From Verrucomicrobiota bacterium (GTDB taxonomy: Bacteria; Verrucomicrobiota; Verrucomicrobiia; Limisphaerales; CAIMTB01), in assembly GCA_963205105.1 (NCBI GenBank), contig CAUJJW010000190.1:1-64000 (forward strand): a DNA stretch of 64,000 bases, given 5' to 3'. Of this stretch, positions 1 to 64,000 are shown piece by piece. The translations under genes were made by a program, and so were the position numbers. Below the pieces are notes generated by a model. It was not told where the DNA came from, searched no databases, and was given only the letters and a program-made list of their open reading frames with translations. Positions within the stretch are counted from its first letter, which is position 1, and each line of letters begins with the position of its first letter.

Positions 1-11
1 CGTCCCTCTCC

Positions 12-135
12 ATGAACCGGTCGTCCGTAGCGGCGGGCGTCCCGCCTGCCGTAGAGGGGGGCGTCTCGCCCCCCGGAATCCCCGGTTCAAGGCCTGTGAG
101 CAGGTCGATTTCGAACAGGTGGCTCTCCATGAACC
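12..135 (+). repeat. Composite dispersed repeat: module A (12-90) joined to module B (84-135)
   Basis: Module A starts at ATGAACCGG (12-20), contains the GTAGCGGCGGGCGTC and CCGTAGAGGGGGGCGTCTC blocks, and ends at CCGGTTCA (82-89). Module B then runs from this GGTTCAA to the next ATGAACC (129-135) and carries the core GAGCAGGTCGATTTCGAACAG. The same A+B arrangement recurs at 50838-50964. Neither module has a credible reading frame, so this looks like a non-coding mobile or recombination-prone element. Confidence 0.8.
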
Positions 136-145
136 GTCAATTTCC

Positions 146-392
146 AGCCCCGGACGGGGCGGCAAGACTTTAGCCCACGGCGTGAGCCGTAGGGACGCGG
201 ACCCAAGAAAAGCCAAAGCCCCGGAGGGGCGATCAGAAAAGCAAGGCGGGCAGAGCATCCTGCGTTCCCCCAAACACCAACCCCAACGCCGCCTATTCTG
301 ATCGCCCCTCCGGGGCTCGAAATCCCATGCAACGCCACACCCATGGCTCACGCCATGGGCTTCCGTTCTTTCGGCCCTCCGGGCCTCCGTAG
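146..392. repeat. Module C: large imperfect inverted repeat
   Basis: The left arm (about 172-239) holds AGCCCACGGCGTGAGCCGT and AGCCCCGGAGGGGCGATCAG. The right arm (about 296-362) holds the same blocks in inverted orientation and order, so a transcript could fold into a long imperfect hairpin with a loop of about 55 nt. A second copy of the whole element lies at 50977-51217. No gene is seen in it. Confidence 0.7.
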
Positions 393-503
393 CGGCGGGA
401 GTCCCGCCCCCCGGAGTTCTTTTCCATGCAACACGAGGGCCCGCCGCACCTTCCGCCGGGCAAGATGCCCGGCTCTACGGCAGGCGAGACGCCCGCCGCT
501 ACG
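384..503. repeat. Partial module A copy facing an inverted module A copy
   Basis: The short block CCGTAGCGGCGGGAGTCCCG near 384-412 is followed by CTCTACGGCAGGCGAGACG-type sequence ending near 503, which is the reverse complement of the start of module A. The two partial copies form an inverted pair. Apparent short reading frames on both strands are translations of repeat sequence. Confidence 0.6.
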
Positions 504-526
504 ACACCGGCGTCCTCGCTCTGCCC

Positions 527-578
527 GGTTCATGGCCCGTGAGCAGGTCGATTTCGAGCAGGGGGCTCTCCATGTACC
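527..578 (+). repeat. Module B repeat copy
   Basis: The copy starts with GGTTCAT and ends with ATGTACC, a one-base variant of the ATGAACC hinge. It contains the module B core GAGCAGGTCGATTTCGAGCAG. The following stretch, 579-751, holds no gene that I can support. Confidence 0.75.
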
Positions 579-751
579 GCTGCACCTCCCTGGAATCCCA
601 ACATGGATTCCGTCCCAGAGCCCGGGGTTGGACCGCGCAGCGGGCCTACCCCGGGTGCGGGTTCCCGACGATTCACAACCCCGACGGGGTTGCGGCGGGC
701 GGGCTCAACCCCGTTGAGGTTGGTCGAAATACCCGCCGAGGCTCTCTCCCC

Positions 752-895
752 GATTCATGGCCCGTGAGGAGTGGATTTCGAACAGGGTGCTCTCCATGAA
801 CCGTGAAATCGTTTCGTTGATTTCCAACGACTTACAATTTCGCGGTTCAAGGGCCGTGAGCAGGTCGATTTCGAACAGGTGGCTCTCCATGAACC
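752..895 (+). repeat. Two module B copies (752-802 and 844-895) flanking a third hinged module
   Basis: Both module B copies end in ATGAACC. The piece between them (796-850) is itself bounded by inverted ends, TGAACCGTGAAAT on the left and ATTTCGCGGTTCA on the right (one mismatch between arms). This shows that different sequences sit between the same hinge motif. Confidence 0.75.
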
Positions 896-942
896 CTCAT
901 TCGATCACAGCGGGCGTCTCAACGGGCTTACGGTCGATGTCT

Positions 943-957
943 CGACAGTTGCTGTCG
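943..957. repeat. Short perfect inverted repeat downstream of the exbD operon
   Basis: CGACAG-TTG-CTGTCG lies 9 bases beyond the stop codon of the last ExbD gene. It may form a small hairpin at the operon end, but there is no U-tract, so a terminator role is only a guess. Confidence 0.35.
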
Positions 958-965
958 TTACAAAA

Positions 966-1385
966 CTACTTGGTTTCGTCGGGGGTGACGGCGAAGGAGA
1001 CCCGTTGAATGCCGGCGCGACGCACCAGATCGAGCACGGTGAGAACCGCGCCGTGCGACGTGCCTTTGTCGGCGGAGACATACACCGGTGTGTTGGTGGC
1101 TTTGCCGTGGAAATGGTTGGAAAGCGCGAGCCCGAGAGAGGGCAGGGTGGTCCCGTTTTCGCCGATGAACACCTGGCCTTCCCGGTTGAGTGCGATGCTG
1201 AAGACATCGGCCTTGATGTCCTTGTCACCGGTGCTGGCCAAGGGAGCGTCCACTTTCACGGCCTTCAATTTTTCCATGTTCAGGCTGACCATCATGAAGG
1301 ACGCCAACAGGAAGAACATGACATCGATCAGCGGGATGATCTCGATGCGGGAGTGCCGTCGGGGAACAGGAGACCCAATTCTCAT
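966..1385 (-). CDS. exbD: ExbD/TolR-family biopolymer transport protein (second copy)
   Basis: This 139-residue inner-membrane protein belongs to the ExbD/TolR family, which couples the proton motive force to TonB-type energy transducers. After a short basic cytoplasmic N-terminus it has one membrane helix beginning IPLIDVMFFLLASFMMV, which carries the conserved Asp of the family, and then a periplasmic domain. The ATG at 1385 overlaps the stop of the preceding ExbD gene as ATGA, so translation is probably coupled; a longer frame upstream would run into that neighbour and is not used. It is the last gene of a TonB-ExbB-ExbD-ExbD operon. Having two different ExbD proteins suggests a heteromeric or specialised Ton motor, which is inference. 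Confidence 0.9.
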   Translation of the reverse strand: MRIGSPVPRRHSRIEIIPLIDVMFFLLASFMMVSLNMEKLKAVKVDAPLASTGDKDIKADVFSIALNREGQVFIGENGTTLPSLGLALSNHFHGKATNTPVYVSADKGTSHGAVLTVLDLVRRAGIQRVSFAVTPDETK

Positions 1386-1807
1386 GGCGACGACCTCTTG
1401 GTGGGCAGGGTGATGTTGAAGGACACCTTTTGAATGCCAGCTTGGCGGCACAGGTCGAGAATGGCGATGACCTGTCCGTGGGTGGCGTCGGGACTGCCCT
1501 TGATGTAGGCCGGGATGTTGGTCTCGGCGGCGTACCGGTTGGTCAGGTACATGAACAGGTCCGGGAACGACTTGCGTTGCTTGTCCACGAAGGCGTCGCC
1601 GGCGGCGTCGACTTCGATGTGGATCATGGACGGCTTCTTGTTGCTGGAACTGGCGGTGGGGGTGGGCAGATCCATGCGCAGGGTTTGCACGCGGATCATG
1701 GTGATACTGACCATCATGAAGGAGGCCAGCAGGAAGAACATGATGTCGATCAGGGGAATGATCTCGAAGCGGGCATGCTTTTTTCCGACAGGGGAGGAGA
1801 TCTTCAT
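1382..1807 (-). CDS. exbD: ExbD/TolR-family biopolymer transport protein (first copy)
   Basis: This 141-residue ExbD/TolR-type protein has a basic N-terminus, a single membrane helix with the motif IPLIDIMFFLLASFMMVS containing the proton-pathway Asp, and a periplasmic domain of about 95 residues. Its membrane segment is nearly identical to that of the downstream copy, but the periplasmic parts have diverged, for example a Ser/Thr/Lys-rich stretch after the helix here. It lies 36 bp after exbB and overlaps the second exbD by four bases. Its expected role is in an ExbB-ExbD motor that powers TonB-dependent outer-membrane transport. Confidence 0.9.
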   Translation of the reverse strand: MKISSPVGKKHARFEIIPLIDIMFFLLASFMMVSITMIRVQTLRMDLPTPTASSSNKKPSMIHIEVDAAGDAFVDKQRKSFPDLFMYLTNRYAAETNIPAYIKGSPDATHGQVIAILDLCRQAGIQKVSFNITLPTKRSSP

Positions 1808-1843
1808 GGAGGGATCGACGCCGGTGGGTTCCCTGACAACGGG

Positions 1844-2506
1844 TTATTCCTGAACCGTGGCTTCGCGTCGGAACTCCATGGTGTCGAAGCCCTTCTGACG
1901 AGCGGAGTTGACCATCACCTCGATGTTGGTCGCTGCGGTTTCGAGTTCGAACTGGAGGCGGGACAACTTGGCGGTGAACAGATTGAAGGGGATGAGGGCC
2001 AGGATGGCGATGCCGAGGCCGGCGGCCGTGGCGATCAGGGCCTCACCAATACCACCCGAAACCTTCTGAACGGCGAGTTCGGCGTCGCCGAGGCCGGTGA
2101 AGGAATTGAAGATGCCGGTGACGGTGCCGAGCAGGCCAAGCAATGGGGCAAGCGTTACCAGGGTATCCATGACGGTCAGGAAGCGACCGGCCCTCTGAAG
2201 TTCAACACCGGCAGCGACTTGGAGTGCACCCTGAAGAGACGAGTGCACATGATTCATCCCGTGGTAGATCATCCGGATGATCGGGTCGTCGGAATCCTTG
2301 GACAACTGGGCTGCGGTGCGGAAGTCCCCGTTGTCGAGGGCTGCGAGCAGCTTCTCCAAGCGTTCGGGATCGCGTTTTCTCGATTCACGCCACCACCAAA
2401 AGGAGCGTTCTCCGACGACAGCAACCGCCGCGAGTGCCGCGACGAGAATCGGCCACATGATGGGGCCGCCCTTGATGAAAAGTTCGACAAGCGTGTAGGC
2501 GAGCAT
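1844..2506 (-). CDS. exbB: MotA/TolQ/ExbB-family proton channel protein
   Basis: This 220-residue protein is an ExbB/TolQ homologue, the multi-helix core of the Ton motor in the inner membrane. An N-terminal helix (about residues 11-31, GGPIMWPILVAALAAVAVV) is followed by a cytoplasmic stretch. The two family-typical helices come next, in LVTLAPLLGLLGTVTGIFNSF and in the GEALIATAAGLGIAILALIPFN region; the TAPLLGLLGTV-like motif is diagnostic. It sits between tonB and the two exbD genes on the same strand. The start at 2506 is the only ATG that keeps the whole first helix, although no strong ribosome binding site is visible. Confidence 0.92.
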   Translation of the reverse strand: MLAYTLVELFIKGGPIMWPILVAALAAVAVVGERSFWWWRESRKRDPERLEKLLAALDNGDFRTAAQLSKDSDDPIIRMIYHGMNHVHSSLQGALQVAAGVELQRAGRFLTVMDTLVTLAPLLGLLGTVTGIFNSFTGLGDAELAVQKVSGGIGEALIATAAGLGIAILALIPFNLFTAKLSRLQFELETAATNIEVMVNSARQKGFDTMEFRREATVQE

Positions 2507-2587
2507 GGGAAGGAGTTGGAGGGTGGACTGGGGCGGGGGCGGGGGAGTCAGCGGTGGTTGGGTTGTGGGGGAAGGCAGGAGATCGGT

Positions 2588-3325
2588 TCAGGGGGCGAAG
2601 GTGATGGCGATCCGGTAATTGGCTCCATCACCCGACTCGGCGCGCCATTCCCGGCGGATGAAGTCACAGACGTGGCGATCCAGAGCGGGATCTCCTGAAC
2701 TGCGGCCGACTTCCACTTTGATGGGGAGTCCGTTCGTGTTGATGGTGATCAGGGCCTCGACCGTGCCGCCGATGCGACGGCGCTGGAATTCCTCCGGATA
2801 ATTGGGCGGTGGTTGTTTTCGGAACTCTTTGCCACCAAAGCGGATGGCACGGAATTCAGGGCGCGGAAGATTGTCCGGGGGAGGGGCCTTGGGAATGATG
2901 GCCGGCGGGGGGGGTACGAAACGGGCGTCGGGAGCGATGGCGACGAAACCCTGCACGGGAACGGAGAAGGTCACATCCTGAGGGGAGGCAACCAGGACAG
3001 GCACCACCACCGGGACCTCCACGAACTCCTCGGCGACATCCTCGGGTTCCTCCTGTTCGCTCGACTCGGAGGGTTGATTGTCGGTTTCGACGGGTGGAAG
3101 CAATTCAGCCCGCATGGGTTCCGGGAGCGGAGCCGCTTCGCGAATCACAAAAACCGGCTGGTTGAGCCCCATGCAAGCCACCACCACAAACAGGATCGCT
3201 ATGGAATTGGCCCAAGCCAACTTCCGGGCGTCATCCCGGCTGGCGCGTGGCAGGCAGTAAGCCGCCAGATCGGACTTCAACCGATACTCGGGCAGGGGTT
3301 CCGAATGAGATACCGAAGCGGTCAT
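2588..3325 (-). CDS. tonB: Energy transducer TonB
   Basis: This 245-residue protein has the TonB layout. A cytoplasmic N-terminus is followed by one membrane anchor (about residues 34-58, SIAILFVVVACMGLNQPVFVI), then a long acidic and proline-rich periplasmic spacer, and a C-terminal TonB domain with GGTVEALITINTNG and VCDFIRREWR. The spacer is unusually Glu/Val-rich (SSEQEEPEDVAEEFVEVP). I chose the ATG at 3325 because GGAGGA stands 10 bases upstream; a GTG at 3346 would add 7 residues but lacks such a site. It is the first gene of the Ton operon, and its partner receptors are not in the window. Confidence 0.9.
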   Translation of the reverse strand: MTASVSHSEPLPEYRLKSDLAAYCLPRASRDDARKLAWANSIAILFVVVACMGLNQPVFVIREAAPLPEPMRAELLPPVETDNQPSESSEQEEPEDVAEEFVEVPVVVPVLVASPQDVTFSVPVQGFVAIAPDARFVPPPPAIIPKAPPPDNLPRPEFRAIRFGGKEFRKQPPPNYPEEFQRRRIGGTVEALITINTNGLPIKVEVGRSSGDPALDRHVCDFIRREWRAESGDGANYRIAITFAP

Positions 3326-3507
3326 ACTGGAACGCTCCTCCGGCACCCGGAAGGGGAACTCAAGGAGAGGCCGCGCCGGCTGGTCCGGAGGAACCGTTCA
3401 ATTCGTAGCGGATTCCGCATGGCGACTCGCGCTGCGCAGGGATTTGAGCATGAATTTGCTGCGTTACTCCCCGCGCCCCACAGCGGCAGCTTGTCGATGG
3501 GCAGGGA

Positions 3508-3533
3508 GGGTGGCAACCGGGAAGTTGCCACCC
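3508..3533 (-). terminator. Perfect 10-bp hairpin after the secreted-protein gene
   Basis: GGGTGGCAAC and GTTGCCACCC pair perfectly around a 6-base loop, 11 bases beyond the stop codon of the gene ending at 3545 on the minus strand. There is no U-rich tail, so it may be a weak or factor-assisted terminator that separates this gene from the tonB operon. Confidence 0.45.
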
Positions 3534-3544
3534 CGTTCACTCCG

Positions 3545-5110
3545 TCAGGGCGCCTTCACCAATTGGAAGAAGCCGCTGGAAACCCCCGGCAGGGTGGTGG
3601 TTCCGACCCGTACCAGTCTGCGTGCACCGGTCTGGGTCACGCCGGTCACGTCGGACCAGGGCCCGCGGATGGAGGATGCGCCTTTTAGGACAAATCCATC
3701 GTCGGGCAGGTTCCAGCCCACCAGGTATTGAACATCCCGGGGCACGGCAACGATCCCTCCGGCATCCGCAGCGCGTGTCAGCCAGGCCGTCGCATTCAAT
3801 TCCGCGGCCGTGAAGGTGTCGTCCACCACCACGGTCGTGCCCTTTCGGATTTGCACGCGTGAGAGAACTGCTGCGAGGCCGATGCGGGTATCGGCATTGG
3901 GTTGAACACCAAACTGGGCGCTGACCCCGGCCGCCGCAGGCTCGTAGAAGGGCACGTCGGCTTCAGGCATCTTGAGGTCCAGGCTGGCACCATCCGGTGC
4001 GGTCAGGCGGATGTCGGTGTTGTTCAGGAACGCGACATTCCAGGTACCGATCATGGTGGGAGCCCAGAGTTCACCGAGAACACCGACCGGTCCTGCGGCC
4101 GCATTGGCCTCGGTTCGATAGAGCATCGCGTTGCCGGCGGCCTCGTTCACCTTGTGCAGGAAACGCGCCCGGGCGCGGACGGCGTCATCGGCGGTGCCAG
4201 CGACCCCATCGGTTCCCACATGATTGGCGTACTGGAACTCCACGAGAATGACGTTGGCATCATTCCAATCGGGGGTACTGGACCCGCCGGTGTCGGTGGA
4301 GAGGATGATGTGGCCCTGGTACCCGGCATGGGTCTGGGCATCCGGAAACTCCGCCCAAGTGACCGAGTAGGTCATGGGGTCGGGCTGGTTGACCCACCAC
4401 AGGGAATTCGCGAGGTCCTCCGATCCCGCGTAAACGATGTTCTGGCGCTGATAGGCCTGTCCAGGGGCGCTCGCGATCAGCCGAAGTCCGGGATTCGAGT
4501 TCTTGGCGATGGCCAGGGTAGGGGGATTGGGACCGCCCGCGCGCTGGGTGAAGACGAGGTTGTCCAGGTAGTAAATCACCGGTCCCTGAAAGCCACCGTT
4601 ACCGTTCTGGATGATCAGGCCGGTCAGGGATCCCTCCGTCGGCGGGATATCGAACCGGATCGTGGTCCAGTCGGTACTGGTCAGATTGACGCCACCCAAG
4701 GCGGTGCCATCCGGACGCTTGAACTCGAAATAGCCGTACTGGCCGGCCGCGGTGGGGATGGAGGACGGGTCCACCCGGATATCGACGGAAACCGCGATAT
4801 GATCGGCGCCCACGACGGGTTCAGCGAAGGTGGTGGTGATGACGGCCTGTTCCCAGCCGTTGTCCTCCGGGGTGAAATAGTCGGCGGTGACTTTCAGGGA
4901 CCCGGAGCCTGCGGTGCCTCCGCCGGCATCCAGAGCATCAAACTCCAGAATCGGGGACGTTCCCCAGGTGGCGGTCCAGGCGTCGGCGTCGCTGGCGTCG
5001 TTGAAGCGGGTGATGACCGTGTCGGCACACGCCACCAACGTGAAGGAGCTCAGGGCGGCCAGGGACGCGGCCAGCCAGCGGCGATGTGAACAATGGATGC
5101 GTGAATACAT
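3545..5110 (-). CDS. Secreted protein of unknown function with a jelly-roll-like N-terminal domain
   Basis: This 521-residue protein starts with a signal peptide (basic RIHCSHRRW, hydrophobic LAASLAALSSFTLVACA). Residues about 32-195 resemble a carbohydrate-binding or discoidin-like beta-sandwich (FNDASDADAWTATWG, YYLDNLVF). The middle part is rich in Trp, Asp and Asn. The C-terminus (YLVGWNLPDDGFVLKGASS...GFFQLVKAP) looks like the short beta-rich tail that ends many Verrucomicrobia secreted proteins. VACAD could be read as a lipobox, but the residue after Cys is Ala-Asp, so lipidation is uncertain. No catalytic motif is recognised. It is divergent from the gene at 5506. Confidence 0.75.
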   Translation of the reverse strand: MYSRIHCSHRRWLAASLAALSSFTLVACADTVITRFNDASDADAWTATWGTSPILEFDALDAGGGTAGSGSLKVTADYFTPEDNGWEQAVITTTFAEPVVGADHIAVSVDIRVDPSSIPTAAGQYGYFEFKRPDGTALGGVNLTSTDWTTIRFDIPPTEGSLTGLIIQNGNGGFQGPVIYYLDNLVFTQRAGGPNPPTLAIAKNSNPGLRLIASAPGQAYQRQNIVYAGSEDLANSLWWVNQPDPMTYSVTWAEFPDAQTHAGYQGHIILSTDTGGSSTPDWNDANVILVEFQYANHVGTDGVAGTADDAVRARARFLHKVNEAAGNAMLYRTEANAAAGPVGVLGELWAPTMIGTWNVAFLNNTDIRLTAPDGASLDLKMPEADVPFYEPAAAGVSAQFGVQPNADTRIGLAAVLSRVQIRKGTTVVVDDTFTAAELNATAWLTRAADAGGIVAVPRDVQYLVGWNLPDDGFVLKGASSIRGPWSDVTGVTQTGARRLVRVGTTTLPGVSSGFFQLVKAP

Positions 5111-5505
5111 GGCAATGATTCCTCAAATGAACTGTGCCATTCCCAAGGGGACTCCCCGAGGACACGGTGTGCCCTTGCAGGTTCAGCCCCATGGGAACGG
5201 TTGGCGGATAGCATTATCGCGGTCCCGTGCCGCGCCAACCAAATCTCCGCGAGTGGAAATGACACCCGCATCCGTCCCGCCCCATCAAGCTGTTGGCCCA
5301 ATGGTTCGATACAAGGAGAGTGAAGGGCTCTGTTTTGAACCAAGACCGAATGGAATCCGCGTGCCGATCCAATCCGATCGAGAGATCGGCGCCTGCCGGC
5401 AACCGAATGCCTCAAGGACCCGAAAGGGGACTGCCGCCGGAGCTTGCGCCTGTGCAAGCTGACCATTCGTCCTCACCCACGTTCCATCACCTGAGTCATT
5501 CCATT
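5111..5505. other. Intergenic region between divergent genes
   Basis: This 395-bp gap separates two divergent genes and must hold both promoters. A GGTTGGCG...CGCCAACC inverted repeat lies around 5199-5241. I see no convincing coding frame, tRNA or clear -35/-10 pair. Confidence 0.4.
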
Positions 5506-6402
5506 ATGCGCACTTCCCTCATTGTGTTCGCCTGTTCCGCCGTCGTGTCCTCCGTTCAAGCCGCCGACGGCTCCGAAACGGGATCCGCCGGGCCCGTTGA
5601 TCTCTCGACCATCGACAAAAGCGGCTACCATCTCTTCAACCCGACGCCACGTGAGTACATGCGCGAGATGAGCACGGATAGGCCGGACAAAACGGAGAGC
5701 CCGTACACCGTCGATGCCGGTCACTTTCAGATCGAGATGGATTTCTTCACCTTCACCCGGGATCGGGACACCTCGGGGGGGGCGGACACGCGGGTCGAAA
5801 GCTGGGCGGTTGCGCCGATCAACTTCAAAATCGGTCTGCTGAACTCGGTGGACCTGCAAACCGTCATCGAGACCTACAATTTCGTGGAGACAGATGACCG
5901 GGTGGCGGGAACCAAGACGCGGCAATCCGGTTTCGGAGATCTGACCAGCCGACTCAAGGTCAACCTCTGGGGCAATGACGGCGGTTCCACCGCGCTTGCG
6001 ATGATGCCATACGTGAAGGCACCTACCAACCAGGACCAGTTGGGCAATAACAGCGTGGAGGGCGGCCTCATCCTGCCGTTGGGAGTGGAACTGCCGGCGG
6101 GGTTTGGTCTGGGGATCATGCCTCAGATCGATATCGTGCGGAACGACGGCCGGAGCGGGCATCACGCGGAAATCGTCAACACCCTGACGGTCGGTCGCAC
6201 CCTCATCGGGGAACTGGGCATGTACGTGGAATTCTTCAGCGCCGTGAGCACCGAGGACGATTCCCCCTGGGTGGGAACGTTCGACATGGGGTTCACGTAC
6301 GGGCTGACGCCGGACATCCAGCTGGATGCGGGCGTGAACATCGGGGTGACCGACTCGGCGGATGACATCAATCCGTTTTTCGGCATCTCGATGCGATTCT
6401 GA
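5506..6402 (+). CDS. Outer-membrane beta-barrel-type protein, phenol-degradation MetA-pathway family
   Basis: This 298-residue protein begins with a clear signal peptide (MRTSLIVFACSAVVSSVQAADG). The mature part starts with REMSTDRPDKTESPYTVDAG, the signature opening of the family annotated as putative MetA-pathway of phenol degradation proteins or outer-membrane transporters, and continues with alternating beta strands to a C-terminal aromatic strand (NPFFGISMRF) typical of barrels inserted by BamA. The ATG at 5506 is chosen because the signal peptide starts there; upstream in-frame sequence is not protein-like. Its substrate is unknown, and the family name should not be read as proof of a role in phenol breakdown. 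Confidence 0.8.
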   Translation: MRTSLIVFACSAVVSSVQAADGSETGSAGPVDLSTIDKSGYHLFNPTPREYMREMSTDRPDKTESPYTVDAGHFQIEMDFFTFTRDRDTSGGADTRVESWAVAPINFKIGLLNSVDLQTVIETYNFVETDDRVAGTKTRQSGFGDLTSRLKVNLWGNDGGSTALAMMPYVKAPTNQDQLGNNSVEGGLILPLGVELPAGFGLGIMPQIDIVRNDGRSGHHAEIVNTLTVGRTLIGELGMYVEFFSAVSTEDDSPWVGTFDMGFTYGLTPDIQLDAGVNIGVTDSADDINPFFGISMRF

Positions 6403-6577
6403 CCCCGAAAACGGGGCGTTCCCCACGGCAGTGTTTCCCGGCTGCCACCGAGCTGATTCGATGGGCGGGAAGCCATCCTGAATTTCAAGTAGGGCAGGCT
6501 TCCCGGGAACCCATCATGAATGTTGCCATCGAGCCACCGGCCGAAACCCACCTGAGCACCTGGACCAGGGTAAGGTC

Positions 6578-9244
6578 ATGAGCCGCACCCCCGTTGGCAC
6601 GGATGAGTTCGGCGGGCCTCTCCACCCTATCGCGTCTCTCCAGGATGTCTCCGAGCGTCGGCAGGCTGAACGCCTTCAGGCGCTCTCGGCCGATGTCCTC
6701 CGCATTCTCAACGATCCGGCTCTGTTGCCCGACGCAGCCCGATGCATCCTTGACGCGATCCAACGCGAAACGGGCATCGAAGCTGTTGGCATTCGGCTGA
6801 TGAAGGACAGCCACTTTCCGTACGCCGCAGCCGATGGCTTCACGGAGGAGTTTCTCAAGTCCGAGAACGATCTGACGTCCCGTGATTGCGAGGGAAAGGC
6901 GCGCGTCGACGCCAGCGGCCACGTGTTGTTCGAGTGCACCTGCGGCCTGGTGTTGTCCGGGAAATCCGATTCGACGAACACGTTCATGACCCCGGGCGGG
7001 AGTGCCTGGAGCAACGACGCCCAGTCACTGCTTCATCTCCACCCGTCCCAGGATCCGCGCCTGCACCCGCGCAATCGTTGCATCCACGAAGGCTACCAAT
7101 CCATCGCGCTGATCCCCATCCGCGCCGAGGGTGGCATCGTGGGCCTGCTCCAGCTGAATGACCGGCGCCCAGGCCGTTTCAGCGCGGAGATGATCCAGTA
7201 CTTCGAAGGGCTCGCCACCAGTTTTGGCGTCGCCCTGCTGCGGCTGAGGGAAGTGCACGCACTTCGCCAGGCCGAGCAAAAGTACCGCAGCCTCTTCGAA
7301 AACTCCGTCGAAGGGATTTTCCAGGCAGACCCCGGAGGCGCGGTGTTCAGCGCCAACATCGCGCTCGCGAGAATCTTCGGCTTCGAAAACCAGGCGGCAT
7401 TCCTCAGCGCCTGGAATGACCCCGACCAATGCTACCGGCTGACCGCCGAGCAGTGGATGGACCTCAAGGTCCTGATGGACGCCAACGGGGTCGTGAAAGA
7501 CTTCGAGGTCCAGCTCCGTCGCCGCGGCGGAGATCGAATCTGGGTATCTTGCAACGTGTGGTCGGTGCGGGAGACCGGAGGAAAGCTCGCGCGCTACGAA
7601 GGCACGGTCACCGACATCACCGCGCGCAAAATGTCGGAGGCGATCCTTCACGATCGACTCGAACTTCAGGATCAGCTCGCCAAGGTGGCGGCCACTGTCC
7701 CGGGAATGATCTTCTCGTTCCGCCTGGCTTCCGATGGAACCGCGTCGCTGCCGTTCTGCACCCCGGCCATTCAGGGGCTGTGGGGACTGCGACCCGAGGA
7801 GGTGCGGACCGACTTTTCCGCCGGGCTGAACCGCATCCATCCCGAGGACCAGAACCGTGTGCGAGGCAACATCGCGAGGTCGGCGGAAACGCTGACCCCG
7901 TGGCACGACACCTTTCGGGTACGTCATCCCCTGCATGGTGAACGCTGGCTTTCAGGCCAATCCATGCCGCGGTCGGAACCGAACGGAAGCATCCTGTGGC
8001 ACGGCTTTGTGCAGGACGTGACCGAGCGCAAGCTGGCGGAGGAGGCGCTTCGCCTCAGCGAAGAACGTTGCCGTCAGGCGCAGCGGCTGGAGGCCATCGG
8101 TCAACTCGCCGGCGGGGTGGCCCACGATTTCAACAACATCCTGGCCGCAACCATGATGCATCTGGGGTTGTTGCAGATGAACCCGGAGATCAACGAGGAA
8201 ACGCGCCAATCCCTGAAGGAGCTGGAGACCGAGACCCGCCGCGCCGCTTCGCTCACCCGACAGCTGCTCATGTTCAGCCGGCGTTCCGTGATGACCGTCC
8301 AACCGGTCGACCTCAGCCAGGTTGTCGCCAACCTCCTCAAAATGCTGAACCGCCTGATCGGAGAGAACGTCAGCCTCCGCTTCGAATGCCTCAATACCCT
8401 GCCACTGGTCGAGGCCGACCCCGGCATGCTCGAACAGGTGGTGGTGAATCTGGTGGTCAATGCCCGTGATGCCATGCCGAAAAGCGGCTCCATCACCCTT
8501 CGAACCCAGGCCATCGACATCCACACCGTTCCGCAGGGACCCACCAGCGCGCGCCGCTCCGGTCGCTTCGTCTGCCTGACCGTCTCCGACACCGGCCACG
8601 GGATGAACCCGGACACGATGAAGCACATTTTCGAACCGTTCTTCACTACCAAAGAGGCCGGCAAGGGAACCGGTCTGGGCCTGGCCACGGTTCATGGCAT
8701 CGCCGCCCAACACAAGGGCTGGGTGGAGGTGGAGAGCGAACCCGCCAAGGGCAGCACCTTCCGTGTGTTCTTCCCGGCCCTCGAACAAAACCCGCCACCC
8801 GCACCTCAGCCTGACGCCCACCCGGCTCCCCATCGCGGTCATGAAACCATCCTGGTCGTCGAAGACGACCCCTCGGTGCGGTCCATGGTGCGCCGTTCCC
8901 TGCAGCGCTTGGGCTACCACGTGCTCGATGCCGCCAACGGCCAGGCCGCCATGGCCGTGTGGCAAACCCACGGGGAAGGCGTCGACCTGCTTCTCACCGA
9001 CATGGTCATGCCCGAGGGCATGACGGGCCTCGAACTCACCGAAAAGTTGCAGTCCCTGAAACCCAACCTCCGCGCCATCATCTCCAGCGGATACAGCGCT
9101 GAAATCGTCCAGGACGGCGTCACCGACCAGCCCGGAATCGTCTACCTGCCCAAGCCGTACGAATTGGAAACCCTCGCCGACGTCGTCCGCGCCCAGCTGA
9201 ACCCAGGCACGCGGATCACAGCGCCCGGATCCCGACCAGCTTAG
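6578..9244 (+). CDS. Hybrid sensor histidine kinase (GAF-PAS-PAS-HisKA-HATPase-REC)
   Basis: This 888-residue cytoplasmic-looking kinase has no membrane segment. The order is a GAF domain (about 35-225, with [11 protein letters not shown] and [11 protein letters not shown]), PAS (about 233-350), PAS (about 365-485), HisKA with phospho-acceptor His516 in GGVAHDFNN, HATPase ([26 protein letters not shown]) and a C-terminal receiver with Asp759-type acidic pair in VVEDD and phospho-acceptor Asp808 in LLLTDMVMP. Such kinases autophosphorylate and pass phosphate to the attached receiver and then to an unknown output. Residues 16-31 ([16 protein letters not shown]) look like the tail of a further PAS domain whose body is missing. 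No partner regulator is adjacent. Confidence 0.9.
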
Positions 9245-9316
9245 CAGGATACGGCATTTACAGAATCAGCGGCGCTCAGGTAGAACCCCAAACGGTTCCC
9301 AGCCTTTTGCACGCCC

Positions 9317-11629
9317 ATGAACGGCCTTCCAACGCGTTCCCGCTCGCCCAGCCGACGTTGGTTCATCGCCCTCGGAGGATTCGCCCTCAGCTTGGCCACC
9401 GCTCCGGTCGGTGTCGCCGCCACCGCACCGACCCCGGGCAGTGCCGTCTTCACGAGTGAGCAGCGCGCACATTGGGCGTTTCAGCCCGTCGGCTCTCCAA
9501 CCATTCCGGCGGTCCGTGAAGCGGGTGCGGTGCGAAACCCGGTGGATGCCTTCCTCGTTGCCCGCCAGGAGGAAGCTGGCGTTCAACCCGGCACCACCGC
9601 CGATCGCGTGACCCTGATCCGGCGGCTCACGCTCGATCTCATCGGCCTTCCCCCGGCACCCGCTGAGGTGGACGCCTTCGTACAGGACCGTTCACTTCTC
9701 GCTTACGAGAACCTGGTCGAGCGACTGCTCGCCTCCCCCCATTTCGGTGAACGCTGGGCCCGTCATTGGCTTGATCTGGCGCGGTACGCGGAAAGCGAAG
9801 GCTTCAAAGCCGACGAAACACGGCCCCATGCCTGGAGATACCGCGATTACGTCATCCGATCCTTCAACGACGACAAACCGTACGACCGGTTTGTGATGGA
9901 ACAGATCGCAGGCGACGAACTCTGGCCGGACGACCCCGACGCCAGGGTCGCGACCGGGTTCAACCGCCATTACCCGGACGAAAGCAACGCCCGCAACCTC
10001 GTCCAGCGACGTCAGGAGATTCTCAACGACGTCACGGACACCGTGGGCTACGCATTCACCGGCCTGACCTACGCGTGCGCGAGGTGCCACGACCACAAGT
10101 GGGATCCGATCTCCCAGGCGGATTACTTCCGGTTGCAGGCGTTCTTCGCCAACACCACCGCCGTTGACACACTTCCGCTCGCACCTCCATCCGAACGCGA
10201 AAAACACGCCCAACGCCTGGCCGCCTGGGAAACCGCCACCCACGCTCTGCGCGAGGAAATCGCCTGCATCGAAACCCCGGGCCGGAACGCCATCATCGCG
10301 GATTACGTCGACAAATACCCCGCCGAGATCCAGGCCATGCTCGCCAAACCGGCGAAGGAACGGTCGCCGTTCGAACACCAGATGGTGGCCAAGGCCGGAT
10401 TGTACCTCGATCCCTCCTCCCACCAGTACCTCGCCCCATCCTCCGCCGTCGGCGGCCGCCTCAAAGGCGAGGACAAGGCGCGCTGGTCCGAGTTGCGCGC
10501 CCAGTTGAAGCAATATGCGGATCTCCATCCAGGAACGCTGCCCCTGGGAACCGCCATGATGGACCTCGGTCCCGACTGCCCGCCCACGCACGTGCTGCGC
10601 CGGGGACTCTGGGACGCTCCCGGCGAACGTGTGGAGCCCGGGTTCCTGTCCGTGCTCGGTCACGGCACCACCCCCATCGAGGCCGTGCCTTCCGGAACCA
10701 GCGGACGCCGCGCCGCACTCGCCCGAATCCTGGTGGATCCACAAAACCCGCTCACCGCCCGGGTGATGGTGAATCGCTTGTGGCACCATCACTTCGGTCA
10801 GGGCCTCGTCGGAAGCCCCAGCGATTTCGGCCTGAAGGGCGATCGGCCCACCCACCCGGAACTCCTCGACTGGCTGGCACGGGATTTCGTCGCCCACGAC
10901 TGGAGCTTGAAACATGTCCACCGACGGATCGTGTTGTCCGCGGCCTACCGTCAATCGTCCCAGCATCGAACCGACGCAGCGGCCATCGATCCCGCCAACC
11001 GGTTGCTCTGGAAATTCCCCCGGCGCCGATTGGAAGGCGAAGCGATCCGGGACAGTCTGCTCGCGGTGTCGGGGCGCCTGAACCCGAAGCAGGGCGGACC
11101 TAGCGTCTTCCCGGAACTGCCTCAAGGCATGGAGAGTCGCGGCGGCTGGCCGGTGACCCAGGACGCCGCCGAGCGGGATCGACGCAGCATCTACGTCTTC
11201 GTCCGGCGCAACACGCGGTACCCGATGTTCGAGACCTTCGACATGCCCGACACCCACGAGAGCTGTGCCCGTCGCAATGTCACCACCAGCCCGGTGCAGG
11301 CGCTGACGCTGTTGAACAGTTCGATCACGCTCGACCTCGCACGCAGTCTCGCCGCCCGGGTGCTCGGCCAGGCCGGTCCCGATCCAGCCCGCCAGGTGGA
11401 CTCGGCCTGGCGCCTCGCCTGGTCCCGTCACCCCGACGCCGACGAACGCGTGGCAGCCCTGAACTTCCTCACCGCACAACGAAACCTGGTGGCGTCGAGA
11501 ACCGAGTCCCAACCGCCGATCACCACGCCGCCGCATCCGCTGGCCCAAAGCGATCCCGCCGCCGCGGCCGCTCTCGCGGATTTGTGCCACGCCCTGATGA
11601 ACGCCAACGAGTTCGTCACCCTGAACTGA
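9317..11629 (+). CDS. DUF1549/DUF1553 secreted protein (Planctomycete-type, PSD1 group)
   Basis: This 770-residue protein has an N-terminal export signal (RSPSRRWFIALGGFALSLATAPVGVAA, with a possible twin-arginine), then DUF1549 (about 74-275; NPVDAFL, LTLDLIGLPP, GERWARHWLDLARYAES) and DUF1553 (about 480-740; LARILVDPQNPLTARVMVNRLWHHHFG, FPRRRLEGEAIRDSLL). A haem-type CARCH motif lies at 254-258. The separate N-terminal cytochrome domain seen in many relatives is absent. These proteins are abundant in Planctomycetes and Verrucomicrobia and are almost always paired with a DUF1501 gene, which follows here after 7 bp. A role in degrading complex organic matter is often suggested but the biochemistry is not settled. 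Confidence 0.88.
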   Translation: MNGLPTRSRSPSRRWFIALGGFALSLATAPVGVAATAPTPGSAVFTSEQRAHWAFQPVGSPTIPAVREAGAVRNPVDAFLVARQEEAGVQPGTTADRVTLIRRLTLDLIGLPPAPAEVDAFVQDRSLLAYENLVERLLASPHFGERWARHWLDLARYAESEGFKADETRPHAWRYRDYVIRSFNDDKPYDRFVMEQIAGDELWPDDPDARVATGFNRHYPDESNARNLVQRRQEILNDVTDTVGYAFTGLTYACARCHDHKWDPISQADYFRLQAFFANTTAVDTLPLAPPSEREKHAQRLAAWETATHALREEIACIETPGRNAIIADYVDKYPAEIQAMLAKPAKERSPFEHQMVAKAGLYLDPSSHQYLAPSSAVGGRLKGEDKARWSELRAQLKQYADLHPGTLPLGTAMMDLGPDCPPTHVLRRGLWDAPGERVEPGFLSVLGHGTTPIEAVPSGTSGRRAALARILVDPQNPLTARVMVNRLWHHHFGQGLVGSPSDFGLKGDRPTHPELLDWLARDFVAHDWSLKHVHRRIVLSAAYRQSSQHRTDAAAIDPANRLLWKFPRRRLEGEAIRDSLLAVSGRLNPKQGGPSVFPELPQGMESRGGWPVTQDAAERDRRSIYVFVRRNTRYPMFETFDMPDTHESCARRNVTTSPVQALTLLNSSITLDLARSLAARVLGQAGPDPARQVDSAWRLAWSRHPDADERVAALNFLTAQRNLVASRTESQPPITTPPHPLAQSDPAAAAALADLCHALMNANEFVTLN

Positions 11630-11636
11630 GCCGCCC

Positions 11637-13082
11637 ATGCGTCCACCCTGTGGCCAGATCCAATCGCCCCGATCACGGCGGGAATTTCTCAGAGATTCCG
11701 GCGCCGGCTTTGGTTCCCTGGCACTGGCCTGGATGCTGCACCGCGATGGGATGGCCGCCCGCGCTTCCTCCCCCGAACCCGACCCTCAGAAGCCTTTGGC
11801 CCACCGACCGCCTCACGCGAAAGCACGGGCCAAGTCGGTGATCTGGCTCTTCATGGAAGGAGGGCCCAGCCATCTCGATTTGTTCGACCCAAAACCCGTG
11901 CTCCAGCGGATGGCGGGTCAGCCCATGCCGGAAAGCTTCGGGCGCCCCATCACCGCCATGGGCACCGCCAGCAACACGCTGATGGGAACCCGCCGCGCCT
12001 GGGCCCGTCACGGCCAGAGCGGCCTCTGGGTCAGCGACTGGTATCCGGCTATCGCGAAGCACGCCGACGACCTTTGCGTGCTCCGCTCATGCCACGCCGA
12101 CGGATTGAACCATGTCGGGTCAGTCTGCCAGATGAACACCGGCGACATCCTGGCGGGACGCCCGGCCCTGGGGGCATGGACCACTTACGGCCTGGGTTCC
12201 GCCAACGACAATCTCCCCGCGTTTGTGGTGCTCGCCGACGGTGGTGAAGTGCTCGGTGGACCCAAGAATTGGAGCTCCGGATTCCTGCCCGCGGTCTACC
12301 AGGGCACATCGTTGCGAAACAGCGATCCGCCGATCTTCCACCTCGCACCGCCTCCGGAAATCGATGACCGCCGACAGCGGGCCAAGTTGGAATTTCTCGG
12401 CGACCTCAACCGCCGGTTCGCCCGCGACAAGTCCGAGGACACCGAGTTGTCGGCGCGGCTGGACTCCTACGAACTTGCCTACCGCATGCAGACCGCGGCA
12501 CCGGAAGCGGTGGATTTGGGGCAGGAATCGGAAGCGACCAGGAACCTGTACGGCCTGGGGGACCCGGTCACCCAGCCTTACGGGCGGTTGTGCCTCATGG
12601 CCCGCCGACTGGTGGAGCGCGGGGTGCGATTTGTGCAGTGCTATTCCGGCAGCGGCAGCGCCTGGGATGCGCATGCCAACATCGAAGCCAATCACGGACG
12701 AATGTGCCGCCAGACCGACGTCCCGATCGCCGGGTTGCTCACCGATCTCAAGGCGCGCGGGCTTCTGGAAGACACGCTGGTCGTGTGGGGCGGAGAGTTC
12801 GGCCGCACGCCGTTCAACGAAAAGGGCGACGGCCGGGATCACAACCCGTGGGGATTCACCACGTGGTTCGCCGGCGGCGGTTCCAAACCTGGTGCCGTGG
12901 TGGGCGCGACCGATGAGATCGGCCTGCGGGCGGTGGAGAACAAGGCGCACGTGCATGATCTGCATGCGACCATTCTCCACCTCATGGGCCTGGACCATGA
13001 ACGGCTGACCTACCTGCACAACGGACGCGACGAACGCGCCACCCTCAACGGCGGAGAAGTCATCCAAGGCATGCTCGCCTGA
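11637..13082 (+). CDS. DUF1501 protein with Tat signal (sulfatase-like fold)
   Basis: This 481-residue protein belongs to DUF1501, which is related to the alkaline phosphatase/sulfatase superfamily. A twin-arginine motif, SRREFLRDSGAGFGSLALA (about 17-35), suggests export in folded form. Typical family motifs are SVIWLFMEGGPSHLDLFDPKP, GRPALGAWTTYGLGS, FVQCYSGSGSAWDAH and LVVWGGEFGRTPFNE, with GRDHNPWGFTTWFAGGG near the C-terminus. The gene follows the DUF1549/1553 gene by 7 bp, the usual operon arrangement. The classic sulfatase formylglycine Cys/Ser motif is not seen, so a sulfatase activity should not be assumed. Confidence 0.88.
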   Translation: MRPPCGQIQSPRSRREFLRDSGAGFGSLALAWMLHRDGMAARASSPEPDPQKPLAHRPPHAKARAKSVIWLFMEGGPSHLDLFDPKPVLQRMAGQPMPESFGRPITAMGTASNTLMGTRRAWARHGQSGLWVSDWYPAIAKHADDLCVLRSCHADGLNHVGSVCQMNTGDILAGRPALGAWTTYGLGSANDNLPAFVVLADGGEVLGGPKNWSSGFLPAVYQGTSLRNSDPPIFHLAPPPEIDDRRQRAKLEFLGDLNRRFARDKSEDTELSARLDSYELAYRMQTAAPEAVDLGQESEATRNLYGLGDPVTQPYGRLCLMARRLVERGVRFVQCYSGSGSAWDAHANIEANHGRMCRQTDVPIAGLLTDLKARGLLEDTLVVWGGEFGRTPFNEKGDGRDHNPWGFTTWFAGGGSKPGAVVGATDEIGLRAVENKAHVHDLHATILHLMGLDHERLTYLHNGRDERATLNGGEVIQGMLA

Positions 13083-13216
13083 CTGAAGGACGGTTCGGTC
13101 GCAACGCACACAAAGGTTGCACTTTCTCCCCGATCCGGACACAACCGCGCCCCCGTTGCCACCGCGGCCCGGGAACTGTTCCATCGCCAACCTTTTCGAA
13201 AACCGCCGACGCCGAG

Positions 13217-13891
13217 ATGAAGTCCAAGACCATCACCGAAGCCCAGTTTCTTTCCCTGCTCCAAAAGATCCTCCCCGAGACCACCCGCGACCTGAAACTC
13301 GCCGAGGCGATTCTGGACCGGATCACCAAGGAGATCCGGTTGATGCGGTCCTTGGAACGCTTCGAAACCTTCTGCGCCGAGGGCTCCCTGCCGGATCTCG
13401 AACCCACCACCGTTGCCAATCTCCAGAACGACCTCGCCGCCACCTTCGGTGACGAAAATGTCGCCGTGGTCCCTGAGGAAACCGGGGAAGCTGTCGCCGT
13501 CGAGATCAAGCTGCCGGATCGCACCATGAACAGCCGGCTCAAGGTGCAATCACCCGATGCCGTGCCCGAAGAGGACGAAGTGAAGGTCCGCTTCGTTCCC
13601 TTCCCCCTGGCCCTGCCCGAGGACCCGGAGTTGCTATGGGTGCTGGCCCGACGCGAAGACCTCGCCCCTGAGGAAGCCATGCGGTCGCTGGCCTCCATTG
13701 AGGAGGAATTCTGGGCCAGCAAAGGCGGCCTCAAATTGCAGAAGGATCGCGTCGAGCGGACCTTCGCCGAGTTCATCGCCAACGTGCCGGCAGGCATGCT
13801 CGCCGACAGCGGGATGAAGCGGCACTACAAGGACCCCGAACCGCGCCAGACCCTGCGCCGACTCCCCCCCGTTCAACAGGACAAGGCCTAG
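13217..13891 (+). CDS. Conserved-looking protein of unknown function
   Basis: This 224-residue soluble, acidic protein has no signal peptide or membrane segment. It is Glu/Leu-rich and mostly helical at its ends (KTITEAQFLSLLQKILPET; LASIEEEFWASKGGLKLQKDRVERTFAEFI), with a short beta-like middle (EAVAVEIKLPDR, EVKVRFVPFPLALP). I recognise no family. Codon use matches the neighbours and it follows the DUF1501 gene on the same strand after 134 bp, so it could be a separate transcript. The ATG at 13217 is the first in frame. Confidence 0.7.
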   Translation: MKSKTITEAQFLSLLQKILPETTRDLKLAEAILDRITKEIRLMRSLERFETFCAEGSLPDLEPTTVANLQNDLAATFGDENVAVVPEETGEAVAVEIKLPDRTMNSRLKVQSPDAVPEEDEVKVRFVPFPLALPEDPELLWVLARREDLAPEEAMRSLASIEEEFWASKGGLKLQKDRVERTFAEFIANVPAGMLADSGMKRHYKDPEPRQTLRRLPPVQQDKA

Positions 13892-13920
13892 CGGGACCGA
13901 TTCAGATGAAATCCAGGAGG

Positions 13921-14072
13921 TTCACGCCAAGACGCTGAGACGCCAAGAAATGCGAACAATCAGATGAGTCGGGAGCACTCCCTCAGCCCGCATCTTTTGG
14001 TTCGCGCTTCCTTCTGGGCGCGAGTCTCTTTCTCGGCCGCTCTTTCTTTGCGTCTTCGCGTCTTGGCGTGAG
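13921..14072. repeat. Inverted-repeat element with CACGCCAAGACGC arms
   Basis: The left arm (13921-13948, beginning TTCACGCCAAGACGCTGAGA) and right arm (about 14046-14072, ending GCGTCTTGGCGTGAG) are imperfect inverted copies separated by about 97 bp without a reading frame. This resembles a small non-autonomous mobile element or a folded RNA element. It fills most of the gap between two convergent genes, so it may also act as a bidirectional terminator. Confidence 0.6.
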
Positions 14073-14116
14073 TTACAACTGAATCGCTCCGCTTAGCGGC
14101 ACGATGCAGTTCGAAC

Positions 14117-15121
14117 TCATGCTTCGCTGGTGACGGAATCGTAGAAGCCGAGCACATCGCCCTTGGTCCCGGTGAGCTCGGCTTCCTTGAAGCGGATCGC
14201 CGTGCGCGGGTGCTGATTGAGCATGCCGGTCAGCAGGTAGGGCAGGTCATAGCCCCAGAGCAGCTTCGCGCGCATTGGCTCGATGTGGTTCTGCACGCAA
14301 TCCAGCACCGGCCGGAGGTTGAACTTTGGATTCCGCAGGAAGGCGAGGATCAGTTCCATCGGACAATTGCCCGCGCCCCGTCCCAGGCCCGCCATGGTAG
14401 CGTCGACATAATTGGCACCCTCGATGATCCCCTCGATGGTGTTGGCGTAGGCGAGTTGCATGTTGTTGTGCATGTGAACGCCGACCTCCTTGCCGGACGC
14501 CTTCGCCACGTCGAGGTACTTGCGGACCAAATAATGCACCTGCTCGCTGTAGAGCGCCCCAAAGCTGTCGACGACGTAGATCGCCTTGGCTTCGGACGCA
14601 GCGAGCATCTGGAGGCCTTCGTCCAACTCGCGATCGGGGATGATGGACGCCGCCATCAGGTTCAGGGTGGTCTCGTAGCCCTTGTCGTGGGCGTCCTTCA
14701 CCATGTCGAGGGCCGTGGGGATCTGGCTGATGTAGGTGGCGACCCGGATCATGTCCACCACGGAGTCCTTCTTGGGCGGGATGTCCTCGTGGTAATCGCA
14801 GCGCTCGGCGTCAGCCATCACCGTCAGCTTCAGCTCGGTCGGGTTGTCGCCGACGATGCGTCGCAGGTCCTCTTCGACGCAGTACTTCCAACAACCGTGT
14901 TCGCCCATCTTGATGCCCTTGCGGGAGGCCTTGTAACCCAGCTCCATGTAATCGACGCCGGCAGCGACGCAGGTGTCGTACACGACCTTCACAATGCGAT
15001 CCTCGAACTGGTGGTTGTTCATCAGGCCACCGTCACGGATGGTGCAATCGACCACCTTGATTTCAGGGCGATACGAGAGCCAGCGGCTGGTCGGCGATTC
15101 TTTCGATTTGGAGGACTTCAT
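14117..15121 (-). CDS. HMGL-like aldolase-domain protein
   Basis: This 334-residue TIM-barrel protein belongs to the HMG-CoA-lyase-like/DRE-TIM superfamily, nearest in pattern to 4-hydroxy-2-oxovalerate aldolases. The N-terminal metal/acid motif is VVDCTIRDGG, and the C-terminal half of the barrel has EVGVHMHNNMQLAYAN (His-x-His metal ligands), followed by YVDATMAGLGRGAGNCPMEL. These features indicate an acyl-chain lyase or aldolase that uses a divalent metal. I chose the ATG at 15121 because earlier in-frame codons fall in non-conserved sequence. No partner acetaldehyde dehydrogenase is adjacent, so the substrate is unknown; it may serve in a surface-sugar or keto-acid pathway. Confidence 0.82.
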   Translation of the reverse strand: MKSSKSKESPTSRWLSYRPEIKVVDCTIRDGGLMNNHQFEDRIVKVVYDTCVAAGVDYMELGYKASRKGIKMGEHGCWKYCVEEDLRRIVGDNPTELKLTVMADAERCDYHEDIPPKKDSVVDMIRVATYISQIPTALDMVKDAHDKGYETTLNLMAASIIPDRELDEGLQMLAASEAKAIYVVDSFGALYSEQVHYLVRKYLDVAKASGKEVGVHMHNNMQLAYANTIEGIIEGANYVDATMAGLGRGAGNCPMELILAFLRNPKFNLRPVLDCVQNHIEPMRAKLLWGYDLPYLLTGMLNQHPRTAIRFKEAELTGTKGDVLGFYDSVTSEA

Positions 15122-15283
15122 GGGAAATCGGCGTTGGGTCTTGGGAAAGCGTGCGGTGGATGGGCGGGTTGAATCAATTCTCGCGGGGCGAAGTTGGGGT
15201 GGCAACCCCGGAAAAGTGGCCCTCTTGACGACAATGCGCGTCAGGGCCAGCGTTGACGACAACGCACGTCAGAAGCCCTCTCC

Positions 15284-15365
15284 TTGAACCCTGGCTCCGT
15301 AGCGGCGGGCGTCTCGCCTGCCGTAGAGGGGGGCGTCTCGCCCCACGGAATCCTTCCTGGTTCAA
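15284..15365 (+). repeat. Module A repeat between divergent genes, upstream of the BlaI-type gene
   Basis: The copy is bounded by TTGAACC (15284-15290) and GGTTCAA (15359-15365), the inverted hinge of this repeat family. It ends 38 bp before the ATG of the BlaI-type regulator and lies between it and the divergent aldolase gene. Translating through it would give a spurious N-terminal extension (VAAGVSPAVEGGVSP) to the regulator. Confidence 0.85.
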
Positions 15366-15403
15366 GGTCGGTGAGCATCGCGCCTGCGCCCAAGCCGCTT
15401 CCC

Positions 15404-15784
15404 ATGAAACATCCCTTGAACCTGGGTCTGGCCGAAATGGCCGTGCTCCGGTATGTCGCCGAAAACGCTCCGGTCACTGTCCGGGACGCGGCGGATTATC
15501 TCGCCGACACCAAGGGACAGGTTCGAACCACGGTTCTCAACAGCATGGAGCGGCTGCGAAAGAAGGGATTCCTGCGCCGGCGCAAGGCCGACGGCGTCTA
15601 CCAATATTGGCCGGTCGACGGCAAAGGGGCGTTGTTCCAGCGACTCCTGAAGGGCTTTGTGGACGCCGCCTTTGGCGGAACGCCCGCCCCGCTGGTCGCT
15701 TACCTCGCCGAAACCGGTGACATGACCGAGGAGGAGCTGAAAGTCCTCGCGCGCTGCGTCGAGCGACTCGAAGCCCAGGAGTGA
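15404..15784 (+). CDS. BlaI/MecI/CopY-family transcriptional repressor
   Basis: This 126-residue winged-helix protein has the BlaI/MecI pattern LGLAEMAVLRYVAENAPVTVRDAADYLADTKGQVRTTVLNSMERLRKKGFLRRRKADGVYQY split over its N-terminal 70 residues, then a helical dimerisation tail. Such repressors bind dyads near their own promoter and are inactivated when a BlaR1/MecR1-like M56 protease is triggered. The M56 gene follows after 3 bp, which supports this. I start at the ATG at 15404; in-frame codons upstream are module A repeat sequence. No TACA/TGTA operator typical of BlaI is visible in the 38 bp before the gene. Confidence 0.88.
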   Translation: MKHPLNLGLAEMAVLRYVAENAPVTVRDAADYLADTKGQVRTTVLNSMERLRKKGFLRRRKADGVYQYWPVDGKGALFQRLLKGFVDAAFGGTPAPLVAYLAETGDMTEEELKVLARCVERLEAQE

Positions 15785-15787
15785 ACC

Positions 15788-17410
15788 ATGCCCTGGGAGA
15801 CGATCCAGACCGGGATCGATGCATGGGCCTCCGCCCTGTGGCGCTGCCTGACCTGGGGGACTCTCGTCCTGGCCCTGGCCGGATTCCTGGAGCGCCTCGT
15901 TCGAAATCATTCGCCCCACCTGCGTTCCTGGATCTGGCGGATCGCCCACACCAAGGTCCTCCTGCTCCTCCTTGGGATCGGTGGAATTTCCCTCCCCGGT
16001 TGGGAGTTGTCCTGGCACCCCGCCCGCGCGGTCGCCGTCGACGTTGTCCCCGGCGACGTTGTCCCAGCCACGGTGCCTCTTGACCCGGCGGAACCCGCCC
16101 AGCTTGAGGTGTTCGGCAAGGCGCTGGGGCTGGGACTCGAATGCCTGCTGGGCCTTTGGATTGTCGGCTTCGCCTGGAATGCATGGCGACTGATCCGCCA
16201 ATGGGGCTGGACCCGCGCCTGGGTGCGGACCGGCGAACGAGCTCAGGAACCCGAACTCATCGCTGCGTTGGCGCGCTGGCGCGCCGGAGCCGAGAGGGAT
16301 TCTCCCGCCCGACGACGCCTGAAACGCCGGCTTCGGATCATCGTTCATGAGGAATCCAGCAGCCCGCAACTGGCAGGGATCCTCCGACCTACCCTGTTGC
16401 TTCCGGAGAACTGGCTGCGCCGGGGAGAAGCGCGAAACCTCGAGGCCGTTCTCGAACATGAGTTGCGGCATGTGGAAGGCCACGACCTCCTCTGGCGCTG
16501 GCTGCGCGCCTGGCTCCGCGCGTGCCTGTTCTTTCATCCGCTCCTGACCTGGTCGGATCGCCGCGCCGCCATCACCGAGGAAATGGTCTGCGACCACGCA
16601 GCGGTCGTCCACGGGGCGTTGTCACCGGCGGAGTACGGCCGGACTTTGCTTGAACTGGTGGCCCTCGACCGGCAAGGGCCTCGCCAAGGCTTGGGATCCA
16701 CGGTCGCAGGCCTTAGCCGACCCGCGCAAAATCTCGCCGAACGATTGTCGGCGCTGGGTGCGCCACGACGACCTCTCGGAGGGCACCAACGCGTGCTCAT
16801 CGCTCTGCTGCTGGCCATGCTCGCCGGGCTGGGCTGGGTCACCTTCGGACCGCACCGCGATATCGTGCAACGGGATGACCGCTTTCCGGTTCTGGGATTC
16901 CACGTTTCCCGTGGCCAGGGGCATTCCTTTGATTTCCAGTGGGAATCCCTGCGTGCCCTCGGCATGACGTTGACACGGGTCAACCCGACGTCCGGGCCGA
17001 ATGCACCCATCGCCCGCGCCGGGTTGCCTGCGCGACTGGCGGGATGGCTTCAAAGCTGGAGCCTTCAACCCGACTTCCAGTCCGCCCGCCGCTCACTGAG
17101 TTTCAGCAGCCGAGCGGAGGGTTACGCATTCCTCGTCCGGTTGGATGACCAGGTCGTATCGCCCTCCGCCTCCCTCGCCGTCCTCCGCGCCGAACTGGTG
17201 GACGATGCGGGCGAGACCATCCCCCTGCTGGAACACGACTATCCTCTCGACCCCGTATTTCCGGGGATCGGCTGCTTGAAAGTGTGGTTGCTCGAACCGG
17301 CACCCATCACCCCGGGACGTTTCGATCTCCGGTTGGTTCACTCCGAAACCGGCGAAGAAGTGGCCCTTCTCCGACTGGGTTCGTTGGGAGGAAACAGAGG
17401 ACATCCATGA
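15788..17410 (+). CDS. M56 (BlaR1/MecR1-type) membrane metalloprotease
   Basis: This 540-residue membrane protein has helices near 22-36, 55-70, 117-135 and 337-352. Its cytosolic-facing metalloprotease motif HELRH (224-228) lies in EAVLEHELRHVEGHDLLWR, with the downstream EEMVCDHAAV (about 264-272) giving the third zinc ligand. In BlaR1-like systems this domain cleaves or triggers cleavage of the paired repressor. The roughly 190-residue C-terminal part outside the last helix is not a recognisable penicillin-binding sensor, so the signal is probably not a beta-lactam. It lies between the BlaI-type gene (3 bp gap) and the LTPxQ gene (4-bp ATGA overlap), a clear operon. Confidence 0.88.
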   Translation: MPWETIQTGIDAWASALWRCLTWGTLVLALAGFLERLVRNHSPHLRSWIWRIAHTKVLLLLLGIGGISLPGWELSWHPARAVAVDVVPGDVVPATVPLDPAEPAQLEVFGKALGLGLECLLGLWIVGFAWNAWRLIRQWGWTRAWVRTGERAQEPELIAALARWRAGAERDSPARRRLKRRLRIIVHEESSSPQLAGILRPTLLLPENWLRRGEARNLEAVLEHELRHVEGHDLLWRWLRAWLRACLFFHPLLTWSDRRAAITEEMVCDHAAVVHGALSPAEYGRTLLELVALDRQGPRQGLGSTVAGLSRPAQNLAERLSALGAPRRPLGGHQRVLIALLLAMLAGLGWVTFGPHRDIVQRDDRFPVLGFHVSRGQGHSFDFQWESLRALGMTLTRVNPTSGPNAPIARAGLPARLAGWLQSWSLQPDFQSARRSLSFSSRAEGYAFLVRLDDQVVSPSASLAVLRAELVDDAGETIPLLEHDYPLDPVFPGIGCLKVWLLEPAPITPGRFDLRLVHSETGEEVALLRLGSLGGNRGHP

Positions 17411-18753
17411 ACAACACATTCCTGACTCCAGGCGTCCCCTGGGCGCTGGCCCTGGCACTGGTCACGATCAGCACTCCCGCACCCGCCCCAGCCCAGACCG
17501 GGGGAAACGGCGGTTCCGTCGGCGGAGGTGGCGGCGTGATGAACGCCCCCGGGGGACCACCCGTGATCACCCGCACCGAGACGTCGTCGGAGTGGGGCGG
17601 GCGCAGCAGCGTGTTGAATCTGATGGCCCACGACGGCGTTCAGCGGGAAATCGGCCTGACCCCGGAACAGCAGGAGGAGGCCAACGCGATTGTCGCCGCG
17701 TTCCGCCAGGCGCTTACCGAACGCCAGGAGGTCATCCGCCAGCGATTCAACGGGCCTTCGCCACGGATTCAGGAGGCCCAGGCGCGCATCGCTTTCATGC
17801 GCCAAACGGTGGCCGAATTCGATCGCCAGATTGAAGCCGTTCTCACGCCCGATCAGCAGGTCCGCTTCTCCAAAGCCTGTGAACAGGATCGACAATCCGG
17901 CACCTCACCAGGGTCTGCGTCGGGGTCGTTATCGAAGGCAGGTCGAAGCTCAACGACTCCCTCCGGAAGCGTCCGGAGTGACGCGGATGGTTCCGTTTCG
18001 GCTCTCCCGCCCGGCACCGGCGCCAGCCACGCGGCGTCAGGTCAGGATTCCTTCTCCAGCAGCGGCGATCCCGGAAGCCCCTCGCGGGTGATCCGAAATC
18101 CGTCGGTCCGATCCTCACTGGGTTTGACCCCGGAGCAATCCGCCGAGATCGACCGGATCCTGGCGGGCTTCCAACAGCAGGAACTTCAGTGGGTGCAGGA
18201 AGGATTCAACCGACGCGTCCAGGATCGTCTGCAGAACCCGCGCAGGAATAACGGCCACAACGGGCCGGACCTGGCGACGGCCGCTTCGCAGGCGACCCTG
18301 CGCCTGGAACAACTTCTCCAACCGGCCCAACAAGCCAGACTCCAGCAGATCTCCTTCCAGGCCGAAGGGGCATCGGCCTTGTTCCGCCCCGCGATGGTTC
18401 AAGCGTTGAAGCTGACGTCCACGCAGCAGGCCCGTTTGGCGTCCATCGCCCAAACCACCCGAAAACAGGCGGACACCCTCCTGGGCCGCCAAACTCCGAG
18501 ACCTCCTGTGGATGCCTCCGGCGTTCCTGTTCTGCCGACGCGTCCACCCAAGTTGTTCAGCCAAAATGATTTGGAACGCGCTGAACGGACCAAGGAGCAG
18601 GGTTCGCGATCCACGCTTGCCGTCCTCACCCCGGACCAGCGCCAAACCTACAACGCCATGCTGGGTCGCCCCTATCCTGGCCTGGCTCAAATCCCTGGCT
18701 TCGGCGGGGGCAGTTCGAGCATCCAGGAACAAGGCCAGGGCGTTTCGCGGTAA
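17407..18753 (+). CDS. Secreted protein with repeated LTPxQ motifs
   Basis: This 448-residue protein has a signal peptide (PWALALALVTISTPAPAPAQ) and is rich in Gln, Arg and Ser. It contains helical units that each open with an LTPxQ-type motif: GLTPEQQEEA (about 81), VLTPDQQVRF (about 145), GLTPEQSAEI (about 238), KLTSTQQARL (about 333) and VLTPDQRQTY (about 405). The motif recalls the LTxxQ periplasmic CpxP/Spy-type proteins, which bind unfolded proteins or metals, although the overall length is larger. Its start codon overlaps the M56 stop, so it may be the exported effector or sensor partner of this BlaI-M56 system. That role is inference. Confidence 0.75.
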   Translation: MNNTFLTPGVPWALALALVTISTPAPAPAQTGGNGGSVGGGGGVMNAPGGPPVITRTETSSEWGGRSSVLNLMAHDGVQREIGLTPEQQEEANAIVAAFRQALTERQEVIRQRFNGPSPRIQEAQARIAFMRQTVAEFDRQIEAVLTPDQQVRFSKACEQDRQSGTSPGSASGSLSKAGRSSTTPSGSVRSDADGSVSALPPGTGASHAASGQDSFSSSGDPGSPSRVIRNPSVRSSLGLTPEQSAEIDRILAGFQQQELQWVQEGFNRRVQDRLQNPRRNNGHNGPDLATAASQATLRLEQLLQPAQQARLQQISFQAEGASALFRPAMVQALKLTSTQQARLASIAQTTRKQADTLLGRQTPRPPVDASGVPVLPTRPPKLFSQNDLERAERTKEQGSRSTLAVLTPDQRQTYNAMLGRPYPGLAQIPGFGGGSSSIQEQGQGVSR

Positions 18754-18937
18754 GCGGAACGGCCTTTCATCCTGTCGAAAAGAGGGCCGTGTTCTGCGTC
18801 AACACGGTGAGGCTCCCACGGGGAACGGGGTGCCGTCCTTGACTTTGACACGGCTTCCCGTTGCTGACACCGTCCGCCTCAGTCTCATGCGGGCAACCCC
18901 CGCTGTCGCCCACTGCTCCGTTTGAGCCGCGTTCACG

Positions 18938-19501
18938 ATGAAATCGTTTCTCGTCAATCTGTTGGTCGTTCTCTCCCTGATTCTCTGCTCCTTCAACGCG
19001 TATCAGTGGTTCCGCGAGGCGAAACTCCACGGTCAGATCCAGACTTTGGGCGGCGAGATCTTCAAAAAATCCGGTGAGATCCAAAACCTCCAGCAGACCG
19101 TCCAAATCCACCAGGAGGAGATCAAGCGCCTGGAAAACATCCGCGAGAACTTCAATACCCTGGTGAAGAGCAACCGCCTGGTCATCAGCGCGTTGGAGGA
19201 ACAGTCCGAGAAATACCGGCGCGACGCCCAAGTCCAGGCCGCCAAGGCAGCCCAGGTGGAGCAGTACAAGACCGCCTACGAAAAGGCCAATGAGGGGATC
19301 GTGAAGGCGAACGAGGTCATTCAGCAGCAGAACGAACGCATGAAAGGCCTGGCCGAGGAACGCAACCAGTTCGTGGAACGCTCCAACAAACTGACTCTCG
19401 ACTACAAAAGCCTGGCCGAGGATTACCAAAAGGTACTCGGCCTGTACACGAACCTGGTCGCCCAGGTGAACGCCGCCAACGAGAAGAATGCCCGGCGCTA
19501 G
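18938..19501 (+). CDS. Membrane-anchored coiled-coil protein of unknown function
   Basis: This 187-residue protein has an N-terminal hydrophobic segment (SFLVNLLVVLSLILCSFNAY, about 3-22) followed by an almost uninterrupted coiled coil with heptad-like Leu, Ile, Glu and Gln spacing (GQIQTLGGEIFKKSGEIQNL to the end). It resembles small bacterial inner-membrane proteins with a long periplasmic or cytoplasmic helical arm, but I recognise no named family. It stands alone between the LTPxQ gene and a repeat, with 184 bp upstream in which I see no gene. Confidence 0.72.
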   Translation: MKSFLVNLLVVLSLILCSFNAYQWFREAKLHGQIQTLGGEIFKKSGEIQNLQQTVQIHQEEIKRLENIRENFNTLVKSNRLVISALEEQSEKYRRDAQVQAAKAAQVEQYKTAYEKANEGIVKANEVIQQQNERMKGLAEERNQFVERSNKLTLDYKSLAEDYQKVLGLYTNLVAQVNAANEKNARR

Positions 19502-19512
19502 CGCTCCTGCCC

Positions 19513-19567
19513 ATGAACCGTGCCTCCGTAGCGGCGGGCGTCTCGCCCCCCGGAATCCCCGGTTCAT
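19513..19567 (+). repeat. Short module A repeat with perfect 8-bp inverted ends
   Basis: This 55-bp copy is the most compact in the window: ATGAACCG at 19513-19520 and CGGTTCAT at 19560-19567 are perfect inverted ends around a shortened module A core. It lies between two same-strand genes and ends 42 bp before the next start codon. Confidence 0.85.
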
Positions 19568-19609
19568 GGTCCCCATACGTGTCCAACTATTTGGAAAACG
19601 CTCCTACCC

Positions 19610-20863
19610 ATGACTCTGCCCGCCGATTCCCGCCTCGACGACCTCGCCGCGCGCGTTGAACGGATCGTCGCCTCCGCCCCGGTACTCGACATCCATACCC
19701 ACCTCTACGACCCCGCCTTCGGACCCCTCCTGCTCTGGGGCATCGACGACCTGCTCGTCTACCATTACCTCGTCGCCGAGGCCTTCCGGCAGCTCCGCGA
19801 ACCGTACGAAGACTTCTGGCGCCTCGATAAATCCGCCCAAGCCGACCGGGTCTGGGATGCGTTGTTTGTCCGCAACTCACCGGTTTCAGAGTCCTGCCGG
19901 GGCGTGCTGACCACCCTCCATCGGCTCGGCATCGACCCCCGCCGCCACGACCTGCCATCCCTCAGGAAATGGTTTGCCGCCTGGAAAACCCCCGATTACG
20001 TCGATCGCTGCCTGAATCTCGCGAATTTGCGCGGGATTCTAATGACCAATTCACCCTTCGACGACGAGGAGCGCCCCGTATGGGAAGGTGGTTTCACCCG
20101 GGACACCCGTTTCCAAGCCGCCCTGCGCATCGATCCGCTGCTCGTCGCCTGGCCCGATGCCGCCGCTCGTCTCGCACAATGGGGGTATGTCTCATCCGCG
20201 GATCTGAACCAGGCGAATTTCGACGGCGCACGGCGTTTCCTGGCGGATTGGGCCCGCAAGATCTCCGCCCGCTACGTGATGGTGTCGTTGCCGCCGTCCT
20301 TCCGATACCCGGACACCTCCCCCACCACCCGGCTCATCGACGAAGTGGTCCTGCCGTTCTGTCGGGAACACGGCCTCCCTTTCGCCCTCATGCCGGGGGT
20401 GAAACGCGCGGTCAACCCGGCTCTCCGCCTGGCCGGCGATGGCATGGGACGCAGTGACCTGTCCGCCCTGGAAAACCTGTGCTCGGCCAACCCCGCCAAC
20501 CGCTTCCTGGCCACCGTCCTTTCCCGGGAAAATCAGCACGAACTTTGCGTGGTGGCCCGGAAGTTCCGAAACCTCCACATCTTTGGCTGCTGGTGGTTCA
20601 CCAACATCCCCCTGGTGATCGATGAAATGACCCGCCTTCGATTGGAACTGCTCGGGTTGAGCTTCACTCCCCAGCATTCCGACGCCCGCGTGCTGGACCA
20701 GGTCATCTACAAATGGGACCACAATCGGCGCATCATCGGATCCGTGCTCGCTGAGAAGTACGTGGACCTGGCCCGCAGCGGTTGGTGGGTGACCGAAGAC
20801 GAGATCCGGAGAGACGTTTCGGCACTGTTTGGCGGCGCCTTCGAGTCGTTCTGCCAATCCTGA
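19610..20863 (+). CDS. Uronate-isomerase-like amidohydrolase-superfamily protein
   Basis: This 417-residue protein is related to UxaC, the uronate isomerase that interconverts glucuronate/galacturonate and fructuronate/tagaturonate. The N-terminal metal motif is VLDIHTHLYD (His-x-His, about 24-33). The C-terminal half has IFGCWWFTNIPL and the TPQHSDARVLDQVIYKWDHNRRII stretch that parallels the conserved UxaC region. At 417 residues it is shorter than typical UxaC (about 470) and quite divergent, so the substrate may differ. No other uronate-pathway genes are nearby; the cysteine desulfurase gene follows after 14 bp. Confidence 0.78.
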   Translation: MTLPADSRLDDLAARVERIVASAPVLDIHTHLYDPAFGPLLLWGIDDLLVYHYLVAEAFRQLREPYEDFWRLDKSAQADRVWDALFVRNSPVSESCRGVLTTLHRLGIDPRRHDLPSLRKWFAAWKTPDYVDRCLNLANLRGILMTNSPFDDEERPVWEGGFTRDTRFQAALRIDPLLVAWPDAAARLAQWGYVSSADLNQANFDGARRFLADWARKISARYVMVSLPPSFRYPDTSPTTRLIDEVVLPFCREHGLPFALMPGVKRAVNPALRLAGDGMGRSDLSALENLCSANPANRFLATVLSRENQHELCVVARKFRNLHIFGCWWFTNIPLVIDEMTRLRLELLGLSFTPQHSDARVLDQVIYKWDHNRRIIGSVLAEKYVDLARSGWWVTEDEIRRDVSALFGGAFESFCQS

Positions 20864-20877
20864 AGGGTTCCGCCCGC

Positions 20878-22041
20878 ATGCGACCACGCCCGCCGGAGAC
20901 CATCTACCTCGATTACAACGCCACCACGCCCCTGGACCCCGGCATCCGCGAGCAGATGCTCCAAGCCCAGGACCACGCCTGGGGCAACCCGTCGAGCGTT
21001 CACCATGTGGGACGCCACGCGCGTGCCCTGCTCGACGACGCCCGCGACCGACTCGCCGCCTGCCTCCGCTGCCGACCCGGTGAGATCGTCTTCACCAGCG
21101 GGGGAACCGAGGCCAACAACCTTGCCGTCTTCGGCTGCGCCCGAGCCCGACGCCCGGCCGCACGGCACCTCCTGTGTTCCTCGATTGAGCACCACGCCGT
21201 CCTCCATGCCTTCGAGACACTTGCCCGCCATGAGGGTTTTGAGTGCTCCCAGATCCCCGCGGACCGCTCGGGTCGGATTTCCCCGGAAGCGGTCGCCCGA
21301 GCCCTCCGTCCGGACACCGCCCTGGTGTCCGTCATGGCCGCCAACAACGAAACCGGCGTGCTCCAGCCCGTGGCCGAAATCGCCCGGCTGTGCCGTTCCA
21401 AGGGCATTCCCTTCCATACCGACGCCCTGCAATGGTTCGGCAAGGAGCCGATCGCAGCGGTGCACGACTGGAACGCCGACCTTGTCACGCTGTGCGCCCA
21501 CAAGATGCATGGTCCAAAAGGCGCCGGAGCCCTCTGGGTACGCTCTCCCTTGCGGTTGGAACCGGTACAAGTGGGTGGCGGCCACGAACTGGAACGACGC
21601 GCCGGCACCGAGAACCTGCCCGCCATCCTGGGCCTCGTGGAAGCGGTGGAGCGGTTCGGTTCAACGCCGGTCTTTGACCGATCCCGCCTGGCGCCCTGGG
21701 TGGATCGTCTTGCTCAACGCCTTTCCGAAATCGAGGGAGTGATCGTTCACGGAGCTGAGGTTCCCCGGCTGTGCAACACCCTCGCCTTCAGTGTGGCGGG
21801 AGCCGACAGTCTCAGCCTGATCGCCAACCTGGATATGGCCGGGGTTTGCGCCTCCAGCGGGTCCGCCTGCTCGTCGGGATCGATAACGCCGTCGCATGTC
21901 CTCCTGGCCATGGGCTGTTCGGCTGAACAAGCGTCATCGCTGGTGCGGTTGTCGCTGGGCCGCGAGAACACGGAGGCGGAAATCCAGGCGGTGGGCGCGG
22001 GTTTGGCGGGGTGGATTGGCCGCGCCCGAAGCTATTCCTGA
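20878..22041 (+). CDS. Cysteine desulfurase (IscS/NifS class V aminotransferase family)
   Basis: This 387-residue PLP enzyme removes sulfur from cysteine for Fe-S cluster, tRNA or cofactor assembly. It has the opening IYLDYNATTPLDP, the motif SIEHHAVL with the PLP-stacking His, the PLP lysine in LCAHKMHGPKGAGAL, the RAGTENLPAILG segment, and the catalytic-Cys loop in CASSGSACSSGS. The ATG at 20878 places the conserved IYLDYNATT near residue 9, as usual. It overlaps no neighbour and lies 14 bp after the UxaC-like gene. No iscU or sufBCD is adjacent, so it could serve tRNA thiolation or general Fe-S supply. Confidence 0.92.
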   Translation: MRPRPPETIYLDYNATTPLDPGIREQMLQAQDHAWGNPSSVHHVGRHARALLDDARDRLAACLRCRPGEIVFTSGGTEANNLAVFGCARARRPAARHLLCSSIEHHAVLHAFETLARHEGFECSQIPADRSGRISPEAVARALRPDTALVSVMAANNETGVLQPVAEIARLCRSKGIPFHTDALQWFGKEPIAAVHDWNADLVTLCAHKMHGPKGAGALWVRSPLRLEPVQVGGGHELERRAGTENLPAILGLVEAVERFGSTPVFDRSRLAPWVDRLAQRLSEIEGVIVHGAEVPRLCNTLAFSVAGADSLSLIANLDMAGVCASSGSACSSGSITPSHVLLAMGCSAEQASSLVRLSLGRENTEAEIQAVGAGLAGWIGRARSYS

Positions 22042-22046
22042 GACCC

Positions 22047-22055
22047 TGTGAACAA
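22047..22055 (-). promoter_or_regulatory. Candidate DnaA box
   Basis: The minus strand reads TTGTTCACA, one mismatch from the TTATNCACA consensus. It is in the dnaN upstream region. A single match is weak evidence alone. Confidence 0.35.
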
Positions 22056-22180
22056 GTCCCTGATAACGGCCGAGAAAGGGGGAGTTATTCAGGATCCGGC
22101 GGGTTGTCCGGAAAGGCCTCCGGTGTTGTGCCCGGAGGTCGACCCATTCAAAGCCGTTGTGGCTCAACCCCAACAGGAGG

Positions 22181-22209
22181 TTGTTAGGCTTGTCCACAGC
22201 CCTTAATAT
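22181..22209 (+). promoter_or_regulatory. Candidate sigma70-type promoter of dnaN with a DnaA box in its spacer
   Basis: TTGTTA (22181-22186) and TAATAT (22204-22209) are separated by 17 bases and each matches the consensus hexamer at 4 of 6 positions. The DnaA-box-like TTGTCCACA at 22190-22198, one mismatch from TTATCCACA, lies inside the spacer, so bound DnaA could block or tune transcription. Confidence 0.45.
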
Positions 22210-22222
22210 GGGGCTTTCTTTA
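22198..22222 (+). terminator. Possible weak intrinsic terminator upstream of dnaN
   Basis: AGCCC and GGGCT form a 5-bp stem around an AT-rich loop, followed by TTTCTTTATT. It could end transcription of the cysteine desulfurase gene. It overlaps the candidate dnaN promoter, so only one of the two readings may be right. Confidence 0.3.
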
Positions 22223-22250
22223 TTCAAGAGATCTCTCTATTAAGCCCGTT

Positions 22251-23360
22251 ATGAAACTCGCGATCGCCAAGGAGCAGATCCTCCAGGGATTGCAGGCGGT
22301 GCAGAATGTCGTGGGCAGCCGTACCACGCTGCCGATCCTGTCCAATGTGCTCTTGAAGGCGGTCGACAACCGTGTGGAACTCACGGCCACCGACTTGGAC
22401 GTCACCGTCTCCTGCGCCGTGGAGGCCAAAGTCCACACCCCTGGAAGCACCACCATTCCCGTTAAAAAGTTCTTCGGCATCTGCCGGGAGCTGGGCCATT
22501 TCGAAATCGATCTGGAAACCGACGAACGGAACGTCTGCACGCTGTCCGCCGGCAACTCCTACTATCGGATCAACGGACTGCCAGCCGAGGACTTCCCTCC
22601 GTTGCCTTTATTCAGCGATAAACGCCACGTGGTGCTGCCGCAGGAGAAATTGCGGGCCATGCTCAAGAAGACGGCCTTCGCGATCTCCTCGGACGAAAGC
22701 CGCTACGTCCTGAACGGCATCTACCACAGCCTTCGAAACCACAAGGTCACCCTGGTCGCCACCGATGGGCGCCGACTGGCCCTCGTGGAGGAAGAGGTGG
22801 AGGTGACCCCGGAGAGCGAAGGGGACTTCATCGTGCCCACCAAGGCGATCAATGAACTCACCCGCCTCCTCCAGCCTGGCGGAGAGGTCGCGATCCGCTA
22901 CACCGACAACCAGGTGGCCTACAGCCTCAAGGGCGAGAAGTCCCCGTCCATCCTCATCATCTCGAAACTGGTGGAGGGCAATTACCCCAATTACCGACAG
23001 GTGATCCCCACCGACTTCAAGGAACGCGTCACCGTGGTGCGCGAGGAACTGCTCCAGGCCCTGCGGCGCGCGGAGATCATGACCAGCGACAAGTCGAATT
23101 CGGTGAAGCTGGCGTTCACGAAGAACAATTTGGCCATCACCGCCAACACCCCCGAGGTGGGTGAAGCGCGTGAGAGTCTCGCCATCAACTACAAGGGGGC
23201 CGACGTGGCTATCGCCTTCAACCCCACCTACTTGATGGACCCGCTGAAGGCGCTCGATGGCGATGAAGTCTTCCTGGAGCTCAATGACGAATTGAGTCCG
23301 GGCGTGGTGAAGACCAACACGCCCTTCCTCTACGTCATCATGCCGATGCGGATGGCGTGA
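22251..23360 (+). CDS. dnaN: DNA polymerase III subunit beta (sliding clamp)
   Basis: This 369-residue protein is the ring-shaped clamp that tethers DNA polymerase III to DNA. It has the typical three-domain length and family segments: MKLAIAKEQILQGLQAVQNVVGSRTTLPILSNVLL, TATDLDVTVSCAVEA, FPPLPLF, LNGIYHSL, LVATDGRRLAL and the C-terminal FLYVIMPMRMA, which closes the dimer and peptide-binding pocket. dnaA is not in the window. The 3' end overlaps the convergent resB gene by 23 bp. The upstream DNA carries DnaA-box-like sites, discussed separately. Confidence 0.97.
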   Translation: MKLAIAKEQILQGLQAVQNVVGSRTTLPILSNVLLKAVDNRVELTATDLDVTVSCAVEAKVHTPGSTTIPVKKFFGICRELGHFEIDLETDERNVCTLSAGNSYYRINGLPAEDFPPLPLFSDKRHVVLPQEKLRAMLKKTAFAISSDESRYVLNGIYHSLRNHKVTLVATDGRRLALVEEEVEVTPESEGDFIVPTKAINELTRLLQPGGEVAIRYTDNQVAYSLKGEKSPSILIISKLVEGNYPNYRQVIPTDFKERVTVVREELLQALRRAEIMTSDKSNSVKLAFTKNNLAITANTPEVGEARESLAINYKGADVAIAFNPTYLMDPLKALDGDEVFLELNDELSPGVVKTNTPFLYVIMPMRMA

Positions 23361-24564
23361 GCCGGGCCGACTGCTTCCGCACGAACGCAAACAAGTGGAT
23401 GCTGAATTGGACCAGGAGTCCAACGCCCACGATGATGCAGGCTAGGTAGGGGGTCAGCCATGCCGGGTTCCGCACGACCTGTAGAATGGTCACCGTGTCC
23501 CCCACATAACTGGCCTGATAGAACGTCAGCCCCTGGTAGCGCAACGGGGTGTTCATGTAGATCTTCACTTCCCGGTCCTCGCCCGTCTTCGCGTTCTTCA
23601 GGCGCACCTGGCTGGAGAAGTTCTTGGGGATTTCGGTCCCTTTGTACTTGTCGTGCTGGAAGTCCAACAGTGTGAGGCTGAAGTCTTTATAGTGCCGTCG
23701 CAGCCGCAGGGCCATGTCGTACTTCTTGCCCTGGACTTCGAACGACTGCGGCCGCATCAGGTGCTCGCTCACCAGGAAGGAGCCCACCGAACCCTGGGGC
23801 CCCACCACTTCCACCACCGCGCTCGGCACGTCCCGGGAGTCCAGCACCGTGACCTTCGGCAATTCGATGGCAGCGAACCGGGTTCCCACCCCGCCCGAGA
23901 CCGGCGGCGCATCCGAAACCGCCTCACGATTGGTCATCATCGAGTTGGGGTAGTACCGCACGATCTTCAGTTGGAACGGCAGTTCCGGATGGTTCAACGA
24001 CGCGCCCGTCGAGAGCAGGGTGTCCGGGATGGCCACCACCCGGTCACGATCGGGTTGGGAACCGTCCACCACCGCCAGCTCGGCCTGACGATCGCTCTCG
24101 GAGTAGCTCTTGGTCTCGCCTTCCGCGAGCCGCATGGCGCTTTCGCGGGAGAGAACATCCGTAAACAATTGACCAACAAGAAGTAACACAATGCCCGAGT
24201 GAACCAGCACGATGCCCAGCTTCTTGCGGGACAGTTGGAACCGGGTGATGTGCGCCGCCAGCAGGTTCACCAGGAGCATGCCGCCCAACAGGTAACCGCC
24301 AGGGAACACCGGGATATAGGCCGCCTGGGTCACGTCGGCGGCGGTCGAAGGCGGCAGGTAGATGTGGATCATCTGCAGCGTCTTCTTGAGGGCGGCCGTC
24401 ATCGACGCCAGGTCGACGAAGGCGCTTTGGAAGAAGCGGTCCTGAGCCAGGTACAGGCCCAGGGGCTCCTGGGCCATGGTGCCAAGGAACACCAGCAACA
24501 GACTGAGGGAAAGCAACGCCAGGGTCAGGCGAAGCGAGGCCAGGGGTTTAAAGATCCAGCTCAT
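23338..24564 (-). CDS. resB: ResB-like cytochrome c biogenesis protein
   Basis: This 408-residue membrane protein matches ResB/CcsB of system II cytochrome c maturation, which works with CcsA/ResC to deliver haem to apocytochromes outside the inner membrane. Helices lie near the N-terminus (LRLTLALLSLSLLLVFLGTMA), at GGYLLGGMLLVNLLAAHI and GIVLVHSGIVLLLVGQLF, and near the C-terminus (WLTPYLACIIVGVGLLVQFSIHLFAF), with a large extracytoplasmic region between the third and fourth. The motif NTPLRYQGLTFYQASYVGD is characteristic. Its start overlaps the stop of the lipoprotein gene as ATGA. No ccsA is in the window. Confidence 0.88.
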   Translation of the reverse strand: MSWIFKPLASLRLTLALLSLSLLLVFLGTMAQEPLGLYLAQDRFFQSAFVDLASMTAALKKTLQMIHIYLPPSTAADVTQAAYIPVFPGGYLLGGMLLVNLLAAHITRFQLSRKKLGIVLVHSGIVLLLVGQLFTDVLSRESAMRLAEGETKSYSESDRQAELAVVDGSQPDRDRVVAIPDTLLSTGASLNHPELPFQLKIVRYYPNSMMTNREAVSDAPPVSGGVGTRFAAIELPKVTVLDSRDVPSAVVEVVGPQGSVGSFLVSEHLMRPQSFEVQGKKYDMALRLRRHYKDFSLTLLDFQHDKYKGTEIPKNFSSQVRLKNAKTGEDREVKIYMNTPLRYQGLTFYQASYVGDTVTILQVVRNPAWLTPYLACIIVGVGLLVQFSIHLFAFVRKQSARLTPSASA

Positions 24565-25757
24565 GAGCCGCGTGTGTATTGGGCCGATTGAATGAATTGA
24601 ACGAACGCTTCGCGCTGGGCTTCGATCACCGCGGGAGAACCCAGGATTTTATAGAACCAACTGAAGCCATCCCGTCGGACCACCGCCGCCACGATCCGGT
24701 TCTGGTTCCCGCTCTCCGGGCTGCTTCCCATGAAGTCCGCCAGGGTCGCCTTGCCTCCCAGCACGTCCAGGTTGTCCTGGAGCGCCATCAGCTCGGGCTC
24801 CGGCGCGGGCGGAAGTCCCACCTGACTGCGCCAGCGGTTCAGATTGGGGACCAAACCACCCACTTCGCCGGGAAAGACACTGACCGTGATGTCGGCCGCC
24901 GCACCACCCGCTCCCGTCACCGTCCACTTGCTGTGCACCATGTTGGGAGCCGTTTGGGCCTTCCACCCGTCCGGCACCTGCCACTTGGGTTTGGGCGTCG
25001 CACCCGGGTTGCCCCCGTCAGGTGGTGCCGCCGACGCAGCTCCGGAGGCGAACGGTCCCGCCATCCGTGGAGCCGACGCGGTGGAGGCCTCGGGGGCGGT
25101 GAACTCCACCCCGGCAAGAAACGTCTTCAAGGCCTCCCGGTTTGCCGCCACCGTCGCCACATCACCGCCCAGCTTGAAAAACCAGGTGAAACCTTCCTTC
25201 CGCAGCGCCGCCACCAGGATCTGATTGCCCGCCGCCGCCGCATCCGATGAACCCGACCCCACGATGCTGAAGAGTCGGACCGGCTGCCCCGCAACCGTCG
25301 TTTCGTCGGTGTGCGAGGGCAAATCGGCTTCGACAATCGGCGCCAAACCCAGTTGGCCGCGCCAAAGATTCACCAGATCCAGGTCGGACCCGCCGGTTCC
25401 GGGCAGGGGAATGACCGCCAGATCACCTTGTCCATTGTTCGGACCCGTGACGGAGAAGTTGGCCACGCGCATGCCGGTGGCACCCTTGACCGTCCATCCG
25501 GAGGGAACTTCCTTCCAACGCATCCCGGGCCGGGGCGGCATCTGGTCCGGCAACGACCCTGCCATCGAGCCATGACCCTGGGCGGGAGCCGCCGCAGCGA
25601 CCGGCGCATCTTTGGGAGCGTCGTAGGAGACGATCTCCTCACGGTTGCATCCGGCGAGGATCAGCGACGCGCACCCGAGGGAAACGGCGGCAAACGATCT
25701 CGGCGTGATCCGTGGCCCAACCACGGGACGGCGTCTGGTAACAATCAACGAGAGCAC
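24561..25757 (-). CDS. Lipoprotein with two tandem related domains, co-transcribed with resB
   Basis: This 398-residue protein has a lipobox (SLILAGC, about 31-37). After a Pro/Ala-rich linker come two copies of one domain. Copy 1 runs from MRWKEVPSGWTVKGATGMRVANFSV to FTWFFKLGGD. Copy 2 runs from KWQVPDGWKAQTAPNMVHSKWTV to FSWFYKILGS. Both share the series W..P.GW, F/W-x-V-T-G, G.GGDL/AAADI, LNLWRGQLGL/LNRWRSQVGL, and GFTWFFK/GFSWFYK. This points to an internal duplication. Its stop overlaps the resB start by four bases, so a role in cytochrome c maturation or haem handling is plausible but not shown. Confidence 0.75.
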   Translation of the reverse strand: MLSLIVTRRRPVVGPRITPRSFAAVSLGCASLILAGCNREEIVSYDAPKDAPVAAAAPAQGHGSMAGSLPDQMPPRPGMRWKEVPSGWTVKGATGMRVANFSVTGPNNGQGDLAVIPLPGTGGSDLDLVNLWRGQLGLAPIVEADLPSHTDETTVAGQPVRLFSIVGSGSSDAAAAGNQILVAALRKEGFTWFFKLGGDVATVAANREALKTFLAGVEFTAPEASTASAPRMAGPFASGAASAAPPDGGNPGATPKPKWQVPDGWKAQTAPNMVHSKWTVTGAGGAAADITVSVFPGEVGGLVPNLNRWRSQVGLPPAPEPELMALQDNLDVLGGKATLADFMGSSPESGNQNRIVAAVVRRDGFSWFYKILGSPAVIEAQREAFVQFIQSAQYTRGS

Positions 25758-25836
25758 AGTCCCGAAAGGCTAGCGGCGGCGGCTCCGATTGCAACGACAG
25801 GCCTGGGAGCGGGGCGGTGCGCAGCTTCCCGGCCCA

Positions 25837-26277
25837 CTATTCCGCGGCAGGGGTGGGAGCGGCCTGGAGCATGTCCGGGGTGACGCCCACCTTGGTCGAC
25901 TCCCGACCTTCCACCGCGGCCACCAAGTCCTGGGTGGCTTGGAACATCGCAGGATCCCCCTTGCTGGCGTCCTCGGTGATGATGGTCTGGAGCTGGGCCA
26001 CCAAATTCAACAGCGCGGTCTTTTGTTCCTCCGAAAGGTTCTCTTGCGAAGCCTTGGTGAACTGAACCAGCGCCGACGTTCCCTCCAGCAGTTTGCCGGA
26101 GTTGAGCGTCTTCGCGGCCGCGTCCACCTGCGATTTCAACGCCGCGTCCGCGCTCGCGAAAGCCGCCACGAATTCCGTGGTGTCCAGCTTCGTCTTGGCA
26201 GCTCCGCCACAGCCGGCGGTCAGGAAGGTGGCGGACAGAACCAGGACGGTCACGAGGTGGGAGAACAGGTTTTTCAT
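25837..26277 (-). CDS. Small lipoprotein of unknown function
   Basis: This 146-residue protein begins MKNLFSHLVTVLVLSATFLTAGC, a signal peptide with lipobox (TAGC). The mature part is helical, Ala/Gln-rich and acidic (TEFVAAFASADAALKSQVDAAAKTLNSG, EEQKTALLNLVAQLQTIITED) and ends in an Ala/Pro tail. I recognise no family. It lies 79 bp upstream of the tandem-domain lipoprotein gene on the same strand and could share its transcript. The start at 26277 is chosen for the signal peptide. Confidence 0.75.
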   Translation of the reverse strand: MKNLFSHLVTVLVLSATFLTAGCGGAAKTKLDTTEFVAAFASADAALKSQVDAAAKTLNSGKLLEGTSALVQFTKASQENLSEEQKTALLNLVAQLQTIITEDASKGDPAMFQATQDLVAAVEGRESTKVGVTPDMLQAAPTPAAE

Positions 26278-26413
26278 GGCACAACGCTCGGGGGAACCGA
26301 ACTCGCGCCATGTCATATCAGGGAATCCCGCGGGTGGCGAGGTCCTCGGTGGTCCGGAACAAATCCTGTCGCCCTCGGGCTCCCGCTCCGGGAAGGTCGG
26401 AACGGTGGATGTC

Positions 26414-27253
26414 ATGAAGCTCGGCTATCATTTCGCCCTCCGCTGGGCGCAGGCGAGACGTCGGAGGTACACCGGACAGCTCCCACGCATCGCCAGGCTC
26501 CCCCACGGGATCAGCCCCGAATGCGACGCGACGTTTTTTTCGTTCTCCGGCACCCGTGATCTGCCGGAAATGGTCGCCTGCCTTCGCTCCTTCCTCCGCT
26601 TCGTCATGGCTCCACGCCGGATCGTCGTGGTCGGCGACGGCACCCACACGGACTCCGATCGCGCCATCCTGAGCGCGCTTCACCCACGGCTGGAAACCCT
26701 GCCGTGGGATCGCTTCATCCGCAGCGATCTTCCCCCGTGGTTGACCGCTTACGCTCAGGCCCACCCGCTGGGTAAAAAGGTCGCTGTCCTGATGTCGGTG
26801 CCCTCCGCCGGGCCGTGGATCTTCAGCGATTCCGACATCCTCTATTTTCCTGCGGCCTCAGATATCCGTGCACGCATCCTCCAGGGTCTGGAGGCTCCCG
26901 AGTTCTTGGAGGACTGCTACCCGTCACTGGACGACCGACTGATTCGGGGTGACGACGAAAAGCGTTCGCCGGTGAACAGCGGTTTTGCTCTGGTCGGTCA
27001 GCCGTTGGATTGGACCGACGCCATGGCGCGGTTGCAGGAGATGCCGGGCGAACCGGGTTATTTCACGGAGCAGACGCTGTTCCACCTCGCGATGCGCCGC
27101 AGCGGCGGTCGTGGGCTGCCGAAAGATCGCTACGTGATCCAGAGTGACGATCAATGGATGGCCCGTGACCGGCATGTGAACCCGTCCGTGGTGCTCCGGC
27201 ATTACTTCAGCTCCATCCGTTACAAGATGTGGCTGAAGGTGCCGTTCACTTAG
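26414..27253 (+). CDS. Glycosyltransferase-like protein
   Basis: This 279-residue soluble protein looks like a GT-A fold nucleotide-sugar transferase. It opens with ATFFSFSGTRDLPEMVACLRSFLRF, then VVVGDGT, and has a DxD-type metal motif in PWIFSDSDILYFP. A later EQTLFHLAMRR and the HYFSSIRYKMW tail also fit sugar or glycan transfer. The start at 26414 is the ATG nearest the first conserved segment; the frame is open further upstream but runs antisense through the small lipoprotein gene. Donor and acceptor are unknown. It is convergent with the glycosyltransferase 2 gene (14 bp gap) in a polysaccharide neighbourhood. Confidence 0.68.
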   Translation: MKLGYHFALRWAQARRRRYTGQLPRIARLPHGISPECDATFFSFSGTRDLPEMVACLRSFLRFVMAPRRIVVVGDGTHTDSDRAILSALHPRLETLPWDRFIRSDLPPWLTAYAQAHPLGKKVAVLMSVPSAGPWIFSDSDILYFPAASDIRARILQGLEAPEFLEDCYPSLDDRLIRGDDEKRSPVNSGFALVGQPLDWTDAMARLQEMPGEPGYFTEQTLFHLAMRRSGGRGLPKDRYVIQSDDQWMARDRHVNPSVVLRHYFSSIRYKMWLKVPFT

Positions 27254-27267
27254 TTCGCTGAGTTCGT

Positions 27268-28266
27268 TTAGCCCGGCCGCCCGCGAAGTCGTCGAACCAG
27301 CCGGAACAGTGCCGGGGCGTGGAGCTTGAGCGCCAACCGGGCCACGTGCACGGGAGGGATGGTCCGATACCGCAGGTAGCCTCTGAGATACTGACGGAAC
27401 GCTTCCTTCGCGGAGCTCAGTTCGCCCAAGGCTTCATGGCCCAACGCCAGGTAGAACGTCCGCCGGTGTTCCTGAATCTTCGAGGCTTCCAACGCCACCG
27501 GTCCCAGGTGGGAACCAATGGTCCGGAAGGCCTTCAATTCACGATGCGTTCGAGCCACCAGCGAGGTCGAGGTCCAGGATCCCCCCGCAATTCGGTACAC
27601 ACTCATCGGCGCGTCCGCCAGGTACCCAAACGTCCCTTGTGCCGCCAGCAGCGAGACCAGCGAGAGGTCGGTCAGTTCCAGTTCGTTGAACCAGGGAGGC
27701 AATTCCCCCAGCACCCCCCGGCGGAACAGAATGCTGGTCGTGTGCGGGAACATGTCCGCGATCACGTCCTTCAATCCCAGATCCCGCTTCACCGTCTCCG
27801 CCAGATAAAGACGCTTCCTGTCCAGTTCCGGACCATCCTGGATGTAGCAGTCGTGGAAACAGGCCGAGCAATCCGGCCGGCTTTCCAGAAAGTCCACCTG
27901 CTTCTGCAGCTTCAACGGGCTCGTCCAATAGTCGTCGCCTTCCAACAGAATCCCGTAGGGCGCCCGAGCTTCACGGTAGACGGACAGAAAGTTGAACTTC
28001 CCGAAGAACCCCAGGTTCTTGGGATGCAGCAGCGCGCGGATCCGGTCCGGATGCGCGCGTGCGTATTCCGCGACGATTTCCCGCGTGCCGTCCGTGGAAC
28101 AGTCGTCGCCGACCAACAGTTCAAAGGGGAACGAGGTCTGCTGGGCCAGCGCACTGTCCAGAGCCTGACGAACGGTGGCGGCGTGGTTGAAGGTGATGAA
28201 GAGAACACTGACCTTCGGATGCGAAGGCAGGGTCGGAGCGTGTGCGCTGACGGTGGGCACCGACAT
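27268..28266 (-). CDS. Family 2 glycosyltransferase
   Basis: This 332-residue protein has the GT2 opening KVSVLFITFNHAATVRQALDSAL, the nucleotide-binding ELLVGDDCSTDGTREIV, the donor/metal motif ILLEGDDYW and the acceptor-side region FHDCYIQDGP. GT2 enzymes add sugars to lipid carriers or growing polysaccharides on the cytoplasmic face. I take the ATG at 28266, 4 bp after the DegT stop, because the sequence upstream overlaps that gene and is not conserved. The tight spacing indicates one operon with the aminotransferase. Confidence 0.88.
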   Translation of the reverse strand: MSVPTVSAHAPTLPSHPKVSVLFITFNHAATVRQALDSALAQQTSFPFELLVGDDCSTDGTREIVAEYARAHPDRIRALLHPKNLGFFGKFNFLSVYREARAPYGILLEGDDYWTSPLKLQKQVDFLESRPDCSACFHDCYIQDGPELDRKRLYLAETVKRDLGLKDVIADMFPHTTSILFRRGVLGELPPWFNELELTDLSLVSLLAAQGTFGYLADAPMSVYRIAGGSWTSTSLVARTHRELKAFRTIGSHLGPVALEASKIQEHRRTFYLALGHEALGELSSAKEAFRQYLRGYLRYRTIPPVHVARLALKLHAPALFRLVRRLRGRPG

Positions 28267-28270
28267 GGCT

Positions 28271-29494
28271 TCAGGCGGCTGGCCGCGCCGCGAGGGCCTG
28301 TCGCACGGGCTCCGGAGACGCCAGTGCCGTTCGTAGAACGCCGCAGAGTTTGTCCACGTCCTCGGGCGTGACCGCGGTTCCCGTGGGCAGGACGATGACC
28401 CGTTCCGACATCCGCTCGGTGTTGCCCAGCAGCAAACCCGCGTGCGGGAAGTAGGAGCGGTACGGTTCCATGCGGTGACAGCCCGGCCAGAAGTAACGTC
28501 GGGCAATGACGTTCTCGGCGTGGAGCACGGCCACCACTTCATCCCGCGACAGACCCGCGCGGACGGCGTCCAGTTCGATGACGATGTACTGGAAATTGGA
28601 GCGTTCCGATTCGTCGTAGCGCAGGAGGGTGACGGACGGAACCGAGTCCAGCGCTCGAACATAGGCGTGGTAATTCCGGCGATTGACCTCCACCAGGGAT
28701 TCGAGTCCTTCCAGGCTGGTCAGGCCCATGGCAGCGCAAACCTCGGTCATCTTCCCGTTCGTTCCGATGAAGACCACCTTGTCGAAGCCCGCGAAGCCGA
28801 AGTTCTTCATCAGCCGAATGCGGGCCGCCAGCGCGTCGTCGTTGGTGGCGATGGCGCCGCCTTCGAAGGAATTCAGGAACTTCGTGGCATGGAAGCTGAA
28901 AACTTCCGCGCGCCCGAAACCACCGATCATCCGACCGCCATACGAACAGGCGAAGGCGTGGGCGGCATCAAACATCAGGGTCAGTCCGCGCCGCTGGGAG
29001 ATCTCGGTGAGGGCGTCGATGGGGCAGGGGCGTCCCCAGACATGGGTTCCGATAATGCCGGTGGTGCGGGGGGTGATGAGGCGTTCGACCAGGGCCGGAT
29101 CGATGTTGTGGGTGCGCTCGTCGACGTCGCAGAAGACGGGAGTGATTTCCTGCCACTGAAGCGCGTGGGCGGTGGCCACGAAGGTGTAGGAGGGAACGAT
29201 CACTTCGCCGTGCAGTTGGGCGGCGCGGATCGCGATCTCGAGGCCGACCGTGGCGTTGCAGACCGGAATGCAGTGGCGAACGCCGATCAGGGCGCAGAGT
29301 CGGCGTTCGAACTCCTGGACGAACGGTCCGTTGTTGCTGAGCCATCGCCGGTCCAGCATGTCGTTGAACCGCGCGAAAAGACGCTCGCGATCGGCAATGT
29401 TCGGTCGACCTACGTGCAGGGGCTGGGCGAAGGCGGGAGCCCCACCGCAGATCGCCAGTTGGGAGACGTCGCCAGAGGGTTTCGGAGTGTTCAT
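28271..29494 (-). CDS. DegT/DnrJ/EryC1/StrS-family sugar aminotransferase
   Basis: This 407-residue PLP enzyme probably aminates a nucleotide keto-sugar for surface polysaccharide synthesis. Family motifs are WLSNNGPFVQEFERRL, VCNATVGLEIAIRA, VIVPSYTFVATAHAL, FCDVDERTHNIDP, IIGTHVWGRPCP, MFDAAHAFACSYGG and the PLP-lysine motif FSFHATKFLNSFEGGAI. Near the end come FQYIVIEL and YFWPGCHRMEPY. The gene leads a two-gene operon with the GT2 gene and is divergent from the acyltransferase. The substrate cannot be read from the sequence. Confidence 0.92.
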   Translation of the reverse strand: MNTPKPSGDVSQLAICGGAPAFAQPLHVGRPNIADRERLFARFNDMLDRRWLSNNGPFVQEFERRLCALIGVRHCIPVCNATVGLEIAIRAAQLHGEVIVPSYTFVATAHALQWQEITPVFCDVDERTHNIDPALVERLITPRTTGIIGTHVWGRPCPIDALTEISQRRGLTLMFDAAHAFACSYGGRMIGGFGRAEVFSFHATKFLNSFEGGAIATNDDALAARIRLMKNFGFAGFDKVVFIGTNGKMTEVCAAMGLTSLEGLESLVEVNRRNYHAYVRALDSVPSVTLLRYDESERSNFQYIVIELDAVRAGLSRDEVVAVLHAENVIARRYFWPGCHRMEPYRSYFPHAGLLLGNTERMSERVIVLPTGTAVTPEDVDKLCGVLRTALASPEPVRQALAARPAA

Positions 29495-29679
29495 GCGTCA
29501 GGCGGAATCTCGAATCGCGCCGGACGGACACGATCGGTGGAATCACGCTCGGCGCCTTGGCGGGTCACCGTGGGCGGCAGGCTAGGAGTCCGCCGGCGAC
29601 GGGTCAACGGGACTTCGCCCCCCGGACTTCGCCCGATTTGCGGTTTGGCACCAGTGACTGGACCTCGCAGCCTTCACAC

Positions 29680-30888
29680 GTGGCGACTGTGCCTGGCCAA
29701 TCCTCCGCAACCGTCGAACCCGGGCACCTCGGTTTCCTCGACGGCATCCGAGGACTTGCCGCGCTGTGGGTGGTCATCGGTCACTGCATGATCTTCGGTG
29801 GCTGGACCTGGGCGAAGTTCCCGGAGCCACTGATCGCCGTCGATGTCTTCATGTTCGTCTCCGGCTACCTGATGATGCACCAGTGGACTCGGAGAGTGGG
29901 TGATGGGCACGGCTGGGATACGGCCGCGGCGATGGAGTTCTGGGTGCGCCGGTTCTTTCGCATCGTTCCGGTGTACTACCTCTGTCTGGGGCTGATGTTC
30001 GCCAACTGGGAATCGCTGGCCGCGGGTTTCAAGGCACTCCAGGCCGCCAACCCCGAGCGCTGGGCGGGTCAGGGTGTCTACGACCCCTCGAACTGGGACA
30101 GCGGCGTTAAGAATGGAGTGCTGCGGCTGACCTTCCTTTTTGGACTGTTGCCCCGTTACACGGCCGCCTCGTTCACCGGGGATTGGAGCCTGTCGCTGGA
30201 GATGCAGTTTTATGCGGCATTTCCGTTCGCGGTGATCGCGTTGCGACGCTGGGGCACCGGGCGGATGGCCTGGACGCTGGTGCTGGTGGCCGTGGCCTTC
30301 AAGGAAGCGACCCTTCGGTTGCAGGGCAGCCTTCCTGGCTCAATGATCGTCTTCCCGCTGCCCTCCATCCTGCTTCTGAAAATGCCGGTGTTCCTGGTGG
30401 GCATGACCCTGGCCGAAGTCTCCCGTCGCTGGGTCGCGGCACCAGGGAACGCCGCGCGGGACCTCGCCCTCGCCTTGGTGGTCGCCGCCCTGAGTTCGTG
30501 GCACGTCGTCGCGGTGGCCGTGCTCACCTTCTTCCTCGTCACGCCGTCCACCGGGCTGAGCCCGGGCTCACGACGCTGGCAGGGGCGCGTCGCGGGAATA
30601 TTGGGAAACCGCGTCATGACGTTTCTCGCCGACGTTTCCTACTCCGTGTACCTGCTTCACAGCCTGGTGATCGCCTGGGCCGGCAGGTGGCTGCTGGGGC
30701 AGACGTGGTTCGAAGCCATGCCGGGGCGGACGCGCGTGCTGGTGCTCCTGGCGGCGGTGGTCGTGATAACGTATCCCATCGCTTTTCTGCTCCATCACCT
30801 GGTGGAGCGCCCCGGAATTGAGGTGGGCCGTCGTCTCGCGCGCCAGTGCCGCAACTCGCGCGTTGACGGCTCCCAGGCAGGGGCATGA
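29680..30888 (+). CDS. Acyltransferase 3 family membrane protein
   Basis: This roughly 402-residue integral membrane protein has the family signature GFLDGIRGLAALWVVIGH close to its N-terminus, which carries the catalytic-type His, and about ten hydrophobic helices. RRFFRIVPVYYL, YTAASFTGDWSLSLEMQFYAAFP and FLADVSYSVYLLHSLVI are typical. Members O-acetylate or otherwise acylate sugars of lipopolysaccharide, exopolysaccharide or peptidoglycan. The start is uncertain: no ATG lies before the first conserved segment, so I use the GTG at 29680 (another GTG is at 29689). Its neighbours support modification of a surface glycan. Confidence 0.85.
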   Translation: MATVPGQSSATVEPGHLGFLDGIRGLAALWVVIGHCMIFGGWTWAKFPEPLIAVDVFMFVSGYLMMHQWTRRVGDGHGWDTAAAMEFWVRRFFRIVPVYYLCLGLMFANWESLAAGFKALQAANPERWAGQGVYDPSNWDSGVKNGVLRLTFLFGLLPRYTAASFTGDWSLSLEMQFYAAFPFAVIALRRWGTGRMAWTLVLVAVAFKEATLRLQGSLPGSMIVFPLPSILLLKMPVFLVGMTLAEVSRRWVAAPGNAARDLALALVVAALSSWHVVAVAVLTFFLVTPSTGLSPGSRRWQGRVAGILGNRVMTFLADVSYSVYLLHSLVIAWAGRWLLGQTWFEAMPGRTRVLVLLAAVVVITYPIAFLLHHLVERPGIEVGRRLARQCRNSRVDGSQAGA

Positions 30889-30900
30889 ACTCGCGGGGTT

Positions 30901-32226
30901 ATGAACCCCTTTCAGATTCACCTTCCACGGCGGCGCTTTCTCAAGGCCACGGCCGCCGCTGCGGGACTCCCTCTCTGGTACTTCGAACAGATGAAGAGTT
31001 TCGGCGCCTCACCCAAGCCGTTGGGACCCAACGACAGGCCGGGCATCGGCCTGATCGGATGCGGCGGGCAGGGGCGGGGCGACTGCAATTGGGCGAAGAA
31101 TTTCGGCACGGTCATCGCGGTGGCGGACGTCGATGAGAAACAGGCGGATCAGGCCAAGACCCAGTTCAAAGCCGAGCACAAGTACGGCGACTTCCGCAAA
31201 CTGCTCGAGCGCGACGACATCCACGTCATCATCAACGGGACACCGGATCACTGGCACACGTTGGTCAATGTGGCCGCCGCCCGCGCCGGCAAGGACATGT
31301 ACAGCGAGAAGCCGCTGACGCTGACCATCGAGGAGGGCAAACGACTGGTGAAGGAGATCCGCGGCGCGAAGCGCGTGCTCCAGGTCGGCAGCCAGCAGCG
31401 CAGTGACGGCAAGTTCCGGCTCGCCTGCGAACTCGTCCGCAACGGCCGCATCGGGAAGCTGGAGCATATCATCGTCGGGCTGCCGACCGGACCGCGCGAA
31501 GGCCCGTTCCCGAAGCAACCGGTCCCGCCGGAGATGAACTGGGATTTCTACCTCGGGCAGACGCCATTCGTGGACTACAACGGCAAGAAAGCCCACGGGA
31601 ACTTCCGCTGGTGGTACCAGTTCTCCGGCGGGCAGATGACCGACTGGGGCGCCCACCACAACGACATCGCCCAGTGGGGGAATGGCACCGACCGATCGGG
31701 GCCCATCGAGTTCGATGGCAAGTCGCTGGTGGACATGATTCCCGGAGGCTACGACGCCGCGTCGAAGTACCGAATCGAATGCAAATACGCGAACGGAGTC
31801 ACCATGACGCTGCTCGACGACAGTTCGGTTCATGAGCGGGGCGTGGTGGGAGAAGGAAAACGGACGCCCAATGGAGTCCAGTTCCTGGGTTCGGACGGCT
31901 GGATTTTTGTAAGCCGTGGCGAGATTCGAGCCAGCAAGCCGGAGTTCATCGAAACGCCCCTGGCTGCCAACGCCACCCGCCTCTACAAGTCCGACAATCA
32001 CATGGGCGACTTCTTCGACTGCATCCGGTCCCGGAAAGACCCGATCTGCGACGTCGAGATCGGACACCGTTCCATCAGCGTCGCGCACCTCGGCGTGATC
32101 AGCGTTCGTTTGGGACGCAAGATCCAGTGGGACCCGGTGAAGGAAGAGATCGTTGGGGACGCCGACGCCGCGAAGTGGGTGGGTCGCCCTATGCGAAAAC
32201 CGTATGATTGGTCCTTCGTAAGTTGA
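30901..32226 (+). CDS. Tat-exported Gfo/Idh/MocA-family oxidoreductase
   Basis: This 441-residue protein starts with a twin-arginine signal (HLPRRRFLKATAAAAGLPLWYF, about 7-28). A Rossmann NAD(P)-binding domain follows (IGLIGCGGQGRGDCNWAKNF), then VIINGTPDHWHTLVNVAAARAGKDMYSEKPLTLTIEEGKRL, where EKP is the conserved catalytic-lysine motif. The C-terminal alpha/beta domain includes WWYQFSGGQMTDWGAHHNDIAQW. Exported members with this signal are numerous in Planctomycetes and Verrucomicrobia and are thought to act on sugars or cyclitols outside the cytoplasm. It follows the acyltransferase by 12 bp. Confidence 0.9.
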   Translation: MNPFQIHLPRRRFLKATAAAAGLPLWYFEQMKSFGASPKPLGPNDRPGIGLIGCGGQGRGDCNWAKNFGTVIAVADVDEKQADQAKTQFKAEHKYGDFRKLLERDDIHVIINGTPDHWHTLVNVAAARAGKDMYSEKPLTLTIEEGKRLVKEIRGAKRVLQVGSQQRSDGKFRLACELVRNGRIGKLEHIIVGLPTGPREGPFPKQPVPPEMNWDFYLGQTPFVDYNGKKAHGNFRWWYQFSGGQMTDWGAHHNDIAQWGNGTDRSGPIEFDGKSLVDMIPGGYDAASKYRIECKYANGVTMTLLDDSSVHERGVVGEGKRTPNGVQFLGSDGWIFVSRGEIRASKPEFIETPLAANATRLYKSDNHMGDFFDCIRSRKDPICDVEIGHRSISVAHLGVISVRLGRKIQWDPVKEEIVGDADAAKWVGRPMRKPYDWSFVS

Positions 32227-32290
32227 GCCTTTCCAGGGGGTTCCTTGACGCTCTCCGGCGTGACCCTTAGGTTGGTCGGAGATGAAAGCG

Positions 32291-32917
32291 ATGAACGAGG
32301 GAGGTTTGCTGATCCCGTACGTGGTCGAGCAGACCGGACGAGGGGAGCGGGGCTACGACATTTACTCGCGGCTGCTGGTGGATCGTATCGTGTTCCTGGG
32401 CACGCCGGTGGACGACATGGTGGCCAATGTCATCATTGCCCAGCTGTTGTTCCTGCAGATGACCGACCCTAAGAAGGACATTCATCTCTACATCAACTCG
32501 CCCGGTGGCAGCGTCACCGCCGGCTTGGCCATTTACGACACCATGCAGTTCCTCACCTGCGACGTGAACACCTACTGCATCGGCCAGGCGGCCAGCATGG
32601 GCGCCGTTCTCCTCGCGGCCGGAACCAAAGGCAAACGCTATGGCCTGCCCAACGCCCGCATCATGATCCATCAGCCCTGGGGCGGGGTGCAGGGCCAGGC
32701 CAGCGACATCAGCATCCAGGCCAAGGAAATCCTTCGCCTCAAGGATCGCCTGAACGAGATTCTCGCCAATCACACCGGGCTTTCGTTGGAACAGATCGGA
32801 CGCGATACCGACCGCGACCGTTTCATGTCCGCCGAGGAAGCCAAGGCGTACGGCCTCGTGGACAACGTCGTGAAGTCCCGCAAGGAGATCACCGAGGAAG
32901 CCTCGAAAACCACCTGA
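32291..32917 (+). CDS. clpP: ATP-dependent Clp protease proteolytic subunit ClpP
   Basis: This protein of about 208 residues is the serine protease of the ClpXP machine. The catalytic triad is visible: Ser in [14 protein letters not shown], His in [15 protein letters not shown] and Asp in the following [15 protein letters not shown] region. The handle and N-terminal [23 protein letters not shown] are standard. Two ATG codons compete: one at 32282 directly abuts a GGAG, while the one at 32291 has that GGAG 9 bases upstream, so I choose 32291. clpX follows 5 bp downstream, and trigger factor is not adjacent. Confidence 0.96.
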
Positions 32918-32922
32918 AACGC

Positions 32923-34230
32923 GTGGCCCGACCGACCCAACTCACGATGTGCAGCTTCTGCGGGAAGTCCCACGCGGAAGTGAAGAAGTTGATCGCGGGA
33001 CCCGGTGTCTATATTTGCGACGCCTGCGTCGGCGTTTGCCGGCAGGTGCTCGAAAAGGAATTGCAGGTCGAGGACCGTAAGCCGGCCCCCCGTTTCACCG
33101 TTCCCAAGCCGGCCGACATCAAACGGCACCTCGATCAGTACTGCATCGGTCAGGACCGCGCCAAACGCACCCTCGCCGTCGCCGTCCACAACCACTACAA
33201 GCGGATCATCTCCAATCCGCCCCCGGTCCCAGGTAAGGACGGCCCGAAGGACAAGGGCCCCACCAGTGTTCCATCCCCAGGCGACGAGGTGGAGCTCGAG
33301 AAAAGCAACGTGCTCCTTATCGGACCAACGGGTTCCGGCAAGACCCTGCTCGCCAGGACCTTGGCCCGGTTTCTGGATGTCCCCTTCGCCATCGCCGACG
33401 CCACCACCCTGACGGAAGCGGGTTACGTTGGTGAAGACGTCGAGAACATCGTTCTCCGATTGCTGCAGAACTCGGACTACGACGTCCGCCGGGCGCAGAT
33501 GGGGATTATCTACATCGACGAGATCGATAAGATCGCCCGTAAAACCGAGAACGTTTCGATCACCCGAGACGTCTCCGGGGAAGGCGTTCAGCAAGCGCTC
33601 TTGAAAATGCTGGAAGGCACGGTTTGCAACGTCCCGCCCCAGGGCGGACGCAAACATCCCCAGCAGGAGTACATCCGGATCGATACCACCGGCATCCTCT
33701 TCATCTGCGGCGGGGCCTTTGTCGGTCTGGACCGTATCATCCAGCGGCGCTTGGGGCGTCGCGTGCTTGGCTTTGGCGCCGCCGAAGCTCCCGAACGTCC
33801 GGCCCCCGTTAAAGAACAGGAGTGGATGGACTGGGTGGAGCCCGAGGACTTGCTCGGCTACGGCTTCATCCCGGAATTCATCGGGCGCCTTCCGATCACC
33901 AGCGTTCTCGAACCGCTCAACGAAGAGGAGTTGTCCTCCATCCTGACCGAGCCGAGGAATGCGCTGACGAAGCAGTTCGCCAAGCTGATGGCCATGGATG
34001 ACGTCGAACTGACGTTCACCCCGGATGCCGTTCGCGAAATCGCCGCCCAGGCGATGAAGAAGGGAACCGGTGCGCGGGCACTGCGGGGCATTCTCGAAAA
34101 GCTCATGCTGGAGCAAATGTTCGAAATCCCCGGTTCCCGCGATATCGAAGGGGTCACCGTCACTGCCGCCGTGGTGCGTGGCGAAGGTCAGCCCATCGTC
34201 CGCCACCGCCAGGAAGAAGCCGCGGCCTGA
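32923..34230 (+). CDS. clpX: ATP-dependent Clp protease ATP-binding subunit ClpX
   Basis: This 435-residue AAA+ unfoldase feeds substrates to ClpP. It has the N-terminal four-cysteine zinc domain (CSFCGKS and CDACVGVC), the Walker A motif [13 protein letters not shown], the Walker B motif [14 protein letters not shown], the pore GYVG loop in [11 protein letters not shown], and the sensor region [13 protein letters not shown]. The likely start is the GTG at 32923, since it precedes the zinc motif and lies 5 bp after clpP. The two genes form one operon. The region between the conserved strands (about residues 100-125) is rich in Lys, Asp and Pro and slightly longer than in E. coli. Confidence 0.96.
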
Positions 34231-34258
34231 ACGGCGGGCCTGGGTTTCTGCCGGTCTC

Positions 34259-34963
34259 TCATTGGCTCGTGTCAGCCCGTCCCGGACGGCGCCTCAGACC
34301 AATGGCGCCCGCACACAACCCTGCGCCCACCACCACGGAACTCCATTCCGCTTCCGGAATCGCAGCAAACCCGAGCAGCAGGACATTGGACATCGCTCCC
34401 GGTGTGACCCAATTCGAACCGGAATCCTCGGTGATGAGAAATCCATCATACTGGAATCCATCACTCGCCACGGGTTGGACGCCGCTGTTGTTCGACCACC
34501 GGATGCCCGTCGCATCGGACGAAACCACCAAGGCGTACGGCGTATGGGGTTGCAGGGAGAACTCGATGGCATAGGCCAGGGCGTAGGTTTGCCGCAAGGC
34601 CGACATCTCGATTTGCATCAGGTCGCTCGCGGCCAAAATGGCTGCAGGAACACCTGACTCCACCGAGTAAAGCGAGACTCGCACCGACAAGGATGCGGGC
34701 AGGCTGCCGCCCGTGGGTGGGTTCAATCCCAGGGTGATCGAATCCACGACCCCCGCGCTGGCGCCGCTGGTGAACAGCAACGCCTTCCAGTTGGTCTCCG
34801 AAACCGTTGACCCGCCGTCGGCCGTTGCCGGTGTGTTCTGGATCACCACCGCCCCCAGCGCTTCGCTCGAAGCCCCGATCGCCACGCACGCCATCAGGCT
34901 CAGGAGACATGTGTTCCCCAGCGAGTGAGTTCGAGATGGCGCCACGCAGCTTCTATTCGGCAA
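34259..34963 (-). CDS. Secreted protein with a PEP-CTERM-like C-terminus
   Basis: This 234-residue protein has an N-terminal signal (CLLSLMACVAIGASSEALGA) and a beta-rich domain (TVSETNWKALLFTSGASAGVVDSITLGLN) like the choice-of-anchor R type of exported domains. The C-terminus, IPEAEW followed by SSVVVGAGLCAGAIGL and RRRPGR, has the short motif-helix-arginine order of a PEP-CTERM exosortase signal, but PEAEW replaces the usual PEP and eight residues follow the arginines. A TTG start at 34963 has GGAG 7 bases upstream; a GTG at 34945 is the alternative. It is convergent with clpX. Confidence 0.65.
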   Translation of the reverse strand: MPNRSCVAPSRTHSLGNTCLLSLMACVAIGASSEALGAVVIQNTPATADGGSTVSETNWKALLFTSGASAGVVDSITLGLNPPTGGSLPASLSVRVSLYSVESGVPAAILAASDLMQIEMSALRQTYALAYAIEFSLQPHTPYALVVSSDATGIRWSNNSGVQPVASDGFQYDGFLITEDSGSNWVTPGAMSNVLLLGFAAIPEAEWSSVVVGAGLCAGAIGLRRRPGRADTSQ

Positions 34964-35008
34964 GCAGATGCTCCGACTGAAGCCCCGCAGCGCCGGATAA
35001 ATCGCCCG

Positions 35009-35255
35009 AACAAGTTGCCTGTCTCTCTGTTGGACCCGCCTAGATCAATCGTCCGTCCCCCTGGTGAACTCGAGACGTCGATCTGGTTGTCCGTCCCCCT
35101 GTAGGTGCGGTGCACCGTCTACCGTCCTCGGTCCTCCGCCCTCCAGTTGCCCGTCCCCCAGTTGGAGCACCAACGCTGCACAGGGTGTCTGTCCCCCTGT
35201 TGAACGCGGGGCGTCGAATAGGTTGTCTGTCCCCCTGTTGAACAGCTGCCCACCG
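35009..35255 (-). repeat. Array of imperfect repeats with the core CAGGGGGACAGACA
   Basis: Six units of roughly 37-60 bp are seen. Each carries GTCTGTCCCCCTGTTG or a close variant on the plus strand (CAACAGGGGGACAGAC on the minus strand), at about 35015, 35047, 35085, 35143, 35184 and 35223. Spacers such as ACGCGGGGCGTCGAATAGG vary. The GGGGACAGAC core is like that of repeats linked to REP-associated tyrosine transposases, but no such transposase is in the window. The rest of 34964-35468 holds no gene that I can support. Confidence 0.7.
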
Positions 35256-35416
35256 TGTGCGCCTCGAAAAGCGCCACCGGGGCACATCGGAAAGTCAATC
35301 AATGGCAGTGGGTCACAATGGCACTTGTGAGACACGCCAGTCGTCGGCGGTTCGCTCAAATTGAATCCGTTGATGATCAATATCTTGTGAAACGAGTGGC
35401 AGGCTTGGCGTTGGGA

Positions 35417-35432
35417 TGGCACGGCCAAAGCT
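35417..35432 (+). promoter_or_regulatory. Candidate sigma54 promoter of the first hsp20 gene
   Basis: TGGCACGGCCAAAGCT matches the TGGCACG-N4-TTGCW consensus at the whole -24 element and at the essential GC of the -12 element; the two T are A here. The GG and GC are 10 bases apart, as required. Transcription would start near 35443, leaving a short leader that includes the GAAAGGA ribosome binding site. Confidence 0.35.
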
Positions 35433-35468
35433 AATTGGGGGGTACGACAGGAACGAAAGGATACACCT

Positions 35469-35933
35469 ATGACACTCATGAAATTCACTCGGCCCCACCT
35501 CTTCTGGCAGCGCTCCTCTCTCGACCCCGTGAATCGTCTGCAAGAGGAAATGGCGAAACTCCTGGAATCACCCTTCTCGGGATTTGGAACCCAGTTCTTC
35601 AATGAATGGGCGCCTTCCCTGGACCTCTTCGAGGACAAGGAGAATCTCGTGGTCCAACTCGAGGTCCCTGGCATGAAGCGGGAAGCTTTTGAGATCGGAT
35701 TGCACGACGGAGTGCTCTCGATCTCCGGCGAGCGGAAGTTCGAGGAGAAGCGCCAAAAGGCCACCGGCTACCGCACCGAACGCTTCGAGGGCCGGTTCCA
35801 ACGATCCATCGCGCTCCCCAAAGCCGTCGAAGCCGACAAGGTTCGTGCGGCCTACAAGGACGGAATCCTGACGGTGACGTTGCCTATCGCGGCCCAGGCG
35901 CGTCCGAAACAGATCGTGGTGGGAACCGAGTAA
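35469..35933 (+). CDS. Hsp20/alpha-crystallin-family small heat-shock protein (first)
   Basis: This 154-residue protein has the alpha-crystallin domain: FEDKENLVVQLEVPGMKREAFEIGLHDGVLSISGER, GRFQRSIALP and the AYKDGILTVTLP motif, followed by a short C-terminal tail. These proteins hold unfolded proteins soluble without ATP. The N-terminal region (RPHLFWQRSSLDPVNRLQEEMAKLLESPF) is typical of bacterial class A members. A GAAAGGA site precedes the ATG by about 7 bases. The second Hsp20 gene follows after 67 bp and probably shares its transcript; a strong terminator closes the pair. Confidence 0.93.
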   Translation: MTLMKFTRPHLFWQRSSLDPVNRLQEEMAKLLESPFSGFGTQFFNEWAPSLDLFEDKENLVVQLEVPGMKREAFEIGLHDGVLSISGERKFEEKRQKATGYRTERFEGRFQRSIALPKAVEADKVRAAYKDGILTVTLPIAAQARPKQIVVGTE

Positions 35934-36000
35934 TCGATCGGTCCAAAACGGATCGCCAGTTTCCCAACCGAAACCCTGAAACCCTCATTCCACTGGAATC

Positions 36001-36381
36001 ATGAACAACACCACGCTTTGCGAGACCAAGAACCCCACGCGCGGAGAGCAGGTCAGCTACCTCCTTCCTGCCGTGAACATCTACCAGACCCCGGAGGGGT
36101 ACACGCTCGAGGCCGATATGCCCGGCGTCACCCGTGACGGGCTGGAAATCTACCTCGACCAAAATGAACTGACGCTGCTCGGTCGACGTCAACCTGGTCC
36201 GAGCAAGCCCGAGACCACCCACTACCGGGAGTCTGCGAGCGGAGATTTCCGACGGGTGTTCGAACTCGATCCCGAGATCGACACCGACAAGATCACGGCC
36301 CGTGTGGAGAACGGCGTGCTGACGCTCCACCTGGCCCGGCGCGAGCAAGTGAAGCCGCGCCAGATCGCCATCACCGACTGA
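36001..36381 (+). CDS. Hsp20/alpha-crystallin-family small heat-shock protein (second)
   Basis: This 126-residue protein has the same fold but a different, shorter N-terminus (MNNTTLCETKNPTRGEQ). The crystallin domain shows YQTPEGYTLEADMPGVTRDGLEIYLDQNELTLLGRR, FRRVFELDPEIDTDKITARVENGVLTLHLARRE and a basic C-terminal end (KPRQIAITD). Divergence from the first copy suggests the two form mixed or separate oligomers; that is inference. It is the last gene before the terminator at 36415-36447. Confidence 0.92.
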   Translation: MNNTTLCETKNPTRGEQVSYLLPAVNIYQTPEGYTLEADMPGVTRDGLEIYLDQNELTLLGRRQPGPSKPETTHYRESASGDFRRVFELDPEIDTDKITARVENGVLTLHLARREQVKPRQIAITD

Positions 36382-36414
36382 TGGATGGCGGTTGGAAGGT
36401 CAGCAGAAAGCATG

Positions 36415-36447
36415 GAACGGCCGGGATCCGAACCCGGCCGTTCTTTT
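36415..36447. terminator. Strong intrinsic terminator after the hsp20 pair
   Basis: GAACGGCCGGG and CCCGGCCGTTC form a perfect 11-bp stem with a 7-base loop, followed by TTTT. It ends transcription of the hsp20 pair. The stem also works from the opposite strand and could stop readthrough from the convergent sulfatase gene, although its tail on that strand is poor. Confidence 0.88.
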
Positions 36448-36484
36448 CGTTCCCACGCCCCACGGCCGAGATCCCCTTCGCCCA

Positions 36485-37960
36485 TCAACGCTGCATCGCA
36501 GGATTCGGGAGGGGCATTTGGGCGTCGACGACACCGTACCAGTCATGAAGCAAGCGGCGCAGGCGCTTCGCCTCGGCCGGATGGGACCCGGCAATGTCCC
36601 GGGTCTCGCCCGGGTCGTCCGTGAGTCGATACAGCTCGACCCGATGGTCTTCATGGTATTCGAGCAGTTTCCAGTCCCGGGCGCGCACCGCGCTGACGGG
36701 CGTGGTGGTGGAGTAATAGTGGGGAAAATGGAAGAACAGGGCCTCCCGCTGCAGTCTTCCGCCAGGACCGCCCAATAAGGGAACCAGGGACATGCCATCC
36801 AAACCCGCCGCCTGAGTTTCCGTCGGCGCTCCGGCAAGCTCGGCCAGCGTGGGGAAAAGATCGGTGCAGAGAACGGGTTCCGAGCACTCAGTGGATGGCA
36901 CGGTCAGGCCTGGAAATCGGACAATCAGCGGAACCCGAATCCCGCCCTCGTACAGCGACCCTTTTCCCGAACGCAACGGACCGTTGTCGGTGACCCGTTG
37001 GCCGCGGAAATGGTTGGTGTAGCCCCCATTGTCGGACGTGAAGATCACGAGGGTTTGGGACCTCAGGTTGCGGCGGTCCAAGGCATCCAGAACCCGGCCC
37101 ACATTCTCGTCCAACGTCCGGATCATGGCCGCATACTCCGGGTTCTGATGCCGCAGGCCGGGGTTCAGGCGGTCGCGATAGTGGGCGACGAGCTCCGGCT
37201 TGCCTTCGATCGGTGTGTGGGGGTTGTGAAAGCAGAGGCTGAGGAAGAACGGTCGCTCCCCCGCCTGGTCCATGAGGTGGATGGCTTCGTCGGTGATCCG
37301 GTCGGTCAGGTAGTCCCCGGGTTGGCCGAGACCCAGGCCGGGAACATAGCGGAACTCACCGGACGCCCCGAACGGTCCGCGGAAGGGATGAAAGAATGTG
37401 GCTGGCGCTCCCCAGTGGGTTCCACCGATCTGGACGTCGAAACCGTAGCGTTCGGGAGCATGCGCCGCATCCCCCAGATGCCATTTGCCGACCTGAAACG
37501 TCAGGCGCCCCGTCGAGCGCATGACTTGGGCGAGGTTCGGAACGTCGGTGGGAAGGTCGAAGCCCGTGACCGGCGGCAGGAGGAGGCGGGGGTTTTTGGC
37601 GGCATCGGATTCGCGGTTCAAGGAGGCTTCCCTCCACGTGGTGAGCCGCAAGCGAGCCGCATGCCGTCCGGTCAACAAAGCCGCCCGGGTGGGGGAGCAC
37701 ACCGACATCGCATACGCCTGGGTGAACCGCATGCCTTCCCGCGCCAGTTGATCGATGCGTGGCGTCTCGTGGAGATCGGCTCCGTCACAGACAAGGTCCC
37801 GGGCTCCCAAATCATCGGCCAGCATTAGGACGATGTTCCGAGGCTGCGGGGAGGTGACTGGGGCCGATGTCTGGGCCACGCTCGCCAGGGTCGCGGCGAG
37901 CCACCAACCCAGGAGCCAGGTTTGGAACGCCGACAAACCGGACCACGAAGGGGTGCGCAT
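36485..37960 (-). CDS. Secreted arylsulfatase-type sulfatase
   Basis: This 491-residue protein has a signal peptide (FQTWLLGWWLAATLASVAQTSA). The metal motif NIVLMLADDLGARDL (about 42-56) and the catalytic motif SVCSPTRAALLTGR follow, with Cys88 as the predicted formylglycine residue (CxPxR). Further on come GKWHLGD and IFTSDNGGYTNHF. These are the hallmarks of type I sulfatases that hydrolyse sulfate esters, often on algal or host polysaccharides. The start at 37960 fits the signal peptide; the same frame continues open upstream but there it runs antisense-like through ispG and is not coding. It lies 62 bp downstream of ispG. A maturase for the cysteine is not in the window. Confidence 0.9.
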   Translation of the reverse strand: MRTPSWSGLSAFQTWLLGWWLAATLASVAQTSAPVTSPQPRNIVLMLADDLGARDLVCDGADLHETPRIDQLAREGMRFTQAYAMSVCSPTRAALLTGRHAARLRLTTWREASLNRESDAAKNPRLLLPPVTGFDLPTDVPNLAQVMRSTGRLTFQVGKWHLGDAAHAPERYGFDVQIGGTHWGAPATFFHPFRGPFGASGEFRYVPGLGLGQPGDYLTDRITDEAIHLMDQAGERPFFLSLCFHNPHTPIEGKPELVAHYRDRLNPGLRHQNPEYAAMIRTLDENVGRVLDALDRRNLRSQTLVIFTSDNGGYTNHFRGQRVTDNGPLRSGKGSLYEGGIRVPLIVRFPGLTVPSTECSEPVLCTDLFPTLAELAGAPTETQAAGLDGMSLVPLLGGPGGRLQREALFFHFPHYYSTTTPVSAVRARDWKLLEYHEDHRVELYRLTDDPGETRDIAGSHPAEAKRLRRLLHDWYGVVDAQMPLPNPAMQR

Positions 37961-38022
37961 GGTCCCCACAGTGGATGGACCCCTGTTCCAGGCTTCAAGC
38001 CCAGACACCGACAGCTGGCACC

Positions 38023-39840
38023 TCAGGCCGGCACCGAAGCAGCAAACCCGGCCGCGGCTTCCGCCGGTTCGGCGTCCACCCATTTGCCGTGTTCGCGGAT
38101 CAGGTCGACCAGGCGGTCGACGGCTTCGGTTTCCGGGATGTTGAACTTCACCGCGGTTTTGCCGACGTAGAGATTGATTTTCCCGGGGGCGCCACCGACG
38201 TATCCGAAGTCGGCGTCCGCCATCTCTCCCGGACCGTTCACGATGCATCCCATGATGGCGATCTTGACCCCCTTGAGGTGATCGGTGCGGGCCTTGATTC
38301 GGGCGGTGACCGTTTGGAGATTGAACAGGGTGCGACCGCAGCTGGGGCAGGCGACGTAGTCCGTTTTGAAACTCCGGCAACCGGCGGCCTGGAGGATGTT
38401 GAAGGCCAGCCGAAGGGACTGACCCGCCCCGGATTCGCCGCGCACGAGAATGGCATCGCCGATGCCGTCCGCCAGCAAGGCGCCCAGACTCACCGACGCC
38501 CGAAGCAACGCGATATCCGGCGTGAGGGGAACCGCGCTGAACTGCAGGCAATCCTTCAACAGAATCGGGTTCCGCCGACCCAGCCGTTTCAGGCGGTCGG
38601 CGAGCAGCCGGAACGCGGTGATGACGGGGAGCGGGACATCGTCGCGGACGGTGATCCACTGGGTGTCGCAAGCGACCGGGAACTCCTCGCGGGGATCGAC
38701 TTCCTGGACGTTCAGATCTTCGTAAACCGCTTCTGGCCGAACGTCGGCTTTGGCCGGAATCTTCGGGGCGACCTTGTCCCAGGTGGCGCGGGTGACCACC
38801 ACGCGAACCACGCTTTCCCCACCGCCGGTCATGCCGGGGGTCAGCTCGGACGCCACGGAATCGCGTCGGGAATAGGTGAACGGATCGAACGGGATCGAAC
38901 CCACCGGAACGCCCGGAGTGGGGATTGCGTCTTTGGTCGTCAGGGTTGGAATCTGGGCCAGGAGATCGCGACAGACGGGGATTTCGCGGGGGCTGTCTTC
39001 GGTGAGACTGACGCGGATGGTGTCGCCCAATCCATCGCAGAGCAGGGAACCGATGCCGATGGCGGACTTGATGCGGCCATCTTCGCCTTCGCCCGCCTCG
39101 GTGACGCCGAGGTGGATGGGGTAATTCCAGTCGGGTCCCAATTCCGAGAGTCGCGCCACCAGGAGGCGGTAGCACTCGATCATGACCTTCGGATTGGAGG
39201 CCTTCATCGAGAACACGAACTGGTGATAATCCAGGCGACGGCAGACCCGAGCGAATTCGAGGGCGCTTTCGACCATGCCGGCAGGGGAATCGCCCCAGCG
39301 GTTCATGATCCGGTCGCTGAGAGAACCGTGGTTGGTGCCGATGCGCATGGCGCGCTTCAGGCGCTTGCACTGTTCGACGAGCGGGAGGAACGCCTCCTCC
39401 ATCCGCTTCACTTCCGAGGCATAGGCGTCGTCGGTGTACTCCTTGATCGCAAACTTCTTCTTGTCCGCGTAGTTGCCGGGGTTGACGCGGATTTTCTCGA
39501 CCCACTTCACCGCTTCCAGGGCCGCCTCGGGCTTGAAGTGAATGTCGGCGACGATGGGCACCCAGCAGCCTTGGGCGCGCAACTGGGCGACGATGTGCTC
39601 CAGGTTGGCGGCATCCTTCACCGTGGGGGCGGTGATTCGGACGATCTGGCAGCCCACTCGGACGAGGTCCAGGGTTTCGCGGACGCAGGCCGCGGTGTCC
39701 ATGGTGTCGCAGGTGATCATGGACTGGACGACCACGGGGTGGTTGCCGCCAATGATTACACCGCCGCGGGAGGGGTCGCCGACGACGACTTCACGGGTGA
39801 GGCGTCGGCGGTACGGGTAGAGAGAATCGCAGTAGCGCAT
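38023..39840 (-). CDS. ispG: (E)-4-hydroxy-3-methylbut-2-enyl-diphosphate synthase, long form
   Basis: This 605-residue enzyme performs the penultimate step of the MEP isoprenoid pathway, reducing the cyclic diphosphate MEcPP to HMBPP with a [4Fe-4S] cluster. The TIM-barrel N-terminus has VVVQSMITCDTMDTAACV and VPIVADIHFKP. The Fe-S domain at the C-terminus has CPSCGRTLFNLQ and IAIMGCIVNGPGEMADADFGYVG. An insert of over 200 residues between the two gives the chlamydial, Bacteroidetes and plant-type length rather than the 370 residues of E. coli. It lies 44 bp after rseP on the same strand, an order also familiar from other PVC bacteria. Confidence 0.95.
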   Translation of the reverse strand: MRYCDSLYPYRRRLTREVVVGDPSRGGVIIGGNHPVVVQSMITCDTMDTAACVRETLDLVRVGCQIVRITAPTVKDAANLEHIVAQLRAQGCWVPIVADIHFKPEAALEAVKWVEKIRVNPGNYADKKKFAIKEYTDDAYASEVKRMEEAFLPLVEQCKRLKRAMRIGTNHGSLSDRIMNRWGDSPAGMVESALEFARVCRRLDYHQFVFSMKASNPKVMIECYRLLVARLSELGPDWNYPIHLGVTEAGEGEDGRIKSAIGIGSLLCDGLGDTIRVSLTEDSPREIPVCRDLLAQIPTLTTKDAIPTPGVPVGSIPFDPFTYSRRDSVASELTPGMTGGGESVVRVVVTRATWDKVAPKIPAKADVRPEAVYEDLNVQEVDPREEFPVACDTQWITVRDDVPLPVITAFRLLADRLKRLGRRNPILLKDCLQFSAVPLTPDIALLRASVSLGALLADGIGDAILVRGESGAGQSLRLAFNILQAAGCRSFKTDYVACPSCGRTLFNLQTVTARIKARTDHLKGVKIAIMGCIVNGPGEMADADFGYVGGAPGKINLYVGKTAVKFNIPETEAVDRLVDLIREHGKWVDAEPAEAAAGFAASVPA

Positions 39841-39884
39841 GCGGGCGGGGCGTCAGGTCGTCGGGTCGATAGGGTGACGGTGGA

Positions 39885-41516
39885 TCACTTGCTCGCGGCG
39901 GGGGTCGGCTGGAACTTCATGGCCGGTTCGCGTTCGCGGGTGATCAGATCCTGGGCGTCAAAGAAGGTCACGTAGAGCATGAACCCGATGACGAGGCTGG
40001 CGAAGGTGTACTGGATGTAGGCGAGAATGCGGGCATTCAGGGGGCGCCGGCGAATCCACTCGATCAAGGCCAGGACGATATGGCCGCCGTCCAGCACGGG
40101 GACGGGCAGGAGGTTCAGCAGGCCCAGGTTGACGTTGAGGATGACGCTGAACCAGATGGCCTGACGCCAGCCTTCGGCATTCTCGAACAGGATGTAATAC
40201 ACTCGGACAATTTGGACAGGCCCGGACATGTGCTGGAGCTTGATGTCCGATTTCTTCGAGAGCAGGGCATCGAAGGTGTTCACGATGGCCATCATCGAGA
40301 GTTTGATCTGTTCGATGGGGCCGGGATGAACGACTTGGACCTTGCCGAAATCGTCGTAAACAATCCCCATGTCACTGTCCCATTGGACTCCGATCCGTGG
40401 GGCGGACTCGCCGATGGGAATGGCGGGGGTGACCTTGGCTTCGACAGTTTGCCCCTGGCGATCCAGGGAGAACAGCAGCTCCTTCGTGCCGCTGCGCTGG
40501 ATGTGCTGGCTGAACTCCTCGGCCACCCGGAAGCGCTGGCCATCCACCGCGACCACGCGATCGCCGGGACGGAAGCCGCCCGTTTCGGCGGGGCTGCCGG
40601 GCACGACATTGGCGACGACGGCGCCGCGGGGTTGAAAGGCTGCCTCGAGGGTTTGGCCTTTGCGCTCGACGGTCAGGACGAGGTTGGTGCCGGGGTTTTT
40701 GCGGGCGTATTCGGTAATGCCCAGCGGGCTGAAGAGCTTGTTGCCGTTGACATGGGTGATGAAGTCGTTGGGTTGCAGGCCGGCCGCCTCGGCAGCGCTG
40801 CCCTTGGTGACGGCTCCCACCATCGGGGTTTCAGCGGCCATCATTTGCAACTGCCGGGTGGCGCGACGCTGCCAGGCTTTGCGTTCGGGAATGATTGGCT
40901 TGGCAGTGGCCACTTGCTCCGTGCCGTTGCGCTCGTAGCGGACCCGGAGGGTGTCCCCTTCACTGCGCACGATGCGCCAAGTCACGCTATCCGAGCTGAT
41001 GCCGCCCCAGCGGGAGACGGGTTGGTCATCGATGGCCAGGATGCGGTCACCGGGTCGGAGACCGGCCTTTTCGGCAGGGGAATCGGGGAGGACGTAACCG
41101 ATGGTGGTCGTGGCTTCCGCTTCGGCGACGGGGCGTCCCATCCACCAGACGAGCACGGCGAACACCGCCGCGAGGCCGAGACTGAACAGGGGGCCAGCGA
41201 CGGCGACGATGATCTTGTCGAGGGGGGTGATGGGGGGCAGTTGGGAACGATCCCACTCGGAACGGCCTTCAACGGCCTCCATGGGCGCAAGTTGGGGGAG
41301 GGCGACGAAACCGCCGAACGGGATGGAGCCCCAGCTGTACCAGACGCCGTTGATCTTCTTCTGCCAGATGGGTTTACCGAACCAGATGCCAAAACGTTCC
41401 ACCACCAGGCCGCGCCAACGGGCCGCCAGAAAGTGTCCCAACTCGTGGACCACGATCATCAGGTTAAAAAAGAGTAGAACCTCCAGGAGGATGACGATGA
41501 CCTTGATGATCTCCAT
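39885..41516 (-). CDS. rseP: RseP-like site-2 intramembrane zinc protease with three PDZ domains
   Basis: This 543-residue membrane protein carries the site-2 protease motif HELGH (24-28, in MIVVHELGHFLAARW), and the second active-site motif LLPVPVLDGGH near the C-terminus. Between the membrane parts are three PDZ-like segments: GYVLPDSPAEKAGLRPGDRI, GAVTKGSAAEAAGLQPNDFI and ANVVPGSPAETGGFRPGDRV. E. coli RseP has two. The family cleaves anti-sigma factors and remnant signal peptides in the membrane. The ATG at 41516 begins the first helix; further upstream there is a promoter and a palindrome rather than protein. Confidence 0.92.
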   Translation of the reverse strand: MEIIKVIVILLEVLLFFNLMIVVHELGHFLAARWRGLVVERFGIWFGKPIWQKKINGVWYSWGSIPFGGFVALPQLAPMEAVEGRSEWDRSQLPPITPLDKIIVAVAGPLFSLGLAAVFAVLVWWMGRPVAEAEATTTIGYVLPDSPAEKAGLRPGDRILAIDDQPVSRWGGISSDSVTWRIVRSEGDTLRVRYERNGTEQVATAKPIIPERKAWQRRATRQLQMMAAETPMVGAVTKGSAAEAAGLQPNDFITHVNGNKLFSPLGITEYARKNPGTNLVLTVERKGQTLEAAFQPRGAVVANVVPGSPAETGGFRPGDRVVAVDGQRFRVAEEFSQHIQRSGTKELLFSLDRQGQTVEAKVTPAIPIGESAPRIGVQWDSDMGIVYDDFGKVQVVHPGPIEQIKLSMMAIVNTFDALLSKKSDIKLQHMSGPVQIVRVYYILFENAEGWRQAIWFSVILNVNLGLLNLLPVPVLDGGHIVLALIEWIRRRPLNARILAYIQYTFASLVIGFMLYVTFFDAQDLITREREPAMKFQPTPAASK

Positions 41517-41527
41517 AAAACGGCGCG

Positions 41528-41547
41528 AGTCCGACCGCGGTCGGACT
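41528..41547. promoter_or_regulatory. Perfect 20-bp palindrome at the predicted rseP transcript start
   Basis: AGTCCGACCGCGGTCGGACT is its own reverse complement over all 20 bases. It covers about +1 to +20 of the transcript predicted from the -10 at 41554-41559 and ends 11 bases before the rseP ATG. It could be an operator or a 5'-terminal RNA hairpin near the ribosome binding region. Confidence 0.65.
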
Positions 41548-41553
41548 GCCAAC

Positions 41554-41581
41554 ACTATAGAGCGACGGGAAGGAGTGGCAA
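41554..41581 (-). promoter_or_regulatory. Sigma70-type promoter for rseP-ispG
   Basis: On the minus strand, TTGCCA (41581-41576) and TATAGT (41559-41554) each match the consensus at 5 of 6 positions with a 16-base spacer. It lies in the 106-bp gap between the Lgt-like gene and rseP, so rseP, ispG and perhaps the sulfatase gene can be transcribed apart from hisF. Confidence 0.6.
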
Positions 41582-41622
41582 TGCCGGCCCAAACGGGCAG
41601 CGAGCTGTCAGGAAACCCGACG

Positions 41623-42330
41623 TCAGGCCTCTTGAGGGTGGACACCGTCCTGCCGGTGGCGCACCCAGGCGCGCCAGATTCCCAGAACGACGAGGGCCAG
41701 CGCCGCGACATGGTAGCCTGTCACCCTACCGGCCCACCGGAAGGTGTCGCGTTGGAATTCCGTCACGAATCGGAACAGACCGTAGGCGATGAGGTAGGCA
41801 TGGAAGCGTTGTCCGCGGGCTATTGGCGTTCGGCTGAGGGCAAGGGCGATCGCCGCCGAAGTGGCGTGGAACGTCAGTTCCAGGGGCACGATCGGCCACC
41901 GGGCCTGGCCCTGGGAGTCTTCCCACGCGTACCACGCCGAGGGGTCACATGCTTTTCCGAGGCAACACCCATGACTCAGGCAACCCAGGCGGCCGAGAAC
42001 GATGCCGAACGGCACAACCACCGCGAACCGATCGCCGGTGGGCGTCCGATAGTTCAGCAGTTTCTTCGCCCATTCGACCCCGGCATAACCGAACAGAAGA
42101 CCGCCAAGGATGGTTTTTCCCGTGGCCCAACGATACCAGGTTCCCGGCAGCGCCCAGTCCCGCCATCCCTCAGCCAGCAGATAAACCACCTTGGCCCCCA
42201 TGAACGCGCCGATGAGCCCGCCAAGAAAGATCCAGGGAAGCCGGGAATCCTGTTTGGCCGCACGGAACCAGTACCAGGCCGATAGGACGATCGCTCCCAG
42301 CATCCACGCGGAGTAGGACGTCCCGTGCAT
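41623..42330 (-). CDS. Lgt-like (prolipoprotein diacylglyceryl transferase family) membrane protein
   Basis: This 235-residue protein is made of about seven hydrophobic segments and carries the Lgt-type motif GRLGCLSHGCCLGK (113-126), like the GR-x-GCF-x-x-GCC-x-GK form found in many non-proteobacterial Lgt relatives. The ILGGLLFGYAG segment (74-84) also fits. True Lgt moves a diacylglyceryl group from phosphatidylglycerol to lipoprotein cysteines. At 235 residues it is shorter than usual, and its ATG overlaps the stop of the radical SAM gene (TGATG). That coupling suggests it acts with that enzyme, perhaps on a lipid rather than on lipoproteins; this is inference. Confidence 0.72.
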   Translation of the reverse strand: MHGTSYSAWMLGAIVLSAWYWFRAAKQDSRLPWIFLGGLIGAFMGAKVVYLLAEGWRDWALPGTWYRWATGKTILGGLLFGYAGVEWAKKLLNYRTPTGDRFAVVVPFGIVLGRLGCLSHGCCLGKACDPSAWYAWEDSQGQARWPIVPLELTFHATSAAIALALSRTPIARGQRFHAYLIAYGLFRFVTEFQRDTFRWAGRVTGYHVAALALVVLGIWRAWVRHRQDGVHPQEA

Positions 42331-43745
42331 CACAACGAAGCCCGGGTATCGGGGAATCCGGAATAATAGCGGCAGAAGGAATCGAGCTGTCCATCGGGAC
42401 GGATCACGTGGGTGCAGCACCGATCGATGCGGTCCTGGTCCCAGGTCCAGGCGTCCATGAAGGGCTTGATGAACAGACGGAAGGTGTTCGACGCGTCGAG
42501 TTCGAACCGCTTGAGCAGGTCGCCCAACGGCTCGGATTCGCAGCCGCAGCGCGCCAGGTCTTCGGGTTGGTAACGGATCTTGTCGCGCAAAAAGCCCTGC
42601 ACCTCGCGGAAGTCCACGAAATCGCTGATCGACCTCACGGCGCCACCCAAGCGAAGCAGGTAGCCGATGACCGCACAGTTCGGGTCGCCGCACGGCAACG
42701 GTGTGAAGTCTTCCAACCGGAGGCTGCCCCGCGACCCCGCCACCGCCGCGAGAACGATGTCGGCGGTGTTCAATCGGTCCGGAACGGTGGTCATTCCAGT
42801 GACCGGGGAGCCGCGTCCGCTTTCGAACGCCGGCTGAAAACTCACACCCCGGACATGCGGCCACCGCAGGCCATACTCGATGGTGTCCCAGACGTGACCC
42901 AGGTTGCCGCGGGTGACCGTCATCGCCAGCGTCAGCGGAATCGGAATCTCCGCGCACCGTTGAATCGCCTGCTCACGAATCTCCCGAAGGTCCGCTCCGC
43001 GCAGCTTCCGTTGTTCGGCTTCCTGAGGTCCGTCGAATTGAAGGTAAAGCTGGAGCTTTCCGGGACGATGGATGGCGCGGAGCGCTTCGAAGAACGCCGT
43101 TTCCCGGGCGATGCGAACGCCGTTGGTGTTCAGCAGAACGTAATCAATGCGCGGGTGGGCCAGGGTCCAGGCGAGAAGGGCGTGGAACTCCGGATGCAGG
43201 GTGGGTTCGCCGCCGGAGAGTTGCAGGATCTCAATGCCTCCCTTGCGCCGGATAACGCCTTCGATCCGGTCCTGAAGGTTCGCCAACGACGGAGCACGTA
43301 CCGCAGACCCGGCTCCGACCGGCGAATCGGCGTAGCAGGTCGGGCAGGCCAGGTTGCAGGAGTCGACGACCTCGATGAGCGCGAGACAGGTGGCCAGGGA
43401 TTCGAAGGGTGCGGTTCCACGGCCCGCCGCGTTGCGCCCCAGAGTTCCGGTCGGGGCATCGTCGCTGGCGCGACACGCACCTCCGGAGCAGCCACAGGAC
43501 GCGTTGGAGGGATCGCCCTTTGCCAGCCAGTAAAACCGGGCGTCCGAGGCAAGGACCATCGAGGCGGGGCCATGTTCGGGGCATTCGCGACGCAGGACCA
43601 CGCGGGCGGGGTTTTGGCCTTCGCGCACCACTTCAGCGGGGCAGGGGCGTCGGCAGACCGGACAGCGGCTGGTGGTGCGTTTCAGCACCTCGCCGGTCGG
43701 GAGCGGCGGGAGTCGGGGAACCGCGATGGAAGGAGGAATCGGCAT
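42330..43745 (-). CDS. Radical SAM protein resembling tetraether lipid synthase (Tes/MJ0619 group)
   Basis: This 471-residue protein opens with a rubredoxin-like Cys pair (CPVC, 28-31; also CPEHG, 55-59) and a Cys-rich loop (84-91). The radical SAM motif CNLACPTC (C130, C134, C137) and LSGGEPTLHP follow, then the group features YLQFDGP, RGADLREIREQAI and DFTPLPCGDPNC. The C-terminus has KPFMDAWTWDQDRIDRCC and PDGQLDSFC. Extra cysteines at 352, 357, 400, 402, 443, 444 and 458 could hold auxiliary Fe-S clusters. Tes joins lipid tails C-C in archaea; bacterial homologues are suspected in membrane-spanning or branched lipid synthesis. The start is at 43745. It overlaps the Lgt-like gene by one base and follows hisF by 29 bp. 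Confidence 0.78.
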   Translation of the reverse strand: MPIPPSIAVPRLPPLPTGEVLKRTTSRCPVCRRPCPAEVVREGQNPARVVLRRECPEHGPASMVLASDARFYWLAKGDPSNASCGCSGGACRASDDAPTGTLGRNAAGRGTAPFESLATCLALIEVVDSCNLACPTCYADSPVGAGSAVRAPSLANLQDRIEGVIRRKGGIEILQLSGGEPTLHPEFHALLAWTLAHPRIDYVLLNTNGVRIARETAFFEALRAIHRPGKLQLYLQFDGPQEAEQRKLRGADLREIREQAIQRCAEIPIPLTLAMTVTRGNLGHVWDTIEYGLRWPHVRGVSFQPAFESGRGSPVTGMTTVPDRLNTADIVLAAVAGSRGSLRLEDFTPLPCGDPNCAVIGYLLRLGGAVRSISDFVDFREVQGFLRDKIRYQPEDLARCGCESEPLGDLLKRFELDASNTFRLFIKPFMDAWTWDQDRIDRCCTHVIRPDGQLDSFCRYYSGFPDTRASL

Positions 43746-43774
43746 GGGGCCGGAACTCACCGGAAGTCGGCCGG

Positions 43775-44569
43775 TCAGGCGGCGGGGAGGGCGACCAACG
43801 GGCGAACGGGAATGCCCCGAGCAGCCATGCACGCCTTGGCCTGGGCCACCGTGAATTCACCGCTGTGAAAGATGCCCGCCGCCAGGGCTGCGTCAGCTTT
43901 GGCCACCAACAGAACTTCCGCCATGTGCTCGACGTTGCCCGCTCCACCGCTGGCCACCACCGGAACCGGCACCGCTTCCGCCACCCGCCGGGTGATTTCC
44001 AGGTCATACCCGCTCTTCATGCCGTCGCCATCGATGCTGTTGAGCACAATCTCTCCCGCGCCCAGTTCGCAGGCGCGACGAGCCCACTCCACCGCTTCCA
44101 AATTCGCCGGCTGACGACCGCCTTTCAGGAACACTTCCCACCGGTCGGGACCTGTCTTCTTGGTGTCGATCGAAACCACGATGCACTGGCTGCCAAACTT
44201 CACCGCCCCCGCCCGGATCAGGTCCGGGTTCTGGATCGCCGAGGAGTTGATGCTGATCTTGTCCGCCCCCGCCCGAAGCATGGTCCACATGTCGTCCACG
44301 GTCCGGATGCCCCCGCCGACGGTGAGCGGCATGAAGCATTGATCGGCGACCTGCTCGATGACGGACACGATGGTCGCCCGCTCGTGCGCGGACGCGGTGA
44401 TGTCATAGAACACCAGTTCGTCGGCGCCCTGGTCGTTGTAACGGAGAGCGAGCGCCACGGGATCACCGACGTTGCGGAGCCCACCGGACTCCGCGCGGCC
44501 GAATTGCTGACCGCGGGTGACTTGGCCGGCATGGACGTCGAGACAGGGGATGACGCGTTTGGCGAGCAT
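43775..44569 (-). CDS. hisF: Imidazole glycerol phosphate synthase cyclase subunit
   Basis: This 264-residue TIM barrel closes the imidazole ring in histidine biosynthesis using ammonia from HisH. It has [17 protein letters not shown], with the catalytic Asp11, and VVSIDTKK, with the second catalytic Asp of the barrel. The phosphate-binding loops [10 protein letters not shown] and LTVGGGIRT, and the [15 protein letters not shown] segment, are all standard. The ATG at 44569 gives the usual length. hisH and other his genes are not in the window. It starts the minus-strand gene run that continues into the radical SAM gene. Confidence 0.96.
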
Positions 44570-44684
44570 GATGAAGAGGTGGCGAACGGATCGGCCGCCG
44601 CCCCATGGTTTTGGGTGGGCGACACGAAACAAGCGCAATCTTCCGTATCGACGTGACGCACCCGGTCAGGGCCATAGTTCGTCA

Positions 44685-47480
44685 ATGTCCAGCCCCGCTC
44701 CATCCGACCGGGAAGTGTCATGGCCGGGTCCATCCCAACGGACCTCCGGCACCTGGACGGCGCGGTGGGCGGTTGGATGTCTGCTCGTCGGTCTGGTGAC
44801 CGGGACGCTTTCCGCCCAGGACGCGGTCGAGGCGGGAAAGCCGGGGTGGGCGCTTCAACCGTTGGTTCGCCGGCCGGTTCCCGCCAGCGGACCCAGCCAT
44901 CCCATCGATGCCTGGCTGGTGGCCTCGGGCGCTGCGCCCGCCACACCGCTTTCGGGGACGACCGGTCGGGCCACCTTGCTGCGGCGGCTGATGGTCGATC
45001 TCCACGGGTTGGTGCCCACACCAGAAGAAGTCCGGGCGTTCGCGGGTTCCGCACGCTCAGAAGACGAAACCTTGGTCGATGAAGTCGACCGATTGCTGGC
45101 GTCGCCGCGCTATGGGGAACGCTGGGCCCGTCACTGGCTGGACGTCGTCCATTTTGCGGAGACCCACGGCCACGATCAGGATCGGCCGCGGGACAGCGCC
45201 TGGCCTTACCGGGATTACGTCATCGAGGCGTTCAACAACGACAAACCCTATGACCGTTTCGTGCAGGAACAAGTGGCCGCCGACGCCCTGTTTCCGGACG
45301 AACCGGCCTTGACGCCGGCGCTGGGGTTCCTGGCGGCGGGGCCGTGGGATGAAAGCTCCCTGCGCGATATCCGCGAGGACGTGATCGACCGCGAGATCGG
45401 CCGGTACCTCGATCGCGATGACATCGTGGCCAACGTGATGTCGACCTTCACCAGCGTGACTGCGCATTGCGCCCGCTGCCACGACCACAAGTTCGATCCC
45501 ATCCCGCTCACCGATTACTACGCGTTGCAGTCGGTGTTTGCCGGAACGGAGAAGGCCGAGCGTCTGTATGATCTGGACGCGGAGGTGCATGCCCGGCGGC
45601 AGGGGTGGATGCGGCTTCAGGTCGCCCTGGACCGGCGCGACATCGAGGCGTTGGACGCCGCCATGAGTGACGGGCTGCGGGCGGAGCAGCGGGAGTGGGA
45701 ACGTTCCGTGGTGACGCGATCCACGACTTGGACCGTGCCCCAACCGGAGGCCTGGTTCAGCGACGTGCCGGTCACGTTCGATGGACGCAGCGTTCGGCTA
45801 CCACCGTCACCCGCGGTGGAAGGTGCGGGCGACGGGAGGGGCTTGAAGCTCCTGCCGGACGCCTCGTTGCTGGCCCAAGGAACTCCGCCCGCCACCAACG
45901 TGCAGATGGTGTCGCTCACCGTCCCAGCGGTTGGAATCACCGGCCTCCGGCTGGAAGTGCTCCCCGATCCGTCGCTTCCGGCGAAGGGCCCGGGTCGGGC
46001 GGAGAACGGGAATTTTCATCTAACGGGTTTTGAAGTGTACGCGCGGGCTGAAGGAGCCGAGACCTTCGAGCCGGTGGCGTTGACCCACCCCAGCGCCAGT
46101 TTCAACCAGGACGGCTGGGACATCACGAAGGCCTTCGATGGCAATCCTTACACCGGTTGGGGTATCCATCCGGAGGAGGGCAAGCCGCACGTCGCAATCT
46201 TCGAACTGGCGCAGCCGGGATCGCTGGTCGCGGGGCAGAAGTTGAGGATCGTGCTCCGGCAGGAACATGGCCGTGGCCACACCCTCGGGCGCTTTCGCCT
46301 CGCACTCACCGCCGATACGCCCCCGCTGCGGACGTCCCCCATTCCCGAGGCCGTCACGCGGGCATTGGCGATCGAACCGGACCATCGTTCGCCGGAGGAG
46401 CGCCTGGCTGTGACGTCGCAGTTTCTGTCGGGACGCATCGCCCGGGAACTTGCCGCCTTGCCGGAGCCGAAGCGGGTGTATGCCGGAGCGAGCGTGTTTC
46501 CGGCGAACGGCGGGCAGAAGCCGTTGGGCCGACCCCGCGAGGTGAAGGTGCTGCGCCGCGGTGAAATCCTGAAGCCGCAGGGCGTGGCGGAACCGGGTGC
46601 CTTGGCGTGTGTCGATGGTTTGGAAGCCCGCTTTGGTGCCGCATCAGACGAAGCTTCCCGGCGCGCGGCACTGGCGCGGTGGTTGACGGATCCCGGGAAC
46701 CCGCTGGTGTGGCGCTCCATCGTCAACCGGGTGTGGCACTACCATTTCGGCCGGGGCATTGTCGACACCCCCAACGACTTCGGCCGCATGGGCAGCGCGC
46801 CCACCCATCCTGAGTTACTCGACTGGCTGGCTGTGACGTTCCGCGACGACCTGGGTGGTTCGCTCAAGCGCCTGCACCGCCTCATCCTCACCAGTCACGC
46901 CTGGCGTCAGAGTGCCGCCGACCCGCAATCCCCCGAATCCGGCCGACCTCTCCGACGCCGCCTCGACGCCGAATCGTTCCGCGACAGCGTGCTGCGCATC
47001 AGTGGGCGACTCGACGACACCATGGGAGGACCTTCGGTCCGGCAGTTCGCCATGTCTCCCGGCATTCATGTCACGCCCAACGTGAATTATGCCGCCTATG
47101 ATCTCGACTCAGCGGGCGGTGCCCGACGTTCCATCTACCGTTTCCTGTTCCGCACCCTGCCGGATCCGCTGATGGACGTGCTCGACACCCCGACGGGCAA
47201 TCAGTCGCAGCCGATCCGCTCCGAGTCGTTCACCGCGCTTCAGGCCTTTGCTCTGCTGAACCATCCCTTCGTGGTTCGCCAAAGCGGTTTGTTCGCCGAG
47301 CGGGTGGCGGCTTTGGAACCCACCGCCGCCGGACAAGCGCGTCGGGCGGTCGAACTGGCGTTGCTCCGGTCGCCGTCCGAATCGGAACGGGCGGAGTATC
47401 AGGACCACTTGGAGCAATTCGGGCTCGCCAGCCTCTGCAGGCTCCTCCTGAACAGCAATGAATTCCACTTCGTCGACTGA
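44685..47480 (+). CDS. DUF1549/DUF1553 secreted protein with a discoidin-like insert
   Basis: This 931-residue protein has an N-terminal signal (ARWAVGCLLVGLVTGTLSAQ), DUF1549 (about 73-285; SHPIDAWL, LMVDLHGLVPTPEEV, GERWARHWLDVVHFAETHGHDQ) with CARCH at 262-266, and DUF1553 (about 655-920; PLVWRSIVNRVWHYHFGRGIVDTPNDFGRMG, RRRLDAESFRDSVLRISGRLD). Between them lies a region (about 430-560) with NFHLTGFEVYARA and AFDGNPYTGWGIHPEEG, like an F5/8 (discoidin) carbohydrate-binding module. It is 161 residues longer than the paralogue at 9317. The partner DUF1501 gene follows after 138 bp that hold a module A repeat. Confidence 0.87.
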   Translation: MSSPAPSDREVSWPGPSQRTSGTWTARWAVGCLLVGLVTGTLSAQDAVEAGKPGWALQPLVRRPVPASGPSHPIDAWLVASGAAPATPLSGTTGRATLLRRLMVDLHGLVPTPEEVRAFAGSARSEDETLVDEVDRLLASPRYGERWARHWLDVVHFAETHGHDQDRPRDSAWPYRDYVIEAFNNDKPYDRFVQEQVAADALFPDEPALTPALGFLAAGPWDESSLRDIREDVIDREIGRYLDRDDIVANVMSTFTSVTAHCARCHDHKFDPIPLTDYYALQSVFAGTEKAERLYDLDAEVHARRQGWMRLQVALDRRDIEALDAAMSDGLRAEQREWERSVVTRSTTWTVPQPEAWFSDVPVTFDGRSVRLPPSPAVEGAGDGRGLKLLPDASLLAQGTPPATNVQMVSLTVPAVGITGLRLEVLPDPSLPAKGPGRAENGNFHLTGFEVYARAEGAETFEPVALTHPSASFNQDGWDITKAFDGNPYTGWGIHPEEGKPHVAIFELAQPGSLVAGQKLRIVLRQEHGRGHTLGRFRLALTADTPPLRTSPIPEAVTRALAIEPDHRSPEERLAVTSQFLSGRIARELAALPEPKRVYAGASVFPANGGQKPLGRPREVKVLRRGEILKPQGVAEPGALACVDGLEARFGAASDEASRRAALARWLTDPGNPLVWRSIVNRVWHYHFGRGIVDTPNDFGRMGSAPTHPELLDWLAVTFRDDLGGSLKRLHRLILTSHAWRQSAADPQSPESGRPLRRRLDAESFRDSVLRISGRLDDTMGGPSVRQFAMSPGIHVTPNVNYAAYDLDSAGGARRSIYRFLFRTLPDPLMDVLDTPTGNQSQPIRSESFTALQAFALLNHPFVVRQSGLFAERVAALEPTAAGQARRAVELALLRSPSESERAEYQDHLEQFGLASLCRLLLNSNEFHFVD

Positions 47481-47506
47481 GCGCGGCGCGAAATCGTGTG
47501 TCGCCC

Positions 47507-47575
47507 TGAACCGCGCGTCCGTAGCGGCGGGCGTCCCGCCTGCCGTAGAGGGGGGCGTCTCGCCCCCCGGATCAT
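47507..47575 (+). repeat. Module A repeat inside a DUF1549/1553-DUF1501 gene pair
   Basis: The left hinge is CTGAACCG (47507-47514) and the right is CGGATCAT, one base off. The module A core is complete. It occupies half of the gap between the two genes, whereas the paralogous pair at 9317-13082 has only 7 bp between genes, so insertion after the pair formed is likely. Confidence 0.85.
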
Positions 47576-47618
47576 GGTCCCAACACGAGTCCATGATGCC
47601 TCGCATCCACCCTTACCC

Positions 47619-49058
47619 ATGAACCCCCTCCTTTCGAACCGCCGTGCCTTTCTCTGGCGCCTCGGCGGCGGGCTCGGCGGCGTGGCGCTGGCTCAGATGC
47701 TGGGTGGCCACGGCCTGCTCGCCAACTCCGCGCAGGCGACCGGCCCGTCAGCAGGCATGGGACCGCACTTCCGACCGCGCGTGCGGCGGGTGATCCAGCT
47801 GTTCATGAATGGCGGGGCCAGCCAGATGGACACCTTCGACTACAAACCGGAACTCGAACGGCGCCATGGCCAGAAGTTCGATCCGGGCGATGGTTCCCGC
47901 GTCGAAGCCGCCACCAGCGAACCGGGCAAGGTGATGAAATCGCCGTTCGCCTTCCGGCAGCATGGCCAGAGTGGTCGTTGGGTGAGCAGCGTTTTTCCTC
48001 ATCTCGCCCAGCGCGTGGACGATCTCGCGTTTCTGATGTCGATCGAGTCCCGGACCAATGTCCATGGACCCGCCAGCTTCCTGATGAACACGGGATCGCT
48101 GCTGCCGGGCTTTCCCTCCATGGGAGCCTGGGTTTCCTACGCTTTGGGCAACGAAGCGGACAACCTGCCCACCTTTGTTGTCCTGCCCGACTCGCGTGGC
48201 CTCCCCTACAACCAACGCGGCAACTTCTCCGCCGGGTTCCTTCCCGCCACCCACGCCGCCACGCTTCTCGATGCCGGTGCCGCCGAACCGATCCCTTTCC
48301 TGCGCCCCCCGACCTCGGCGTCGTACGTCACCGGACCCGCCCAGCAGGCCGGGCTCGATTTGTTGCGCCGCATGAATCAGCGGCATCAGGCCCTCAGCCC
48401 GGAGGATTCCCGCCTGGAAGCCCGCATCCAGAGCTACGAACTGGCGGCACGCATGCAACTCGCGGCGCCGGAGACCTTCGACCTCGCTTCCGAGTCCGAG
48501 GCCACGCGTCGCCTTTATGGCCTGGACGAAAAGGTCACCGAGGATTTCGGCCGTCGCTGTCTCACCGCCCGGCGGCTGATCGAACGGGGCGTTCGTTTCG
48601 TGCAGGTCTGGAGCGGCGCCGGCGGACCCAGCAACAACTGGGATAACCACACGGACATCATCACCGAACTGCCCAAGATCGCGATGTCCACCGACAAACC
48701 CATTGCCGGCCTGCTCGAGGATCTGAAGGCGCGCGGACTCCTGGACGACACCCTGGTGGTGTGGAGCACCGAGTTCGGGCGCATGCCCTTCACCCAGGGG
48801 GCCACGGGACGCGACCACAACGGTGGCACGTCCATCGGCTGGATGGCGGGTGCGGGTGTGAAGCCGGGTGTGGTGCAGGGCGAGAGCGATCCGTGGGGGT
48901 GGAAATCCGTCGACAAGACCACCACCTACGATGTCCACGCCACGATCCTTCATCTGCTGGGCCTGGATCATGAACGGCTCACCTTCCGCAACAATGGTGC
49001 CGACCGCCGCCTGACCGACGTGCACGGCCATGTGATCCGCGAAATCCTGACGGCTTAA
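47619..49058 (+). CDS. DUF1501 protein with Tat-like signal (sulfatase-like fold)
   Basis: This 479-residue protein starts with a twin-arginine-type signal, SNRRAFLWRLGGGLGGVALA (about 6-25). Family motifs are RRVIQLFMNGGASQMDTFDYKPEL, FPSMGAWVSYALGNE, GVRFVQVWSGAGGPSNNWDNH, LVVWSTEFGRMPF and GRDHNGGTSIGWMAGAGVKPG. It pairs with the DUF1549/1553 gene upstream and is a paralogue of the protein at 11637, with a slightly different C-terminus. The ATG at 47619 is chosen because the signal starts there; the frame upstream is repeat DNA. Confidence 0.87.
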   Translation: MNPLLSNRRAFLWRLGGGLGGVALAQMLGGHGLLANSAQATGPSAGMGPHFRPRVRRVIQLFMNGGASQMDTFDYKPELERRHGQKFDPGDGSRVEAATSEPGKVMKSPFAFRQHGQSGRWVSSVFPHLAQRVDDLAFLMSIESRTNVHGPASFLMNTGSLLPGFPSMGAWVSYALGNEADNLPTFVVLPDSRGLPYNQRGNFSAGFLPATHAATLLDAGAAEPIPFLRPPTSASYVTGPAQQAGLDLLRRMNQRHQALSPEDSRLEARIQSYELAARMQLAAPETFDLASESEATRRLYGLDEKVTEDFGRRCLTARRLIERGVRFVQVWSGAGGPSNNWDNHTDIITELPKIAMSTDKPIAGLLEDLKARGLLDDTLVVWSTEFGRMPFTQGATGRDHNGGTSIGWMAGAGVKPGVVQGESDPWGWKSVDKTTTYDVHATILHLLGLDHERLTFRNNGADRRLTDVHGHVIREILTA

Positions 49059-49178
49059 GACGCTCCCAGGGCTTGCGGGTGAACCAGCCGGGAGGCCTCG
49101 GATCGCAAAGCCGGGCAAGGGCCGCGCCTCCGAGCCGAGGCTTGCGATCGTTGGGGTTTCACTTAGAACGGGCGCCCC

Positions 49179-50747
49179 ATGGAACACGTTTTACCCCGAT
49201 CACCAGGGTCGTCCTGTTGCACCGCAGGTTCGGCCTCGACCTCATTCTGGACGCTGGGCACCCGTCGAGCCGCGTCGGCCCTGCTGCGTCTCATCGCCGC
49301 ATTCGCGATGGTCGGTGCCGCGTCTGTTTTTGCGCCGACCGCCCAGGCGGCAGCCAATGCCGCATCAACGACGGCGTCGGTGTCGGTGGAGAAGGTGATG
49401 CCGGCCGAAGTGCTGGTGGGGCGGACCTTCGAATTCGTCATCAAGGTGACGAATCTCGGTGATGGCGAACTTCAGGACGTGCTGCTCACCGACACCACCG
49501 AGGGCGGCGCCCGGATTGAGGAGGCCACACCCAAGGCCGACCAGGTGAACGGGAAGGAATCGACCTGGCGGCTGGGAAACCTCGGGGCACGTCAGTCGCG
49601 CGAGGTCCGGGTTCGGGCGGTGGCCACCGATGAAACGCCCATCAGCGGGTGCGCGAACGCGACCTTTCGGCCGGGTGTTTGTGCCACGACGCGGGTGGTG
49701 CGGCCGGCGATTGAACTGGTGAAGACGCTTCCAGCCGATGCCCTGCTCTGCGACCCGATTCCGGTGAAGCTGGTGGTGAAGAACTCCGGGTCGAGCGCGC
49801 TCAACAACGTGAAGATCACCGACAACCTTCCCGAGGGGCTTCGGAGCGATTCCGGGGAGGGCACGAAGACCTTCGAGGTGGGCAGGCTGAATCCCGGACA
49901 GAGTCGCGAAGTGACCTTCGCAGCCAAGGCGGCGCGCCCGGGTCCGTTTGTGAACAAGGCCATGGTCACCTCCGCGGAAGGCGCCGAGGCCACGGCGGAA
50001 GCCACGGTCAATGTTCTTCAGCCCGTGCTGGCGCTGAATTGCCAGACCCCGGTGCTGCGCACCATCGCCGGAATTCCCGAAGGATTCGCCCAGTTCCTGG
50101 GCCGTCCCTTCGATGTCTGCTGGGAGATCAGCAATTCCGGCAATGCCCCCTCCGCCAACTCCACGGTGGAAGTTGTGGTGCCGGCCGGGGTGGTGGTCCG
50201 TTCTGCCACCGATGGCGGAGCCGTCGCGGGCGGTCGGCTCGTCTGGAACCTGGGATCCCTCGCCGCCGGGGCGTCCCGCAAAGTCTGCGCCACCTGGGTG
50301 GCGGCCAGCGCGGGTTCCTATGAATTCCAGGCCTCGGCTGCGGGCGGTTGTGCGGCACCGGTCCAGGCGCGCTGCTCCGTCCCGATCCAGGGCGTGAACG
50401 CGGTGTTGGTGGAACTCGTCGACGATCCCGATCCGATTCAGGTGGGCGAACAGACCACCTACACGATCCGCGTGACCAATCAGGGCGGCGGACTTGACCT
50501 GCACGATGTGGCGATTCACGCCGTGTTCCCGGAGGGTCTCGATCCCGTCGCGGCTTCGAACGCGGGCCAGGTGGATGGCAAGTCCGTGAAGTGGGCCCCC
50601 GTGGCGTCGATCCCGTTGCGTCAGTCCGTGACCTACACGGTCACCGGACGTGGCAAATCGGCGGGTGACCATCGCATCGAGGTCCAAGTGACCACGCGGG
50701 CCCGGCAACTACCGATCGCCGAAGTCGAATCCACGACCGTGTACTGA
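49179..50747 (+). CDS. OmcB-like DUF11-repeat envelope protein
   Basis: This 522-residue exported protein has a signal region (LLRLIAAFAMVGAASVFAPTAQAA, about 35-58) and three to four DUF11/CARDB-like beta repeats: VEKVMPAEVLVGRTFEFVIKVTNLGDGELQDV, ELVKTLPADALLCDPIPVKLVVKNSGSSALNNV, a Cys-containing repeat with FDVCWEISNSGNAPSANS, and VELVDDPDPIQVGEQTTYTIRVTNQGGGLDLHDV. Cysteines are spread over the repeats. Order and wording recall chlamydial OmcB, the cysteine-rich structural protein of the outer envelope. The start at 49179 is the first ATG in frame; the long basic N-terminus before the hydrophobic core is unusual. Confidence 0.78.
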   Translation: MEHVLPRSPGSSCCTAGSASTSFWTLGTRRAASALLRLIAAFAMVGAASVFAPTAQAAANAASTTASVSVEKVMPAEVLVGRTFEFVIKVTNLGDGELQDVLLTDTTEGGARIEEATPKADQVNGKESTWRLGNLGARQSREVRVRAVATDETPISGCANATFRPGVCATTRVVRPAIELVKTLPADALLCDPIPVKLVVKNSGSSALNNVKITDNLPEGLRSDSGEGTKTFEVGRLNPGQSREVTFAAKAARPGPFVNKAMVTSAEGAEATAEATVNVLQPVLALNCQTPVLRTIAGIPEGFAQFLGRPFDVCWEISNSGNAPSANSTVEVVVPAGVVVRSATDGGAVAGGRLVWNLGSLAAGASRKVCATWVAASAGSYEFQASAAGGCAAPVQARCSVPIQGVNAVLVELVDDPDPIQVGEQTTYTIRVTNQGGGLDLHDVAIHAVFPEGLDPVAASNAGQVDGKSVKWAPVASIPLRQSVTYTVTGRGKSAGDHRIEVQVTTRARQLPIAEVESTTVY

Positions 50748-50760
50748 CGCGCGTCCTCCC

Positions 50761-50796
50761 CCGGCGTGGATCCGGCCATGACAGGGTCCACGCCGG
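50761..50796 (+). terminator. Perfect 10-bp hairpin after the OmcB-like gene
   Basis: CCGGCGTGGA and TCCACGCCGG pair perfectly around a 16-base loop, and flanking CTCC/GGAG bases extend the stem. It begins 13 bases after the stop codon. The following tract is only GATTTG, so termination is plausible but not certain. Confidence 0.5.
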
Positions 50797-50837
50797 AGAG
50801 GAGAGATTTGGGTTTGTCGAAAGCGACGACGCTTTCC

Positions 50838-50964
50838 CTGAACCGGTCGTCCGTAGCGGCGGGCGTCTCGCCTGCCGTAGAGGGGGGCGTCTCGCCCCCC
50901 GGAGTCCATCCTGGTTCATGGTCTGCGAGCAGGTCGATTTCGAGCAGGGGGCTGTCCATGAACC
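50838..50964 (+). repeat. Composite dispersed repeat: module A (50838-50919) plus module B (50913-50964)
   Basis: CTGAACC opens module A, GGTTCAT at 50913-50919 is shared with module B, and ATGAACC at 50958-50964 closes it. The order and orientation match the copy at 12-135. Confidence 0.85.
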
Positions 50965-50976
50965 TGACGATTCGCC

Positions 50977-51217
50977 AGCCCCGGACGGGGCGGGAGATCC
51001 CTAGCCCACGGCGTGAGCCGTGGGGACAAGGCCCAAGGGAAACCCCAAGCCCCGGAGGGGCGATCAGAAATGCAGGATCAGGGCCGACCTTCATCCGTCT
51101 CCCCATGACCCATCCCCAATAGGTTGGTTCTGCCGCCCCTCCGGGGCTCGGAATCACTTTCAACGCCTTACCCATGGCTGACGCCATGGGCTTCCGTTCT
51201 TTCGGCCCTCCGGGCCT
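50977..51217. repeat. Module C: second copy of the large inverted repeat
   Basis: It shares with 146-392 the left blocks AGCCCACGGCGTGAGCCGT and AGCCCCGGAGGGGCGATCAG, and the right blocks GCCCCTCCGGGGCTCG and CCATGGCTGACGCCATGGGC. The arm sequences are conserved while the loop between them (about 51070-51125) is not. Confidence 0.75.
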
Positions 51218-51222
51218 CCCCC

Positions 51223-51280
51223 CGAACCGCGCCTGCCGTAGAGGCGGGCGTCTCGCCCCCCGGAATCCCCAGCGGTTCAT
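51223..51280 (+). repeat. Short module A repeat next to the AAA+ gene end
   Basis: The ends CGAACCGC (51223-51230) and GCGGTTCAT (51272-51280) are inverted. The core lacks the first GTAGCGGCGGGC block. It stops 13 bp beyond the stop codon of the AAA+ gene. Confidence 0.8.
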
Positions 51281-51293
51281 GAGGAACAGACCC

Positions 51294-53264
51294 TCAGGGT
51301 GATGCAGGTGGCTTGGTGGTCACTTCGATGACCTCGCCGAAGGTGGCGTCGTAGATGGCCTTGCACTGGGTGCATTGGGCATCGACGAGGTCCATTTCCG
51401 GCGTCCAGGAGTAGGATTCGCCGCAAGCGGGGCAGCGGACCTGGTAACGCCGTTGCTGCCGCGGGGGAAGGACATCCTCCAGACCCGCGGGCCAGGGAAG
51501 ATCATCGACAGTCAGCCGGACCAGGGCGGCGTTGTCCGGGGGCGGGCCGTCGACCAGGCGGGAGGCCTGGGCGGTCACCATGGCTTCGAAGGCGTTGCGC
51601 ACCAGGCGGGCATTTCCGAAGTGATCATCCCGAAGCGCGTGCAGGGCGTGGAAATAAGCGATCACGCGATCCTTGAGTTCACGGGCCAGGACCAGGCCGT
51701 TGCGACGGCACATCAGGGCCAGGATGCGGCAGAGTTCGTGCGGCGCGTAATCAGGGAACTCGATGAAGCGATTGAATCGGGAGCGCAGGCCGGGGTTGGA
51801 ATTGATGAAGCGCTCCATTTCCTTCGGGTATCCGGCCACCACCACGATCAGGCGGTCGCGACTGTCCTCCATGCGCTTCAGCAGGGTGTCGATGGCCTCG
51901 CGCCCGAAGTCTTCGCGTTCCTTGGCCAGCGCGTACGCCTCGTCGATGAACAGAATTCCGTCGAGAGCCGAATCAATCACCGCGTTGGTCTTGGGGGCGG
52001 TCTGGCCGACATATTCGCCAACCAGCGCGGCACGGTCGCACTCGACGAGATGGCCCTTCCGCAGGACGCCGAGGGCTTTGTAGATGCGACCGAGAAGTCG
52101 CGCCACGGTGGTTTTGCCGGTGCCGGGATTGCCGCTGAACACGGCATGGTAACTGGTGGCGATGGCGGGCAGACCCTGCGTGGCCCGCATCTGTTGCAGG
52201 CGGGCAACATTTGCGACCTCGCGGATCTTTCGTTTGACGTCGGCGATGCCCACCAACGCATCGAGTTCGCGCAGGATGACGGTGACGTTGTCGGCGGACA
52301 GGTCCGGTCGTGCGACGGCGTGAACCGCGTATTCGTCCATGGCGCGCGCTGTCTGCTGCAGCAGGTATTGCAGGAACCGGTTCTCGCGGGCGGTGAGGCG
52401 TCCATCGAGGCCCGCCAGGGCATCACAGGCCTCGCGCACCACGTGGTGGACGAAGTGCATGACGATCGGGTTCAGCTCCAGTTTCGAAGCCAGCCGGAGC
52501 ATCTCGGCGAACAGCCGTTCCGGCCCCTCCTTGACGCTCTCGGTCACCGCCTCGTGCAGCTTCTGCAACCGGTCCGCGGCGGAATCGACGTGTTCGCTGA
52601 TGACATCACGCACGCGGATGGTGCGATCGGGAACGTAGCCCTCGTTGAGCGACTTGAACCGGTCGCGGTGCTGTCGGCGAAAATAGCCAATAAACCCGCC
52701 CACCATTTCCTCCGGACGCGCGCTGTGCAGGCAGGCCACCCAGAACTGGGCGGCGGCATCCGCGGCCACCGACATTTCACCGATGGGGAACAGGACCGAC
52801 CAGGTGGCGCCGATCATGCGGCGGAAGGCCTGGGAAAAGCCGGCGAGAATATCGACGGTGCCCTGGGCGGTGCGTTCGTAGGTGATCTGCGGAGGTATCA
52901 GGATTTCGAGGTAATCCGCGAGCAACCGGAATGCGAAGAGCGAACGGGCGAGGCGTTCGATGCTGAGTTCATGGCAGGCGGTCACCTCGGCGATCTCGGG
53001 AATGGACCGGCGCAACTGCTCGAAGCGGCGGACGTAGTCGCAGTCCGTCTCGACGAGCCGGGCCACGGTCTCCTCGTAGGCGCCTCCCGACCGTTGGTAC
53101 TGCCGCACCACATCGAGCCACGCGCGACGGTTGAGAGCCTCCGCTTCCGCGGGCGATCCAGGAGCGGGTGCCGTGGACGAGCCCCGTGAAAGAAGACACG
53201 CGAGCACCGCACTCGGAACCAGCGGATGACTTGCCGTGTCGGCGATCACTCGGGTGTAGGGCAT
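51294..53264 (-). CDS. CbbX/SpoVK-type AAA+ ATPase with a C-terminal zinc ribbon
   Basis: This 656-residue soluble protein has an unrecognised helical N-terminal region (about 1-330). A single AAA+ domain follows, with Walker [11 protein letters not shown] (378-385), Walker [12 protein letters not shown] (about 436-446), [15 protein letters not shown] and the arginine-finger region [17 protein letters not shown], the pattern of CbbX, SpoVK and type VII EccA ATPases. Its C-terminal tail holds a two-CxxC zinc ribbon ([10 protein letters not shown] and CTQCKAIYD). CbbX relatives remodel other proteins. It follows the MCP gene but a strong terminator lies between, so a link to chemotaxis is not certain. 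Confidence 0.82.
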
Positions 53265-53338
53265 GAGCTCGCCGGAGGTTCAGGCCAATCCGTGGCGGCA
53301 TGCAACGCCGGAGGCCGGATCTCGATCCCTGCGTCACC

Positions 53339-53375
53339 CAAAAAAAGAACCGCCGGGGCGTGGGCCCCGGCGGTT
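53339..53375 (-). terminator. Strong intrinsic terminator of the chemosensory operon
   Basis: On the minus strand, AACCGCCGGGGC and GCCCCGGCGGTT form a perfect 12-bp stem with a 4-base loop, followed by CTTTTTT. It begins 17 bases after the MCP stop codon and separates the chemosensory genes from the AAA+ gene. Confidence 0.92.
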
Positions 53376-53391
53376 GGTGAAGCGCGATCGT

Positions 53392-55518
53392 CTAGAAATC
53401 CATGAACCCGTCGCCGGCCGGCGCACGTCCAGTGCCGGAGGCGACAGTCACGCTAGTTTCGCGCTTGCCAGTGGCGGCGCCGTTCGATGAGCCGCGAGCG
53501 GCTTCATGGTCCCCTTCGGATTCGGTGTGGTGGATCGTGGGAGCCTGGCTTCGATGACCCTGGGGAGTCGGGGTCGGGCTTGCTGCCTTCCAGGCGGCCT
53601 TTGAAGCGGAAGCACGGGCGGGTGCATGGGATCGGTGGTCCGAGCCTTGGCGACCGGAGTGCGCATTGCCCTCGATGATGCGGAGGAGCTGGTCGACCGC
53701 TTCGTTGAGGTTCTCGGCCTGGGCGTTCAGTTCCTCGGCGGCGCTCGCGCTTTCCTCGGCGCTCGCGGCATTGGATTGGGTGACCTTGTCCATCTGGGTG
53801 ACGGCGGAGTTCACCTGCTCGATGCCCTGGCTTTGTTCGCGGGAGGCGGCGGCGACTTCCCCGGCGAGTTCATCGACCTGGCGGGCCTTGCCGACGATTT
53901 CCTCGAGGCTGGTGGCGACCTTGCCGCTGATCTCGGCGCCGAGCGCGCTCTTCTGGACAGCGTCCTCGATCTTGGCGGCGGTTTCCTTGGCGGACTGGGC
54001 GGCGCGTTGGGCGAGATTACGGACCTCGTCGGCGACGACGGCGAATCCCATGCCGGCTTCACCGGCGCGGGCGGCTTCGACGGCGGCGTTGAGGGCGAGG
54101 ATGTTGGTTTGGAAGGCGATTTCGTCGATCGTCTTGATGATCTTCGCGACTTCGTCGCTGGAGGCTTTGATGGCCTGCATGGCGTCGGTCATTTTGGCCA
54201 TGTCATGGACGCCCTGGTCACCGGCGTGGCGTGCCTGGCTGCCGAGGTCCTTGACCTTGCCGGCGTTCTCGGCATTGCGGCGGGTCATGCTGGCCATTTC
54301 TTCGAGGGAGGAACTGGTTTCCTCGAGGGAAGCGGCCTGTTCGCTCGCGCCTTCGGCGAGACTTTGGCTGGCCGAGGACACCTGGCCGGCGGCGGAGGCG
54401 GTTTGTTCGGCACCGGCGGCGAGGGTTTCGGCGACGGCCTTGATGGGAAGGGTAATGGAGCGGGTGATGAAGAAGGCGAGCAGTGCGCCGATGACCGCGC
54501 CGATGGAGAGGCCGGTGATCATCACGGTGGAGGCGGAAGCGAGCGCGGCGGCAGAACTGGAGGACATTTTGGCGCTGGTGTCGGCGCTGGTGGTGGCGAC
54601 GGATTCGGCTTCGCTGAGCACGGCGTTGCCGACGAGGGTTCGCTGACGGCCGATTTCCTCACGGGCAAGCCAGTTCTTGAGGTAGCTGGTCATCGCCTCG
54701 TTGTAGCCCTGGGCGGCGCCGCGGCAGACCTCGATTTCTTTGAGGTCCACATCGAGTTTGGTGATGGACTTGAGTTCATCCAGGCGGTTGTCGATTTCGG
54801 TAAAGCGCTTCTGGGTTGCTTGGAAGAGCGCGATGTCGCGGTTTGCCTGGGCTTTGAAGTTGCCGACTCTGATGGAGCTCACGATATCGATGATCTCGTT
54901 GCCCAGCGCCAGCTTGCGTATGCGATCCAGGATCTCCGCCACGGACAACGCAGCCGCCTTAACCTCAACGTTGGAGTCTGCGGTGCCCTTGGCATTTTCG
55001 CCGATGTTGGCATTGAGTGCGTTGGTGAGGCGGGCGGTCTGGTTGACAAGGAAGTTTTCGCAACTGGTGATGAAGTCCTGCCCCGACTTGTCCATGGCCG
55101 TGACATCCTTGTCGAGAGCCGCCGTCACCGTGACGGTCTGGTTGAGCAATTGCTCGTATTCCTGGACCTTCGTCGATGCCTTGTCGGCGGCCTGACGAAG
55201 GAAGGCGAGCGACGTGCCGGAGGAATCGGCGAGGGTTTTGGCGTCCTTCAGAAAGCCGTTCACCTGGGCCAGATTGGCGGTGCCGCGGGCTAGGTAGTTG
55301 GTCTCCTCGGTGAACGCGTAGCCGCGGACCTCGTACATGGTCTTGAGCGACTCGCGCTCGACGTTGTTCGCGACCAGAACGGCGGGCACATAGTTTTTCG
55401 CCATGAGCACCGCATCGCTTTTCACGGCAGACATCTGCCAGACGGCGAGGCTTCCGAGCACCACGGCGATGGCGACAAGGGCGGAGAATCCCAAGTAGAG
55501 TTTGGTTCCGAGTTTCAT
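53392..55518 (-). CDS. Methyl-accepting chemotaxis protein
   Basis: This 708-residue chemoreceptor has a helix near residues 8-28, a periplasmic all-helical sensor domain of about 300 residues of the helical-bimodular type, and a second membrane helix around 325-350. A HAMP-like segment follows, then the kinase-control hairpin with [30 protein letters not shown] and [16 protein letters not shown], the MCP hallmark. A Ser, His and Pro-rich tail of about 80 residues ends in DGFMDF, where FMDF fits the aromatic-x-x-aromatic form of a CheR/CheB-tethering pentapeptide. It lies 70 bp after cheW. The signal sensed is unknown. Confidence 0.93.
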
Positions 55519-55588
55519 GTGATTGTGACCTGGATTGGGCTCGCCAGCGCGGGTGGGTCCGGACAGCGAGCGGGACTGGGAGAAGGTG

Positions 55589-56107
55589 TTAACGGCTTGT
55601 GGAGAGGTGCGAGGTGTCGAGGACGGGGATCTCGGTGACGACCCGGTCGAAGTCGAGGAGCGTTTTCACCACGCCCTTGATCTTGGCCATGCCCAGCAGG
55701 TAGTCGGTGGCGACCTGACTGCCGAAATCCGGGGTCTCCTGGATGTCGTCGGCGGCCAGGTTGATGACTTCCTCGACGTCGTCGACGACCAGTCCCATGG
55801 GGACGGAGGCGCCGGCGGCGGTGGTGACCTGCATGACGATGACGCAGGTGCGGTCGGTGGCCTCGGCATGGGGGAGCCCGAAGCGCGCCCGCAAATCGAC
55901 GACGGGAATGATTTTGCCCCGGAGATTGATCACGCCGCGGATGTGGGCGGGCATTTGGGGCACCGCGGTGATGTCGGGCAGCCGGATGATTTCGCGGATC
56001 TTCAGAACCGCGATGCCGTAGGATTCGTCCCCCAGGACGAAGGTCAGGTACTTGCCGGCGAGTGAGGCGGCGATACGGGAGGCGGGCGCTGCGGCGGGAG
56101 TGCTCAT
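55589..56107 (-). CDS. cheW: Chemotaxis coupling protein CheW
   Basis: This 172-residue protein is the adaptor between the chemoreceptor and CheA. It has [30 protein letters not shown], the loop [23 protein letters not shown] and [17 protein letters not shown], all standard CheW segments. A short Ala/Pro N-terminus precedes the fold. It lies between cheA and the MCP gene and is read in the same direction. Confidence 0.94.
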
Positions 56108-56325
56108 GTGGGTGACGATGTGGGTGAGGTGGGAGTCCGTTGGATCTTGAGGAGCGTGATCGGGTCGGTGAGCCGTTGAGTTCCGGGGGAAGGGTTCAGC
56201 GTCGGAATGAAGGCCGAAGAATGAAAACCCTCCGCGACTGGCACAGTTCGTTTATCGGCACCGAAGGCGAATCCCTTAAGGAGTCGCGGTATTGCGTGCT
56301 GAAACTAGCTGCATAGGGAACCCGG

Positions 56326-58530
56326 CTAGGCGGCTTCGGAAAGGGTGTCGCCTTCGAGTTGCACGAGGGCGTTGACGTCGAGGATCAGGCCGACACGTCC
56401 GTCTCCCAGAATGGCGGCCCCGGCGAGGGCTCGGTTCTTGCGCGCCATCATGTCGCTGAGGCTCTTGATGACGACTTCCTGGATGTGGAGTGTGGCATCG
56501 ACGAGCAGGCAGCGCTGGGTGGTGCCGTTTTGAACCACGATCACGATGCCATCGTCGGACCCGTCGGGGTTGCCTGAAGTTCCGACGCCAAAGAACTCGC
56601 GCAGGCGGAGGAGCGGAACGAGGCAGCCGCGGACATTGACGACCTCGGCTCTGCCATGAACGCGGGAAACCATGTCCGGCTGGGGTCGGAACAATCCGCG
56701 GATGGAAAGCGTGGGGATGACGTAGCGTTCCTCGCCGACGCGGACGATGAGGCCATCGATGATGGCGAGGGTGAGTGGGAGGGTGAGCTTGAAGCGGGTG
56801 CCTCGGCCGACCGTGGACGAAATATCGATGCAGCCGCGCAGACGCTCCAGGTTGCGCCGGACCACGTCGAGGCCGACACCGCGTCCGGAGAGGTCGGTGA
56901 CCTTCTCCGCGGTCGAAAAGCCGGCGGCAAAAATGAAGGCGAAGATCTGCTGCTCTGTGTTGGCGGCGGCGGCGGTGGTGATGCCTTTTTCGATCGCCTT
57001 GCGCAGGATGCGTTCCTGGTTCAGGCCAGCGCCGTCGTCCTCGATCTCGATGACGATGTTGCCGCCCTGGTGGAACGACCGAAGGGTGAGGACTCCGCCG
57101 GGGGTTTTTCCCGCGGCCTGGCGGACCTCCGGGGATTCGATGCCATGGTCCATGGAGTTGCGCACCATGTGCAGCAACGGATCGGCGAGCTCCTCCACGA
57201 GACTGCGATCGAGTTCGGTGTCCTCACCTTCGGTCACAAATTGAACCTTCTTGCCGGACTTGGCGGAGAGGTCGCGGACCACGCGGGCCATTTTCTGGAA
57301 CAACCCGCGGATGGGGACCATGCGGAGCGACATGCTGACCCGCTGGAGTTCGCGGGTGATGCGTCCAAGCTGGGCGACGTTGCGGGCGGACTGGGGATCC
57401 AGGCTGGCGAGCTGGCTGAGATCGCGGCCGACGAGGGATTGGGCGATGACCATTTCGCCCACCAGATCGAGCAGCGAGTCCAGTTTGCCGGTGTCGACCT
57501 TGATCATCGCGCCCTGGTCGGCGTTCTTGTTCCCGGCGCCTTCCGGACTGGGAGCCTGTCGTGGTGCGGGGGGAGTGTCGGCCGTGGGTGAGTCCGACTT
57601 GGCGGGAGGCTGGGAACCCTTGGCTGGAGCCGGTGGGGTGGCGAAAAAATCGACCGCGGGTGCGGGGGTGGGTGCAGCGGTCGCCGCGGACTCCTGGGAG
57701 GGTGCAGGGGGCACCGGTGCCTGGCCCGAGGTGGTGCGCTCGATGGTGGAAGCCACCTGGGCCTTGAGATCGGTGATGGGAATCAGGATCGGGCAACGCG
57801 GACGGCTGCCGCCAATCTGGCCGTCGATTTCGTCGATGAACTGCTTGAGCACGTCCCGGCCGTGGAGAATCAGCTCGATGACCGGGCCGTCGATGGTCAG
57901 GCGGTGCTGTCGGGCGAGATCCAGGAGGGATTCGAGGACGTGGGCGAGCCGGTTGATCGGGATGAGATTCAGGAATCCCGCGCCGCCCTTGAACGAGTGG
58001 AAGGCGCGGAACACCGTGTTCAGGGTTTCGGCATCCTCCGGCTGATTCTCGAGCACCAGCACGCCCTGCTCGATGTTGTCGAGGTGCTCCCGGGACTCGG
58101 TGATGAACTCCCGGAGCAGATCTCCGTCATCCGAAATATTCAGGACGATGGGCAGGCTGTCGGCATCGACGGCGGGTTCCGAGGTCGGGGCGGGTGCCGC
58201 GGGAGGAGGAGGAGGTGTGCCGGACGGGGCGGTGGCGCTGCTCGGGGAGGTGTGGGCAAGCAGCTGGATGCGGGTGAGCAGCGCGTGGAGCCATTCCACG
58301 TCGGAGGCCCGAAAGGTCTGGCCCGATTCGACGATCTGGACCATGCGCGACCAGGCCTCGCTGCAGCAGGTGGCGAGTTCGGCGAACTCAGGTCGGCCGG
58401 CGACGGCGTCGCGCAGGTTGCCGAGAAGATCCAGGATCGGGAACTGGCCCTGGGTGGAGTCTGCCTGGGCGGTGACGATTTCCATCCCAAGCGCATCCAG
58501 AAGTCCTGGAAGACGATCCGGGTCACTCAT
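56326..58530 (-). CDS. cheA: Chemotaxis histidine kinase CheA
   Basis: This 734-residue kinase has an N-terminal helical region of unknown role, a Pro-rich linker (about 95-118) and an HPt domain with phospho-acceptor His178 in VFRAFHSFKGGAGFL. A second Pro/Ala linker follows, then the dimerisation helices (KLDSLLDLVGEMVIAQSLVGRDL), the HATPase (LHMVRNSMDHGIESPE, IEIEDDGAGLN) and the CheW-like regulatory domain (YVIPTLSIRGLFRPQPDM). No separate CheY-binding P2 domain is obvious. The ATG at 58530 is supported by the conserved start of the protein; codons upstream are not conserved. It leads the cheA-cheW-mcp run. cheY, cheB and cheR are not present in the window. Confidence 0.94.
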   Translation of the reverse strand: MSDPDRLPGLLDALGMEIVTAQADSTQGQFPILDLLGNLRDAVAGRPEFAELATCCSEAWSRMVQIVESGQTFRASDVEWLHALLTRIQLLAHTSPSSATAPSGTPPPPPAAPAPTSEPAVDADSLPIVLNISDDGDLLREFITESREHLDNIEQGVLVLENQPEDAETLNTVFRAFHSFKGGAGFLNLIPINRLAHVLESLLDLARQHRLTIDGPVIELILHGRDVLKQFIDEIDGQIGGSRPRCPILIPITDLKAQVASTIERTTSGQAPVPPAPSQESAATAAPTPAPAVDFFATPPAPAKGSQPPAKSDSPTADTPPAPRQAPSPEGAGNKNADQGAMIKVDTGKLDSLLDLVGEMVIAQSLVGRDLSQLASLDPQSARNVAQLGRITRELQRVSMSLRMVPIRGLFQKMARVVRDLSAKSGKKVQFVTEGEDTELDRSLVEELADPLLHMVRNSMDHGIESPEVRQAAGKTPGGVLTLRSFHQGGNIVIEIEDDGAGLNQERILRKAIEKGITTAAAANTEQQIFAFIFAAGFSTAEKVTDLSGRGVGLDVVRRNLERLRGCIDISSTVGRGTRFKLTLPLTLAIIDGLIVRVGEERYVIPTLSIRGLFRPQPDMVSRVHGRAEVVNVRGCLVPLLRLREFFGVGTSGNPDGSDDGIVIVVQNGTTQRCLLVDATLHIQEVVIKSLSDMMARKNRALAGAAILGDGRVGLILDVNALVQLEGDTLSEAA

Positions 58531-58544
58531 AGCAATAATCCGGT

Positions 58545-58571
58545 CTATCGGCGCAACGGCCCGAATTCTGA
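58545..58571 (-). promoter_or_regulatory. Weak candidate sigma28 (FliA) promoter upstream of cheA
   Basis: GCCGATAG (minus strand, 58552-58545) matches 7 of 8 bases of the GCCGATAA element. The -35 position 15 bases upstream reads TCAG instead of TAAA. It would place the transcript start only about 10 bases before the ATG. Support is weak. Confidence 0.2.
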
Positions 58572-58740
58572 AGCGCGGGTATCGAATTGAGACCATGAGG
58601 AGGGGACTAAGAAAAAGTCGGAGCAAGAAGTCACAGGAAGAAGTGGCAATGCGTGGGATTGCGTAGCGATCTCAACGGGCAATTGCCGCGAGACACACGG
58701 AGCCCGATTTCGTAGCGTGACCTGTCAGTCGATCACAACC

Positions 58741-60756
58741 ATGCCAACGATCCGCACGGCTGAGATGATGGGGGACGACGAGCTTCACGAGGGGGACACC
58801 GGCTTTGGGGCGGTGCCGGAGATGGACTCGACGGTGGCGACGTCGTGGCTGGACGCGGGGCAGGCAATTCTGGATGCGCGGGGGGTTGTCGTGACCATGA
58901 ATCCGGCGATGGCCGCCTGGCTGCACCGGGGAGGAGAGGGTGCCGAGGAACCAGCCGGCAATTTCTGGGAGTGCCTGAGGGATCGGTGTCCGGCGTGGCA
59001 GGGAATCCTGGACCGGCTGGAACACGGAACGGATCCGTTTTCGACGCAGGAACTCGGTTGGAACTCGGGAGATGAAGGCCGTTCGTGGTACCGACTGGAA
59101 CTCGCCCGGCATGACGGCGGGAGCCATGTGCGGCTGGGTTCGATTCTGCCGCCGGCTTCGGAACTGCCGGAAGCGGGATGGGGACGCCACATGGAGGGGG
59201 CATCCGCGGGGCGCGAGATGTTTGTGCGCCTGCTTCGGGCTGAGACGCAGTTGGAGAAGGTGTCGCAGCATTGGCCGGGGGTGATTTTCAGCCAACGCCC
59301 GGATTTCTCGTTTGGCTATGTGAGCGGGCGGATGGAGGAACTGACGGGGTTGTCGCTGGAGGAATGGAGGCATCAGCCGAGGCGCTTCTGGGATGTGGTG
59401 CATGAGGCGGATGCGGTGGATCTGCAGCATCAATTCGCGCAGGCAGCGCGGGCGGGGCAGACACTGACGACGACCTACCGGGTAAAGAATCTGGTCTCCG
59501 GGCGGGTGAGTTACGTGCTGGAACATCGGCGGCCGGTGGTCAGTCGGGGGCGGCTGGTGCTGGGGTATGAGGGTGTCTGGTTGGACGTGACACGACAGAC
59601 CCTGGCGGAAAAGCGACTCACGTCGGCGGCATGGAAGGAGACGCTGGCGGTGGTGACCATGGGCCTGGCCCATGACTTCAGCAACGTGATGGCGGGCATT
59701 CATTCGCTGAGCGAGTCCTTCCACAAGGAACTGGATGAAGCGCACCCGTTCTTTGAGGGCATGGGCCTGATCAAGAAAAGCGCGTTGCAGGCGAGCCAGC
59801 TGGTGCATCGCATCGTCAACCTGCACCTCGGCAAACCGGGTGAACGCAACTATCACGACCTGAATCAGATCGTGAGCGAGCTCCTGGAACTGGTGCGGAA
59901 GGTCATCCCCCGCCGCATCGAGATCCTGAGCGAATTGTCCAAGGAAGCCCTGCCCGTCTACGTGGATGCCTTCGAGTTCCGGCAGGTCATCATCAACCTG
60001 GCCCTGAATGCCTCCGATGCGATGCCGGAGCGGGGACGGCTGGTGTTCCGCACCTCCGGGGTTGCCAAGCCCATGGAATCGGCGCGCATGCGGGGCACGG
60101 TCGGTCGTTACCCGAGCGCGGTGCTGTCGGTGGAAGACAACGGTTGCGGGATTCAACCGGCGCATCTCGACCTGATTTTCGACCCCTTCTTCACCACCAA
60201 AGCCGGTAGCAAGGGATCGGGGTTGGGCTTGTACAACGCCTGCCTGTTCGCGGAGAAGCATCACGGAGGCATCGGGGTGGAGTCCGAACCGGGACGTGGC
60301 TCGGTGTTCCATGTGTGCCTGCCCGTGGCCGATTTTTCGGAAACGGAACGGGAACCGGACGACGCGGAACCGGTGAAGCGCGTGGGCCTGCTTCTCTGCG
60401 GGACTCCAGGCGTGCTGCTGGATGCGGAAGTGGAGCTTCTGCGCACCGACGGGTACCAGGTCGCGACGGCGGATGGTGCCAATCGGGTGCTGGAGATCCT
60501 GGGATCGAAGGAATACGACTACCAGGGGGTGCTGCTGCTGGTGGATTCGAGCAACTTGCCCATGGAACTGCATCTGGCGGCCTGGCGACGGGCCCGTCCG
60601 GGCCTGAAGGTGATTCTGCGTCCGGTGGGGCGGGATCGGGACGAATTGGACGTCGGGATGGTGAGATTGGCGGACCGGGTGCTGACTCCGGAGTTGTCGC
60701 AAGCCGACATGCTGGCGACTCTGCGTCGAACCTTGACCCCAGATGCGCATGGCTAA
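58741..60756 (+). CDS. Sensor histidine kinase with a pseudo-receiver C-terminus
   Basis: This roughly 671-residue soluble kinase has PAS-like parts (about 36-140 and 173-290; WPGVIFSQRPDFSFGYVS), HisKA with His311 in MGLAHDFSNVMAGIHSL and HATPase motifs (INLALNASDAM, DNGCGI, SKGSGLGLYN). The C-terminal part looks like a receiver but its first strand ends in LLLCGTPG with no acidic pair, although LLLVDSSNLP has an Asp at the phosphorylation position, so it is probably not phosphorylated normally. The ATG at 58741 is preferred over a GTG at 58717. Its stop overlaps the next gene by 14 bases, which suggests that the regulator is its partner. It is divergent from cheA. Confidence 0.87.
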   Translation: MPTIRTAEMMGDDELHEGDTGFGAVPEMDSTVATSWLDAGQAILDARGVVVTMNPAMAAWLHRGGEGAEEPAGNFWECLRDRCPAWQGILDRLEHGTDPFSTQELGWNSGDEGRSWYRLELARHDGGSHVRLGSILPPASELPEAGWGRHMEGASAGREMFVRLLRAETQLEKVSQHWPGVIFSQRPDFSFGYVSGRMEELTGLSLEEWRHQPRRFWDVVHEADAVDLQHQFAQAARAGQTLTTTYRVKNLVSGRVSYVLEHRRPVVSRGRLVLGYEGVWLDVTRQTLAEKRLTSAAWKETLAVVTMGLAHDFSNVMAGIHSLSESFHKELDEAHPFFEGMGLIKKSALQASQLVHRIVNLHLGKPGERNYHDLNQIVSELLELVRKVIPRRIEILSELSKEALPVYVDAFEFRQVIINLALNASDAMPERGRLVFRTSGVAKPMESARMRGTVGRYPSAVLSVEDNGCGIQPAHLDLIFDPFFTTKAGSKGSGLGLYNACLFAEKHHGGIGVESEPGRGSVFHVCLPVADFSETEREPDDAEPVKRVGLLLCGTPGVLLDAEVELLRTDGYQVATADGANRVLEILGSKEYDYQGVLLLVDSSNLPMELHLAAWRRARPGLKVILRPVGRDRDELDVGMVRLADRVLTPELSQADMLATLRRTLTPDAHG

Positions 60757-61843
60757 TTCGGCAAACAGCGTGGACGAAACGGAATGGCGGCGGCTGCTGG
60801 TGGTGGACGACGAGGAGATCGTGCTGGTCGCCCTGCGGGAAACGCTGATGCGGGCCGGGTATGAAGTGACCGCAACCAACGACGCCGCCGAAGCCCTGGA
60901 TGCTCTGCGCACCACGCGGTTCGCCGTGATCATCACCGACCAGCAGATGCCGCGCATGACCGGCCTCGAGTTCCTGGCGCAAGCCAAGATCCTCAGGCCC
61001 GAGGCCACCCGCATCCTGATCACCGCGGTGCTGAACCTGGGAACCGTCATCGAAGCGATCAATCAGGGGGAAATCTACCGGTTCATCGTGAAACCCTGGC
61101 TGCGGGAGGAATTCCTCGGGGCAATCACCAGTGCCGTTGAACGCTACCGATTGGTGTCAGGTCATGCCCTCCAGCGCGGCCGGGCGGATGAAGCGGTCCA
61201 GGAACGCGATGCACTCCTGCGCCGCGTGGGGGCGGTGGAGGAACAGCTCGAAACCGCCCGCCGACGCACCGTGGTGGAACGGGATCGGACCCGGGCCCTC
61301 GCCCAGGCCATGCTATCCCGCTATGACGTGACGCTGGGCGATCGAACCCGGCGCGTGGCCGCTCTCTGCCGCGCCCTGGGTGCACGGGCAGGACTCGCGC
61401 CGTCGGAGCAGGAAGCCCTGGAGGATGCCGGTTGGTACCACGATCTCGGGTGTCTCGGCATGGAGCGCGGGCTGGTCGGCATCGGATGCGACACGCTGAA
61501 GAACCTCAATGTCGGCCAACGACGCGAATGGGAGGCCCACCCGGGACGGTCCGCGGAATTGCTGGCCGAAGTCGGGTTCGGCAGCGACGTGCGCACGGCG
61601 GTGGAGGTCCATCACGAACGCCATGACGGCTCCGGAAGTCCTGCTGGATTGTGCGGCGATTCCATCCCCCGACTGGGGCGTTTGCTCGCCGTGGCCGTCG
61701 CGTACGTCGAGGGAGGCAGCGATCGCCGGGTGGCTTTGGCCCGGATCCAGGAAAAGGCTGGAACGTCGTTCGACCTCGAATCGGTCCGGTGCCTGGAGCA
61801 GAGCGTGGCGGCGTTGGAGTCGGTGGTCCCGATGCCGGTCTGA
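60743..61843 (+). CDS. Response regulator with a degenerate HD-GYP-like output domain
   Basis: This 366-residue protein has a receiver (LLVVDDEEIVL with Asp22 and Asp23, phospho-acceptor Asp66 in VIITDQQMP, and KPW). A coiled linker (about 140-190) leads to an HD domain with WYHDLG (His233-Asp234), EAHPGRSAELL (His266) and VEVHHERHDGSGSP (His290, His291, Asp295). The GYP motif is GSP here, and the later Asp-rich stretch of active enzymes (aDvyDAL) is AVAYVEGG. It may be an inactive or altered c-di-GMP phosphodiesterase that works by binding. The ATG at 60743 lies inside the kinase gene, so the two are coupled. Confidence 0.85.
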   Translation: MRMANSANSVDETEWRRLLVVDDEEIVLVALRETLMRAGYEVTATNDAAEALDALRTTRFAVIITDQQMPRMTGLEFLAQAKILRPEATRILITAVLNLGTVIEAINQGEIYRFIVKPWLREEFLGAITSAVERYRLVSGHALQRGRADEAVQERDALLRRVGAVEEQLETARRRTVVERDRTRALAQAMLSRYDVTLGDRTRRVAALCRALGARAGLAPSEQEALEDAGWYHDLGCLGMERGLVGIGCDTLKNLNVGQRREWEAHPGRSAELLAEVGFGSDVRTAVEVHHERHDGSGSPAGLCGDSIPRLGRLLAVAVAYVEGGSDRRVALARIQEKAGTSFDLESVRCLEQSVAALESVVPMPV

Positions 61844-62339
61844 ACAGGGGAAAGGACCATGAGGAGAGTGGGCTTCAGCCCCCACGGTTGATGGAGAGTG
61901 CCCTGTTCGAAATCGACCTGCCCAAGACCCATGAACCTGGGAGGCGGGCGGATTACGATTAGGAGTAGGAGTACGATGACGAGGGGAAGGCAGGTTCATG
62001 GAGAGTCATGGAGAAGATGGTGTTCATCCGCCCCGAAGGGGCAGAATTCAGGCAGGCTAATGGATGGAACGTAGCGGGTGTTCCCTGAACTCGCGGGTTT
62101 CGCTACGCAACTTCACAGGGTAGTGAGTCTCATGGCCCGCTTGGGGTAGGTCCTGCCGAAACGCGGGTTCATCTAGTGAGTTGTTTACTCAGCGGTGACG
62201 TTGGTAGCGGGTAAGGTTTAGCCAACTTAATTGCCCCTCCGGAGGGGGTTTCGCCTTTCAAGAACCCCGTATCTCTGGCACCAAACTCAGTTCAGAACCG
62301 TCAGGTGCGTCGACCGAACTTGCGCGAGTCGTGAAGAGG
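61844..62339. other. Intergenic region with repeats and no clear gene
   Basis: Apart from the hinged repeats at 61891-61999, this region has a CCCCTCCGGAGGGG palindrome near 62235-62248 that is followed by GTTTCGCCTTT and may be a weak terminator. I see no tRNA and no reading frame of protein character. Confidence 0.45.
61891..61999 (-). repeat. Inverted module B (61891-61937) joined to a different hinged module (61931-61999)
   Basis: Module B here reads on the minus strand, with GGTTCAT at its start and the core GAAATCGACCTG visible on the plus strand. The next element is 69 bp, has perfect 9-bp inverted ends ATGAACCTG and CAGGTTCAT, and has an interior unrelated to module A or B. It is a third interior sequence between the same hinges. 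Confidence 0.75.
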
Positions 62340-64000
62340 ATGTCGACCTGGCCAAGATGTATGCCTAACGCAGTGCCCCATGGTGATTCCCGAGTCGAAG
62401 ACCGGCCTTCGGTCCTCGCCGGAGGCCGGTATGGCGGCCTCGATGGCGGCCTCGAGGTGCGGGGACGCGAAGGACGTTCGGCCACCAGCTCGGCTGCTGT
62501 GGAGACCCGGGAATCGAAGGAGTGGAATGCCTTGGTCCAGCGATTGGAGCCGGTCATCGAACGGATGCAGGTGGGGTGCGTGATTCTGGACGTGGATTGC
62601 CGGATGGTGGCGTGGAACGCCGTGGCCCGGGGTGTCTTTTCACGGGACCTGGGAGGGGTGCTTGGACAGAGCCCCGGCGGGTCTCTGGTTCCCCGGGCTG
62701 GCTGGAGCGATTTTGAGTCGATTTTCCGGCAGGCGGGTCTTGCGGGGTTATCGACCTCGGCGGTGTTCGAACATGACGGGCCGGGCGGCGAGCGCCTGGC
62801 GTGCGAGTGGCGGGTGGCAGCGCTGGCTCGGCCGGATGGAAGCGTGGCGGGCTACACCGCGATGGTGTCCCCGCGCGGTTCCGACTCCGACGAGGACCCG
62901 CTCGGACCTGTGCTCGAACACGATGGGGAGACCGTGTTTGATCAGACGCCGGTGCCGACTTTTTTGCTGACGTCGGAGGGAAGGATCTGGAGGGCCAACC
63001 AGGCGGCGCGGGAGTTGTTTAGGATGGATTCGGGGGATGTGGCGGGCCGGACGCTGGCCGAGTTGCTGGCGTGTCCCGAGGGCAACCTTGGCCAGGGATT
63101 GTGCGGCGGGTCCTCCCGCTGCCATCGGTGTGGTCTCGGCGCCACCCTGCTGGAGAGCCACGGGCTCGGTGAAACCGTGAATCGCCGCGAGATCCGGCAA
63201 GTCATCCCCAATTCAGGCGGCTCCTACGAAGCCCGCCTGCTGGTGTCGTCGTCCACCGTGCAGCGGGATGGCCAATCGATGAGGCTGGTGAGCCTGGAGG
63301 ATGTGACGGAACGCCGGCGGAACGAGAATCGGTTGCGCGAGCAGGCCATGCTTCTGGCGGCCTCCGAGGACGCGATCTGCATCGTCGACCTCGCCGGCAG
63401 CATTCAGTTCTGGAGCCCCGGCGCGGAACGTCTCTACGGGTGGGAGTCGGCGGAGGCGGTGGACCGTTCGGTCTCGGACGTGATTTTTGGTGGAGCGGGC
63501 TACATCTGGAGTGGGCTGAGGGGGATCCTGCTGGAGAAGGGGAACTGGGAAGGCGACCTCGAACCATTCAGCCGCAAGAAGGAGGCGCTCAGCGTCCGGG
63601 CGCGCGCATGGGTGATGCAGGACGGCGATGCGAAGGCCGCTTCCATCGTGATTGTGGCGACAGATCTGACGGCCAAACGGCAGTTGGAGAAGCAGCTGTT
63701 GCGTGCGCAGCGGCTGGAAAGCGTGGGAACTCTCGCGTGCGGCATCGCCCATGATCTGAACAACGTGCTCACCCCGGTTCAGATGGCGGCGGAACTTCTG
63801 CGCCCCGCGGTGGCGGGTACGGACAGCGAACGCTTTTTGAACCTGCTCGTGCGCAGCGCGATTCGGGGCGGGGAGATCACCCGGCAGCTGCTGCGCTTCG
63901 GACGGGGCAACGAAAGCGGGCACGCCTCGGTGGACCTCAGGAGTCTGCTCAAGGAGACGGTCAAGATCCTGAGTGGAACCCTCCCCAAGTCGATCCAGGT
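62340..64000 (+). CDS. PAS-containing sensor histidine kinase, cut by the window end
   Basis: At least 553 residues are present and the frame is still open at the last base. A low-complexity N-terminus (Gly and Arg-rich, about 1-60) precedes PAS domains at about 68-190 (VILDVDCRMVAWNAVARGVF), 200-330 (PTFLLTSEGRIWRANQAARELF) and 335-455 (AICIVDLAGSIQFWSPGAERLYGW). HisKA has His471 in GIAHDLNNVLTP. The second PAS has four cysteines (245, 255, 261, 264) in a CPEGN...LCGG...CHRC loop that could bind metal. ATG codons at 62340 and 62361 compete, and neither has a good ribosome binding site. The ATPase domain lies beyond the window. Confidence 0.83.
   Translation, partial: MSTWPRCMPNAVPHGDSRVEDRPSVLAGGRYGGLDGGLEVRGREGRSATSSAAVETRESKEWNALVQRLEPVIERMQVGCVILDVDCRMVAWNAVARGVFSRDLGGVLGQSPGGSLVPRAGWSDFESIFRQAGLAGLSTSAVFEHDGPGGERLACEWRVAALARPDGSVAGYTAMVSPRGSDSDEDPLGPVLEHDGETVFDQTPVPTFLLTSEGRIWRANQAARELFRMDSGDVAGRTLAELLACPEGNLGQGLCGGSSRCHRCGLGATLLESHGLGETVNRREIRQVIPNSGGSYEARLLVSSSTVQRDGQSMRLVSLEDVTERRRNENRLREQAMLLAASEDAICIVDLAGSIQFWSPGAERLYGWESAEAVDRSVSDVIFGGAGYIWSGLRGILLEKGNWEGDLEPFSRKKEALSVRARAWVMQDGDAKAASIVIVATDLTAKRQLEKQLLRAQRLESVGTLACGIAHDLNNVLTPVQMAAELLRPAVAGTDSERFLNLLVRSAIRGGEITRQLLRFGRGNESGHASVDLRSLLKETVKILSGTLPKSIQ

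Follow-up and report, generated by a model that had tools for sequence, protein, structure and literature searches.

A Tes-like radical SAM enzyme and a paralogue of Lgt associated with a small membrane protein ending in cysteine in Verrucomicrobiota

Gene organisation of the locus

The 64-kb window (the whole stretch of DNA analysed here, 64,000 nucleotides from a Verrucomicrobiota bacterium) encodes a radical SAM protein and, immediately downstream on the same strand, a paralogue of Lgt that we refer to as Lgt2 (Table 1). As the earlier note on this DNA had recognised, the two genes share a TGATG stop/start overlap, the final A of the radical SAM stop codon TGA (42332-42330) serving also as the first base of the Lgt2 ATG. 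Across 57 homologous loci, the two genes overlap or lie no more than 60 bp apart in 32. The radical SAM gene is present as a single copy in the genome from which the window derives (8.2 Mb, 412 contigs).

Table 1 Features of the locus in the 64-kb window
Feature	Position	Strand	Basis and remarks
Radical SAM gene, 471 aa	42330..43745	-	rubredoxin-like N-terminal site, N-terminal auxiliary Cys set, CNLACPTC, C-terminal Cys-rich auxiliary domain
Lgt paralogue (Lgt2), ~235 aa	41623..42330	-	Pfam LGT match, ATG start overlapping radical SAM stop
Stop/start overlap TGATG	42330..42332	-	sequence; suggestive of translational coupling

The gene hisF is found 30 bp upstream of the radical SAM gene, whilst rseP and ispG lie downstream on the same strand as the earlier note had reported (all three named from ORF translations). 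When the flanking ORFs of 80 homologous loci were clustered, no family other than the enzymes was seen in more than 8 of the 80. The rseP and ispG neighbours are incidental, since the genes flanking the two enzymes and the small membrane protein described below are not conserved.

A radical SAM protein with the Tes fold

The radical SAM protein matches the Pfam families PF23545 and PF04055 (Zn_ribbon_HMPTM and Radical_SAM, respectively). The earlier note had placed it in the Tes group on the basis of a set of short motifs, each of which is present in the translation: an N-terminal cysteine pair (C28/C31), CNLACPTC (130-137), QFDG (within LQFDG, 235-239), RGxDLR (RGADLR, 249-254), DFTPLPCGDPNC (346-357) and a C-terminal CC...FC set (CC 443/444, FC 458). 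Superfamily and fold bear this placement out but membership of Tes proper does not hold. In the profile search against radical SAM subgroups that had been proposed, the protein falls within the Tes/TrsS superfamily, with the NCBIfam model for TrsS the top-scoring curated model (210 bits against a cut-off of 490) and the Tes model behind it (147 bits against an equivalog cut-off of 450). With both scores below cut-off, the protein is a member of the superfamily with the full Tes fold that is accepted as neither Tes nor TrsS. Among the general Pfam and NCBIfam models, no RRE or SPASM family matched.

The archaeal enzyme GDGT-MAS (PDB 7tol) is the top structural database match (4.5e-36) and the sole full-length solved relative that we found. 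An AlphaFold2 model of the radical SAM protein, built from 56 homologues (pLDDT 84), was compared with the MJ0619 crystal structure as the earlier note had advised, and superposes on 7tom (Z 36.5, rmsd 2.9, 393 residues aligned, 25% identity). The next-best structure is MoaA (Z 18.5), and the peptide maturases SkfB and SuiB show a second-tier likeness to the model.

Conservation was assessed in 54 family members. The radical SAM cysteines C130/C134/C137 (CX3CX2C) and C28/C31/C55 of the rubredoxin-like C-X2-C...C-X2-H site are found in all 54, the fourth position of the latter site (H58) being His in 49 and Cys in five. The C-terminal cysteines are also invariant, as are C352, C357, C400 and C402. 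In the N-terminal auxiliary region, C84, C91 and C120 are conserved, with a spacing unlike that of Tes C73/C77/C80, no His aligned and low pLDDT. In the 7tol alignment the C-terminal cysteines align but Tes Met439, the labile ligand of the C-terminal cluster, faces a gap. The protein is also shorter than 7tol, by around 20 residues before Cys357 and by 31 from Cys357 to FMD. Lipid tails are bound by GDGT-MAS (PMC9433317), in which Tes-type enzymes have two hydrophobic pockets with amphipathic helices, and the shortened segments would correspond to the side of that enzyme bearing the second cluster and, as we infer, the lipid pocket.

A number of individual loci deserve mention. In Roseibacillus ishigakijimensis (L074) a TAA at 6114-6116 breaks the radical SAM frame just before the invariant CGC motif; selenocysteine was considered here and rejected, the in-frame stop being TAA rather than a Cys-aligned TGA. 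A TGA was noted in the radical SAM gene of genome G335. In four loci from soil Verrucomicrobia (L104, L105, L106 and L107) the gene is split between two frames near a variable linker (query ~311-378), possibly through a shared frameshift, a programmed frameshift or an assembly error. Two divergent Tes/TrsS-like genes (L017 and L022, both on G038:C357) lie ~2 kb apart in opposite directions, with no Lgt-like gene within 1.5 kb.

Lgt2 is not the lipoprotein Lgt of the cell

The partner protein had been described as Lgt-like, and matches Pfam PF01790 (LGT) with 74.6 bits (gathering score 24.9, E 1e-20) and the E. coli Lgt structure 5azb in a profile search (3.2e-18). Against the TIGR00544 equivalog model it reaches 40.6 bits, below the cut-off of 118.9. 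A separate gene in the same genome (G000:C277) encodes a canonical Lgt with an intact HGG motif and a TIGR00544 score of 148 bits, thus Lgt2 is a paralogue and not the lipoprotein Lgt of the cell.

His103 of the HGGL motif is essential in E. coli Lgt. In Lgt2 the equivalent residue is L, T, M, V or I in all 55 homologues that we aligned, whilst R115 and R188 (the counterparts of Arg143 and Arg239) are found in 55 of 55, as are the counterparts of Glu243 and Arg246, and that of Tyr235 in 54. For the E. coli enzyme it has been proposed that R143 and R239 work on the phosphatidylglycerol donor and that HGGL binds the lipobox acceptor (PMC4728403). Positions H103, N146 and E151 vary in distant Lgts, some of which have Y, W or F in place of H103 (PMC13251419), so that loss of this His alone is no proof of lost transferase activity. 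The simplest reading of the conserved residues is that Lgt2 would use the same donor as Lgt with a different acceptor.

Linkage and co-occurrence of the two enzymes

Within a set of 58 related genomes, 16 encode a clear orthologue of the radical SAM protein and 42 do not, with G038 having distant homologues only. Nearly all of the radical SAM loci taken from these relatives have an adjoining Lgt2 gene. A scan of named genomes yielded a further view of the family in the form of 80 loci from Verrucomicrobiota and Planctomycetota, with 44-72% identity in the radical SAM protein. In 48 of the 53 named loci for which 3 kb or more of downstream sequence was available, Lgt2 is encoded on the radical SAM strand; one of the exceptions (L136, on a contig of the same length as that of L066) has Lgt2 just past the end of the sampled DNA. 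Among 289 genomes from across the phylum, a close orthologue of the radical SAM protein and a close Lgt2 are found in the same six and in no others, one of the six having the two genes on separate contigs. A mirror-tree comparison of the two families gave r 0.76 (0 of 2000 permutations), a correlation much of which shared descent could yield. The linkage of the two genes, for which the earlier note had proposed such a survey, is conserved far beyond chance.

The public titles of five loci (L039, L062, L069, L072 and L092, labelled as Akkermansia muciniphila, a delta proteobacterium and Kuenenia) look doubtful; their genes group with Verrucomicrobiota or Planctomycetota.

A small membrane protein ending in cysteine

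The loci also contain small ORFs with transmembrane helices, which either directly precede the radical SAM gene or separate it from Lgt2. To collect them, a filter was applied that looked for a hydrophobic segment whose last residue is small (G, A, S, T or M at position -1) and is followed by a Cys near the stop codon. Over the 80 loci the filter returned 105 ORFs, every one of them on the operon strand, with none on the opposite strand. Of these, 93 are close to the enzyme genes: 75 start no further than 1 kb upstream, 17 separate the two enzymes and one lies just downstream. At least one of the 105 (L059:5917-6150) seems to be an ORF that arose by chance within the radical SAM coding sequence. 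A relaxed filter recognised five more, bringing the loci with a small gene to ~70 of 80, each with between one and four copies; some of the ~10 that have no such gene nearby are on truncated contigs. The Cys rule is partly built into the filter, whereas the strand and co-occurrence controls are independent of it. In the 64-kb window itself the filter found no small Cys-ended gene, the copy in this genome being on another contig (see below).

The proteins are ~60-160 residues in length and usually possess three helices, sometimes a single helix behind a zinc ribbon. Their N-terminal parts range from Pro-rich to zinc ribbon, the latter often being absent. When 33 diverse members were aligned, no column other than that of the Cys was invariant, although the start Met came close. 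The Cys lies in a lipobox-like context, [F]-[GAV]-[GAS]-Cys, where the last helix reaches its outer end, and is followed by 0-14 residues (mostly 5-12). Phe is found at -3 in 56 of the 105 ORFs and Gly at -1 in 59; as the filter demanded a small residue at -1, it is only the preferences for F, G and A that constitute independent evidence. Lys and Arg account for 13.6% of the residues that precede the last helix and for 6.5% of those in the tail, a charge bias that would place the Cys outside, on the side of the membrane where Lgt works; the Cys is therefore predicted to be periplasmic. An AlphaFold2 model of one small protein (pLDDT 81, pTM 0.50) has three helices, the third of which carries Cys104 close to its end. 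One subfamily has the tail GC-x-x-G-[GN]-Y-x-[LM]-x-[FI]-[HRQ]. Neither Pfam nor NCBIfam has a family that covers the small protein.

In several loci (L048, L050, L072, L074 and L075) a single radical SAM gene is surrounded by a tandem series of different small Cys-ended genes, an arrangement that resembles precursor gene arrays. At L008:3307-3387, and likewise in L034, a copy of the radical SAM 3' end precedes a second small gene, which suggests that the small gene was duplicated in tandem along with the radical SAM tail.

To follow the small protein beyond the enzyme loci, its profile was searched against the 58 related genomes. Of the 16 genomes that encode the radical SAM protein, 14 contain Cys-ended members (13 at E <=1e-6, and G002 at 5.6e-4), as against none of the 42 that lack it, a difference for which Fisher's test gives 1e-11 with kinship ignored. 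The weak matches in those 42 genomes were to long ORFs only, and the ones inspected had no terminal Cys. G012 and G022 have the one-helix type of small protein; the profile match in G012 (L149) was rejected on inspection as a false positive, the likely true copy being of the one-helix zinc-ribbon type (L007). Several copies are unlinked to the enzyme genes, that of the window's genome included: it is located at G000:C46:16000-16338 (L109:1501-1845), matches at E 8.5e-21 and ends GFGCAVGGYQLNFH, a tail pattern that the unlinked copies of G004, G003 and G007 have too. Such copies indicate that the association is more than proximity. Whilst the profile was built partly from linked copies and thus favours the positive genomes, the unlinked copies and the negatives are unaffected by this, with the exception of L109, which joined the profile only after being found with an earlier version (A4).

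Divergent trios of radical SAM, Lgt and small-protein genes are also present in other lineages of the phylum (L129, L130 and L131). Two genomes outside the window's class combine a divergent radical SAM protein and a divergent Lgt with a small protein ending LLLIGSCFALFSFSQ or LLLIGSCFALVSYN, whilst in a third, from the window's class, genes for an Lgt-like protein, a radical SAM protein and a small protein ending LLGLGVCFNILKDL are consecutive. The trio or the enzyme pair is found in the cultured strains Haloferula sp. BvORR071, Roseibacillus persicicus (KCTC 12988, L075) and Luteolibacter marinus.

The radical SAM protein, Lgt2 and the small membrane protein thus form a conserved three-component association with one invariant Cys. 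The earlier note had proposed a two-gene module that joins or modifies membrane lipid tails; the conserved Lgt2 linkage and a plausible lipid theme remain of that proposal, which had left out the third, Cys-ended component.

A possible protein modification system

The invariant C-terminal Cys of the third component points to a protein-linked substrate. Our preferred reading, to which we assign a probability of roughly 0.5, is that the radical SAM protein and Lgt2 are the enzyme pair of a membrane-bound three-component protein modification system with the small protein as its likely substrate. Judging from what is known of its family, Lgt2 probably transfers diacylglyceryl from phosphatidylglycerol to the C-terminal Cys of the small protein at the periplasmic face. 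Family knowledge likewise suggests, at about even odds, that the substrate of the Tes-like enzyme is a lipid tail or other hydrophobic chain. Working from the cytoplasm, this enzyme would carry out radical chemistry on the tail or on the Cys and form a C-C or C-S bond on the lipid, whether ahead of its transfer or once the diacylglyceryl is attached to the Cys. The product would be a modified, possibly cross-linked or membrane-spanning, C-terminal lipid anchor. A dedicated system in which Lgt2 lipidates the Cys and Tes-like chemistry then couples the attached tail to another chain, giving a protein-linked and possibly membrane-spanning anchor, is conceivable though doubtful.

Several points weigh against the modification system. 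The altered H103 position means that Lgt2 may not catalyse canonical transfer. With the Cys outside and radical SAM enzymes cytosolic, action of both enzymes on one Cys would need lipid-mediated access. There is no dedicated signal peptidase, the window's genome encoding only one LspA. Finally, around one locus in eight (~10/80) has no small gene nearby, and in the window's genome the gene is unlinked.

The enzyme pair might instead modify free membrane lipids by tail joining, giving membrane-spanning or tetraether-like products, with the small proteins as accessory subunits. The close structural match to GDGT-MAS and the retention by Lgt2 of the phosphatidylglycerol-binding arginines both favour this, as does the proposal that bacterial Tes homologues make branched GDGTs (PMC8941075). 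We nevertheless think it unlikely: the best curated model is TrsS rather than Tes, Met439 is absent, the lipid-pocket segments are ~50 residues shorter, and both the invariant lipobox-like C-terminal Cys and the tandem, sequence-diverse small genes are left unexplained. Those same small, diverse and often tandem genes (up to four per locus) beside a radical SAM gene lend some weight to a RiPP-like pathway, in which the radical SAM enzyme would modify the C-terminal Cys peptide (with a thioether or Cys-derived cross-link, for example), Lgt2 would lipidate it and the tail would be released as a lipopeptide. The second-tier likeness to SkfB and SuiB and the conserved tail of one subfamily also fit, but the lack of RRE or SPASM matches among the general models, the predicted location of the Cys outside and the absence of a conserved protease or exporter gene from the cluster make such a pathway a rather poor prospect.

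The small protein might also be no substrate at all, and instead anchor the radical SAM enzyme to the membrane or serve as its redox partner, with the Cys as metal ligand or electron relay. Such a role would account for the zinc ribbons of some members and for genes that overlap or are closely spaced. The zinc ribbon is often missing, however, the sequences are very diverse for a binding partner and occur in tandem copies, and the Cys is predicted to be periplasmic, away from the iron-sulphur enzyme; we regard this as improbable. Finally, Lgt2 could be an ordinary duplicated lipoprotein Lgt beside an unrelated radical SAM enzyme, as its PF01790 match taken by itself would allow. Linkage conserved in two phyla and exact co-occurrence already contradict this, as do the separate canonical Lgt and an acceptor motif changed in 55 of 55 homologues, and there is very little chance that it is correct.

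If the modification system exists, bacteria may have an undescribed form of lipid attachment or rearrangement at the C-terminal end of membrane proteins. Lipoprotein-type modification would then extend to the C-terminus, and enzymes with the Tes fold would gain a protein-linked substrate. Among the bacterial Tes homologues that serve as markers of branched GDGT producers (PMC8941075, PMC11868695) there may be enzymes that have a different role. The presence of the trio or enzyme pair in cultured strains makes direct testing possible.

Comparison with known systems

Each of the component parts has known relatives, whereas the combined system appears from its sequences to be new as far as we have found: we came across no known system that joins a Tes-family radical SAM protein, an Lgt paralogue and a membrane protein with a C-terminal Cys, and a literature search on C-terminal lipoboxes or lipo-invert returned nothing relevant. 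By name alone, the NCBIfam model NF058595 (invert_tail, lipo-invert putative C-terminal anchoring domain) shares the idea of a C-terminal lipid anchor. It was considered as the identity of the small protein and rejected: its best score, in one small protein, was 11.3 bits (cut-off 37), and across 289 Verrucomicrobiota genomes nothing passed the threshold, nor did any control genome match.

Compared with Tes/GDGT-MAS (MJ0619, 7tol/7tom), the radical SAM protein has the same overall fold, rubredoxin-like ligands, CX3CX2C motif and C-terminal CC...FC set, but differs in its Tes score (147/450 bits), in having no Met439 counterpart, in a C-terminal region ~50 residues shorter, in the additional invariant cysteines C352, C400 and C402 of its family and in its partnership with Lgt2 and a small Cys-tailed membrane protein. 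The radical SAM (seleno)protein TrsS (NF045646) is the best curated match over the full length, and a PLPC..PxC motif is present in the window protein as it is in the TrsS-like homologue L017; the score (210/490 bits), the invariant C400/C402 and the linkage to Lgt2 and the small protein set the two apart.

Lgt2 has the PF01790 fold of E. coli Lgt (5azb/5azc) and keeps the counterparts of Tyr26, Arg143, Gly154, Tyr235, Arg239, Glu243 and Arg246, but lacks His103, has Cys, Lys or Arg in place of Asn146 and Glu151 (the arm-2 motif) and is shorter. The small protein invites comparison with the bacterial lipobox (L-[AS]-[GA]-C). In a lipoprotein the Cys becomes the lipidated N-terminus of the mature domain, and the Cys of the small protein, C-terminal with 0-14 residues beyond it and with Phe favoured at -3, does not fit this scheme, although here too a small residue precedes an invariant Cys where an N-in/C-out helix ends on the outer side.
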